NCBI RefSeq assembly: GCF_048128805.1 | Contig: NC_136003.1 | Span: forward strand, 26,410,885-26,474,884 | Origin: Centroberyx gerrardi | Lineage: Eukaryota > Chordata > Actinopteri > Beryciformes > Berycidae | Direction: 5' to 3' | DNA: 64,000 bases | Shown: piece by piece, positions 1-64,000 of the stretch | Position numbering within the stretch: the stretch's first letter is position 1 | Layout: each line of letters starts with the position of its first letter | Position numbers and translations under genes: made by a program | Notes under the pieces: generated by a model | The model's database searches: none | The model's input: the letters and a program-made list of their open reading frames with translations, nothing else | What the model was told of the DNA's origin: nothing

Positions 1-44
1 TCCAAACTTTCCTGCTTGTTTCACCTTGATTGTTTGCACTGCAG

Positions 45-2572
45 GGATATTCAAGGTAAAACGCTTTTCAGTATTGTCCAATTAACTCATGTTAGGTATT
101 TAGTGATGGATATAAGCTGATTTTATACAAACTGAACTAACACTGTCGTGCGTTTCTCTGTTCCAGTCCATAGTTGGAGTTGCAGGTGGAGCGACCAGAG
201 CGGCTCTGACGGTCCATCAGGCTCGCAGAGACAACATGGCCGACATCTCTGCTAAAGACGGGAGCCAGGTACGACTGAGATTCATCTGATGTGTCACCCA
301 TGTTCTCATAACACCGTTTACTATGGGACATAACTTGGTGAACTGTGGTAACCTGTGGTGAATGACAGGGTTGGGGGTCAATTCATGAATGAACTCATCA
401 ATACCAATTCAACTGAGGAACTGGAATTTGAAAAATCTACAGGAATAAGAATTGGAATTGAACTGGAATTTCAGGAAGTTGAATTTAATCCAATGTAGTT
501 CTGTGAAATTCCATCTTTTTTTGTTTTTTTCTTACCACATATCTGAGATTACACGTAGTGTTATATATTATCAATACTGAATATCTTAACATGTTAAAGG
601 TTCCTTTCAGGTTGTGTTTGATGCAGAACATCTAATCGTAACACATCCATTATGATTGAATGTTTTTGATGTCTTTCATTTGATTCATAATGTTTGATTT
701 ATAATGTTTAGCAGCAAGTCCAGATAACCTCTCTTAAGCCTTGTTCAGACTGCCTTCAGACTAAGAAGTGGAATTTCACGGAATTCAATGGAATTCAATT
801 CTGTCATTCCCATTCAGTTCACATTCTGTTTCCTTAGAGCAATTCCAGTTCCAACTGCAGGAACTGAATTGGAATTCACCATCTACTCTCAATTAAATCC
901 ATGAATGGCTCCAACCGTGTTAAATAACATGGCACACTGTTGTAGTACAATGCTTGATTCAAAGTACCTGTTATATTTTGATTGTTCCAAGGAGGTACAG
1001 TAGTAAATATTAAAGCAGTGGTATTTACCACAGTACAATATTTTACTATGGCATGTAGCCTCATACAGATAAAGGTACCGTGGAGACAATAGTTTCAGAG
1101 CTGCAGTTTTATGAATTTAAATCAATGATAATTCTGTAATACTGGCACCAAATCTGAGAAAACAAAGTTTCTGATGTGGGAATGTTAATGATAATGTTCC
1201 TGGACACCACTCATTCTGGTTTATGTGTTTTATTTTCCACAGGAGACTCTGGTGAATCTGGCCGGTCTGCTGATCAGTTTGGTTCTGATTCCTCTCGTCA
1301 CTGACAACCCACTGTGAGTGTATAGGGTATATAAATGATCAAAAGATGCTTTCAAAGGGAAACTCTCTTAAGATATGACAAGTCAAATGATCACTCTTTT
1401 GTTTTTGAGTATTTGAAGGGTCTGTCATTTTACTGATGTCCCCCTGCTCCCCTCTCCGCCTGTCTCTGCGCCTCAGACTGACCCTCAGCCTCTTCTTCCT
1501 CTTCACCATCCTCCACCTCTACGCCAACTACAAAGCGGTGCGTTCGGTCGTCATGGAAACCTTCAATGAGGCGCGGCTGTCCATTGTGCTGCACCAGTAC
1601 CTGAGAGACGGGCGGATCCTCAGTCCTGTAGAAGCCAATCAGAGAGAACCAGTGTTCTTGGGTGAGAATCGTGGTCGGACGTTGCTTATATATTTTATAA
1701 TCTCTTAAAAGTCAAAATCATGAACACTTTCTGGCTTGTTTTTTTTCCAGAGTTTAGAAAAACGGTGCCAGTCAAACTTGGAGTGAGGCTAAAGGAAGTT
1801 GTACAGAGGTAATTTCATGTGCCAGTTTTGTTTTCACAGTAAATATGGACACACAGTAAAAGATCGACCCAGTTTGATATAATTCCTCTCATTTTCTAGC
1901 CCAGAGGAACTTAATTTGGCTTTGAAGAACAACAACATGCCTTTCCTGTTAGGAGTGAAAAATGGTATGTTAGCCTATCATGTCTTCTTCCCATTTTAAG
2001 TCCACAGAATGACGATTTGTTTGAGTGCCATATAAAACATCTTAAAGTTGCCCACATCTCAGTATTTTTATAACTTTGTTTTCTTCCTCTCAGGCTGTGT
2101 GTGTGTTTGCTTGGGACCAGAAGCATCTGTAGGTGATGAAATCAGAGCGGTGTGTCAAGCTGTTTGTCTCAGCAGCGCTTTGCACCCTGAAGCACCACTG
2201 ACCGGGGCTTCACAACAACCTCTCATACAAAAGAGACAAAGTGAGCCTTTAATTCTATATTTGTTTTCCTCCATGACATGAATAGAGGTGCTTAAATTTT
2301 ACAGTCAGTCACACTGTTGTTATTCTTTTTGAAAGGTCATTGGGAAATGGTGTGTGATAGTCACAAGCTGATGGACCACATTTTCAATCCATTTCTCAAG
2401 GGTAAGCAGGCACAAACCTGTTTAACAAGCCATCAACTATATCTTATGTATTTTCACTGATAGAAAAATGTTTCTGCTGTTTTTAGGTGTGGAAGCGGCT
2501 GGATGGCAGATAAATCGAACTCTGCTGGACTGGGATGAGTGGAGGGTCGAGTGGAAAGCAAAGAGCAGTTGA
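45..2572 (+). CDS. rusf1: RUS family member 1 (DUF647), 3' part of the gene
   Basis: This is the C-terminal part of the vertebrate RUS1-family protein (human RUSF1, formerly C16orf58), a conserved, poorly characterised and probably membrane-associated protein. Inferred exons are 45-55, 167-268, 243 nt further on at 1243-1313, 1477-1661, 1751-1808, 1900-1964, 2094-2240, 2336-2401 and 2487-2572, ending in TGA. All have AG/GT borders and join in one frame of 262 residues. The motifs VAGGATRAALTVHQAR, NMADISAKD, ETLVNLAGLL and LYANYKAVRSVVMETFNEAR match the conserved DUF647 core. Hydrophobic stretches around exons 1243-1313 and 1477-1661 look like membrane segments. The tail contains WRVEWKAKSS. 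The first exon seen is only 11 nt, read as the end of a codon plus I-F-K, and is the weakest part of the model. The 5' half of the gene lies outside the window. No convincing AATAAA lies just after the stop. Confidence 0.9.
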
Positions 2573-3519
2573 AGTGTCAGACACCTGGACCAACTTTCTC
2601 ACTGATTGTTATGTCAAATCATGTAATGTTTTGATATTCTCTGAATACAGTCATAGTACATTTTGTAAGAACCCAGAACTTTGTTTAATTTATTCTTTGT
2701 CCAAACCTCAGTGAAAAAGGACCATAGTAATCCTGTAATACATTTTGGAAGAACACTATACAAATATTACAGAAAAACTATAAGTCCATATAGGAATATC
2801 TGTGATACCATAGGAGATAAGAAAAACACCACAAAGTTTAAGTTCACTATACACTATACACTGTGAGTCCTTCTAGGAATATTATAGTTAATAGTGATTT
2901 TTCTTTAGGTAAATTAAAAGTAGGAAGCAGGTGGTGCAGTGAGCACATGTCATCAATTCAAGTGACTTGCACCACATTTCTTTATTTGATTTTGCCTTTT
3001 ACTATAAAATAGTATATATAAAGACATTGGATTTCCCTGTGCATAAATGTGTCATACAAATGTATGGTTGATTGTGGCACCAGCTGCAGTAGCAGTGCCT
3101 CAAAGCGGCGCTGTTGGGACTGCATAACCAATAAATACACCAAGAAGAAGAAGAAACAATAACATCCGTTGGTCAAACAGGTTTTGGTCAAGTTTTTTAG
3201 AATTTGCAAGAGTAATACCGGAAATGGAGCCTTCAAAATGTAAGTGTAAAATTTGTCACTTGTGAATAAAAAGAATATTTTTTAAAATGATTTCTTGGAA
3301 ACAACGATCGTATTTTCATTTACTAACGAATACTACGTAAGTATAAATTTGGTTTTCACGACGATACTTCATATTATTACAAAAACGTTGTATTGCATGA
3401 GGGTTTTATTTTGAAAATTGTGATCGGAAAGTGTATTTTTGTTTTTGCTTGACAGGTCGCGCAGACGACAACAGAAACATTGATTTGTAACTCCTAAAGT
3501 TAGCATTGTTTAGTATGAA
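2573..3519. other. Intergenic stretch between rusf1 and the THAP-integrase gene
   Basis: This interval holds the rusf1 3' UTR and the promoter of the next gene. No other coding exon is visible. At about 3085-3160 a short stretch ending in repeated GAAGAA units resembles the tail of a dispersed teleost repeat; this is a weak impression. AATAAA occurs at about 3131 and 3264 and could serve as distant polyadenylation signals for rusf1. Confidence 0.4.
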
Positions 3520-6500
3520 ATGGGCAGGTTTAAATGTAGTGCCTTTAACTGCGAAAATTCGAACCAATCTGATGTGAAGTTTTTTAAGTGAGTATTTTAT
3601 ATTCCTAACCTAAATGACCTAAGACCAGGGCATCGTAGCAAGTTTGTGAACTAACGTAGTTAGTTAACACTGGTTAGTTAGCGTTAACTCTGATCTAGCT
3701 AGCTCTTACCGTTAGCTAGCTACGGTGCCCAGCTCAGGACATTTCAATATGTTGATGAGTAAAAGAAAAGCCATCTTCCAAACAGTGTAGCTCATTCAGT
3801 CCCTGTCAACATGGGTTGACTTTTCATTCATTCATTCCCAGCTAATCTCCAAAAACCCCAAGCTACCTAGCGTTAATAGACAAGTATGGACTAGTAATGA
3901 CAAAGGAAAGACAAATTCAAGTCAGTTAACCAGAAGCATTGTCTCACTTTAAGACAGTCAGGTGTGGAGAGAGATTGCCAAGAATAAAAGGTAGGCTGGG
4001 TAGGCTGGGTAGGGTGTGTACAATAACTTTTAAAGTAATGGTCAGTGGAGTATAAGATGTCTTATTGAATTATTAATAAAATGATAGCTAGTATAGTATA
4101 GCTAAAGTACTGCCTGCCTTTATATAAAGGTGGATGGTAAAATGGATTGGACTGAGATCCAGGTAGACCTAGATAGGATGTTCATTACTGTTGCCAGTGG
4201 TTGGCTGGCATGCTGTTTGCATTTAATATTGACTTTCTGGTGCGGGGGTAGCCCTATACATCTGGAGAGAATATCACATTAAACTCGCAGTTATTGTTGC
4301 CTGGCTTATTGGCAAACATACAAAATTGGTAGAATATGGCTTACGCCCTTTTATGTATTGTTAGGATCCACTTGGCAATTTGGCTTACACCCTATTCACC
4401 AAGCAGCTCTTATTTCAGTAAACTTCCAACTCTTTGCATTGTGTGCCTGTTATTCCCACAGTCTTCTTCTACCAAAATACACAGTTACAGGCGGTGATGA
4501 GCAGTGTGAACCATTTTCAACCAAAAGCCAAAAGTTTAAATTTTATGGAAATAAGTGCTGCTTGGTGGATATATGCCAAATTTACCAGTAGATCCCAACG
4601 TTTTAGAAGAGGTGTTAAGTAATGTTTTACTAGATATGTAAATAGATCTTTGAATGGAGTTTGGTGTGACGTTTATATTAATTTACATACGTTTACATAC
4701 AAGAGAGTTGTAGAGACTGTTGTAATCAGTTTTCCATGTCCACAGGTTTCCACTGTACAATCGTCAGAAACTCAAAAAATGGCTCCTCAATATGAAGTGG
4801 AAGGACTGGACTCCGTCTCGTTTCTCCGTCCTGTGCATTAATCACTTTGAGGAGAAGTACATCGACAGAACCGGCAAATTTGTGAAGCTTCGAGAAGATG
4901 CAGTCCCCACTATATTCTCTTTCCCTGAACACATGGAAAAAAAGACGGTACGTATGGAGTCACTCGGTGGCAGCGAAGCATTGGAAAATAAAATAACAAC
5001 TCCTTTTGAGAGGTAAAGATAGTAGGGCAGTTTGTGTTTTTAAGAAGCCGCTAACCAAGACTGCTCTCAGTCCATCTGTTTTTTCATAAGTGGTTTTGAG
5101 AAATTGACAGTAAAATCCGAAACCCCCTCTTTAACCAAGTCCAGCTGTATCTGATCATTTCTCTTGTGTAGCATCACTGCAACTATTGCCACTGAAATTG
5201 TCTCTTTCTGACTTAGGCCGTCATCAACCCAAGAAGTAAGAGATACAAGGTAAGAAGATGTATAATGTTGTTGTCATTGTACTGTTAAAATTCATCAGTG
5301 ATGATTTGTGGACAGATTTTATTAACTTAGTTGCTCTATTTCCCCTAAACTAATAAAACAACAGGGCTTCATTAGATTTGTGTTAAACATTGAGGAAAAT
5401 AATGTACAAACACTTTTATTCAAGCTATTTTTCAGTTCAGCACCATCAGGTTTTGGAGCAGTTGGAGCATTTATATTCATGCACAATTATTTGGAGTACC
5501 TTGATACTATAAGTGCTTTTTGTGTGTGTGGGGTCATCAGTATATGGTTCGTCACAATCACAATAAGGAGGAACTCCTGAAATGATTGAACACACAACTC
5601 AGAAAATGTGTGTGTTTCCCTGTATTCTGAACACAGCCGGCCACTGCTAAAGCCTCACAGACGAATCCGGCTCGTTCTCCACCGGCAGCGGCTCCTACAG
5701 CAGCAAAGCCGTCAGTCCAGAACCAAGAGCCCAGCCGGACAGAGGAGGAGTCTGCTGTGTGAGTAACTTCTAGTCCGGGAAGCCTTGTGGTCTTAGCCTC
5801 TTCATTTAACCAGAGGAAACCGCTGGTGCAGCATCTGCCTCCACTGCAGATTCATGTGACAGTTGGTCTTTACCACAAACTCAATGGAAGCAGCTCTTAC
5901 CCTCTACTACAAACTCTAAGCAGAAAATAGGAGGTTGCAGTGATGTTAGATCAATTCACCAGCTGATTGTTTACGTTGGAAGCTCTGAGCAAATGGCTAA
6001 ATAAAGTTTTCATGCTTAATCCAAACCAGCATAACCATGAATCTAAACTCGTAAATGTTTTGTATTAGATGTGTAGTCATGTGGGTTTTTGTCTCTGTCT
6101 TTTAATGTGTCGTTCTGTTCTGGTTGTGTGTTCAGAGACCCAGAGAAGTTTGACAGGTGGAGGATCATAACGGATGAAGCGCTGATGGAGATCGAGTCAT
6201 TTCCACATTTCTTCCATGGTGACTACTGTTTACCACAGGTACAGGACATGACTGCACATGTTGGCTCATGAGATACATATTTACACATTTTTATTTACCG
6301 CCACCATGGTACATGGTGTGCATGGTGGTGTCTGTCTGTGTGTGTGTGTGTGTGTGTCTGTCTGTGTGTGTGTGTGTCTGTCTGTGTGTGTGTGTCTTCT
6401 GAACACAATAACTCAAGAACAACACATAATAGAAACTTCATACTTACACCACAGGTTCCCCCTATAGAGAAGCACTATAACTCCTTAATGCTTTAAGATA

Positions 6501-8629
6501 CAGAGTTCATATTAATACCACCCATGTGTTATGTGAAGACAAGTATGATGACATTGATTTTTTTGCTAATCAATACAGTAATTAGGTTATTAATAACCTT
6601 GTTAGCATAACTAGTTATGTGTAATATGTCATGGTGATTATAGTGGGACATTAGGCAGCTCAAGTGCCTCTTGTTGTCAGATTCCTTAATTTGCAGTCGC
6701 CCAGTTGCCTTTGTGTAATTTTCTACATGCATCAACAGGATACTCAGTGGGCTCCAGATGATAATTTCAATGTAAGTAGTCAACATGATTTTAAACTACA
6801 ATAGTTCACATTTTATACTCCATGATTCTCATATTTTCAAGTATTTAATGAATTGCTGTTCTATAATTTCCACAGGTAGAGTGTGAAGATCCTGAAAAGT
6901 TAATAGAGGTACGACTACAGACTGAGCAGTCATTTAACATATTGGCCCCGGTTTAATGCAACAGACCGATATTAATTACAAACAAATGCAGTTGGGACAA
7001 TTCATGCCATCACATGTTATATTCCTACATGATCTGATGTTTTACCCTCAGGTGAAAGAGCCTTGGCAGTGGCTTGGTCTGGACGTCAGAGGGCCGTTTC
7101 CCCCGACACAGAACGGGCACAAATACATTCTGACTGTGACAGATTACTACTCCAAGTGGGTGGAGGCTCTCCCGATGCAGCTGTGCCTCGCCTCACAAGT
7201 GGCTGAGCATGTCACGGACATCATCTCCCACTTCGGCTATCCTGTCAGAATCCTCTCCCGACTGCCTCATGACATCGTCCACAAAGTGAGCTCTTACTGT
7301 CCTACGATGCACATCATCATTTACAATACTGCGTTCTCTTAATATTGATCCAAAGTGGCCAGTATCTCACATGGATCTACTGTGTGAATGTGTCCTTATG
7401 CTAGATCAACAGAGAGCTGAAAGATCAGCTGAAGGTCAACATCTCTCTTGTCGTCCATCATCAGCAGACTGGCACCGCGGATTTGATCACACAACACTTG
7501 ATTGACAGGTCTCTGATTTTAGTTCATGACAGTTTGGGTTCTTAAAGGTGCTGTGTGTAGCTTTTTTAAACATCAATATTTCTTTGTCACATTAATTGTG
7601 ATGCCTTGGTATAATTACTATAAACAAATGAGACCATGGTTGAGACGATTGGTAGCCTCTATCTCACACCAGTGATATTGTTAGTGATAGTGTTTCTCAA
7701 AATTAAGACTACATCTCCCATAAACCCTGTTGCTTCCTGTCACAAAGAGGATTTTGCTTCCTGCCCTCTCCGTCCCTGGCGTTGCTCTGGGTGCGTTTGT
7801 TTTCTCTCTGTCTTTACTGAAGAGGATAAACATGTTGAAAGCCTTACACTCTGAAAGTTTTAGCTCAGTTTGTGCTGCAAACTGAGCTAAAACTTTTGTT
7901 CTGTAAAGCAATCCAGCTTGTCTTCTTGGCGATGGTCTTGTTTGTTTACAGTAATTATAATAATGTCTCAAAATTAATGTGGTAATGATTTATTGATGTT
8001 AAAGGAAAAATCCACCCTTGAGTACTCTTACACTGTTATATATCATCAATTTGTAAAGCTCATTGCATTCCAGGAGTTATTTTGTGTTTTATTTACTTTT
8101 TTGGTGAACCCGCTTTCCCAGAAGTTGCCCAGAAATACAAGGTGCATCACCAATAGCTGACTTTTAACAGTGTTAAAGTGTAGGGTGGATTTTTCCTCAA
8201 AAATGCTACACATATCACCTTTAAAGACTCCTATAACTGAAAATTACCATGGTATATATATGCCAAGCCTGCATGTGAACACTAAAGCTTCTGTCACCGA
8301 TGCTTCCCAACAGGATGATAAGCGATCTGATAGAGCAGCATGCGGCCGACTGGGACGTCTTCCTCCCCGCCAAGGTGTTCAGCCTGTGCTTCAAAGAGCA
8401 TTCACAGACCAAGGAGAGGCCTTTCTCAATGCTCTGCTGCAAGGGACTTCAGCCTGTCCAAGCCCCCAGAGGACTGAATGTAAGTTCATCATCGGACGTG
8501 ATTCTAACACTGTCTCAGGTTTTGAATAAAAATGAATGAAATAAAATAAAACGACCCTTCTGTTCTCACCCCTCTGTCCCACAGTATGCTTACTCCAAGA
8601 TCCGGGAGAGCGCTTTTGTGGTTAGATGA
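3520..8629 (+). CDS. THAP zinc finger fused to a decayed Gypsy/GIN-type integrase core
   Basis: Eleven exons (3520-3587, 4746-4947, 5217-5249, 5637-5758, 6136-6238, 6739-6771, 6876-6908, 7052-7285, 7405-7508, 8314-8479, 8585-8629) join in frame to about 380 residues. Residues 1-90 are a complete C2CH THAP domain: C6, C11, C53, H56, the invariant P25 and W35, and the terminal AVPTIF motif. Such domains bind specific DNA, so a nuclear protein is likely. Residues 100-198 are a Pro/Ala/Ser-rich acidic linker spread over small exons. Residues 199-366 match a retroelement integrase core: LGLDVRGPFP, NGHKYILTVTDYYSKWVEAL and DWDVFLP are recognisable. The first catalytic Asp is kept (about D209), but the SDQG motif reads SRLP and the expected Glu helix reads GTADLITQ, so catalysis is unlikely. 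The many host-type introns indicate a domesticated gene. I do not know an established symbol; a GIN-family relative is possible. Start chosen because the ATG is immediately followed by the THAP Cys pair. Confidence 0.8.
7854..7896. repeat. Perfect 19-bp hairpin
   Basis: The arm at 7854-7872 is the exact reverse complement of 7878-7896, separated by a 5-nt loop. It sits inside the miniature element at 7542-8224. Confidence 0.85.
8003..8197. repeat. Nested inverted-repeat element
   Basis: AGGAAAAATCCACCCT at 8003-8018 is matched exactly by its complement ending at 8197. This 195-bp unit lies inside the larger element at 7542-8224, so one miniature element appears inserted in another, or the larger one carries sub-terminal repeats. 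Confidence 0.55.
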
Positions 8630-9478
8630 GATATCTGACATGCGTTTGGTGAGTTAAGTCCATTGTTTGAATTTTGTGTGTGTACATGCATTTATATAAT
8701 AGGTGAAGTTCCCCCGGTGGTCATGGGATTTCTGGAATATCATCAGTTTTTAGGTGTTTTCCAGACAGGGAATTTGATCAGTTGGTTCCAACAAACTTCC
8801 ACAGCAACCTCGCTCTCTTGAATTTTTGTCATTCTGTAGTTCAAAATGTATTTCAGATTTTACTCATTTGTTTTCCCTCCATCAATTAATTGGACGCTCA
8901 TTTGTTTGATATATGCAGTTCATTTTTGTATCGTACTTTTTGGATATTTATGTTTGTGTTTATTTCTAACATGTAACAACAAAAAAATAAATAAGAAACA
9001 AAACAAGAAAATCCATCAAATAAGCCCAAAAAAAAAGAAACAACAGTAATATTTGTAATATTTTATTACGGTTGTTGACATTGTACTACGATGGAGTGTC
9101 CTACAAATGCATCTCAGAAACAGTATCGCTCCAAATATGTGTAAAAGAGAATAGAATTTTACCGTGTTTTACATAATAATGTTTTTGTTTTTTGTTTTTT
9201 CTTTACCTGAAACTCATTTCTTATTGCTCTTTCATCTTTGTTTCATGATGAGTTGATCCTTTTGGTAGTGGAAGGTAATAACAGAGTAATGAGTGGTAAT
9301 AACAGAGTGGAAGCTAACACTCCTTTCCTTTCCTCTTACAGATTTTACCACAGCCGGACCAGGCATTGAGCTGGAAAACATAAGACTACTAACTGCTGTC
9401 CCTATTTGTTTGTTTGTTTTTATTTTGGGTGATGAAATGATGTTAAATTTGTTAATAAAGTTGCTTTAAAAAAGAATT
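8630..9478 (+). other. Spliced 3' UTR of the THAP-integrase gene
   Basis: The last coding exon runs past the stop to a GTGAGT donor at about 8650. A matching acceptor (CTTACAG) at about 9340 begins a terminal exon. The terminal exon ends near the AATAAA at 9454-9459. The stop is only about 21 nt before the last junction, too close to trigger nonsense-mediated decay by the usual rule. A second frame stays open across this junction for some 30 codons (ending SWKT and TAA), so an alternative C-terminus is possible. Confidence 0.55.
9454..9459 (+). terminator. Polyadenylation signal AATAAA of the THAP-integrase gene
   Basis: An AATAAA hexamer lies shortly after the terminal exon of this gene, followed by a T-rich and A-rich stretch. 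No other gene end is near. Confidence 0.65.
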
Positions 9479-9589
9479 AAGTCTTAATTAAGTCTGTCGT
9501 TAATTTCATGAGACATGCAGCATGCAAACTGAGACTGTAAATCCTCCTGTGTAAAACAATATCGGCCTGTTCACTTAAGCAAAGTTATA

Positions 9590-9770
9590 TAATAAGCTTG
9601 TTGGCCTAGTCATAGTGTTCTGTTACAGCAACACACAGCCATCTTGATGGGAAAATAACAGGTGATTATAATCAAATGACAGCCACAGCCAATGAGCTGT
9701 GTATAAGGTAAAGCACTGGTAGGAAATGCATGTGACATCATGGGAATACTATGAATAGCGTCCCCACCAT
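9590..9770 (+). repeat. Dispersed repeat, copy 1
   Basis: This stretch recurs in inverted orientation at 39715-39905. Shared blocks include GATTATAATCAAATGACAG, CCAATGAGCTGTGTAT and GCATGTGACATCATGGGAAT. No coding capacity or terminal repeats were seen. The family is not identified. Confidence 0.65.
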
Positions 9771-10540
9771 GACTTGTTTTCCACTTATAAGATACAAGTT
9801 CACTTTTGTGCTATGTTGCTGTAAAAATGTACAAATGATCCGTCCATAAATGCAATATACAGCATATCTGCAATATAGGGGTATCTGCTATGCAGGAGCT
9901 GCTGCATCTGTATCTGCACAGGCAATTACAAGACAATTACAAGTTACAACTTTTGTGATTACAAATTACATTGTTCATGTAAACACTACAGTACTAATTT
10001 GCTAGTTTGTCCATACAGAATGGATCAAACAGATCACTGACAGCCTCGTTATCAATAATTTAACATCTAGGTGAATTAATAAACAGTAGCCTTCACAGGG
10101 ATGATGAGTTATTCTCACAACACTCTGTGTGTAGTCTGTGCACAGTTAAAAACCCTTCTTAACAGGAGATTTGAACTTATTAATTCCATAGACCCAGGAA
10201 AAAAAGTGAGGAAGAGGAAACATCTCCCACAGGAACCAAATATACCAAACTGCGGGCTTGCAGGACTCTCAGCCTGAAGCGGCTGAACAGCAAAAGAAGG
10301 AAACGACAGTGAAACTACCTTTGTTGAGCAGCTTCACACAGCAACAATTAAATTTAAAAGTGTTCAACAAATGTTCCTCGAAAACTTTGTGGCTCGTTGA
10401 ACGCAACTGGACTGAATAAAGTTTAGGCGCCGCCCTCTACCGGTTGACAGCGGCAGTGCGGGTCTGGATCTGACAGCTGTTGTCGCTGTGCAGCGTGGGA
10501 GAGCAGCGGAGGCGTAGCTGTGTGCAACGAACCGCAAGAA
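9771..10540. other. Upstream region of elob
   Basis: No coding exon is seen. The last 150 bases (10420-10540) become GC-rich with several CpG pairs and lack a clear TATA box, in keeping with a housekeeping promoter for elob. The rest is AT-rich without recognised structure. Confidence 0.4.
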
Positions 10541-13500
10541 ATGGTGAGTGAGGAAAACAGAAATATAGCTCGTCATTTCATGACCATTTGGTTCACCGAC
10601 AAGCGTTAATTTATCGATGAAGCTTTTCCCTGCGTCTGAAATGTGTGATGTCAGTAGCTGAAGCTAGCTTGCCACAATAAGCGATCCTCAAGAAGCTGAT
10701 GACATCAGTGATGTCTTTGTTTAGCTAACCCAGGCTAACGTTGGTTAACGTCAACAGACTAGCTAACGCTAGCTGACCGAGGCTGTTAGAGCTAACAATG
10801 CACACATCGACAGCAGTGTTAGCTTAGAAGGGTCCAAACCAAAAGCTTTGGAAGTTGACGCTGTTTTGGTGTAACGACTGACCAGCTAACACAGTTAGCT
10901 TTGGACCAAGTAGCCAACTAGTACCAAGCTAACTAGCCAAAGTTGTCAGTAGCTAGGTCGGCTAACGCTATCGTTTTAAAACAACTTTGCTAGATATTGT
11001 AGACACGTTCCAACAAAAAACGTTCTTGGTACTTGAATGGTTAACATTAGGGCCCTTACAGTTTGCTTAGCTAACTTAGTTAGGTAGCTATTGTAGCTAA
11101 GTATGGCTGTTGAAACGACTAGCATTAACTTAGCCACAATTTGTAGCTTAGCCACTTAACTCATGACGCCAGCTGCTGCCTTCAACCACCATGATTTTGA
11201 GACTGGTGTGCTGGGCTCTGGCCGGGGTATCACCTTATGATGGTGCAGAATTGAAGTTTAAATTGTTTGTCGATTGTTGATAAACCGAGGACTGACTGAC
11301 TTATCAGCCAGCTAACTGAACAGTGCTTTAACGCACAGCTTGAACGCTGTGTAACCAGGTAGTTGCTGCCTAACTTTTACCAAGAGTAGCCATCCGTACA
11401 CATTGAGTTGTTATGACGTTAGCTGCATTAATATATTTCTGATATGATACAGGTTTGATATCTATTTGTACAATGAGACTTAATACTTTGTCACATTATT
11501 TAAGATGGTTTCACAGCTGTCAGCTTGTTATTCTGCAGTATCATTTGGTGTTTTAAGTGTGCATCATTCTCCCCTCTTCAACACAATTCAACAAGAAAGT
11601 GGTTTGAGAAGAATGCTCATGCTTTACTTTTGCACAAGGTGTATCATTTGATGGATTTTGCAATAATAAGTAACCGACAGGTGACAAATTTGGAGTCTGA
11701 ACTTAATATTCCCATTAGTCTATGAACACTGAAGTTGGCACATTCTTTGTTGTTTCTTACTACTTACATTCAGTAGGGGGCTTTCAAGCAAAAACTCACC
11801 CTAAACAAGTTACACGTTATCCCTATTTTGGCCAGTTTATCAATATTCATAAATGCAGTATGAACCACTCTCACAATCACAATGCTAGAAACCAAAGAAC
11901 TAAGATTCTAATTGGTGATGTCAAGAGACATTTTTGGAGGTTTTCCTATCAATAACAAGTAACAGATAGACTAATTTACACCCAAAATTAGGTTTATTCC
12001 TTAGTTTTGAAACAGAAAATGTCCATTCATCCTGGATACTCCACCACTGTGCACAGAATAAGTTTCAATTTTGACTGGAAAAGCTCCAGGAAATATTGCT
12101 TATAGCTTCAGGAGATAGGCTACTTGGTCTTGCACTCAAATCTGGATGAAACTGTGCGAAATCATGTGTAAATTGTTTCAGGGTGCAGTTTTCCTGCAGA
12201 AGCTAATAGTTTAATGCTTGTTAAAACAGAATTTAAAGGACAACAGTGAAAGTTTCTGATGAATATTCTGTCAGTCCGTCATATTTCAACTTTCTCTCCC
12301 TTAATCTCTCTTCAGGATGTGTTTCTAATGATCCGACGTCATAAGACGACCATCTTCACAGATGCCAAAGAGTCCACCACAGTCTACGAGCTGAAGCGCA
12401 TTGTGGAAGGGATCCTAAAGAGGGCACCTGAAGATCAGAGGCTTTATAAGGTATGATGACCTGCGACTGATGTGGAAAGTATTTGGGTCAGTTAAATGTT
12501 GGAAAGACTGAAGGACAAAACAGGGAAAGCATATTCAAAATCCCTTACAGTATTCACATTTATTTGTAAATGGCCCTATTAGTTTAAGAGATCTACCTTG
12601 ATGTATCAACAAAATTGCAATGCAAGTACGGATTAGTCAAAATAGTGTTCTCCTGGAGTGGGTATACAAACTGCCTCACTAGTGAAATGACCAGTTAATG
12701 GACCGCAGGCTTGTAACTGAAAGCTTCCTGGTTGGATGTTATTGTTCTCCAAACCCATTTGTTGATAGAAAGTGTCCCTGAAAGTTTAGACCAATGTCAG
12801 AGTTCCCATTCATGTACTCTTCAGCCATCTCTCTGACGCAGCAGAGTGTTCAAATACGAAAATAAAATGGTGTCAAGCTCGTACCGCTCCTTACCTGCAG
12901 CTTTTCATTTACATGACAGCTACAGGAGTTACTAGTTCAAATTTAACTGGCAATGATTACACTTTCAACTTGTTTTTGCCGTAATCTGCCGTCCAAACAC
13001 ATTTATAAATCCCATTTGTTCGCTCTGGCCTGGTGGAACTTGCATGCTCTTTTAAACGGAGCATCAAATTGGATTTAGAAATGCCCTTACTAGGGATGGG
13101 ACGATATATCGAAATTCAACATATCGCAACACAAAAATGTCACAATACACATCGTGGGGCAGAAAAATGAGTCACAATATTTGCTACATTTTATTCTGCT
13201 GTAGTAATCACAAATCAGGCGGCTTGCTCATCACAATTTCACAAGCTCTCCATCACCAAAACCTCTTCATGACATCATGCAGAGCGCTGACAGGCTCTAT
13301 GAGATGATGTGCGACCAGTGAATGAAGACCCGACTCTACTCTACTCTAACCAAGTACCCTCTGTTCTCTTTTCCCTCCCCAGGATGACCTGGTGCTGAAC
13401 GATAGTAAAACACTCGGAGACTGTGGGTTCACAAATCAGACAGCCCGACCTCAGGCCCCCGCCACGGTGGGATTAGCTTTCCGTCTGAGCGGTAAGAAGA

Positions 13501-14971
13501 CGTCGTCCTCTGATCGTGCTCCATATATAACCTTTCTTACTAAGTGGTGTAGTTGTTGTACCAACTACTCACCTGTTTGATCCCACCTAGGTCTTTATTT
13601 ATTATTCCTTTTTGCCAATTGCCAGCTGTAGAAACACAAAAAATTTTTACTGCAGGAAATGTGTTATAAGAATTTTTACACCATGTTTTCAAACTGAAGA
13701 AGAGTTATTTTACTGAGAATACCCAGCAGATAGTCATGGTCGGCTGTTCATGAACTCATATGGATGTACAGTATGTGTGCTAACAAATGAAAATGTTCCA
13801 CTAACTAAAAGGAAATATTGCTTAAGGTTTTATTTATTTATTTTGATGCTGAAGGCCAGGCATCATGTGGCTTGAATGGAGGATGGATAAATAGATAATT
13901 ACACAGGTACACATTTATAGAGTTACCAGAGGATATTTCTGTTATGTATCAATCTTGTTGACAGTAGATGCAGATCGTATTCTTTTCTAACTGGTTTACT
14001 CCGGTACTCCACTGTCATTTTGGCTTTGACCAGAAGACTTCAGCAGGCACTGATTAATTGGTGATTACTTTATTTTAGTTATTTACAGAGGGATAGGTGA
14101 GTCTGTGGGGGGAAAACAAACTATTTTTTTTAGCAGTTTTTATCTCCGTTCACTAAATAATTATTTTACACCAATTTTTTTTTACTTTCCTCTGATACGT
14201 CCTGCTTGGCCCTGATCACCAAAGAGGCGGGAAAACCTAAACTTACCAAAGCTTCAGACATCAAAATACTGAATAAAACTACAAGCCAAGTGAAACTACT
14301 AAAACTAACAAATCTGAGCTGAAAACTAATTTAAACAACATCAAAATTAAAATAAAAATGTTAAATACAATGAAATAAACGAATACAAAGCACAGAAAAA
14401 AATTGCAACAGTGTTCATATTTTCTCTTTCCTCTGTTAAATTTATAATAATTATCTGTATAGCGCTTTTAAAAGCACTGCTGCAAAGTGGTTTACAACAA
14501 AATCAACAGCAAAAGCACTGACAGCAAGGTAATAAATAAAAAGGGCAGGGCAAAAAACCTAAAATTAACCATATGGGGGAGGTGAGAAACAATTAATAAA
14601 AGATTATTAACATCAAAGCAAGTTTATAAAAGTGAGTTTCAAGTGGTGATTTAAAAGATTAGAGTGATTCAGTCTAAGCTCCTTGGTCAAGTCGCACCAA
14701 AGTCTAGGAACTCTGATTTTCTCCCCTGATCGGATTTACTTTCTGTTCCTCATTCAGACTGCTTCCCCTGTTTGTTTGTGTGTGTGTGTGTGTCTCTCTC
14801 TCTCGTCACTGTTGTCACCCTGCGTCTTTGTCGCTCTCTCTCTCTCTCTCTCCCTCAGATGATTCATTTGAGCAGCTGAGGATCGAGCCGTTCTCCAGCC
14901 CCCCGGAGCTCCCTGACGTCATGAAGCCCCAGGACTCGGGCAGCACAGCCAATGAACAGGCTGTACAGTGA
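10541..14971 (+). CDS. elob: Elongin B
   Basis: Elongin B is the ubiquitin-like subunit that pairs with Elongin C. It acts in the Elongin (SIII) transcription-elongation complex and as adaptor in CUL2-VHL and CUL5-SOCS ubiquitin ligases. Four exons join exactly: 10541-10543, 12316-12450, 13383-13491 and 14859-14971, giving 119 residues against 118 in human. The first coding exon consists of the ATG alone, followed by a GTGAGT donor. The protein reads [20 protein letters not shown], then [14 protein letters not shown] and [10 protein letters not shown] of the ubiquitin fold, then VGLAFR. The tail contains [20 protein letters not shown], the conserved segment that follows the ubiquitin domain. 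No frame damage is seen. Confidence 0.97.
10640..11170. repeat. GCTAAC/GTTAGC-rich stretch in elob intron 1
   Basis: The hexamers GCTAAC, GTTAGC, AGCTAG and close variants occur again and again over about 500 bases, without a fixed period. Smaller patches of the same words lie at 3640-3730 and 17548-17580, each near the 5' end of another gene. Confidence 0.5.
13088..13180 (+). repeat. Left end of a hAT-type miniature element
   Basis: The start TAGGGATGGGACGATATATC resembles the terminus of a common teleost hAT-derived repeat. The matching right end is not apparent, so it is probably truncated. It lies in elob intron 2. Confidence 0.4.
14440..14740. repeat. Probable interspersed repeat in elob intron 3
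   Basis: The phrase TATAGCGCTTTT followed by AAGTGGTTTACAACAAAAT is typical of a dispersed teleost repeat tail. This is recognition by eye only; borders are approximate and the family is not assigned. Confidence 0.35.
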
Positions 14972-17732
14972 AGGGGAAGGAGGAAAAAAGAAGAGGGAAG
15001 CATGGGGGAGGGGGAGGGGGAGGGGGGGGGGGGGTCAGAGGGAGGACACACACACACACACGGGAGGGAGGGGTTGACTTATGGGAAGTGATGCCTCGGC
15101 GGGTGAGTTTTACCGACGACAGATCCTCAGCTGGGCAGAAAACAATTACAAACGTGGATTCCCCTTGTTGTAAATGGGAGGATGGGTGGTAAAGGAGGGG
15201 GGAGGGGGGGGGGGGGTTCACACTCGCGCATTTATCCTGAAATAGGTGAACGCATGCTAGATAAATCGATAAATTCACACGAGACCCCGAAGAGATACCT
15301 GACGGATTTGTCACGACACTGTCAGTCATCCATGGGATTGGTAAAGGCTGAGCGTAAAAGAATCGTACCTCCTTATTTAATTCATTCTAGTCTTTATTTA
15401 GAGTAAGGTTATTGTCGCCTTACTTTGTGTTTTTATTATTTTTGCGGGCTTAAACGGGGGGCGGGGGGGGAGTCAGTCGTCGAGGCGTGACTTTTTTTTT
15501 AGGCTTTTTATGTTTGTGTGTTTTCTTTATTAAAATATTAGGATTTAACATTTTTATGGTCTCTGGCCTGGTTGTATGTGTTGCGACAGTAGCTAGGAGT
15601 TTGTGGATTTGTACGTTACTATTCTATTTAGAGAACATGTGCATGAGGAGAATCCAGAAAATAAAGTGGATTCACTTTGCTGGCAGGAGAATCATCTAAA
15701 GTGGGATTATGCACACAGCGGAGGATCTGGCTTCGAGATTGAACGTTTGTTGGTACTTTTTTCCTTTCATGCCTGTAGGTTTAGTTTCTTAGCGGCTCAC
15801 AGAAGTTACTGAGATGTGATTTGTTGGTTTTTTCCCCGGACACAGGCGAGGACCCGACGTCGAAAATGAAATGACTGACCCGCGTAGCAGCCATTGAAAA
15901 TGGCTGTGAAGCGGTTCTGGTTTATTTTACCTTACTAACAAATACGGGAGGCAAACCAACTTTCCTCTGCAACATCTGATTGGAGCTCATGAGATCTTGG
16001 AGGTTTCCATGACATCTTGTTGGCTCCAATCAGTGGACCTAATATGTTTTAGTGGGTATAATCAGTTAGTTATAAGTTCAACAGGTAGTTCGTTGTGTGA
16101 TGAGTTGTGGAGCTGTGCCTGTGATTGGGGGGCGACACATTTCCCCCCCCCCCTTCCCCCTGAATCACTGTCCATTTACTTCCTGCTGCAACTTGTGTTG
16201 TATTATCCCCCCTGAATATCTTAATAGGCATTCTTTTGTTTTCCTAAAACCAAAGGAGAATTGGAAATGAACATCTTCTGTACATTTGAAATTTTGAAGT
16301 AAAGCATATAGTTGGATTTCCAGATCTAGAAATCTTTTATTAAAAACAAAAAAAATCCTCCATTGGAATGTGATTACGTCAATACATGGCAAGGATTTTC
16401 TGTCTTGGGGGGTTAAATGAAATTGTTGACATTAAGGCATAACAAAAAATATTTGCAAATTGTGGCTGTTTAAAAAACGGGACTTGATTAAAGCTGCACT
16501 TGTAACTGACTTGAGTTAACATTAAAACAACTGTTTGTTTTTCATCCCTGTGAACTGTGGTCTTTTGTACACTAAACGGTCAGTGGCAACGTACTGAGAC
16601 ACTGGTATTGATTCTTTTTGCTGCATACTCAAACTCAGTTTGTCATCAAATGAGGAATACAAGGCACAAGTAGACTCAGCTATAGATTTGTCATTATTTG
16701 CTCACACTACTAAATATGGAGAAATAGCAGTTATTATGCCCCTGTTGTGCCTATATACATTGGTACAGTGCTGAATGAGTTCATGGCTGCACAGCTGATA
16801 ACATGTATATGCCTTGAGCTAGTACAGTAGTTCATGACTGAAACTTTACTGTTTTATTCTTCAGGCTGGTGAGATTGGTCTTGATCAGGATGTTCAGGGT
16901 GGGTGCGCTCGTTTTGTAGCTCAGGTAGTCGGCAGCCAAAAAGTAACGGAACTTAAGGTGGAGCATCATAACCATGGGTGTATTATCAGTAAACGACGAA
17001 TTTACAGGTTGGCTAATGCTGCCTTCAGGTACTCCTCGTAATTCCACTATTCCCATAAGTCGTAATAGCAGCGCATTCAAGTGCTATTGGTCGGAAATAA
17101 CACAGTGGACCCCTGGCTGTGACAAAAGTAGTTTTAGTAGTAGAAGAGGGGAAATGCGCTTTAGGAATGTTGATGAAGTTTATTAGGCAAAACTTTTATT
17201 TGCACTGGTAAGTAGACCTGTTAATGTCAACATATTGTAGTTATTAGGACAACTTATAAGTACGGGCAAAGATGTGTGACAACTAAAAGTAATCCAAAGA
17301 GTGGAAAAATAAACTTGTAACAGTAATCATTTCGAGTGCCAAATGAGAATTTACGACAAACAACATAAGTACATCACTTTTGCCATCAATTATGGACATG
17401 ACTTCCATGCTGGCAGGCCCTAAATGTAACATCTCGGCAACTTGGTTACCACAGCAAACTTTATATCCCATCATTGTAATATTCCTCAGTCGTTTTTTAT
17501 GTGCAGCCCAGTTTTCTCCGAGATTTCCGACAACACTTGAAGGCAGCATACGTTAGCTAGCCAGCTAGCTCACTGGATTAGCCGTTTGCCAGCAACGATA
17601 ATGGTTGTTCGTCGGGTGCTAGCCACAACTGGTCCGGCTAGCCGCTCTTCCCTGCAGCTAATGTACAGATAACAACGACTTCTGGTCTGACACATCGACC
17701 GAGAGTATCTGGGTCGTCCAGCAGCAGGAGAG
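14972..17732 (+). other. elob 3' UTR and gene-free spacer
   Basis: The first part contains G-rich and CA runs (15000-15062, 15195-15217, 15458-15471) and the likely elob 3' UTR, with an AATAAA at 15660-15665. Beyond about 16500 I see no gene with confidence. One 82-codon minus-strand reading frame at 16832-17080 is open but unrecognised. Confidence 0.4.
15660..15665 (+). terminator. elob: Candidate elob polyadenylation signal
   Basis: AATAAA about 690 nt after the elob stop. It is the first canonical hexamer found downstream on this strand, but use is not shown. Confidence 0.45.
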
Positions 17733-19159
17733 ATGGATATCAGGGAGCATGTTTTATCGGCAGGCAGAGCCGTGCTGGACATGGTGGAGCGGGAGTGGGA
17801 GCCGCTGTCTCAGGGCGAGCTGGAGCAGCGACTGGACCAGGCGGTTGAAGAGATACTGGAGGCAGACCTGATAGCCAAAGTTAAAGCTCAGCCTCCTGCT
17901 ACTATATACGTACAACTGGTACAGACTCAAGCTCATGTGGAGCCACAGGTTTTATCCACAGAAGCAACAACATCCAGTCCCGTTGAGGAGGAGACGGCAG
18001 GGGCCCAAGAGCCTCCGGACACTGTGGATAGTGCTGCAGTCAAGGTGAGTCCTATACACGGCATATTGTCCATCTTAACAAGCCAGTCAGTCTTGTGTTG
18101 AGTCTCAAAATCTTAGTTGACTTTAGAGAAGAACATCTGCAAACGGGGCTGAGATGATTTCACTTTCATTTCAATGTTATTCTCGACTCAAGAGTCATTT
18201 TCTTGGTACTAATATAGTGATATCTGCCTTGTTTTGGTTTCTCTCAAGATACTGACATTCTTTATTGGAAATTCCTACAATGAAACTGCATTGGAAGCAA
18301 GTGAGATTTTCTCTGCCCCAAAGGCATAATTTTCACTTCACTGAAGATTTTAAGACAGAAAATTAGACTAAATGACTTAGAATTACATATTTTGCAGTGT
18401 ATAGTCAACCAGCCCACAGTTTCTGCAGGTGTATGATCACTTTCACCTGAAATAACCAATTGAATCCACGGACTGACTCTGGATACCGCTCTTTTGACTA
18501 GGGCTGCAACTAACGATTATTTTCATTGTCGATGAATCTGTCGATTATTTTCTCGATTAATCGATTAGTTGTTTGGTCTATAAAATGTCAGAAAATGGTG
18601 AAAAATGTCGATCAGTGTTTCCCAAAGCCCAAGATGACGTCCTCAAATGTCTTGTTTTGTCCACAACCCAAAGATATTCAGTTTACTGTCATAGAGGAGT
18701 AAAGAAACCAGAAAATATTCACATTGAAGAAGCTGGAATCAGAGAATTGTAACTTATTTTTCTTAAAAAATTACTCAACCCGATTAATCGATTATCAAAA
18801 TAGTTGGCGATTAATTTAATAGTTGACAACTAATCGATCAATCGTTGCAGCTCTACTTTTGACACACACATCTCTTTCATCTCGTCTTACTATCCCATCA
18901 GTACATCACAGACCTGCTCCAGAACTCCAAATCGCATTACAACAGGGCTCGGCTGGCCGGACGGGCTCGCTTATCCCTGTCCCACACGGTCCTGCTGTCC
19001 CTCACCCTGCTCTCCAAGCGCATCAGCTACCGCTCTGTGTCGACCCGTTTCCGCCTGGAGAAGGGAAACATCCACAGGATCTTCTTCTCTTTCTGCGAGC
19101 GCGTCAACATGCTGGAGGAGGAGCAAATCAGATGGCCAGTGGGTGGGTTGATTTCCGTG

Positions 19160-19194
<35 letters not shown>

Positions 19195-20057
19195 GGGGGG
19201 GGGGTTCAGTGGGATGAAGAAGCCAGACAGACAGTATATACCTGTCAGTCCAAAGGCAACAGGTTGTGGGTAAATAAGAGTCTACAAATGATAATGTTGA
19301 GTTTTCTCTGTCTGTCTCTCTCCTTTCTCCAGACAGAGAGGCAGTAGAAGCCCTGTTCCCCCTTTCCAGTCTGCTGGGAAAAGCCGAGGATCTGGAAGAA
19401 CAGGGCATCCCGCAGGTCCTGGGAGTCTTGGGCCACACCCGCATCCCCATCCGCCTGCCGATAGGGAAGCACGACGTGGAGAGCACGGTGCCCGAGGTGA
19501 AGAGGATGAAGAAGGAGGCCCATCCCGACTCCTGGCTGAACCTGGAGCTCGTCTGCGACCGGAGAGGCCGGTTCCTGCACTGCAGGATCAGTAAGGGATC
19601 GGACGCGGGCAGAGGCGGCGCTCTGAGGGACAAACTCCGGCAGCGTCCCGAACTGCTGCCGCCCGGCTCCTGCCTGGTGGCCGGAGCCGGATACCCGCTC
19701 ACCGCTCAGATTTTAACTCCGCATGCCGGGAGTCACGGCCCGAGGGAGAATCTGTACAACAAGACGCTGGAGGTGCATTTTAACATCCTGGATCAGGCTG
19801 TTGCTAACCTGAAAGCCAGATTTCAAAGGCTCAGGTATCTGGATATTGGGAATTATGAGCGAGCCAGAGCGGTTGTGTTGACTGCCTGTGTATTGCACAA
19901 TGTGTTTCTGGACATGGGGCAAGAGGTTCAGGGAGAAGTGGAGAAAGAGGAAGTCACGACCGAGGAGGCTGAGGGGGAGGAAGAGGAGGAGGGCGTAAGC
20001 AGACGGGACGCCATCTCACAGCTGTTGTATAAAGACTTTGATTCTGCAAGGACATGA
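17733..20057 (+). CDS. HARBI1-like Harbinger transposase-derived protein, DDE triad lost
   Basis: Three exons (17733-18044, 18902-19142, 19333-20057) join in frame to about 425 residues. HARBI1 is about 350, so this protein carries extra terminal sequence. Residues 1-104 form a charged N-terminus (VEREWEPLSQGELEQRLDQ) not seen in HARBI1. Residues 105-184 resemble the HARBI1 helical DNA-binding region (YRSVSTRFRLEKGNIHRIFF, then QIRWPV). Residues 185-370 match the DDE_Tnp_4 nuclease fold: GVLGHTRIPIRLP, NLELVCDRRGRF, LVAGAGYPL, LKARFQRLRYLDI and ACVLHNVFL. Aligned by eye to HARBI1, the three catalytic positions read G218, G302 and D338 in place of D, D and E. The fold is intact and the frame open, so a non-enzymatic DNA-binding or adaptor role is inferred. 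The C-terminus is a Glu-rich tail. The convergent neighbour encodes a Myb/SANT protein, the usual Harbinger partner. Start chosen as the first ATG of the open exon. Confidence 0.85.
18230..18400. repeat. CACTGCAAAA-type miniature element, partial copy
   Basis: The right end reads ATTTTGCAGTGT (GCAGTG at 18394-18399), like the element at 48753-49118, and the interior is similar. The left end is not clear. It lies in intron 1 of the HARBI1-like gene. Confidence 0.4.
18499..18855. mobile_element. hAT-type miniature element with 8-bp target duplication
   Basis: The 357-bp element starts TAGGGCTGCAACTAACGATT and ends with the complementary GTTGCAGCTCTA. It is flanked by an exact 8-bp direct repeat CTTTTGAC (18491-18498 and 18856-18863), the target-site length of hAT transposons. 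It has no coding capacity. It is inserted just before exon 2 of the HARBI1-like gene. Confidence 0.9.
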
Positions 20058-20186
20058 TGTGATGATGATGGAGGTGGTGATGAGGGACAAGGGCTGTTGT
20101 ACAGTTTGTGTTCACAGAAGTAAATGAAAAATTTTTTATTATAAAATTTCATTTATTTAAACAGAATCTCTAACTTACTGGGTATG

Positions 20187-20267
<81 letters not shown>

Positions 20268-21582
20268 CACTGATCACTGTGATCAGGTTAAAATGATGGC
20301 TTGATTATTAAAGCATTTACATTGTTTGAAGACACACAGGTTTCCCCAGTAACTTTAGTTTATATGGATTTATTGAAAGTCGGGTTAGTTTACTCAGAGA
20401 AGGATGTGATGTAATGACATCCAGCCTGCAGACATCTTGATTTAAAATGAAAAATGTTGGAAGATTTCTTTTCTTCTTTCATTTGGGTCAGCATGCACAG
20501 AGTTGTGCAGTTGCTCCATAAAGGTTGGCTTGTGCCTCAATCTCTGAAAGAAACCCCACTGCTGCAACCAGGCTGACTTCCTCTTTGGCCTTTTTGACAT
20601 TTGGCAAAGGGCTTGCAGACATTTAAAAAAACAGAATTAAATCAGACCAAATACATTTTAAGATTGATCACAAATTTAGTTGTGTTAACTGGGTTACGCT
20701 TACATCAATTATGACTTTACTCTGATTAAGATAATCAGACCAAGACATTTACATGACATGCAATATCATGCATAGAATGAATCAGCGATACTCAAAGTCA
20801 AACCTACAGGCGACTTCACAACCAGTTAGATTTCAAAGTGGCCCTTGGAAGCACGTCGGTGTAAACAGATTTCCTTGGCCTCAATTACTTTTGCATATTA
20901 ACCAAAAGTGCAACTGCATTATACAATTATTTATTCCCAAAACTACAGGATCAACCTCTTGCATAGGTTTTCTTTAAAAACAGGCTGAAGAAGCAGATTA
21001 ATATAAAACTTTTTTTTAATTTTTTGATTCACTAACACCGAAACCTATGTTTCTTTGAAACAGGTTGGAAGCAGAGCTTGATGGGTATGGATGTTATTTA
21101 ACCAGTGACTGGTGCAGTGGTGGTGGATGTCTGCATTAATATATTACCTGTGTGTAACTTCAGCTTTTCTTACCCCTACACCTCAAGCAAACACTCCACT
21201 TTTCCATTATGGTAGAAAAAATGGGTGCTAACTGCGAACATTGAAAGATTGACAGCAAAAAAAAAAAAAAAACTATTTTATCAACTGGCATTTGAACTGT
21301 ATTTTAATGTGTCTTCATATGAAAAAATGTGAAATATGACTTCTCTCTGGTACCTGTTGCAGTTCAGCAGGTCCTTATTGTAATGCAATCTAATTTTGTG
21401 TTCAGCTCTTAAAAAATTCAAACTGGACGAACTATTCTGGAAACTGTAACAGTGCAAAAGTGCCGAGCTCAAACCAGAAACTTCCATTCGAAACACATTC
21501 AAACTATCATCATCATGCAGTGTCATAAAAGTTTGTCATCTTTGAAAGAGGGAAAACCCCCAAATGGCAGCTCAGAGTTGCG
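20058..21582. other. Convergent 3' spacer between the HARBI1-like and Myb-like genes
   Basis: This stretch holds the 3' ends of two genes that face each other. It contains a CA microsatellite at 20191-20266 and an A-run near 21257-21272. ATTAAA at about 20307 could end the plus-strand transcript. No terminal inverted repeats of a Harbinger element were found here. Confidence 0.45.
20191..20266. repeat. CA microsatellite
   Basis: An uninterrupted CA run of 76 bases in the 3' region of the HARBI1-like gene. Confidence 0.98.
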
Positions 21583-22618
21583 TTAATGTCCGTCCTTTGC
21601 CAGCTGTGCACTGTTCTTTTGAGCCAGGCTGGAGATGGCCTGTGCCAGGTTGTTGATGGCCTCGATCTTCCTCTCCTCCAGTGCCTTCTGCTGCGCCCAC
21701 ATGTTCATCTTCCTCTCCTGCAGCTCCATGTACAGCTGCAGGACGTCCTGCGGCGGACGGGCGGTGCAGGGGGCGGCGGCGGTCAGAGGGGGCGTGGGGA
21801 GGATGGGGGTGAACCTCTTGCTGGCTATGGCCTTGCCCAGTTTGGTGCCGCTGAGCTTGGCCCTGCGCTGCGCCTCGATCTCCTCCCGGCTCTTGCCCAG
21901 GACCTCGTGCATGGCCTTGAAGAACTCCCAGTGCACGCTGCCCGCCCCCAGCCTCTTGGCCCGCTCTGCGTTCTTCCTGTACGTGGCCAGCATGTTCCTC
22001 CACTTCAGGTCACACTCGTACGCCTTGACGGTGACATCGGTGACCCCCGACTCCCTCAGCTTGATGTTCACCTTCTCTGCCACCATCTCCCAAAGTTTCT
22101 TTTTCTTGCATACTGGCTGGTCAAAAGCCTGGTCCATTTCAAGGCGGGTGTTGACGAGGTGCCATGTGGCCTGCAGAGTCCATACAAACTCTGGAGAGAA
22201 GAAAACAAAGGTGGATCATGTCAGTTGATTGATTAATTGATGGAACAACACGTAGCCTAGCTCTAAACATGAATTGTTTTTTTTAGTTGTTTTTTTTTTA
22301 AAGTTTGACCACTTGACACAGCCTATGTTTAATGAAAATCATATTTGTAGTGATGCCAGATTACATATAGTTATTATTCATATATGACTGACATCGTAAT
22401 AGCTTGTTATGACTCTCATGAACGCAACAAGGCACCGTCTCGCCTCTGATCATGAACTCATCAAGCCCTCCTCGCATGCGATGACCGGATGAAATCTGGT
22501 TAACTTCACACTGGACGCACTAACCTGCTTTTGTCTTTTCGGCGTCCAGATTGGACACCACAGTTTCATTTTCCTCCACTTCAACACTTTCTGTCACAAT
22601 AGTCTCGATTACCTCCAT
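21583..22618 (-). CDS. Myb/SANT-like (trihelix) DNA-binding protein, Harbinger-partner type
   Basis: Two exons on the minus strand, 22618-22525 and 22190-21583, join in phase 1 to 233 residues. Residues 1-31 are an acidic N-terminus. Residues about 33-115 form a Myb/SANT or trihelix fold: FVWTLQATWHLVNTRLEM, then KKKKLWEMVAEKVN, then ECDLKWRNMLATYRKNAER, with the tryptophans expected on the helices, and SVHWEFFKAMHEVLG. A basic segment follows (AQRRAKLSGTKLGKAIASKR), then a Pro/Ala linker. The last 60 residues are a predicted coiled coil (ELQERKMNMWAQQKALEERK onward). This layout is that of the second protein of PIF/Harbinger transposons and its domesticated relatives such as NAIF1, which bind DNA and bring the transposase protein into the nucleus. 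I infer partnership with the convergent HARBI1-like protein. Start chosen at the ATG of a short upstream exon with a good donor; an internal ATG (MDQAFDQ) is the alternative. Confidence 0.8.
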
Positions 22619-23577
22619 GCTGTTCAACTGCGGCGGCGGTTACAAGTTGTTTGTTTTTATGAGTGCTGAATCTATCGTAGAATTTAACAACCTCTCTGCG
22701 GCACCGATGGATTTTTCCGCATCAAGTAAAACGATGATTATAACAACTTCACTCGGCAGCTCGGGGAATGTAGTTCTTTTCGGTTATTACAAACGTGGGG
22801 TTGTGTGTTTTGTTGTGCCGACTGAACTACAATCCCTGAACCATGCGATTTACTAGAAGCGCGGTGACATTTCTCACTCTCACGGGGCTTGTAGTTTTTT
22901 AAGGGGAGAAATTGCACCGCGAGATTAGACCCGGCAGTGCAATTTAAACTACAAATCCCACGATAAATCTAACCGACCCACCCCTTCACGCCCTGCTCCC
23001 TCCCCCGACCGCCTCCCTGTTTTGTTGCTTGGCTAAAGATGGCGTTAGCGGCTAACCAAGGCGATTGCTTTTTGTTTCATAAAATTTATTCGGCCATTGG
23101 TATCAAAACATTGGTCAAATAGAGCTTTAATTCTTCCTTTGAAGTGCAAAAATATACTACATCGAACAAATGCACCTCCATTATGTAGAATAACGCTTGT
23201 TCGGCCTTCTCACTATGTAGGCCTGTTTTCGTAGGGAGTGGACCGAAGCGATTGGAACTCCATCTCCCATCAGCACTAGCGAGTGTGGCGTCAGGTGGTA
23301 CAATTTTTCATTTTCATGCTGGTATCTGTAGTTTTCTGACCAGTAATTTCAGTTTTGTGGAAACTTTGAAACAAAAACATGCGAATGAAACCAGTACGAG
23401 GACGTTTCAACCCAATGTTGAATACTTGAACATTTAAAAAAAGACAACAACATTCTAGTTAATTTCTCTGTACTTCATTGTAAGCCTGCTATGATGCTCC
23501 ACGGTGTCTGTAAGTGTCTGAAGTGACAAGAGGAAACGTAAGATAAGTGAAGCCGGTGTTTGCCAGGCAGTGAGACC
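22619..23577. promoter_or_regulatory. Divergent promoter region, Myb-like gene (-) and armc5 (+)
   Basis: About 960 bases separate the two divergent starts. The central part (22900-23060) is GC-richer, with no TATA box seen, and could serve both genes. No further coding exon is visible. Confidence 0.4.
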
Positions 23578-26500
23578 ATGGCAGCAGCACCTGTGCAAGG
23601 TAACTGGAAACAGACTCGAGGTCCAGCTCCATGCAGAGACGGATCCTCATCAGCACCAGAGTCGTCGCTGACCTGGTGCCTGTCTCACCTCTCCAAACCC
23701 GGCTCAGCGGCCGAGGACCGGGGTAACGGCAGGGCGGACTCGGGCGGCGGCAGGGAACTGGACAAGAGGTCCAGAGCTGCCCAGTGGCGAGCGCTGGTCG
23801 CCATCCGGACGCAGCACATCAAGGGCGGCAGCGCTGGCATCGCCCGGTTCAGAGGTCAGGGCGGACTTCAGCCGCTCCTGGACCTGCTGAGGTACCCCGA
23901 CTGCTCCAGGAAGACCCTGGACCTGGCTCTCAGCATCCTGGCCAACTGCTGCACCGAGTTGGAGACGCGCACAGAGGTGAGGTGAAGGGAGGCTGGGGGG
24001 GGGGGGGGGGGGGGGGGGGTGTTGACAGCTGCATTCTTAAATCAGCTGAGGGGGGGACTCGAGTCACATGACTTGGACTCGAGTCAGACTTGAGTCACGA
24101 TTTGAATTGCTTGTGACTTGATGCGTGAAGAGAAGACTTGAGACTTGACCTGGGTTCTGGTGACTTGGGACTTGACTTTGATGACTTGAAAAGGTTTCTA
24201 AAGTCTTGACAAAAGATCTTGTGTTTGTGTAAATGACTTAGATTGAAAGTTGTGAGATTTGTTCCACCACACTGAATTTAAATTCTGTTTTCTGAATTTG
24301 TGTGCAATGATGGAATTTATTGAAGTTGAAACTGATTATAGAAATCAAACTCATGATGCTCTTACCAAGTTTTTATCCTATTAAAACCATATTGCATTGA
24401 AAAGTCCTAGATATTTTGTTTTCTTTAAGATATTAAATTGATACTGGACTCTTGATTTGTTCAGACTTGACTTGCTGTTCTACTTTTAGACTCGAGACTT
24501 GTGCCTCAAGACTTGAGACTAACTTGGGACTAAAGCCAAGTTGACTTGGTCACACCTCTGTAAATCAGCCATTAAAATCGCTAACTTTTAAAATGTCTTC
24601 CATTTTAGGTTCGCAAGCTTGATGGCATAACTATTGTGGGTAAGTCAAAACACAAATGGTTATGGAGAATTTGTTCTCTTGGATCAGTTTTAGCATAAAT
24701 AATCCACTTTTTAAACTTTTTATTATTTTGAGGTGCAATCATTTCTGTCATCGCTGATATTTTTCAGAACAATAACAACATAAACATGAGCAAATATATT
24801 GTATAAGCCAGTGTACTTCACAGACATGCAATCCTTAACATTTTTCTTGCCTTTCTCAGTGGACATCCTGAAGAGAAACGTAGCCATGGAGACCGTTCAG
24901 AACAGAGCGGCCCGGGCGTTGGGAAACCTGGCCATGGATCCAGAGAATTCAGCCCTCATCCACTCTGCTGGTACGTCTGACAAGATCGATGTCAATATGC
25001 CTCACTGCATCATTTTCAGCTGGAAGTTCAGTTTATAAGATGTGATACAACTTTATTGCTATTACGGGAAATTGTGTCGTTGCAGCAGCAAAGAATAGGA
25101 TAAGATTGACAATACGTATTCATCATATTAATATTGAGTTACTGTTGGCTAGAAAGAATAATCACTATGTTTGCCGTTGACAGATTTACAGATGTTTGCA
25201 GCTAAATATTTACAGGTTTACAGTCCAGAGCAAGAGCATATATGCAGGATATGCATCTTAAGTATTCACATTTTCAGATTTACAGGGCCGATGTGCAAAT
25301 GATGATGATGAAATAACATATTATGTATAGAAATGTGCCCAGAAGCAACATTAGCTATTCACATCATTACCATATTTACAGATGGAGGGAACATGTGCAG
25401 AAATGTGTCCAGAAGTGCAAATGTGCATTGTTCGCTATTCATTGTTAGCTCTTCATATGACCAGATCTATGTATGGAGGTAACGTTATGTAAAGAAATGT
25501 GTCCAGAAACATGTGCTTATGTACTGGAAAATGTTATTGGAGAAATACAGTGTTTGTCATTGTGCTCTTTTCTCAGTGATGGATTATTACTCTTTTTCTC
25601 TCTTTTTTTCTTTAATACAGGTGGTGTTCCCCCTCTCCTCCTCTGTGTGTCTCTTTCCTCTGCCCCGTCCTCGCCCACCGCTGCTCCGACCAAAGCCCCC
25701 TGTCCCAAAATGGAGTGCGCTCAGTCCGCTGCCCGGGCCCTCCTCTACCTCTCGGACACGCCCTCCAACCGCCTGTTGCTGCTCACCCAAGGCACCTTAC
25801 CTGCCCTCGCCCCTCTCATCGCCCCAGAATACCCCCAGGGCCTGCGGCGGGTGGCCCTCAGGACCCTCCACGAGCTCAGCCGGGGCTGCGGGGTCGAATG
25901 CGCCAGGGAGGTGTCCCGTTCTGGAGTCCTCGCTCAGCTCGGCGTCATGGCGTCGGGGGAGTCCGGCAAACCTTTTGAAGAGCTGGCGCTGAAAACCCTG
26001 GCCAACATGTGCTCCCAAGGGTGCCTGCGCCCTCTGGTGGGGCCGCTGGGGGTCATTCAGAAATTCGCCGAGGAGGTCAAGAGGGACCCGCTGAAGTCCG
26101 GAGTGTTCCTCAAAGCGCTCTGCTTGTGTTGCAAGGAAGCGGTGAACCGGGCGAAGGTGAAGGAGAGCGGCGGATTAGAGGCGCTGATTGGCTTTTTGGC
26201 CGCACATCAGAGTCACCCCCTTTCCCGGCTAGCCATTCTGGCCTGCGTCGACTTCGTTTATGATGAATCTGCCATGGAGCAGTTGCAAGAGTTAGGGCTG
26301 GTCCCTCTGCTTGTCGGCCGACTAGTCGAGCTCGCCAAAGGGGAGGAGCCATCTGCTGAGAAGATGGACGTGAGCCTCGCCTCCAGCGTGTCTCCCACCG
26401 AGCTCCTGCCCTCGTCCTGGTTTGATTCCTTTGACTTTCCCCCTCCTGAAGGGTGCAGGAAGGAGGAAGCTGGTAAAGAGCAAGGCCTTGGTTCATCCAG

Positions 26501-29500
26501 CTTTCTAAGTCTCAGGTATGTACAACCAAACACAGCTTTCTTGTGTATCTATTTTAACTGTGGATGATTTGTTTATTATACTATTCTCTATTCTAAATCT
26601 GCAAATCTCTCTCTCCAGGTCCTGGCTGGTGTCTGAGGGACTGATCTCCTCCGAGGGGGACCTGCTGGACTCCTCAGGCGGAGTGGAGGGCGACTGGGGG
26701 AGTCTTCAGATCCCGCCTTCTTCATCCCCTCAGACCCCCTCCCCAAACCCCGATTCTCATTCCTCTCTGAAAAGCTGCTCTCCTTCCCACCCTATCGCCT
26801 CCTCCGCTTCCAAACATGTAGCTCAGCCCGGCCCTGTTTCCTCTTCATCCCAGCCCCAGCTGTTTCTGTCTCCATGTAAAAACGTGGATCCGCCTCCCTC
26901 CCATCCTCAGCCATCCGGTGCGCTCACACCTCAAATCCAGCTCAGCTCTCCCCCGGCTCTCTCCTCCCCCACTAAAACTCCCCAAACGCCCATCTCCCCG
27001 TCGAAGTTCTCGTCCCCTCACAGGAAGAGGCCACGGGTTCATCCGGCGGCTCGCTTGACTAAGGTCACTCTTGACACCCCTCCCTCGGCGCCCCGACCCA
27101 CGGCCTACCACCCCTACCACCCTGAGCCCTGGACGCCCGAGTCGCCCATCCTGCTGCTGCTGTCGCGCTTCTCCCACGCCACCGACCCCAGTGCCGCTCT
27201 GGTCAACTCGGGCGTCGTCTCCGGCCTGCTCTTCTACCTCACCCAGCACCAAGACCCCAGCAGCAGGTGCTTCCGCATGCTGTGCCGACTGAGCTGCAAC
27301 CCCAACTGTCTGCAGGCGCTGGTCCGAACCGGCTCGGTGGCGCTGATTCGCCACCGTCTCTGCCAGAGAGAGCGCCGGATGAAGAGAGAAGAGAGGCAGA
27401 CGGACCGAGTGAAAGCTAAAGTCAAACAGCTTGGTAAGATGAAGGTTCTTAGGCCTAAAACCCTCTGAGCAAAATCACTGTAAAGCAATTGAAAGAGAAT
27501 GCAAATGTTTAAAAGAGAGAGCAAATGTTTAATGAATTTTTAATGTTAATTGATAATTAAATCATTATTAAATGTTATTCTTCTGCCAAGCAATATATTT
27601 CTTGACCATTAGCTAAACAAAATGGTTGCTAAGTGGCACATAAGCACAAGTGTGGTGACTACATTGAGCAGTGGTGACTTCTGGGTAGCGAATTAATATT
27701 TAAACTGTTATTCAGTCACAAGTGTGTTTTATACATTGCAATATTATTAATATTTAAAATAACAGCTATGCAGTCACAGGTGTGCAGTTATCAGGAATTT
27801 TACAACAGCTTCGAACATAACTCAGCCAATCAGAACTAAACAATTTATAATTACATACAACATCTGGCCCATTTCATTGTATCCAAGAGCCATTTTTACA
27901 ACAGTCTTCTGTCTGTTTGTCCCTGTAGGTCTTACTCTTCTCAGTAATCTGCGTGTGCAGTGTGAGTCTGGGTTTGGCTCTGGGGTTTTGGCCCACGTGA
28001 TGCTGTCCGGCTCCGAGTCTGACAAGATGAACTGTGCTCTTTCTCTGCCGCTGATCAGCAGGTGAGTAGCAGCGTCGCCTCAGTGGGAAGAACAATACAT
28101 GAAAGATACATGGATGTGAGCTCAGTGGTAATCACAAGTCAAAATTCAGGGTCTCAGAAGTCCTTGAACACTGTTAAATGCAGCTTTTAAGTCAGTTCAG
28201 TTTTAGAGGTCTTAAAAATGTCGCTTCTTGTTTTGCTGTTTTTCTGGTGAGAAATCAGCCCAGTCATGGAGACTTTTTTGATAGAAAAATGTTTTCTTTC
28301 ATTTTCACATTCAGTTAAGCAGTGAAATTAGTCTTATATTTCCTTCTGCCATTAAAAGTCTTAGATCTAACTTTATGAAACTTGCAGACATCCTGTAATA
28401 ATGCACAGACAGTTTGCAAAGTTAATTACTTGTTGAAATAAGCATTGGACTGAGGATTTGGTATATTCATCAAGGTGCTTGACTTGACACGTCTTTTTCT
28501 CCCACAGCAACAAGTCCCTGTTGAAGAAACTTCTTCTGGACAACGGTGGGCTGCTCTTGGCTCTGCAGCCCCTGGGCTGCGACGAGGACGACGCTGAGGA
28601 CGACCACACTGTCGAATGTGGAAGGCTGCTCTCCGACTGGTTTAATTCACCACATTTAGACCCGACCTCCCAGCTGCACTCGCTGTACTTTTCTCTCTTG
28701 ATTGGATGCCTGTCTAGCCTGATGGGTGGCGCCAAAACGGAGCTCGACAAAAAACACCTCAGTCCGGTCAAAACACATTCAGTCAGTTCGCCCCCTCCCT
28801 TGAAAAAGCCTCGCCTATCCGATCTCTGTCCTTACCGCGACTCGAACTTTGACCTCATCTTCCTGCTGGACGACGGGACCCGGGTCTCGGCCAACAGGGA
28901 AGCGGTGGCTGGTGCGGAGGGGACGGACGGGGTCGGCTCTGAATACTTCAGGGCTTTGTTGAGGGGCGGGTTTGGAGAAGCGCAGGGCAGCGCAGGAGGA
29001 GCCATCCCCATCAAGGACGTCAGCAGAGGCATGCTGCTGCCGGTGCTGCATTACCTGCATGGCTGCCGCTTCACCAAGGACACAGAAACCACAGAGGAAC
29101 AGGATGGAGACACCGGGGTTAGGATCGGAGGACAGTGTCAGCTTTTAGGATCATTGGCCCTTGAAGGACTGGGCAGCCGCCGACAGGAGACGGAGGAGCA
29201 CTTCACGGAGGAACTGGCTTTCCAGAAAACACCTTTAGGTGAGATGATGATCGGATCGTGCAGATTCCTGGTGACTGAGCTGCAGAGGGAGGCGGAGGAT
29301 CTCTGCGTGTCTCTTCTCCTGTCCCATTCTACCAAGGCCGCTAGTCGAGCTGCAGCGGCTCCCGCAGAGGAGAGCACGGAAAGGGCCCCGTCTAAAATGG
29401 ACCAAGAATGCCTGGAGGGGGAGTCTGCCGACGAGAGCCTGGCTAATCGAACATCTGAGTTGGAGCTGAGTGGTGTTGAAGCGCAGGCAGAATACTTACC

Positions 29501-30032
29501 CGGACGGACGGAGAAACCAAACAATCCTGTAGCTATTTCCCCACACCAAACAGACAGTAAACAACCCCCTATCTCTGGACCAGTCCGAAAGATCAACAAG
29601 GCACTTAATACAACTTCGGACCTGAAGACAATCACAGGCGGCACTCCAGTTTCCAAATCTCGGTGTGCATCAATCATGGACAAATCATCACATCCAGGAG
29701 AGTCGAAGCTAAGACCAAAGAACTTGACGGAAAGCTCAGGACAGCCGTTGAAATCAGCTGCTCAGGACTGCCTCTCCGGTTCAGAAGCCGGTGCTGGAGG
29801 TTGGGCCCCGGCCGCTCTCCTCCCCCAGGTTTACTGGTTTTCCCAGCGGTACAGCTACCCAGCGCTGGGCAAGGCCTGCCTGTCTCTCCTGCTGGGGTGT
29901 CAGGACTCTCCTCGACTGTTCTCCTCCTCCTCCTCTGCTGGGGATTGCCTTCGCAGACTGGCCAGAGAGGCCGACTGTACGGAGACTCTGAAACGGGATC
30001 TACTAAGTCTGGCCAAAGTCGCTGTCAGCTGA
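23578..30032 (+). CDS. armc5: Armadillo repeat-containing protein 5
   Basis: ARMC5 is a substrate adaptor of a CUL3 ubiquitin ligase that targets RNA polymerase II subunits, and in human is an adrenal tumour suppressor. Seven exons (23578-23976, 24609-24639, 24860-24970, 25621-26515, 26619-27433, 27929-28061, 28508-30032) join in frame to about 1302 residues; the human protein is 935. Residues about 80-450 are armadillo repeats (GGLQPLLDLLRYPDCSRKTL, ILANCCTELETR, NRAARALGNLAMDPENSALI, AARALLYLSDT, LKTLANMCSQGCLRPLVGPL). Residues about 500-640 are a Ser/Pro-rich linker, followed by more armadillo-like sequence (GVVSGLLFYLTQHQDPSSRC). A BTB domain follows at about 905-990 (FDLIFLLDDGTRVSANREA, YFRALLRGGF, LLPVLHYLHGC), interrupted later by a long polar insert before the conserved C-terminus (PQVYWFSQRYSYPALGKACL). 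The start is the ATG at 23578; an in-frame TTG lies 18 nt upstream. Human ARMC5 is also near RUSF1 and COX6A2. Confidence 0.95.
23995..24019. repeat. Poly-G run
   Basis: About 25 consecutive G in armc5 intron 1, directly before a dispersed repeat. Such runs are prone to length error in assemblies. Confidence 0.9.
24050..24560. repeat. Dispersed hAT-like repeat with GACTTGAGAC words
   Basis: The stretch is dense in ACTTGA, GACTCGAGTC and GACTTGGGAC variants and ends GGTCACACCTCTG, a frequent teleost repeat terminus. The matching CAGAGGTG start is missing, probably lost at the poly-G run. It lies in armc5 intron 1. Confidence 0.55.
25060..25525. repeat. Degenerate dispersed repeat (AAATGTGTCCAGA family), copy 1
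   Basis: Words such as GAAATGTGTCCAGAA, GTGCAAATGTGCATTGTT and TTTACAGATGGAGG recur here several times and again at 45115-45560. The family is unidentified. It lies in armc5 intron 3. Confidence 0.55.
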
Positions 30033-30658
30033 GCGACGACTGAAATGTTTTCGGAAGAGTGAGTGGTGACATGAAGTCAGAGGGCACAGAAAGTGTGAGA
30101 GTCGACTTGCGGGCTTGTAATAAGCTTCCAGAGAAGTTGCCGTTGTGATAATTTATCATAAATGTCTCTGAATAGTGCAAATGCAGGTTTTAACAGCATG
30201 ATGACCTGAAAACATGCTGTCTGTCTTGTTTGAAATTTTTTTTTTTTCAGCATTGTTTACAGAATTGATTGACCTTTTGATTTATTTTCATAATTTAGAA
30301 GCCTAAATTTATATTTAGTCTAACTTCGGTGTAAATTGATATACTATAGCCTAGTTGCCCTGTCCCAGCATGACATAATGTAACAAATTGTATTATAATT
30401 TGCTTCGTTCCATTAACTTCTAATGACATTTGTAACGTTAAAAAGTTATTTTTTATATTTTTTTTCATTTAGAAAAGAGATCTAAGTGAATGTCCTCAAT
30501 ACATTTGATAAATGTCATTTAGCTGGAAGTACTGGAATTATCAGGGTTGGTCTAGGTGCCATTTGTTTATTCTGTACATAGAGATGAGGAGTAGCAGAGA
30601 TTGAGATAGCACATATATATACTTAGATTTCACCTGTTCCACGTAAAATTATGCCCCT

Positions 30659-30664
30659 GAATAA
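30659..30664 (+). terminator. armc5: Polyadenylation signal of armc5
   Basis: AATAAA about 630 nt after the armc5 stop, followed by a T-rich and TG-rich stretch. Confidence 0.6.
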
Positions 30665-31126
30665 ATATGTTGGAACATCATTTTGTTTTTCTGTAAGTTT
30701 CATGTTGTTTGAGCTCGGGTATACAGTGATAAATGGGTATATAGTGATCTGACAATGGTTTTTCAACAGTAAATTGAGTCTCCTTACACCTCCTTACGTC
30801 TTCAGATAAAAAACAATATGCATCTATTTAGATTTTGTGCCATAAAGCAATCCAGCAGATTTCCTTAAAATGCAGTGTAGAGGCCGCTAGAGGCTGCCAA
30901 TCTTCTCAGCAATAGTCTAGTTTAACGGTAATTATACCAGTGTCTTAAAATGTATTGATGTTAAAATGCCCCACACAGCACATTTAAATGCCTAACTATG
31001 AATGTACGTAACACTTAAACATAGTCTAGATAATGAGATGTCCAAACATTCATCTCCCCAAAAAAAATCTCCATACTCTGAATAGAAATGAAATGCCACT
31101 CATTGTGATACAGCAGAAAGTTTGGT

Positions 31127-31132
31127 TTTATT
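31127..31132 (-). terminator. cox6a2: Polyadenylation signal of cox6a2
   Basis: AATAAA on the minus strand, about 150 nt after the cox6a2 stop codon. Confidence 0.65.
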
Positions 31133-31277
31133 CGCCTCTGGGTGCACCGCATGACGGCGGTGCTGCTTGGACCCTGGGTCAGTATTATTAAGCCAGGTAC
31201 ATTACAGATTGGAGGTTTTAAGCATGCGGCAGTCAGTGCTGGGCAACACAGCTCAGAAAACACAGCGGTGAACCCCC

Positions 31278-32384
31278 TCAGTGGTGGGAACTCTCGAAGC
31301 CGTCGGGGAGAGCGTTGGTGTGAGGATTGTGGAAGAGAGAGTGGTTTCCATCACCCCAGGGAAATCTCTGGAAGGAGACAAGTCGACTTATTGATGAAGA
31401 TTCATCATCGGGTGAAAATATTGCTTTGAGCCTTTTTCACAAGAACGTATTCACTCTAGAATATCATGTTTACCTATTACTGGAGGTGTGGTGTTTTATT
31501 CACACCATGTTAAAGTCAGGAGGAATATGATAGTAAGGTGCATTTCTCCTGAATGACAGTGAGGCTGACCTTGGTGCGGATACGCAGGTGAGGATACGCC
31601 ACAAACTCCGGCTGATCGTGGGAGTGCGCCTGCATCTTCATGTAAGCGTTGACCATGCAGACGGTGACACCAGGAATGGCCAAGACGATCGTCAGGATCT
31701 TCCAGGTCCTGGCTGTGGAAAACCAGAACCAGTCATGGTAAATGTTGCAAGCATGTTATGCCAAGTAATGTTAAGTATCTCTCCAAATTTCTTTCGTTTA
31801 AACTCCTGATCGACATGTTGATTATCTTTAATTTCCTGCTTGACATGTTTATTATCTTTAAACTCCTGACTGACATGTCGATTACCTTAAATCAACATGT
31901 GCCTAGAATTAAATTCCCTTTATTAGTGTAGTTTGTTCAGTTCTTTTCTACTTAATTTGTTCCCAGTGGAAACGAGAGCACTGATGGAGCCTGTTATTAA
32001 CTATGGGATAATGAAAAAGTAAATTACACTAGATCTCCCTCTATGGATCCCTAGGCATAACAGTACTAGAAAAAACAATTTAACAACGCTTTTTTGATCC
32101 TCATGCATTGCCATACCAAACTGCAGGATTACAGCAGGGCATAAACATGGCATGAATGTGGAGGCAGTTTGCCAACTTTGTAGACGTTTCAGTTAATGTT
32201 CAACAAAACACTCCAACTGTATGTGACTCAGGTGCCGTCGTACAGCTCTGAATCTGGAGGCCGTCATGCAGATTTACTATATGAAGGGAACCATAAAGGC
32301 ACTCTGACCTCCTCCCTCATGGCTTGAATGCGATGCAGCGGCAAACACCCGACGGGCGGCCAAGGCAGCCGGAGACAGAGACAT
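31278..32384 (-). CDS. cox6a2: Cytochrome c oxidase subunit 6A2
   Basis: A nuclear-encoded accessory subunit of mitochondrial complex IV; the 6A2 isoform is the heart and skeletal-muscle form. Three minus-strand exons, 32384-32309, 31712-31570 and 31367-31278, join in frame to 102 residues, the family's usual size. The N-terminus [20 protein letters not shown] is basic and hydroxylated, as in a mitochondrial presequence. The membrane helix follows ([20 protein letters not shown]). The C-terminal intermembrane part contains [20 protein letters not shown], then [20 protein letters not shown], the signature of COX6A. The AG acceptor directly precedes the ATG, so a 5' UTR intron is expected. Assignment to 6A2 and not 6A1 rests partly on its position near armc5 and rusf1, as in human 16p11.2. 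Confidence 0.93.
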
Positions 32385-32927
32385 CTGCAGAGGAGCAGAG
32401 GTTAAGACAGTAAGAGTGGTAAAACACTGGCAGCGGAGATAATTTACTGAATCATACATGCATACTTCACTCACACACACATACACAGCGTATCTGACAG
32501 AGAAAAACAATGACAATATTCAGGTGAGCTTTGTGAATTCATATATGTTGATATTGTGCTACATGATAATATATTTGAAACCCAGAATGACTCATGTTTA
32601 TGCTCATACTTCATTTACATACCAAAGGTGTGCTCATAACCTTTAATCTCAACCAAAACACACACACCAGACAGACCTGAGTAAGTCAACTCACCACAAG
32701 AGAACACCTTTACAGGCATATTAACAGACTATATACAGTATGTCTAAGCAGATAATTTGCATGAGAAATCAGTCATATTATTTAAAACATGACAATCTAA
32801 TATCCTACAAACAAACAAAATGTAGAAAACATCTAAGGGTGAAGCTGGGCCTACTGGTATTATTTAATATCAACAGCTCCAATACCTCTTCTCTAGGTAA
32901 ATGTAAGGAAAACAGATGAAAACTTAC

Positions 32928-33116
32928 TCTTCTTTATCCACACAATATTCAATATGCTTTATTTCCGTCTTATTTCTCTGGCAGATCCTTTGCTGATTTT
33001 ATTCGCTCTTTCTCCGCCTTCCTGCTTGTTTGTCCTTCAGTCTGTCCTGAGCTGAACTCACTGGTGAGACTCCTCCCCGTTCCAACCTGTCCCAGAGCCA
33101 AGAAACTTAGTTTATA
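32928..33116 (-). promoter_or_regulatory. cox6a2: Probable cox6a2 promoter and non-coding first exon
   Basis: On the minus strand TATAAAC lies at 33116-33110 within CCCAAATATAAACTAAG. Transcription starting some 30 nt later would give a 5' UTR exon ending at the GTAAGTT donor at 32927, which can splice to the acceptor just before the cox6a2 ATG. No RNA evidence is available. Confidence 0.45.
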
Positions 33117-34138
33117 TTTGGGCAAGTGCAAAGGCGGGCTGATATGAGACGAAGAGGAAAAGAGAGGGGGGGAGTGTTTTGGTTCTGTTGAGGACGATGT
33201 CAGGTGTTTTATGGGCCTGCATTACTTAGACTGAAATAATGGCATTAAAACCAGCTATCACTCACTTGTGGCAATCACCTGCACACAATCCAGTGTATTT
33301 TAAATTTGTCTGCTTTGTAATCCATCGCCCACCTGTGGATTTAAGGATTTAAACAGTCAGAGTTGGCCTGTCCTGCACTAGACTGGATACACACTGACGT
33401 CTTGAATAGAAATTTTTTTTTGCAATTCAGGCCTATTCACACCTGTAAAGCAATTCACCTGGGATTTAGGGCTAAAAACTAATATTTTTTGCCGCAAGCT
33501 TCTCTTAATTACTAATCATAAATAAGATGCAGGCCTCAAGTCATACTGAAGTGTATAAAAATGGTAGGCCTACAGGTGAATGAACAACAAAAACCATAAG
33601 ATTATCCAAAAGGCACAAACCATATGTTTCACATACATGGGATTTGATTTGACAGTTTATTGGCAACAGGAGAGACTTGCTGTATAATATAAGATGTGAC
33701 TTATATCCTAGAGGCTGAACATGCTGAGGGCATGTGAGGTCACTCTCACTTTTCACCGTCGGGGCCCAAGTGTCATATGACTGACAGGAGCATCAGCTAA
33801 TCACAGTCAGACCTGATCGTCTTTACTCTGAGCCTCCATTCACTTCACACTTGGATTGGCTCCAGCTGGCCGTCACACTTCATAAATAGTTCCCACTCTG
33901 TGTAACATGACTACAACTGTTCGCTCATCAGGGTCCAGTATTGTTTCTGCTCAGCATCTGGGAATCTCTGTGAAGAAATAAACTAAATAATTACTTACTT
34001 ATTTATTATAATTTAATAGATATATAATTACTTAAATAAACAATATTAACTGGTATTCTTACCTCAAGACAAATGACATCTGAGCAGCCTCTGTGGGTAG
34101 ACTGTCCAGCAGATGGGGCAGTGTGACTATTACTAAAC
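33117..34138. other. Gene-free DNA upstream of cox6a2
   Basis: I see no coding exon or recognised repeat. A few CAGGTG and CACCTG E-box words (for example near 33200) are present, which is expected by chance as well as in muscle promoters. Confidence 0.35.
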
Positions 34139-34157
34139 CTTCCAATGTGGCTCCTGT

Positions 34158-34470
34158 TTTTAAAATTTTTTTTTTTTATTGTTTTTTAAACAAAGGAATA
34201 ATATACAAACATTCAGGTAAACAATATATATAGATCAAATTTAAGGACACAAATGTGGGAACATAGAGGGAAAATTTAAAAGACAATTACATAAAAATAA
34301 AAACAGGAGTACACATACACACAAATATATCACATATTTAGTCAGAGGTTTCAGGGAAAAAAGTTCCATAATGTTTCAATAGCTTATTACTTTTTTTGTT
34401 GTTTAATAAACTGAATGATTTAAGTAGAGAATTCAGTTCTAGGAGAAAAGGTGAGATCTTAGGTAGTGAT
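34158..34470 (-). mobile_element. Minus-strand retroposon with poly-A tail and target duplication
   Basis: A T-run on the plus strand at about 34166-34178 acts as a poly-A tail of a minus-strand insert. The phrase CCAATGTGGCTCCTGTT (34142-34158) recurs as CCAATATGGCTCCTGTT (34471-34487), one mismatch in 17, and fits a target-site duplication around an insert of about 310 bases. The inserted sequence is AT-rich and unidentified. Confidence 0.55.
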
Positions 34471-34689
34471 TTTCCAATATGGCTCCTGTTCCACTGATCA
34501 TTTGTGTTATACAGGGTCACTTCAACAGTGGGTTCCTCTTGGCTAGTTTTCCTACAGAGTTTAATGGAGAAACTAGTTTGGACTCTGTATAACTTGAGGA
34601 AAGATGGTGAGATGGCCTGCACATCGAGTCAGTCACTTAAAGTTAATTAAAATGCATTGAAATACAAGAGGTAGCATTTAGGATGTGCC

Positions 34690-36230
34690 AGATTATCTAA
34701 AAGTAAGTATAAATATTGTGGTTTAGTTTAACTTTACTTACTTTACTAAACTACTGTGCTCAGCGGAGCGGCTACAGCAACTATGACGGCTCTAAAATGT
34801 TCTCACGTGTAAGGAAACATCTGGAGTCAGTACCTGTCCAGTTGCATTTTTCCTTGTCTTTATCTTTTGACAAGAGATATACATCATCAGTGTGCAGAAA
34901 AACATTTGCCTTCATTCTTTTGCCACTGTATATTCCTTTTCTAAGCGTTACTTCTTGATTTTCACACCATTAGTAATGTGTTTGCCGTCTCTGTCTGAGA
35001 AAGCTTCAGGCTCCAGTGCAAACAGCAGCCGGAGCCAGCGGTGATGTCAGTCAGGCTGGTTCAGTCCTGCAGGCAGCCAGTCTGGACCGTCTGAACATCT
35101 AGGACCTCTGTTACTGTGGGCAGAGGCTTCTGTCACTGGACAGCATCAAGGTCTGAAAACTCAATGCACAGACCTGGACAGGCAGGTAGACACATGCAGG
35201 CACGACTATTGCCAAGTGTCCCAATAAAACAATAGTGCATTTATGTCTATAAAGTGAAACCTCCCCTAATAATCAGTTTTTTTATGTGACATGGGGTCAT
35301 TGCAAATATTCAAACATAAATGACAAAAAACTACTTGACCACACTTAAAGAGCAAATCAGCTTTAAATCAACGTCTTTTGAGCTGTAAACATGATTGCAT
35401 GGCTTCTATATCGTGAAAAACATTAATCCTGTGCCTAATTTCAACATTTTTAGAAAGAGAGTCCTGCATCCGCTTCTCGGGTCAGAAAATCGTAGTTGCA
35501 CTGCCCTCTATGGGCTGAACGTTTCTGTCCACAGCTCAATCAGTGATGTCAAGGCAGGTATTTCACCTTTGGCAGCATCAAATGCTTTGCGATTAGAAGA
35601 TTGTTACTGCGCCCCAAGTAGAGATGGATGATCCGTTATCACAGACACACAAATCTATTCACTCTCTCTCTCCCCACTCCATTTTTTCACATCTTTCAAA
35701 ATTTGTGTACTCTTTAAATGCGATGAAGGTGTATACATGTTATGACTCGTCTCCATTAAATACTCCACATATCATTGCTGTTAGGTGAAATGTCCAAAAC
35801 TTTTCAGGAATAGAAATAAAAAACAGGTTGGTTTCAGCTTGACCAACATGTTATCCAATGGGTTTTGAAAGGTGTTTATAAGCCCAGCGTTTGCTTTCTC
35901 AGGTAATCAGTGATTTGTTACTGCAATTATGCTCACTTGGACTAGAACATAATGAGAGTGTGGTGTTTACATGGGTCCCGTCTTACTCACAGTATTGTCT
36001 TAATCACATTACAATCTCATTTTCTGTGTGCATGTAAACGTGGTCGGTGTGATCGGTGTCGTTCATGCTGTCAAGGCCCATAACCTCCTCCTGAGTCTCT
36101 CTCCAGTATCGAACCCTCCAGTCCTTTTCTTGTCAGTATGATGGATGGCAACGCTACACATTGGACCAATTCAAAAAGCCTGCTACTTGAATTAGATGAA
36201 GGATAGCATTTCCACCAGAGGCATGGGTTT
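34690..36230. other. Gene-free DNA
   Basis: Nothing beyond ordinary AT-rich sequence was recognised. Short open frames here have no family resemblance. Confidence 0.35.
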
Positions 36231-36284
36231 ACATACACACACACACACATACACACACAGAAGCCTTATGAAGCATCTAGACTC

Positions 36285-36286
<2 letters not shown>

Positions 36287-36319
<33 letters not shown>
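36287..36319. repeat. CA microsatellite
   Basis: Uninterrupted CA repeat; a shorter CA run lies just before it at 36234-36258. Confidence 0.9.
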
Positions 36320-36321
<2 letters not shown>

Positions 36322-36625
36322 ATGTAGTGGTACATAAAAAGGTGGGTAAATTATAATTTCCAGTCGGTGATGATCATAAGGCAAACAACCACCACTATAA
36401 ACCCAATTAATTACGTTTTCTTAAAAGTATTTATTTCTGCTTTTTTCCCCTTAATTGACATTTTCTTAATATAACTGATCAGTTTTATACTACGTACTAT
36501 GATCCATACTATTAATTTACATCATAAGAGATTTATGAGAGTCTGAAAAGGAGGGTAAACTCTATTCCACGAATAAAAAAACGGGTGTAAAGTGAGTTTA
36601 GGTGGGTTTACCCCGTGCTATATCC

Positions 36626-36628
<3 letters not shown>

Positions 36629-36679
<51 letters not shown>
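36629..36679. repeat. CA microsatellite
   Basis: Uninterrupted CA repeat of about 51 bases in gene-free DNA. Confidence 0.95.
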
Positions 36680-36681
<2 letters not shown>

Positions 36682-39600
36682 CTGTGTGTACTTCACATGC
36701 CAAGAAAAAGACAACTGTGTGTTTGGCAGTAAATTGCAGTAAGTGTGTGTGTCGTTGGATAGGGGTCAAAGCAGGCCATGCCAGCGCTGGACAGCTGTCT
36801 TTCCTGTCTTTCCCTTACAAATTTGTCTGGTTCTCTCTTTTTTTTCAAACTTTATAGAATTTCAGTGCACTTGCCATACACTCCTGTATTCACATCTAAC
36901 ATCTTTATTGAATTTCTGTCTTTTTTGGACAGAAATAACATGACCACACATGTTTTTTTCGCTCTTCATAGTCCTCACACTTTCAGGAACTCTATTTCAA
37001 GCAACATTGAAAGTCCAAACATTACAACCTGACAAAACATAAAAAGGCACTTTTTTTTATTCAACCTTTATTTAGTTCTCGGAAGACACGTGTATGTATG
37101 TATGACGTAAATAAACAAAAAGACCATTCTAAAAGAGAATCACATAGATTCACATATTTATTATCTTGTCTTTGGGAAGGGTATAAAGAAATTAACACTA
37201 GGTGGGCAAAGGATAGAGAGGCTCTGCGCAGACACACGTTAATGTGAAATTCTTTGAAAGTCCACATTGTAAACAGAGCGGACGGGTTCGGCATGCCGGC
37301 CCACATGTGACGAGAGAGAGAGGCAGAGGACAGGTAGACGCACGGCCGTCAGGAGGGAGGAATAGAAAGCTGAGGGGAAAGTGGAGGAGAGTCAAAGTGA
37401 GAAGTCAAAATAAGAGAGAGAGACAAGAGGTCACGGGGTTAAACTCTTAGCAACATCTCTCACTACTGACACAGTGTTCAATAGCCTTGCACTATCAAGC
37501 ATTGTACATGAAGACCATGGGAGATTCATTTTTAATAGATTTTTTAAATCTGGTTTGAGAGTGCAGTTTTCCTCTCAGGATCATGCATTTATTTTATTTT
37601 AATCACACTTAAACTGCCTTAAGCGTCTTCCGCTGCTGCCTAGTGGAATACAGAAGAGCTGAGGATCTGTCTCATTTTATTCTGTAGAGAAGGACAATGT
37701 GCTGATGCAAAAGCCTGAACTGCTATAAAAGTAGAGGGGTGTAATGTGTTTCTCTGGCTCCCTGTTGTTTTTTTATAGGTCTGAGCTAGACAGGGACGCT
37801 GCCTGTCTGCTGCTGGAGGGGCAACGCTGCCTGTAGACACTTGAACAAACCACGAGCACCAAGAATCCACCATCAATATTGTCCCAGTCTGACTCAGGCA
37901 GCAGGGGATTTGGAGGGGAAACGGGGGAGCGGCCCGAGAGCGGACATTACTTACAGGATGGAAACTTCCATACGCTGTCACTCACCTCAACAGGTCACAT
38001 GCAAACGGAGACAGTTGTGGGTGGAAAGATAGTTCTATTATCGTCAGTGTGGACATTTCTTTAAGGTCTGAAATAGCTAGTTAACACTTTGCTTAAGTAC
38101 AGCTGACAAGCTCTACGTAAGGCATTTTCAGTTTAACACGCAAGTGGAAACGTACCACCGACTGACTGCTGTTGGCCGTGCATCAATAATAAGTGGAAGT
38201 TTCCTCGAGGGCCGGTTTCAGGGTGTTGAAAGCGGTCGGATGCAGTTCCCCCTCATTTGCAGCAGATATGATGGACTGTATATGCAGCACCGGGGAGCGG
38301 TTAATTACCAGGTGGTCTCAGAACATCAGCTCACCTAGATTAATTGTCTCAATATCTCAGTAAATCGGAGTATTCTGTAATTACCGCGATGATAGCCGGG
38401 CATTAATGGACTTCACTGCTGTCTCTGTGCCTGACCTATGGGGCAGGAAGCCGTAGATCACCGGACTGGGCCAGGCTCGCTCGCTCTGTCAGGACGTTTT
38501 TTCGCACTAAGCGTTTGGCAGAGTGATGTCAGTTTGGCAGGCCGGCCTGTCTGTATGTGCCTGTCTCTCCTTCCTTTTTCAAAGTCTTTCATCAGACTGG
38601 AGTCCATAGGAAAGTTTACTCAGCGCCGTCCCCACGCAGCACCCTCCGCCTCTTGGCATCGCTGCGCCTGTTGACCCCAAAGCCGCTCTCAGCTTCTCGC
38701 TGAGAGGTCATCTGGGGTAACGGTGAAGTCCCGCTTTACTCTCGGCCGCCTGATTGAAGTTTGAGTTTAGGTTGCCCATCGTTTAGTAGGTGTCAGAAAT
38801 GTCTTCGAAAAACAAAATGTACTCTTCTGGTGATTTATTGTAAGCAGAGTTCACATCAGACCTTGACTGTTCCCCACCGTCTGTCCCAACCTGGCCAGCC
38901 GCACCAGGTTCAGACTGAAGCACCTGCATGGAGACATGTGCACCAGCTCTCTCTGTAGCTCTTTGTGTTCTTCCCTCATTTTGGATACGCTACATGGAGC
39001 TGAACACTAATACTGAGCCCCCCCACAGCTCCTTACAAGTTGGACACAGCATGGTGCTAGAAGAGCATGAAACCATCAATAAACACTACAACCCCACAGC
39101 CCAGTGTGTGGCTGGCAAAGGCAAAAAAGCATGCCAGAACATTCAAGACTAAAGTTATGTCAGCTGGAGTACGATGCCATGAGCATGTCACTCATTTGGA
39201 GCTCATTTTACCAAGGCGACGCCGACTGTGTTCATTTTACCAGCCTGTGGTTGCATTAGTTGTAGGTGGGGTTTGGAGATTCAGTTGAGGCTCAGATTTC
39301 CTGAGCATATGTTGCTCCACAGCCATATGGACAAATGCCAAATGCTTCGGGAGTCAACACATTAGCATTGTTCCTCATGGTCCAAAAAGTAACTAGATTT
39401 GCCACTAGTTGCTTTTGAGAAATAAAGTCGCTAGAGGAGTTGGCGGCAGTGGGTGGGCGACAAGAGACACAGCTAAAAATACAGGGTTGCTCACATGAAA
39501 TAGTTCCAGAAGTTGATACATACAGTTGAGTCAATGATATTTAATTTTTAAAACTAATGAATCTACAGGTCGTTTCACTAACCTATTATTTCACTAACTA

Positions 39601-39714
39601 ACTATTTGTGTGGTCTTTGTTCCCGAACCTAAGATCTAATCATCTACCAGGAACACATGGATGATTTTAGTGTCTATGTTTTCAACTCAGCAGGCCAATC
39701 TCCCATAAACTTGG
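36680..39714. other. Gene-free DNA, with a possible conserved non-coding block
   Basis: No exon was recognised. A purine-rich stretch runs from 37305 to 37430. At 38290-38420 a complex, non-repetitive block holds several homeodomain-type cores (TTAATTACC, ATTAATTG, GTAATTACC, CATTAATGG) and is a candidate enhancer. Confidence 0.3.
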
Positions 39715-39905
39715 TGTATTCATAGTATTCCCATGATGTCACATGCATTTCCACCAATATGATGCTTTACCATATACACAGCTCATTGGCTGTTGCTGTC
39801 ATTTGATTATAATCACCTGTATCTTTATTACAATCACTTGTTATTTTCCTACCAAGATGGTCGTTTGGTGATGTAACAGAATAATATGAATTCCTATAAG
39901 CTTAA
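39715..39905 (-). repeat. Dispersed repeat, copy 2
   Basis: Inverted relative to 9590-9770, with shared blocks such as ATTCCCATGATGTCACATGC, ACACAGCTCATTGGCTGT and CTGTCATTTGATTATAATC. Confidence 0.65.
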
Positions 39906-40075
39906 GCCTTATCCTTGCCTAAACCTAATCCTCTCACCTTAATTAACCCTAAACCCAAATGCTAACCTACACAAGGGGCTACTTTAGGGTAGTGACCGAC
40001 AAAACATCCTCACTTTATAGGATTTTCCTTGTGAGGACATTTGGTCCTCACGAGGATAGTAGACGAACACACTCA
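39906..40075. repeat. Probable miniature element with CCTCAC/GTGAGG palindrome
   Basis: A CCTAAACCTAATCC-type tract is followed by TTGTGAGGACATTTGGTCC and TCACGAGG, a combination common in teleost interspersed repeats. Borders are uncertain. Confidence 0.4.
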
Positions 40076-40814
40076 TAAAAGTAAGTAAAACTAAAAGTAA
40101 AACTTTTCACCCCGTGTTTTTCCTCTCCGTTTCAGTCTCACCTATAGGTGTTGGGACACACGGTGTTTCTAATGTGACTGACCACACTGAAGCAGCCGCT
40201 CCAGATGTCTCTCTCCACACATTGCATCCCCTGTTCTCTTACTATCCTCCGAGTAAATGAGCCAACACTGCACCACCTCCTCTCTTTTCCTCTCTCATCC
40301 ATCAGCTCTCTCAATACGTCGTCTTGTCAAAGCTCGTCACGAAAAATCCAACACGCTCCAAACGGGTTGGATCTGTTTTTTTTTTCTTTTTCTTAAACAT
40401 GCGCAGAAGTAAATGTTTAGAGGTGAATCGTGGGTGATGGAGAGGACTCTTCCCCTTCATGACTCAGACGTGGGTTATGTTATTGTCTTCTGCTCAGTAC
40501 CACCGTGGAAGACGATGTGGTGGTCTGCACGTGTGACTTCGGTTTGCTAAAAATAACTTAAAAAAAAACAAAAACCCCATAGCAAATATAGGTGGTTCTC
40601 CAATGAAATGTTTGCATTGAGTGCTGTGGCGGCTGCAGTTGAGACAGAAGCTTCAACATCATGTTAAGAAAAGGTTGTTGCTCATCTCGGCCCTGGGACC
40701 CCCCACACTATATATGAAGAAGACACTGGAGCTTGTGGTGCCAACAGCTCCATGGGCCAATGCTTCGTGTTCACAGTCTCAACAGACAAAACTAACACAC
40801 CGGGTTTCTACAGA

Positions 40815-40817
40815 GAC

Positions 40818-40863
<46 letters not shown>
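40815..40863. repeat. GA simple repeat
   Basis: Nearly pure GAGAGA run with two interruptions, in gene-free DNA. Confidence 0.9.
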
Positions 40864-41600
40864 TGACAGCCTGTTTTGAAGGCGCTCGATTACAATGTCC
40901 TTCTGTAGAAAACCATGGAAACTCCTTTAAAATGTGTGTTTTAATAGAGGCGGCAGCATGGAGGATTATTTCTACTGTGGTGCACACGTTTCCACATTAA
41001 ACATTTATTCTTGCATGTTTTTCACTCAGTTGTTCAGTACCTGGCGGCGGTACTTCCCACCCCCACCTCCGCCAAAATGATGTCATATTTACTCTGCAAT
41101 TTACGGTGCTTTTTTTTTTTTTTCACGGGGATATTTACGTGAATTGAACACATTCTGTTTGCTCGTTCTCATTCTTCTCCCGTTTAAGGAGGTGTAATGT
41201 TAGGCCCTTTTTAGCAAAAACAGGTCTCTGTTATTAACGAGTATTGACACAGTTTGTTTGGAAGTCGGTTGAGTTCGCTCCACCTGTGAAAACTCAATTT
41301 TCTGCAAAAATAACACATCAAAATCATCTTTCTGTCTCCAGTTCATTTTGCGCCTGTTTATTTTTGAGCAGGGATTGTGTATTTGTGTTGGTGTGTATGT
41401 GGATATACAATGAGAGAATGAGAAAGAGAGGGGTAAAGTGTGTGTGTGTGTGTGTGTCAGAGTTTCCCCCACCATAACCCACCTAAAAGAATTTCATTAG
41501 TCTGGGTTTCAAATTAGAGTTTTAGTGTCCTGTGATGGTCAAAATACTGTTTCAGAGGCTTTTCCGCCCTGGCAAGAATAAAAGTCTGGGTGAAACAACT

Positions 41601-41642
<42 letters not shown>

Positions 41643-42795
41643 CCTCACTCGATAAACAGTGCAGTAAGTGGTGGAGACCTCAGACAGACTCACTGGGTGT
41701 TTGCTCTGGGCAGCATCTTCAGCGCCGTCTTCACTGAGAAGAATTTCCTTCCTGGCTCTTAGTCTCCCTGAGAGACATTTGAATTCAATATTTCTCTGCT
41801 CTTTGTGTGTCTGCATCAACCAGTAGACATTTTGAAACATTTCCTACCCGAGATTTACTACTGTGACACAAGGCAGATGATCTACAGTATCAATCACCCA
41901 GTGAAAAAATCGTGGATAGATGCTGATAAATCACCTGCCCACACAGATTCAAATTTGCTTTGTCAGTGTATAGGAACAAATACACTGCTGAAAAGTAGTT
42001 TTAGCTGAAATGCAACCTGATTCTTACAAATCCCTCATTTTTTGGGTGCAACACGATGAGCTGATGTGCTACTGAGTGATGATACCAGGCCCGAAAATGA
42101 TCAATTAATTTTCAGGTGTAGGGAAAAGTGATTGATTGTGGTTGTAAGCGATGGAAACAAAATCTTTGCCTGTGTAAGGAATCACTGACGCTGATTTGTT
42201 CTTGCCTGGCATGCCACCATCAAAACATACAGACATTCCTCATGCTTTAATGTGTCAACACTCTTCATTTTGTAAAGTTTTTTATTTCCAGTTCTAAGAA
42301 CCTTGTTTGAAATCTCTGTCTTCTTCTTCTTTTGACACTGCATGGGAAAGATCAAACGTCACAATGACTGTTTTTGTTTTTTTCAGTAACTTTTACTTTA
42401 AGTACATTTTACATGGCCGACTTTTTACTTTTACTTGAGTAGATTTTGTACACCAGTCATTTTACTTCTACTTAGCAAAGGAACAGCATTACTTTCAGCA
42501 GGATGTTTTGGTACTCTTTACAACATTAAAGAGTACAGACTTTTCCATCCCATTTTGACACGTGCCAACACCCTGTCCCGTTCCCACAAAGCTCCTTCCT
42601 TACCATCTACAACCACGATCCCTTTCTTATAATATCTTCAAACCGTCCTGCTCCCCTCCACACACACACACACACATCACATTTTAGTGTTGATACACTG
42701 ACCCTGCTCTCCCCTATCAGCTCCCTGGTGTGTGTGCACTGTCTGTGGAAACGGACCGAAGTGGGCCTCCGCTCCTGCCTTTGCCCAAACAGACC

Positions 42796-42838
<43 letters not shown>

Positions 42839-42920
42839 TTGCCGAGGCTCTACAGATGCCCAGTTGCTGGGCAGAGGGCAGGACTGGCCTGGTGGGAGTG
42901 TATCAGAGAGAGAGAAAACC
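40864..42920. other. Gene-free DNA upstream of the calymmin-like gene
   Basis: It contains TG runs at 41438-41456 and 41602-41641 and a fragment (about 42383-42540) rich in ACTTTTACTT words, related to the hAT element at 47568-48100. A further TG run lies at 42799-42837, about 85 bases before the TATA box. No exon was recognised. Confidence 0.4.
42799..42837. repeat. TG microsatellite close to the calymmin-like promoter
   Basis: An uninterrupted GT repeat ending about 85 bases before the TATA box. Confidence 0.95.
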
Positions 42921-42921
42921 A

Positions 42922-42929
42922 TATAAAAG
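42922..42929 (+). promoter_or_regulatory. TATA box of the calymmin-like gene
   Basis: TATAAAAG lies about 115 bases before the ATG, giving a predicted start near 42953 and a 5' UTR of about 90 bases. The ATG sits in a good context (CCACCATGC). A strong TATA box suits a tissue-restricted, highly expressed matrix gene. Confidence 0.75.
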
Positions 42930-43043
42930 ACGAGTTCACACAACAGGGCCGTCCAGTTGTGCTGTAAGCCCTGTCTGTCCGTCCGTCCAGCCGGTCTCTC
43001 TCTGCCCGTCCCGCTCTGTTTTTCGAACCGGCTCTCCTCCACC

Positions 43044-44536
43044 ATGCTGGGTCGAGCTCTACTCCAGACCTCGCTGGTCCTCTGGCTGGCTCAGCACACT
43101 CTGCAAGGCGGTAAGAGAAACATTGGGATTATGTGTGTGACACAGAGAAAAGGCAAGGGGAGATGAGATGATGATTAAGGAGATGTGATAGGTAGGATGA
43201 GAGGAAAGTGAAAGGAGACAGAACAAATGTGTTTTAGGTACAGACGCTATACCAAAGCAGATTGCAGTTTTGTATGAAATCACTCTCTACTTTTTTCCAG
43301 TTTCTTTGTTGAACTTGAGATCATAATTTTGTGAGATTTAACTCTTTCTTATAACAGATTTGGTTATTTTTCACTATTTCAGCACCAAAAGTACAGATTG
43401 TGATCATGATTGTTTATGTTGACCATATTGCAAAAAGTGTCTGATTTATTGACCGGTGCCTCTTGTGATATTTTTTTATAATTATTATTAGCATAAAATT
43501 ATTATAATTTTATGGAATTTTATATTTTATATATCATTTACCTCTTTGTGTGAGTGCATTTAATTTTTCTTATTGTTGGGACAAAACTAACCATTGGGTT
43601 GAAAAGAAAATATTGCCACAAAATTCTCTTCTTTGACCTGATCAAACTAATATTTGATGTACAGTCTTGCTACATTTGCATGAATATCTGATATTGATTT
43701 GTTAATTTTGTGTTTATCATATTAGTGACAATTACAGTATAGTAAGTTATGTTTGTAGCTCATATCACAGTCTATTTTTTTCCTGGTAATCAATGCACAT
43801 TCTAACTTAGTCAATTCAAGATATGTTGTATGTCATTTTGGGTGACAAATTCAACTGATCGAAGAAATTAGACAAAAGCAAAATGAAAATAAGTTTCAAT
43901 GTCAAAGTTCTGATGGATCAGCTTCTTCAGTGACTCACTCTCATTTACGTGTTAAATATCCAATGCCTATGTCAGATCGAGGAAAAAAAGGCCTTGTTGC
44001 CTTGAGCCTAGTGAGATGGACTTGCTCCAACGACAGTGATCCCGCCAAGTATCTGTTTATATGATCTGATGTCTTAGAATCAAAGCAAGGTGGCAGAGGC
44101 AGTCAAAATCTGACGACCCATCGTGAGAAAAGACTGTACAGCCTCCACACTGTCTCGCCATTTTGTCTTGTTCTCCATTTCCATCAATGGAGATCTGTTT
44201 CTCTCTCCTCCAGCTGCCCAGTCACGACAGAGTATGCATCGAACATTAGTGAGATTTTTGCTACTCACCAATTTGAAGTCATTTCTGTCAGTTTCTTACA
44301 GTAAAGTGCTTACCTTGTGAATATTAACATTTTCTAAGAGGAAATGGTGAAGGCCTCAATGTTAGTGCCAACATGTGGTCAATATGTCTAACTCATCATC
44401 ATTTTAAGGCACATTCATGTTGATATGTTATAATATGATTAGTGGAAATTGATTCATTTTAATTTTCCAGGGGTTAGACCTCAGAGTGGAGCCTTGGGAA
44501 GACTGCTGCCAAGCAGAGGTAACAAACACTTGTTCA

Positions 44537-44584
<48 letters not shown>

Positions 44585-47500
44585 GCTAACTTGCAAAATT
44601 GAATGGCAAAGAAGGAACTCTGGTCAAAATGCAATGACTTCTTTTTTCATTCATTCATTACCATTACCATTCACATTCATGACGTTGGAAGGTCAGCAGC
44701 TAGCTAACCTAAATAACTTGGTATGGCTTGATTGCATTTTTTCAGTTAGTAGCAACAGCACTAGGCTTCATATTATTAGCTACCTCCTCTATACCCTTTG
44801 CCTTATTTTTTAGGTTAAGATTTGAAGTTTGTGTTGTCCTCATCCTGTCCATGTCTGTGTCTGTATGTTTCTACACTTCTTTTTCCATTTTTCCTCAGGT
44901 GTTAGCCTTGGAATTGGAGGAGTAAAACCTGGAGGTCAGTGATTCTCTGCTTACCATGAAACCGAATGCTTAGCTAATGTCTAAAGGTTAACTTGACACA
45001 TTTTTACATTCACCTGGAAAAAAACTTAAGAATCATGTCAATTTAATCAATTCATGTCATCCAAATATTGGATTAAATTAGATAAAACTTCAGTGATCAT
45101 CTTCACTGACTGATTTACAGGTTAAAGTGGATGTGCAAATGTGCATCGTTAGCTATTCACATTATCAGGTGTACAGATGGGAGAACAAATAAACAGAAAT
45201 GTGTCCAGATGTGCAAATAGGCATTGTAAGGTGTTCACATTAGCTTACACATTAAATTTATGTAAATTGTTAGCTATCATCTTGTAAAACTACAGATATG
45301 GATTTACAGAAAAGAGTCTACATGTTATGTAGGCTACATACAGAACTAGCATGCATGGATTTATCCAGAAATATATACCAGCTCATATAGCCTACAAAGA
45401 TGTATTCAGGACATATGGTAACATATGGTAACATAAATATGTCCAGAGAGTGCAGAGCTGCAGATGTGCGATGTCAGACCTTGTAAAATATACAGATGGA
45501 CATATAGACAGACATGAGACCAGATGTGCAAATGTACATTGTTAGCATTTACAAATGGAGGTAGGATCCATCCATACATGCTTGCGTTTTAGACTTACTG
45601 TCTCTGATGAACATCACATGGCGTAATAAAATCTGTAACATTGCCTGTGATTTCTTCTCAGGTGTAGGAGCCCTGGGAGCGCTGGGGAGCCGAGGCTATG
45701 GAACGAAGGCCGGGAAGGTTGGAGGTACGTTCGTTACTCTCTACATGCACAATGATGATTACTTTCAAGGTTAAGTCATGTTGTTGTCTTTTCATTTTTT
45801 AAATCTCAGTTGGACGTTATCCGGGGGCTCAGCTTGGTGTAGGTAAGTTGTGTGAGAACAAATCTATATATCTAAAGCAGATTGCAGTTTAATTGTGCAA
45901 ACATTTGTTGCTCTGGAGAGAGAAAGTTGAATTAAACCTCAGTGGGCGGAGCCAAAGAACCAGTTTTTTGGAGTGCAGGTTAGCCAACTTGCAAACTTGA
46001 GTGACAAAGAAGGAACTCTGGTCAAAATATGAATAAAATATAAATGCCAATGACTTCTTTATTCATTCATTCATGACCATGGCATTCATGATGCTGGAAG
46101 GTCAGCAGCTAACTAACTAGCTAACCTAGATAGCTAGAGGCTAGTATGGCTAGTTTGAACTTGGATGGTCAGCTAGGCTAACTAGCTAACCGAGATAACT
46201 TATATGGCTCGATTGCATTTTTCAGTTAGTAGCAAGAGCGCTAGGTTTCATAATATTGACCACATCCTCTCATACCCCTTGACTTTGCCACTGGGCTTCA
46301 GTCTAATGTTATGGCACCAAAGAACTAAAGAAATTAGTTCTTTGGTGCCATCCAGGTTTATCTCAACCAATGGAATTATTTCTGCCTCCTGAGCAGCTCT
46401 GCCTCCAAGAAATGATCTGCGTATCTAAATTGTGAATGATGATACTTGTATGCAGGCTCTGCTGTTCAATAACATTGTGAAATGAGTTCCTCTCATCTGT
46501 TTCAAAGGGGGTTACAGAGGTCTAGGAGCAGCAGGCAGAGCAGGCCTGAAGCATGGGGGATATGGAGCCCAGGCAGGCTATGGTTCGTCATTTTAATCAC
46601 TTATCAAACTCACTTCTTACAACTTGTTTCTGACTAACTTTCCTCAACTTTTATTGTACTGATTAGCACCATCTGGATGAGGAAATATCTTAAAGTAAAA
46701 TATCAAATATTCATTCTCCTTTATTCTGATTGCAGGTGCCAGTCTTGGCACAGGAATGGGAATGGGACTGGGAACTGGACTTAATGGACTGGGACTGGGC
46801 TTGAACCATGGAGTAAAGCGTGGTGGAGGTAAGCTAGACATTTAAAAGAGAAGATCATCTACCATTTATTATATAAAATATGTAGAAATCTATCTAAAAG
46901 AAAATCAACTCTGTATTTTTGTGACTTCTCAGTCTATGGCGGTGGCTTTGGCGTTCAGCCAGGTGAGTGATTGTCTGGTCTGTTCCAGGATTTTCTTATA
47001 TTGTTTACACAAATGAGAGTACACACAATGAATTACACTCCTCTTCAAGCCCTCTGCTTATTTGTTAGATTAATCTCAGCTAAGTTGCACTCTGTCATTG
47101 TCTGTAAACATGATATATGGAGCAGATTGCTTCTCAACAAATAAATTACGTGGCCTTGCAATAGAGAAAAAAGCCCAGGCAGTGATGTAATCGTAGTGCT
47201 AGTCTGATTTAAAGACATCCCCTGACCTTGCCTCTCATCTTCTTTATAGGATATGGAGCTTTAGCCGGAGTTGGCTATCCTGGAGCCCGACCAGGTACGT
47301 GATCAATCACATCTTACCTCAGGCCTCCCTCCTCCTCCTATTCAGCCTGTATTTGTATGCAGGAGAGTAATTTCTCCTCTCCCTTATCTCTCGAACTCAT
47401 CGGACACACTGTCAGTCATAGTCAGACACTGCTGTGAGTTTGGTTTCATGCGTTCCACAAAAGATAATGTGATGCTGAGATCGTCTTAACCAACCAGGAA

Positions 47501-50500
47501 GCTGAGTTGTGTTGCACAACCTTGATCAACAAGTCTTTCCATTCCAGACTACTTTATCTGATATAACCAGAGCTAGAAAATAATTAAGTACATTTTACAT
47601 TTAAGTACAATTTTCAGGTACTGGCACTTGAGTATTTCCATTTTGTGAGCCTTTATACTTTTACTAATAATACATTTTAATAATAATAATAGTAATATTG
47701 TACTTTGTACTCCACTACATTTATCTGACGGATGTAGTTACTTTGCAGAATAAAGTTTTACATGCAAAACATCCGATAAGGTCATAAAATGTTGCAAATA
47801 TGTTGGGTTTAAACTACCCAACAGTATAGAGAGTAGTTAGACCACCTGGACTACCTACAATATTAAAATACTTCTTACAGGTTAATGCATCAATAATTTA
47901 ACACTCTGAAACCTTCGGAGTGTTCTTCAGATTGAGTACTTTTACTGTTGATACTGAAGTACAATTTACTGCTAATACTTATATACTTTTACTTAAGTAT
48001 ACTTTTGAATGCAGAACTTTTACTTTTAATGAAGCATTTTTCCATTATGGTATTGCTACTTTTACTTAAGTAAAGGATTTGAGTGCGTTTTCCACCACTG
48101 GATATAACCATATGTCTTATTCCACTGAACTGGCAGCTTGTCATCTAGCCATGTCCTTCAGCTTCAGGATGCCAATCTTTGTATAAACTGCCTATAGGGC
48201 TTTGACCCGGGTCTCTCTGCCAGTCAGTATGTTGGAGGATTTCAGTGACAGTCCCCTTATCTGCCATCACTAGGAGTTGGAGCTGGCTATCCCACTGGAC
48301 AGGGGGCTAAGGGACCAAAACCCGGTAAAACCTTCACCTCAGCAACCCTGCTTGGTGTCCATGTCTGTTAGTCTGCCTGCATCTTTGTCTTGGCTCTGTG
48401 TCGGATGTGTCTGTAATCTCTGTGAGATCGGTGTCTTGTGATTCGCTGATGTCGAGTTCATGTTGGTCTGTTTGCATGAAATCACGTCTATCAAGTGTTA
48501 TCACCGGCTGCCCTCCCCTATCTCGTCTGTTTTATGTTTGTGTGTACAGGAGTGTGTACACATGCTTATGTGTGGGTGTGTTTGTGGATCATTGTCTCAT
48601 CTGCACTGCATGCGGCATGAGTTCCCCAAACCTTATTACCATGGCTTGAGTCTGAGAACATCTGAGTAAATCAGTGTGTTAATGTGTGTTGAGTAATCAG
48701 TGTTGTTGTCTGCAGGGTTTGGTGCCAGAGCCGATGGGGCTACTACTGGGCTCACTGCAAAAAAAAAAAAAACATCCATCTGAGCAAGTCATTTAGTTTA
48801 TTGAGTCTTAAAACTTTATTCCTCTGCCGATGAAGCAAGTTAATTCCACTTGTTTCTAAGTGAAATCTTGCAATTCATCTTGGTTTAAGAATCTTCTTGA
48901 ATCAAGTGACATTATCTTGATACTAGCGATCCACCATATTTCAAGACATCGTTACTTGTGTTAAAAAAAATTCTCATAACAGGTAAACCTGCATTGGAAA
49001 AAAGTGGAATCATCTCACCCCATTGTCAGATTTCACTTTTTTTTAAGGAAACCAAGAGTTTAAGACTAATCAATATAAGACTAACTGAGCTGTTCAAATG
49101 GATATTTTTTTTGCAGTGTAGGTTTTTGAACCCAAACCTCTGCATCCCTGTCCTGTCTGTGTCCTCTGTCTCAGTGTCTGGGTGACAGTGGGATGTGTTA
49201 CAGTGCATCCGATGCATGCTTCATGTCACATAACCAATATAAATGATGTGTGAATTCAGATGTTGTGAATTCTATGTTGGATTTTTGTGTGTAGTGGGCA
49301 ATGGGACTTAAGATGTTGGTAAGCAGATGAGTAGCTGGGTGAAACACTTTATGAATACATTTATTATCCTTTACATTTTTAAGACAGTGCCTTCAGTTAT
49401 TGTGTGTTGTGTATGATGTCCTGCTTTCATTTTGGGCCATAATTATGATTACATGTGTCCGAATGTTGATTGAGCTATTCTAGTTGTTTGAATCAACTAA
49501 GCAACTCGTTATCTGCAGTGATATATCATTTAAGACAGAGATTCCAGTATTTATTTGTTAGTTTTAGCAAACCTTATGAACAACCAATGAAAAAATGTGA
49601 AATTGATCCCAGACAAAGCACTCATTTTTTTCACTAAAGTACTTTACCCCTATCCAAGAGCACCCGAGGCTTTTGAATGCCCAAAGCGCTCCAGTTACCT
49701 TTTATCTTCAATTATGAATAATCATTGTGGTCTCCAGGATATGGTGGTGGAGCTAGAGGACCCAGTGGACAGGGCACTAAACCATTAAAAGCGGGTAAAA
49801 CATCTTTATTGTACACCTTTTTCCATACTTCCACAGCATTTAATGGAATTCGTCAGTTTTACTGATAATTGCAAGTACATGCTGTGGCCATTACATATTG
49901 TAGGTAACTATAAATATGTTTTATCAATGTTTCACGGAGGGTCTCCTGACCTCATTTTTGCTTGTGAAGTCTGTGTCTCTGTCTGTCATTGTCCATCAGT
50001 TGGCTTTGCGACACACTGATGCTGACCGAGTTGGGTGGTGTCTTTGTCCTGTGCGCTGTAACGTTGATATATTTTATTAACGCATGCCATTTTCAAGAAT
50101 TTGTGATGGCATCATTTTGTTTCAGTGTGTTTTTTACATGTGGAGTTTGCTCATGTCAGTGCTCCTACATGAGAAGTACTTTTTGAGAAGTACTTTTTGT
50201 GTGGGTCCGTCTGTTGTGACTCTCTCTGTCTGTGACTTTAGTGGCTTTAGTTGTGTGTTGTCTCTTTTGTTGTTGTCTCTGTAATTATGGTGATGATTCT
50301 GCCCTTTAAAACAGGGCTAATTTCAGGCCATAATGGATTCTGTCTCATCAGTGTTGCATGTTGATGTACTTGGCTTTTAGTGTTGTTAATTGTCTGTTGG
50401 ATGATGTGTTATATTGCATTGAATGCTCTGATACACACATCCACATCAGTGACTTTTCTTTGATTATATGTAGATACAGAACACTAAATATTTTGTTGAG

Positions 50501-53500
50501 TGTGTTGTTGATCTACATAGAAGCACTGGTATCTCTGGGCCATCTAGAAGTCATGATGAATGCATGATGATATTTCTCTGCCAGGTGTGTCTGCAGCAGA
50601 TTTGGGTGGATCTGCGAGGGCCACTCTGGGCCAAGGTGTTCAGGATCTAAACGGAGTGAAAAGCAGAGCGCTCGGTACTCCTGCTGGAAGAGGAGTCAAA
50701 ACTCTCGGACCTGTAATGCCTGGAGTGATGGGTGTACCTTCTTCTGGAATACAGGTCAAAAGTCTTGATCCAGTGGTTAGGTCACAGGGGGCAACAAGTC
50801 TTGGACCCACGATACCTGTTGATAAACAGAGCAAGAGTCTTGGTCTCGCTGTTTCAGCAGCACAGGGAGGAGAAAATTACGCTCCTGCTGTCTCGCGAAG
50901 TACGGGAGCCGCAAGCTATGGAGCCACACAAGGAGCTGTAAGTCTGAGACCGCAGATGCCTGTTGGTGAAGACAACAGCAGAAGTCTGGGTCCTGCCTCT
51001 ACTCAAGTACAGGGTTCCAGAGGCTATGGATCATCTGTTCAACAGAATCAGGGAGCCCAAAACTATGGACATGCCAGTGATGTGTCAGATGGAACCGATA
51101 TGAAATACCTTGGGTTTTTGGCTTCAGAAGCACAGAGGGCTCAAAGTTTAGGGCCTCAGGTAGCTGCTGGTAAGGAGAGCAAACGTCTTGCGACACCACA
51201 AGTACAGGGACACAAAAACTATCGACTGCCTCAAGGTGCCAGAAGCTACGGATTCTCTCTTTCACACAGTCAGGGAACCAGAAACTATTTATCTGCTGTA
51301 TCAGATGTGCAGGGAGTCAGAGACCTTCGGCCTGTGGCTGCAGAGACACATGGGCTGAGAAGCCTTGGGCCTCAGGTGCCTGTTGGTCAAGAAAGCCGCA
51401 GTCTCGGTCACGCAACTCTTCAACCACAGGGCGTCGAAAGTTATGGACCAGTGACACCAGATGGAAAGGGAACCAAGAGTTTAGGCACTTTCTCAGCAGG
51501 AGGACAGCCATCTAAAGGCTACGTTCCTTATGGACCGGAAGCAAGAAGCCTTTCCCATGCTGAACCTGATGTCACAGGGTCACAAAGTCTCGGCCTCCTA
51601 ATGCAGAATGGGAAGAATACCCAGGCAGCAAATAAGGGTAAAGTTTTGACTTTTCTTTCCCATCTGAAGGTCTTTGTTTATTTCACGATTGTCATGTTTG
51701 GGGAGAGATGTGTTGTCTCATTCCATAGTCCACTCTGGAGACTTATATTTGTCTCATTACTTTCACTCTCCATCTGTTATCCCACTGTCTGTTTACAATT
51801 GGGATGAAGATCATTTTTGTTTGCCTCTTAATTTGTCTTCCTCAATGTCTTTGCAAAGTGACCTCTCTTTGTATGCAGCACATACAAATCAGTGTTTTCA
51901 CGAGACACCTCTGAGGTATCTATTTGTTTTCTGTCTTGCTTTTATAGAGCTTCTAACTAATAAGTCCCAGTTTTATGGAAGTTGATCCTCTGCGTGACGG
52001 CACCTGTCTTAACTCTGTAACCCAAAAATACTGACATTGCTTGGATCTATGATCCTGCAATGTTTAATTTGGTTAACTTGCTTATTTGTATGGATTGATA
52101 TGTATAGGTTTAATGACTTTTATGTTTTTTATATACAGTATATAATCAGCTGATTATCTGATTAAAGTACAGTATCTGACTGCATGTGGGTGACATTTAG
52201 GAAGTAGTGATGGAGCAGGATCCCCCATTGATCGAGATGTTAAAAGCAATGGTAAAATGTCCAGCTGCATTCCTGTCTGTCGTTAGCCTTGTGTTTAGCT
52301 TTTTGTGTATTTGTCTCTACATCCGTCTGTGTCTTGGGATCTATCAAGCATTTCTGTGGTTATCGAGTACATGCTGCTGTGCCATGGATCATGTCATCCA
52401 TCAGCACATCAATCCACATACTAATTTCAGCTTCTACTCATAAAACAATCCTAGGTTTATCTTATTAGAGCCTGGGTCACAGTTTAAAGCAAAACACTGT
52501 GTTACATTGCTGGTGTATTCTTTTCCATGTATCTGTTGTACCTGGGACAACACAACATGGGTGTCGATGTGCTCCAGATGTTTTCTGCATGACACTGCAT
52601 GTTTCAATCCAACATTTCCAGAAACATTAGGATTAGATTTAAATATGTAATCCTTTAAAGGATTATAGTTGCTATATTGTGCACAGCACAGCCATTACCA
52701 ATGTGCATTCATTTTGTCACTCTATTATCTCACTTTGTGAAACTACAGCTCATTTTCACACCTTAATAATCACTGTTGTGGTCTGCAGGATTTGTCCCCG
52801 GAGCTGGCGGTGTTCCCTACGGACAGGGTCCTAATAGCAATGGTAAACCTCCATTTTCCAACATCTCAATGTCTGGATCTGTCAAATTTAAACTGTGTAG
52901 CAGGAAGGTGGGATAAATGCTAAACGTGAGTCAAGAACACATGTAGTTTGAGATAAAGTTTTTGAGTAACTGCCATCATGGTGGCTCCCACATTTCATTA
53001 GATTACATTACATTACATTATGCCATTTAGCAGACGCTTTTGTCCAAATTTCTTATACAGACGCAGTTAGCACTCTTTCAGCTGAGCCACTGACTAATCA
53101 CTGTTGTGGTCTCCAGGATTTGCGAACGGAGCTGGAGTGACCAGCGGTGCTAGAAACGGTAAAGCCTCTGCCTGGATGTGTGCTGTGCTTGGCATGCTGA
53201 ATGGTGTCCTTGTGTAGTTTCCCCTTTGCATGGATGGAGAATCACAACAGTCATCCAGACCTAATCATTATGAGGATGAAGCCTCGGACAGATCGTTAAT
53301 GAGAGCAGTAATCAGTGTTCTGGTCTCTAGGATATGGTCCAGTGAATGGAGCTCCTAATGGAGGAGGGGTCAACGGTAAACGGCTACCTGCATGTCTCTC
53401 TCTGTGTCTGTGCTGGTGCATATGAAACTGTTTGGATGTTATAAATCAACTAAACCACACTTTTTAAATGATACATATGATTAAAACACTCTGGCATGAC

Positions 53501-56500
53501 TGTAACATAATGGGATTGAGCATGTTGAAAAACTATTGACTAATCCACAGTCGTCACACATAAGTTACATTATTGATTGGTATTGAATAACCTCGGATCC
53601 TATGTAATGGACGAAGTGCAGCAGGGCCCTCAGCTGCTAAAACCAATGGTAAACATCCATGCATCTACTCTATTCTTTAAATTTATCACACAGCAAATAG
53701 TGTTGTGTGACGTATGCTGATGCACGTGACTGAATTTTGTGAATGGTGTTCTCTGATGGTGGGCATGCTGTATTTGTCCTGCATTTGGAAGATGTTGGAA
53801 ACTGTGATCAAGGACATATTGTTAATAGTATTGAGTCTGAGCCACTTACTATTGTATGGTAATAGGATATAGGATATATAGACTGTAGGATATGGTAATA
53901 AGGCTGGAGGTCCCAACGATGCCAACAGCGACAACGGTAAACCTTTGCTAGCCTGTTCGTATCCCACACTCTGTCTCTGTCGTGATATGAAATGAGCATT
54001 CTGAGTATTCTTGTTATAAGTAGAGCTAAAGATACTGGCAGTGTAGTTTTAAAACAGCTGTGTGTTCACCATGATATTTTGACACACTGTGATAAGCAGT
54101 GTTTGTGGTCTCCAGGTCATGGTCCAGGAGCTGGAGTGACCAGCGGTGCTAGAAACGGTAAAGCCTCTGCCTGGATGTGTGCTGTGCTTGGCATGCTGAA
54201 TGGTGCTCTTGTGTAGTTTCACCTTTGCATGGATGGAGAATCACAACAGTCATCCAGACCTAATCATTATGAGGATGAAGCCTCTGACAGATCGTTAATG
54301 AGAGCAGTAATCAGTGTTCTGGTCTCTAGGATATGGTCCAGTGAATGGAGCTCCTAATGGAGGAGGGGTCAACGGTAAATGGCTACCTGCATGTCTCTCT
54401 CTGTGTCTGTGCTGGTGCATATAAAACTCTGAAAAGCAATACATATGATCAAAGCATTCTGGCATGCCTGTAACATAATGGGAGCATGTTGAAAAACCAT
54501 TGACTAATCTACAGTCTTCACACATGAGTTAGATTATTGATTGGTATTGAGTAACCTTGGTCTCCATGTTGTGGTCCAGGTGCAGCAGGGCCTTCAGCTG
54601 CTAACAGCAATGGTAAGCACCTGCTAGTCTCTCAGCCAGTTTCTACATGTTCCTATTTCTGCCAATGTAACTGTATTCTGTAATAATACCAATTTATGTT
54701 AAAGCTGAAAGTCTACCAACCAGGTGCAAATCTAATGCATTTGTTCAAATGTCTAGGAGTAGCTGTGATCTTTAAGTTCTGGTCCAGCAACTGAGGCACC
54801 AAATGGACCTGGTGATAAAAAATAATAAAACATTGCTCTGTGTTACAGACATTATCAGTTTGAATCTGCATATGTATTCATTGGACACTGTGGGAATGCC
54901 CAGGATTTGTATTGTGTTGGTTGGTCATGTTGTTATGTTTTACCAATCAGTGTTGTTGGTCTTCAGGATAAGCTCCAGCAGTTGGAAACCTCTCTGGTGC
55001 TAAAATTATTGGTAAATCCATCTGTTTTGACTCAAATGAGCATCAGTTGCCGGCAGAAATCATGTTGCTATATCAAAAGTTGATGATAGAATTGTGAAAC
55101 ATTTTGCATGCTTGTGTTACTCTCCAAATCTTTGATCTGGCCAAATTATCCAGCAGTTATTTACAGTGTTGGGTACCAGGCTGTGATCCAGGTACTGGAG
55201 GGCTCTCAGGGGCTTCAACTTACCAACTTGCTATTACGCTTGTCATAAAGCCTTGTTTTTTTTTTGGTGTCTATGTCAAAATGGCATGCGATTTGGTAAC
55301 AGGACGTGTGTGAGCAGAGAAAGCTGATAACTTGGAAAGAGCATGACATTTCTTTGGCTAAATGTGAATGTTGGCTGGTTAACAACAACAGGTGGTTTTT
55401 TCAAGTACTGGCTTGCGATTTAACCTTCAGTTGCTAAAAGCAGAGATAAACCTCCGTTCATCTGCCAAACCACATCCTGAGAGACACTTTTGTCCTACAA
55501 AACATACATCTTCTGCTCCATATTTTTATCTGAAGTAGAGATCTAATATCCTTCACAACCTTATTTATAACATTATATATATAAAACCCAATGTTTGGAT
55601 TCTTGGAGTAGAAAAAAATATGTTTATATCATTAGGAAGCTTGGATCCTCCTCCAGGACCTAATACCTTAAGTTGTGCATTATTGTGGCTCTTATATGCT
55701 TATGGTTGATTCAGCTGATAATTAACAATTGTTCTGGTCTTCAGGATATGGAGATCCAGATCAGAATTCAAAGAAAATTTTAAACTTCTGCCAGCGTGTC
55801 TGTGTTGGTTTGTGTCTTTATCTTAATGTTACCAGAGTTGATTTGAGATGGTTAATGCTGTAGTATGTATAGCTATATTATAGGTACAGAAGGCCAAAGT
55901 ACATCTGGTTTGGTTTCTTGGTATTCAGTAAATATTGTTGTGGTTTCCAGGAAGTGGTGCTGATGCTAGAGTACCCACCAAACTTATCTCTGTGTCTCCG
56001 TGTCTCTTTGTCTGTTTGACTCGTCACGTATGGAGCGTGTTTCAGGTAGCCACACACTGTTCAATAGTTACCCGTCTGGAGGTTTAGAATCTGGCCTTGT
56101 GGTTTTTAGGAATCGATCCGCCCAAAGGAAAGGGCACTAAAGCATCCATAACGGGTGAATATATAAAAATCGGTGGCATGTCTCTTTGTTCCCCTTTAAT
56201 CTGCACGTGTCAAACACTCTTTGTCTACAGCAACCACTTTGTGTCTATGGAGACTGCATGAAGTGGGAAATTATGCCCCATGTCAATCATGTGTCAGTCT
56301 CGGTGCTTCAGTGATTTAGTTTCATATCCTAAGAACGTACTTTTGACTCTGTGTTTGACTGCTGACTGACAGCGAGGGTGAAGCGTGACTCGATTTAAAC
56401 CCGATTCTCACTTTTGTCTTCCTACTAAAGCCGGGTTTGTTCCTGTTGTATCTGCTCAGGCTCTGAGCCAGGAGCAGTATTGGGTGATGGGTGCCCATGT

Positions 56501-59500
56501 TTTCTCTCCGTACCGGTCCGTACCAGTGTTATGTGATAAATCCAGGGAGTGTGTCCCTCGGGCTCACAGCCAATCACAGGTGATTATGCTGAGGTTGTGC
56601 TGACTTATTTCACAGGCTATATTGGCGGAGCAGGAAACTACCTTGGAGCAAGCCTGGGCGCTGGGGGCTATGGAGCAGGTAATGTTGGACACTGACAGAT
56701 AGCACATAAAAACTAACAGTCCGTGTTAGCTGAGTGGGACGTTGATGTAGATTTACGCAGCCTGTCGTAAAATACTGCCATGCCCCGCCCACAGGTTTGG
56801 GACAGGGAGGATACCTGGGTGGTGCAGCGGGAAAACACGGAGGTGAGCATTCGCATTTTCCTTCCTTTTTTCTTTTGTTGTTATTGAAAGCTTTACACTC
56901 TCATTTCCCCCCTGACTCACTCTCTCTTTTTTTTGAAAAAACCTTAAAAAAATCTCAGCTGCTGCTGGTCTCGGACAGGGTGTTTATCCCCAAGGTGTTG
57001 CAGGAAAGTTAGCTGGTGAGGCTCTTAAATAATTCTCTCCCAGTCCCTCGGTCTACCCTTATCCTTTTATCAACCTTTTCTCCTTTACCCTCTGCTCCCA
57101 CTCTTGCTTAAAAGTGATGTTGAACTTTGGTGGTACCTTGGGTTGTGTAGCTTCCTGGCCGTGATATAACCCTAAAATCAGCATTGTATGGCCATTGTAT
57201 TGCAAAACAGGTCTCAAAATCACACTTCTAGCACATAAACGAATGTGAACAAAGCAGATTCTGACAATATATAAAAAAACTAGTCATTCTGTTGAATTGT
57301 TTTCAAGTGAATCGCTTTCTTTATGCTATTAAACCTTTCAGTTTGAGCAAGTGTAACACCGAAATCTGGTCAAAGGAAACAAAGAAAATAATACGTTTAT
57401 CAATAATTGTAAATAGGCGAAAAAAAGTGGGAGACAGGACTTTGACAAAGCAGATTCTGTCAATATATGAGTCTCTCACTTTTTTCCGCCTATTAGTTCA
57501 ACATCACTTTAAAGGCCTCCTCCACTGACCTCATGACCCCATTCAAATTTATAAGCTCATCTGAAAACACGCAGGGTTTTCTCCTCCAGATACACTGAAA
57601 TAAAACGAGCTCTAAAGTGCAGAAGGAGATTCAAGGCGAGAGTCACTGCTGCTCCTGTTTCAGTGGGCAGGAATCAGATGTTACTCCTACTTTGCATTGT
57701 AAACTAATTAATTTGCTTGCAAGGCTTGCTTGAAAAAATGACAGAATTTGTTTTTGAGCTCACTGGAGGGAGCGCTTTCATATCTTCCTTTCCTTAAACT
57801 GGTGAATAACTGATATAGTATTCTTCAAAAGTTGGATGCAACAACAATTTATTCCATAAATCTCTTTCTTCCTGTAAATCTCTCTCTCTTGCTTTGTCGG
57901 TACGGAAGCCAATGCATGGAAATCAGCCTCTCATTGTACTTTTACACCCTAGCATGTTTCATATTTGTTCCTGGAAAACTTTTCTCTTTGTAAACAAATA
58001 CAAAAGTTGGGTGTGTGCCCCATGTTTTGAATTGGTGTTATCACAGGCTACGGTGACGGAGCAGCAGGATACGCAGGCGCCGGGGCGGGAAATGGCTTCG
58101 GTAAGCGGCCATTCATCAGAACATGAAGAGAAACTCACATTCTATTGGGACTGTTGACACTTAAAGCAGATGATCAAACTGTGCACAGTGCAAGTAAACC
58201 GATATCCTAAAGTAGAGGAACCTTTAAATAGAAGCAAGGCAGTCAACAAGCACTTAAGAGAAGGAAGGACAGAAGCAAAACCTTAACCTTGAAACATGAG
58301 CCGGTGTAGATATGAATGGACTCACCGGGGATTAGCGGCCCTCAATACTCAATGCTGTTTGATGTCAGAGGCAATCTGCATCAAGGTTGTCACTGACAGG
58401 AGGAATCATCTTCAATTAAGACAGGCTGATCCTTTGTTTCCCCACCAGCAGGGAGTGACTTCTTCTTCTCTGTTCTCACTGCAGGTGGCGACGCAGCTGC
58501 AAAAGCACTTATGTCTGCAGGTATTTGGGTGTCGGCATGACGACCGTCCGCCTGCGTGCATGCATCCCGTCCCCTCTCTTCTAAATATTTCCTTATCTCT
58601 AGGTACAAACAGAAATCTCAAACGCAGCGCTGACCCGCTGGAGTGGAGAAGTCTTGTGTTGCGTCGAGCTCTGATGTTCGTTTTGAAATGTAATTATCGA
58701 TGAAATATTTGAACATGCGCCTCTCCTCTCAGCAGGTTATGGGAATGGTTACGGCGCCGGTACCAACGGTTATGGAGCTGGTGAGTGCTGTCTAAAAAAC
58801 CCAAGGCAAGCTCAGTCTACTAACAAACTCACCTCACTTACATACATAATTATAATGCTAATTAGAGTTATGTTTCAGGGCTTGGTTACCCTGCAGAGTT
58901 AGCTGATGCTGCTGGGAGCAAAGCAGTGAGGAGCGAAGGTAACGATTCTGCCGAGTTATAACCTTCTGAAACCCATAACAGGTCATAACACCAATCTATA
59001 GCTGCTTAACCTTTGACATGTGACGGCTAAACAAAGAGAGGCCGACAGAAAAATACATTTCCACTGCCGAACACGTCCAGTGTGTTAGTTTATCCACTGG
59101 GTGTAGCTATTGTCTCTGATTTATAGAGGCTGACTCGTCCTATCTGCTGGTTTTCTGATCTCCTCCTCCTGCAGCTTCTTTTCACGCTGTTTCCGTGGGT
59201 GTTTTTGGGTGTTTTACGCTGTTTCATTGGGTGTTTCCTGTGGATCGGTTGATAGATCAACACTGTCTGACCCGTAGGTTTATGTTGGTCTGATTTTTCC
59301 AGGCCTCGGTGCAGCAGGGAGCTACGCTGGACAGGGCCAGGGGGCGTATGGTAAGAGAGTCAAGCATGGAGCAGCATTAGGGGGGACAGCCACATGTTGC
59401 TCTGCCAGACGCTGTAGTGAATAAACCAGCGCAGGGGAAATATAATATGTGTAAAAAGGTTGTGTGCATGGAAGGAACTACTCATCTTTATGTTTGTTAT

Positions 59501-62465
59501 GTGTGAGGGGTGATGAAGCATCCCTTCCCCCCCCTCACCGTTTAACACACACTTGTTTCTGGTGACACCTCATACACAGCTAGTCCAGTCATATCACATA
59601 TAGGCTTCATATAGGTTTCAGGACGCTCACATTTCACTACGATTCTTTGTCTATGAATTCAATTCTAGTAAACTGCAAGACCAAAACACAGCTGAGCTGT
59701 GTGTGTTTAAGTGACGTGCTTCTTCCTCACCACTGCGGCTTTAATTTGTCACCACTTCTAAAACTATTAGAGGAGGTGATTGTCCTCCCACTAGCACCCG
59801 GTATGTGTCATGGTATCTTCATATTCAAACATAAAGAAAGCGATTCACTTAAAAACAATTCAGCAACACGACTAGTTTTTTTAATATATTGTCAGAATCT
59901 GTTTTGTCCGCGTTTGTTTATGTGCTAGAAGTGTGATTTTGAGACCTGAATGGAGAGAGAAAAAAACGCAATTCTCCCGTCGTCACCGAACAGAAACAGA
60001 TAACAGAGAATTGCTGATTTTGGGGTTATATCATGGCCAGAAATATGAAAGCATTTCTGACAAGGTATCAAGTCTTCCATCTGCTTGCCCCAACTCATCT
60101 AACCGTCTCTGTTGTTGTCTAACCTCTTCCTGACTCCTCCCTGTGTAACCCTCCATCCTCCTTCATGCAGTATCCTGTATGTGTCTGTAGGGGGCGCTGG
60201 CTCTGGTCCTGGTGGCGCTCTGGCCTACGGGGCGCAGGCCCGGCCGGTCGTCCCGGCGGGGCAGGGGGCTGATGGGAAGTCGGGCGGGTTTGCTGGGGCC
60301 ATGGGCCTGGGAACTGACTCTGGCCTGGGTAAATACATACATGGGCTGGAGTGGCGGTTCTCAACATGAGGTCTGGGAATCCCTGGGAGGTCGTCAGGAA
60401 AATAAACGAATAGTTTCATTTTACTGGAATTTGATGTATTGAGAGAACAGTACAGGCGTCATAGGTTTCACTTTCTTTGCTATTATCGCCTCATCTGTTA
60501 ATTGTCAAATCAATTTTAAAAACAGCAAAATTATCATGGTTTGTAGGCTGAATCTTCTCAAATGGGGGTTCCTGGCCAGATGCATAATTTGGTGGTTACT
60601 GATATGAAAAAGTTTGAGAAGCTCCGTGGGATAAACCAGACGAGACAGAGAGAGACAGAGGGGAAATACAGAGAGTAGAAAGAGACGGGAGAACAGAACT
60701 GAAAACAGACAGGTGTGAAATGCAGTTGACAATTGAGAAGTGAACCGATGGATAAACATAGCATGAGCGAACTAGAAGGAACAGCCCAAATCACTGCCAA
60801 CGCTCAACAACTCTCCAACTTGCAAAGCTGCAGCCTCCGTAACAGTTTGCTTATCATTTGTGCCCCGGGTTTGATTTTCCGATAAAACAGCACATGACTG
60901 CAGCATAACAGTTGCGGCTAAAAATGAAAAACGTCTAGTGGCGGAAATCCCAGATTCGGATCATCACTAACATCTAATCAAATCTGTCTAATCAAATCTA
61001 AATCTTCCCACCAAATTTCAATATATATATATATATTTTTTAAATCCGTAAGTTTTTGAGATATCTTGCTAATAAACAGACACACAGACAGTGGTGAACA
61101 CATGGCCAGAGAACATGGGTCTATGCCTCCAATTCAGGGAGGAGAGCTTTGTCTAAACACATTTGTTCTTGATCACTGAAGGCTGAAGCGCCTCATGTCT
61201 TGTTTCAGGAGCGCTCGGTGCAGGAATGGACTCAACCGGCGGTAAATTCGGTGAGCAGTGCTGACACACATGGCCTCACTTTTCTGTCACACACTTAGTC
61301 AGGCTTCTGTCTGCGTGGTTTTTCATCCATGAGTCAGACGCTGAAACTAGTATGATCGCACATGGAGGTGAAAGAGCAGAGAGGAGGGAGATGAGTCAAT
61401 CTAACCGTGTGACTTTTCCTACAGGTGGAGGAGCTGGTCAGCTTCCTTATGCTGGCGCTCCAGTGATTCCTACTGGACTGGATGGTAAGAGCTGTGTGTG
61501 TGCATCTGTGTGTGTGTGTGCATGTGCAGTTCATGTGCGTGCCTGTGTGTCTCTGCATGATAACATGCGTTTGTGATCTGGATTACAATCAAGGATGTAG
61601 AGAAGAGTAAGTCCGCAAAACCCAGTTTTTTATTTGCAGAATTAGTGGTTTACCCACTTGTTTCAGCCCACATTTATATACACAGTACACATCATAATAA
61701 GTCATATCAAACCAATGTTTATGACCCAATATTTATGACCCAAGTTATATGAAGATAGGATTTTAAAGGGGCGTCAAGTCAGGCCCTTAATCACTGTTAC
61801 GGTCTGAAAAGGCTTCACAACGCCCAGATTATGAAACAATAAATGAAAACTACAGCCTCCAACCTTACACCCTCAATGAGAACAAGGAAAAACTCCCATT
61901 AAAAATGAAATGAATGAAGAAATGAATGACTTTCTGACAATGTAATTGATTTTTTCTTGATATTGGTGGTGGTTTGCTTTCTGAAGAGTAGTTTACCCTC
62001 TTTTTTCTTCACCGCCACACCACCGATTACAAGCTATAACCGATATAGAAATAGTTTGACGTGGTTAAACTCAAATGTACCATTTATCCTTCTCTCAGGC
62101 GATGGCGGCTACCCGTACGGCGCTCAGCACCTCAGCCTGGGGGCCGATGCTGACAAAACCGCCAACAAATACGGTGAGAATGAGTGAGCGTGCGTGTGTG
62201 TGAGAGAGGTGTGAAAAGCTTGCATGTGACGGAAACGGCTCTCTAACCGTGACTTGTCTCTTTGGGCCTGTTAAAACCTGGCCGTCTCTCTGGGTTCCCA
62301 AGCTTATGCACTGGAGACTGATGGGAAACCTAATTGCAAAAATGGTACCTGTCATTGTGTATATGTCCTCATATGTCCCAAGTGTGCATGTGTTTACATG
62401 GCGTGTGTCATTTCAGGAGGTGGAGCAGGATATGGAGCTCAGCAAACAGGTGATCCCTCATGCAG

Positions 62466-62523
<58 letters not shown>

Positions 62524-63834
62524 ACACACGCACACACACGTAAGAATCCCTGCATACCACGCATAAGCCTCCAACTGTCTTTTGTAACACCAGTACATCA
62601 CATTGCAATGCACATTGGAGGTTAATAGCATGAGGAATTACTCTATGTGTGTGTGGTGCAAGTGTGTGTGTGTCTTGCATAATGGTCTTGTGTGTATCTG
62701 ACTTCCTTCCTGCCCTGTTTTATAATGTAACTCTGCTTTTATGTGGCTGCCAAGGCTACGCTGGACAGCTAGGCGCGGGTCAAGAGGCCTATGCCGGTAA
62801 GCAATAAGCTTCCTGGAGACTTCCTCCATTCATGTCCCACTTTCACCCGCTTCTCTCTTTCTGGTGGCCTATCAGTCACGTTGCACAACATTTACAATAA
62901 GGTGTGTAGTGTGCTGTACACACCCATATACACACACACACACACACACACACTTTTTGGACATTTTGCTGTGCTACAAAATGACTTTAAAATCTATTTG
63001 TTTTGTTGATTTTGTATGTGATCTGGCCAAAGTTCTGTTTTATCCCCGCTGCCATCTATCAAAGTTAGTCCTAGTTTTGTAACTTTTATCCTCAGTAAAA
63101 CAAAGGAGGTGAATCTATTTTTGGAAAATAATCTATGTGTCGCTTACATTTGCTCACAAAATTTCCTTTTACACTTTCAGACCATGGACTTTTACTTAGA
63201 ATGCATTTTGGATCATTTGTCACTCAACAAAATGTGCAGCAAACGACAGGATAGTGTCGGTGTGGATAGAGTGTTAACTGACTGTATATCTTGAAATAAA
63301 AGTCAACATCCAACCTTCTGACCTCATTAGTTTACTGCTGCTGTTCCTCCCTGAGCATATTTGTAATGCCTAACTGGGTTGATCCTGTCACAGCAGGGCA
63401 GGGTGGCAAATACGGCGGAGTGAACGGCCTCCTTGGAAATGGATACAAAGGTGAGAGGACGAGGGTTTACCACTGGTGCATGAATCGCTCCATGATGTAC
63501 GCTGTAAAAGAGACTCATATAATATAGTATTGGGTCTTAAAATCTGGTTTTTCATTAAACAAGTGACAAATTCTGCCAGTGGGGTTTAGTGTAACTTCCC
63601 TTGTTTCCAAAGCAAATCTACTTGTTTTAAGAATTTCCTTGAATCAAGAGTCATTTTCTTGATACAGCTGAACTTATCTCACCCTTCCCATCGGAAGAAA
63701 CTTGCACTTGTTTTAAGAGAAATATAATTTTATGAGACTGACTGACTTGTTAAGATGGACATTTTTTGTAGTGCATTGTGATTGTGCTACCATTGTCTCA
63801 TTATTTTTCCTCTGTCTGCCTTTAACCAGGCTAA
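43044..63834 (+). CDS. cmn: Calymmin-like glycine-rich extracellular matrix protein
   Basis: Thirty-seven exons, all phase 1, give about 972 residues: signal peptide (MLGRALLQTSLVLWLAQ), then Gly/Tyr/Ala-rich repeats. Exons: 43044-43110, 44471-44518, 44899-44934, 45662-45724, 45810-45842, 46508-46582, 46736-46828, 46933-46962, 47250-47294, 48274-48324, 49738-49794, 50585-51637, 52201-52251, 52789-52842, 53117-53158, 53331-53375, 53889-53936, 54116-54157, 54330-54374, 54580-54612, 56110-56154, 56616-56678, 56795-56842, 56959-57015, 58047-58100, 58485-58520, 58736-58780, 58879-58938, 59303-59350, 60191-60328, 61209-61250, 61425-61484, 62099-62173, 62417-62449, 62755-62796, 63394-63450, 63830-63834 (TAA). 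Late exons carry GAGQLPYAGAPVIPTGLD and GDGGYPYGAQHLSLGAD. Calymmin is a fish notochord-sheath protein; the name rests on composition, signal peptide and exon style. Elastin is less likely because the C-terminal Cys pair, RKRK end and KAAK cross-link blocks are absent. The sixth exon uses a weak GTTCGT donor. Confidence 0.7.
44539..44582. repeat. TG microsatellite in the calymmin-like gene
   Basis: Uninterrupted GT repeat in intron 2. Confidence 0.95.
44583..44800 (+). repeat. Intronic duplicated block, copy A
   Basis: Shares long stretches with 45975-46280, for example AAAGAAGGAACTCTGGTCAA, GGAAGGTCAGCAGCTA and TTTCAGTTAGTAGCAA. Copy B has extra GCTAGCTAAC-type sequence. Each copy sits in an intron of the calymmin-like gene. 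Confidence 0.75.
45115..45560. repeat. Degenerate dispersed repeat (AAATGTGTCCAGA family), copy 2
   Basis: Related to 25060-25525; GAAATGTGTCCAGATGTGCA and repeated ACAGATGG words are shared. It occupies intron 3 of the calymmin-like gene. Confidence 0.55.
45975..46280 (+). repeat. Intronic duplicated block, copy B
   Basis: Second copy of the block at 44583-44800, in intron 5. A perfect hairpin follows directly at 46312-46350. Confidence 0.75.
46312..46350. repeat. Perfect 17-bp hairpin in intron 5
   Basis: The arm TGGCACCAAAGAACTAA (46312-46328) is the exact complement of 46334-46350, with a 5-nt loop. Confidence 0.85.
47568..48100. mobile_element. hAT-type miniature element with 8-bp target duplication
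   Basis: A 533-bp element rich in ACTTTTACTTAAGTA words, beginning CAGAGCTAGAAAA and ending TTTTCCACCACTG. It is flanked by an exact 8-bp repeat GATATAAC (47560-47567 and 48101-48108). It lies in intron 9 of the calymmin-like gene and has no coding capacity. Confidence 0.92.
48716..48752 (+). pseudogene. Calymmin-like exon cut by a transposon
   Basis: After a good TGCAG acceptor, in the gene's phase, the sequence reads G-FGARADGATTGLT and runs straight into the inverted repeat of the element at 48753. No donor is left at the expected place. This was probably an exon before the insertion. Confidence 0.6.
48753..49118. mobile_element. CACTGCAAAA-type miniature inverted-repeat element
   Basis: The left end CACTGCAAAAAAA and right end TTTTTTTTGCAGTG are inverted repeats around about 366 bases of non-coding sequence. 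Related copies lie at about 18230-18400 and 63590-63775. A clear target duplication was not seen. Confidence 0.7.
52995..53075. repeat. SINE/LINE-tail-type fragment
   Basis: ATTACATTACATTA is followed by CATTTAGCAGACGCTTTTGT and CCAAA, the common tail shared by several teleost interspersed repeats. It lies between exons of the calymmin-like gene. Confidence 0.55.
53117..54615 (+). repeat. Tandem duplication of about 1 kb carrying exons and introns
   Basis: The block 53117-53650 matches 54116-54615 at an offset of about 999 bases. Exons GVTSGARN and GYGPVNGAPNGGGVN and the introns between them are nearly identical, down to AATGGAGCTCCTAATGGAGG and flanks. Confidence 0.9.
53616..53648 (+). pseudogene. 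Decayed exon with lost acceptor
   Basis: The sequence would encode GAAGPSAAKTN with an intact GTAAAC donor. Its duplicate at 54580-54612 has the acceptor GGTCCAG, but here the same place reads GGACGAA, so the AG is gone. Confidence 0.75.
54776..54811 (+). pseudogene. Decayed exon with lost acceptor
   Basis: In gene phase it reads G-SGPATEAPNGP and has a GTGATA donor. The acceptor position reads CTTTAA in place of CTCCAG. Confidence 0.6.
54967..55011 (+). pseudogene. Exon with intact splice sites and an in-frame stop
   Basis: A CTTCAG acceptor and GTAAAT donor bound 45 bases in the right phase, but the second codon is TAA (54969-54971), where sister exons read TAT. Inclusion would truncate the protein at about two thirds. 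Confidence 0.65.
55180..55230 (+). pseudogene. Decayed exon with lost donor
   Basis: After TACCAG the phase-1 reading is G-CDPGTGGLSGAST, clearly related to sister exons such as GHGPGAGVTSGARN. No GT donor follows in place. Confidence 0.5.
55636..55990 (+). pseudogene. Three further decayed exon remnants
   Basis: Remnants begin at 55636 (GSLDPPPGPN after ATTAG), 55745 (GYGDPDQNSK after CTTCAG) and 55951 (GSGADAR after TTCCAG). All keep an acceptor and the glycine-rich phase-1 reading but lack a convincing donor. Confidence 0.5.
57108..57517. repeat. Inverted-repeat element, related copy at 59780-60030
   Basis: The ends are inverted repeats: TTAAAAGTGATGTTGAACT on the left and AGTTCAACATCACTTTAA on the right, so TTAA is present at both borders. 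Internal blocks such as AGCAGATTCTGACAATATAT recur in reverse at 59780-60030. Confidence 0.65.
59780..60030. repeat. Inverted copy of the 57.1-57.5 kb element
   Basis: Contains the complements AATATATTGTCAGAATCTG, TTATGTGCTAGAAGTGTGAT and GGGTTATATCATGGCCAG of the copy at 57108-57517. Its terminal repeats were not found, so it is likely partial. Confidence 0.65.
60880..61115. repeat. Probable 3' tail of an RTE (Rex3-like) retrotransposon
   Basis: CCAAATTTCAATAT, TTTTTGAGATATCTTGCTAA and the following AACAGACACACAGACAG resemble the 3' ends of fish RTE elements. No reverse transcriptase sequence is present. Confidence 0.45.
62466..62540. repeat. CA microsatellite immediately after a calymmin-like exon
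   Basis: A CA repeat with two interruptions that starts about 17 bases after the donor of exon 62417-62449. Confidence 0.95.
63590..63775. repeat. Partial CACTGCAAAA-family element in the last intron
   Basis: Shares CTTGTTTTAAGAATTTCCTT-type interior with 48753-49118 and ends ATTTTTTGTAGTGCA. It lies just before the exon that holds the stop codon. Confidence 0.5.
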
Positions 63835-64000
63835 TTCAACTGACCTGGACTTCCTCAAGTGGATCCATTTTCTATTTCCATAATGTGTTCATTGCAATGT
63901 GTTTTTAAAGCTTCTTTTTTTTTTTGTTTTTGTTTTGGTGTTTTCACTCCATTTTTGTCCGGTTGTGTTATGTTTTGTTTTGTCTTTTTATTTTTCAAGG
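63835..64000 (+). other. Start of the calymmin-like 3' UTR
   Basis: T-rich sequence follows the stop. No AATAAA is seen before the window ends, so the transcript probably continues. Confidence 0.5.

Follow-up and report, generated by a model that had tools for sequence, protein, structure and literature searches.

The fish Centroberyx gerrardi carries a convergent pair of neighboring genes, one for a PIF/Harbinger-type nuclease-fold protein and one for a Myb/SANT trihelix protein. On balance, we think it probable that a single old PIF/Harbinger element gave the host both of its genes, which have remained neighbors and encode a dead nuclease-fold protein and a DNA-binding Myb protein. The pair lies in the window, that is, the whole 64,000-nucleotide stretch analysed here (C7:26410885-26474884 of a 779-Mb genome in 278 contigs).

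Results

The first-pass annotation had described a Harbinger-type nuclease-fold gene on the forward strand beside a Myb/SANT gene on the reverse strand, both intact and with introns. Our gene models, built from the genomic sequence alone, agree with this description. Each frame stops only at its final stop codon, all introns are of the GT-AG type, and the two stop codons face each other tail to tail at a distance of 1,525 bp. The exon 2/3 junction of the HARBI-like gene was picked by frame, with 19339 and 19342 as the other frame-keeping acceptors. In Pfam, residues 252-374 of the HARBI-like protein matched DDE_Tnp_4 (E 5.5e-8; 33 bits against a cut-off of 24.8), and a DDE_Tnp_4 match above the cut-off is the mark of a PIF/Harbinger-derived nuclease. 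Residues 34-128 of the Myb protein matched Myb_DNA-bind_4 (E 2.9e-12), and its match to MADF was weak (E 1.4e-4). The Myb protein combines the trihelix, its three core tryptophans and a long predicted C-terminal helix, the features by which a PIF/Harbinger Myb-like protein is recognized.

Table 1 Features of the locus (positions in the window).
Feature	Position	Strand	Remarks
HARBI-like gene	17733..20057	+	DDE_Tnp_4 gene, 425 aa, three exons
HARBI-like exon 1 (residues 1-104)	17733..18044	+	open frame, GT-AG
357-bp insertion in HARBI-like intron 1	18499..18855		inverted ends, 8-bp target duplication CTTTTGAC
HARBI-like exon 2 (residues 105-184)	18902..19142	+	open frame
HARBI-like exon 3 and stop codon	19333..20057	+	DDE_Tnp_4; G218, G302, D338
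Myb/SANT trihelix gene	22618..21583	-	233 aa, two exons
Myb/SANT exon 2 and stop codon	21583..22190	-	trihelix domain, Trp35, Trp65, Trp95, long predicted C-terminal helix
Myb/SANT exon 1	22525..22618	-	gene model
CpG-rich stretch	22250..23249		observed/expected 0.99-1.05
ARMC5, 5' part (first exon from 23578)	23578..26564	+	PF24768

The active site of the HARBI-like protein was examined in an alignment of 17 proteins, in which glycine, glycine and aspartate occupy its catalytic D/D/E positions. The triad is present in 13 of the other 16 proteins, human HARBI1 included. The three exceptions have D at the third position (this fish's harbi1 and the element L028) or N at the first (L027). Since the change from E to D is conservative and common to harbi1 and L028, only the first two positions are clear losses, and the earlier claim that the catalytic residues are lost holds for these two. 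HARBI1 keeps the first two aspartates in this fish and in human, in contrast to the glycines of the window protein. The intact DDE triad of an active PIF/Harbinger transposon is replaced here by G/G/D. The nuclease is very probably dead and, judging from these residues, presumably does not cut DNA.

Other comparisons added little. When the PDB was searched by phmmer with the HARBI-like protein, a single hit came up (E 0.4), whose name suggests no relationship. An AlphaFold model of exon 3 was uninformative (mean pLDDT 38.9), and scans of viral and prokaryote contigs found no relatives of exon 3. The alignment to Harbinger transposases begins at residue 133, in exon 2, and we read the aligned part of this exon as resembling a helix-turn-helix. 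The only match of exon 1 in its own genome was exon 1 itself.

Copy number was assessed by searching both proteins against the 779-Mb genome. The HARBI-like protein gave 24 matches with E up to 0.01, three of which are its own exons; the top-scoring of the remaining 21 is 29% identical, and none among the matches listed exceeds 30%. The Myb protein gave three matches, its own two exons and C16:2019164-2019577 (L034; 26% identical, E 7e-4), which sits in a 239-aa Myb ORF with a convergent DDE ORF beside it. Among the best-scoring candidates of each search, a second copy of either gene was not found, so the multiple similar copies typical of an active PIF/Harbinger transposon are missing here. 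Many near-identical copies would have pointed to a recent multi-copy transposon, as the first-pass annotation noted, and on the candidates scored this explanation was rejected. Both genes are single copy in these searches, open in frame and adjacent, the combination by which a co-domesticated pair is recognized.

The absence of terminal inverted repeats (TIRs) and target duplications around the pair, noted earlier, was reproduced by self-BLAST with 3-kb flanks and by an ungapped scan. The sole spanning inverted match in the self-BLAST was a 13-mer, GTGGAGCATCATA (16958-16970 / 23490-23502), which was rejected as a chance match because of its E value of 1.5 and the lack of a duplicated flank. 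The ungapped scan, for inverted 14-mers with up to 2 mismatches, returned 84 pairs against 2-20 in five crude shuffles; 59 were left after a complexity filter. Runs of C/G at 16143-16147 and 24005-24019 made up most of the 40 pairs shown and were set aside. Equal 3-bp flanks were found in 0 of the 59 filtered pairs. The searches thus gave no TIR with the 3-bp duplication of an active PIF/Harbinger element, short or worn TIRs being of a kind that could escape detection.

As a positive control, self-comparison was applied to 12 related loci, and in 8 of them the DDE frame turned out to be flanked by inverted repeats of 22-38 nt. One family, made up of L019, L020, L021, L022 and L026, has repeats of 36-37 nt; those of L024 and L025 measure 22 nt and those of L028 38 nt. 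L023 has inverted repeats of 103 nt, and none were found around the DDE frame in L027, L029 and L030. Four of the five family copies checked carry 3-bp duplications (aaa, ata, tgt, cta), and L021 has none. The self-BLAST as applied to the window found no convincing TIR at L034, L050 or L051. L051 does contain an inverted duplication, 1,272 nt long, but of a different kind. Since these three loci also lack a convincing TIR, its absence at the window is compatible with plain age, and a missing TIR does not discriminate strongly between host genes and an old element.

We compared the order of DDE and Myb neighbors across the genome, using 150 scored of 311 Myb_4 candidates as Myb places and 150 of 155 matches plus 46 hand-picked ones as DDE places. 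A DDE place lay within 6 kb of 8 of the 150 Myb places, whereas uniform placement, a simple null for transposons, which cluster, predicts 0.45. Seven of these eight close pairs, the window pair among them, are convergent and one is divergent. When 43 DDE places were added and 14 of the 150 Myb places re-checked, 7 more pairs appeared, all convergent, which brings the running total to at least 15 DDE-Myb pairs, 14 of them convergent including the window pair. Tail to tail is the usual order of DDE-Myb neighbors in this genome. It is not universal, since the HARBI1-like element L035 has a Myb-like ORF (identity read from the translation) in divergent order. Living elements, too, have the tail-to-tail order.

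In a tree of the 17 proteins, the window HARBI-like protein stood on a branch 2.63 changes per column long, and no sister to it was supported. It grouped with the 14 other Harbinger-type rows at 100/100, against two rows that we read as ISL2EU-type, its long branch notwithstanding. A clade with HARBI1 was rejected by the AU test (p 0.0098 with 17 rows, 0.0142 with 16 rows without L034), again with a long branch. The test did not reject the L034 transposase (p 0.241) or the L020/L024 group (p 0.228) as sister of the window protein. The long branches make these kinship results soft.

The two genes were also considered as orthologues of harbi1 and naif1. The fish's harbi1 is located elsewhere, at C21:17938284-17940758, with exons 53-76% identical to the human HARBI1 sequence; together with the AU p of about 0.01 against grouping with HARBI1, this led us to reject the first assignment. 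Its naif1 is at C2:29764609-29768125, 60-76% identical over three stretches to the NAIF1 query. The second assignment was rejected because the window Myb is absent among the 53 matches listed for this query; the naif1 locus is likewise absent among the window Myb's 3 genome matches. The harbi1 and naif1 loci of this genome are unlinked.

The surroundings of the pair were inspected for signs of host genes. The 357-bp insertion, which we read as a hAT-like MITE, is nested inside intron 1 of the HARBI-like gene, so the intron is older than the insertion. A CpG-rich stretch, measured in three overlapping 500-bp segments, lies between the starts of the Myb gene and of ARMC5 (window mean 0.47), and from this arrangement the two genes may share a promoter. 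ARMC5 adjoins the pair, with PF24768 on 2 of 6 ORFs (177 bits on one; 32 bits over 24 residues on the other, short of the 79.9 cut-off), and probably extends beyond 26564; an ORF downstream of its 5' part (28488-30029) had no Pfam match. Our literature search found no paper joining ARMC5 with HARBI1. Third-position GC is 0.69 and 0.79 in the two pair genes, 0.74 and 0.78 in two ARMC5 pieces, 0.62 in the downstream ORF taken for ARMC5, and 0.32-0.63 (mean 0.53) in 17 transposase ORFs, which weakly favors host-gene status.

Discussion

In living Harbinger elements, the Myb protein binds the element ends and enters the nucleus with the transposase (PMC9179366, PMC9710019). Three domesticated pairs retain the contact, mostly from the nuclease N-terminus to the Myb C-terminus, and for ALP1 neither half alone sufficed (PMC7282668). 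HDP1 and ALP1 both lack the DDE triad (PMC7282668), and dead-nuclease Harbinger-derived pairs have been published in Arabidopsis (PMC7282668, PMC4671723). HDP1/HDP2 is like the window pair in joining a DDE-less nuclease-derived protein to a tryptophan-keeping Myb partner, and both an interaction and a histone acetyltransferase complex have been reported for it (PMC7282668, PMC9710019); unlike the window pair, these are plant genes, and their origin is independent. ALP1/ALP2 likewise combines a nuclease-derived protein that has lost two of three triad residues with a Myb-derived partner, but ALP2 is described as lacking the tryptophans, is not adjacent to ALP1 and is a PRC2 component (PMC7282668, PMC4671723).

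Since the window pair has the anatomy of domesticated pairs, we infer a DNA-bound Myb protein that carries a dead nuclease-fold adaptor. The Myb protein would bind DNA through its trihelix, its C-terminal helix would hold the nuclease-fold protein, and the pair would serve as a nuclear adaptor, either regulatory or chromatin-related; by analogy with HDP1/HDP2, an adaptor on a DNA-binding Myb is probably what the dead nuclease has become. The map of the contact may not carry over from known pairs, as ALP1 needs more than either half (PMC7282668).

An old dead Harbinger copy might have remained undecayed, either because its frames stayed open by chance or because it is a fairly recent insertion of a family otherwise lost from the genome. 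The element-like layout fits such a copy, and other pairs without a clear TIR exist, L050 among them also with two open frames. We nevertheless regard it as unlikely, because two active-site positions are lost and yet 425 and 233 codons are open, because the matches listed hold no kin more than 30% identical, and because introns are present, one with a nested insertion. In a neutral simulation with substitutions alone and no indels, moreover, 0 of 400 HARBI-length frames were open at 0.2 changes per site.

Only one of the two genes might be a host gene and the other a passenger, or they might come from different source elements and be together by accident. Their best matches do fall in different families, L019-L022 for the HARBI-like protein and L034 for the Myb protein, though the identities are too low for a decision. 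On the other side, close DDE-Myb neighbors far exceed the chance expectation among the 150 Myb places, the convergent order fits one element and both frames are open, and we find such an origin quite improbable. That the nuclease-fold protein still works as an enzyme through an altered active site is very hard to credit: the third position does remain acidic, which is also true of harbi1 in this fish, but the first and second aspartates are both glycine, and in rice Ping a single triad change already cuts transposition drastically (PMC4671723).

Co-domestication of the two genes of one element remains our preferred reading. Weighing against it are the tail-to-tail order and missing TIRs, which old or living elements can also show, the low identity (26%) of the Myb protein's nearest relative, and the mere non-rejection of that element's transposase as sister of the HARBI-like protein. 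A fuller version, which we advance tentatively and at somewhat less than even odds, would make the pair a linked vertebrate co-domestication independent of HARBI1/NAIF1 and an animal counterpart of HDP1/HDP2, with a nuclease that has turned into a dead adaptor and carries an added N-terminal exon, and a Myb gene sharing its promoter region with ARMC5. Human HARBI1 and NAIF1 interact (PMC9710019); their counterparts here differ from the window pair in lying unlinked at other loci, on C21 and C2.

The pair had been put forward as a new case, and this claim needs narrowing. Four linked pairs of co-domesticated genes have been described from insects (DPLG7-DPM7, APLG1-APM1, APLG2-APM2 and LPLG2-LPM2, in Drosophila, Anopheles and Lepidoptera; PMC9710019), and dead-nuclease pairs, as noted above, in Arabidopsis. 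The insect pairs are adjacent like the window pair and each derive from one PIF/Harbinger insertion, and those of Anopheles are also single copy, with introns conserved in Anopheles and no TIR or target duplication; they differ in being from insects and in having MADF partner proteins (PMC9710019). Purifying selection is reported for the Anopheles and Lepidoptera pair genes and expression for those of Anopheles (PMC9710019). The novelty would lie in a vertebrate pair that is still linked and whose origin is independent of HARBI1/NAIF1. Among the titles and abstract openings listed in our literature search, and in passages of papers, mostly open access, no linked vertebrate pair was named; annotations may well carry such genes under automatic names. 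If true, the preferred reading would extend co-domesticated Harbinger pairs from plants, insects and the vertebrate HARBI1/NAIF1 to a still-linked vertebrate pair. Because its nuclease is very probably dead, it would offer a clean test of whether hosts keep the two-protein contact rather than the cutting. Fish are experimentally tractable, and function would be directly testable if orthologues exist in laboratory species.

A further fish protein, ADF-1L of miiuy croaker, resembles the window Myb by description in deriving from the Myb/MADF part of PIF/Harbinger; it differs in that the accessible description mentions no nuclease partner (PMC11893794). ADF-1L is reported to recruit KAT2B and to regulate its own and a neighboring gene (PMC11893794).

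Other DDE genes of the Centroberyx gerrardi genome

Besides the pair in the window, a further convergent DDE-Myb pair was identified at locus L050, with both frames open. The D/D/E triad is intact in its DDE protein (row L042 of the 17-protein alignment), and self-BLAST of the locus detected no clear terminal inverted repeat. When the DDE frame was searched against its own genome, the top other match had 46% identity, with up to 60% over shorter stretches at other places. L050 could be another domesticated pair or else an old element.

In the same alignment, Asp occupies the catalytic Glu position of the L028 DDE_Tnp_4 protein, whose sister in the protein tree is the row L041. Since 38-nt inverted repeats flank its frame on both sides, L028 is probably a transposon copy. 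The catalytic Glu is also replaced by Asp in harbi1 of this fish, which reads HEIVDRTF versus HSVIEKTF in human HARBI1.

Positions of the features (G000, this genome; C, contig)
Feature	Position	Strand	Remark
L050 DDE frame	L050:3744-4925 = G000:C6:25793743-25794924	+	open frame, 394 aa
L050 Myb frame	L050:7358-7996 = G000:C6:25797357-25797995	-	open frame, 213 aa
L028 DDE_Tnp_4 frame	L028:4360-5619 = G000:C16:25972859-25974118		open, 420 aa
harbi1 (L038)	G000:C21:17938284-17940758		triad read in alignment
Putative retroelement integrase remnant	window 6938-7339	+	rve match, E 4.5e-4
Open frame, 415 aa	window 50560-51804	+	translation

Other frames in the window

The rve match fell under the Pfam cut-off and may represent a remnant of a retroelement integrase. 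The 415-aa frame had no match in the Pfam search of window ORFs; short near-repeats are abundant in its first part.
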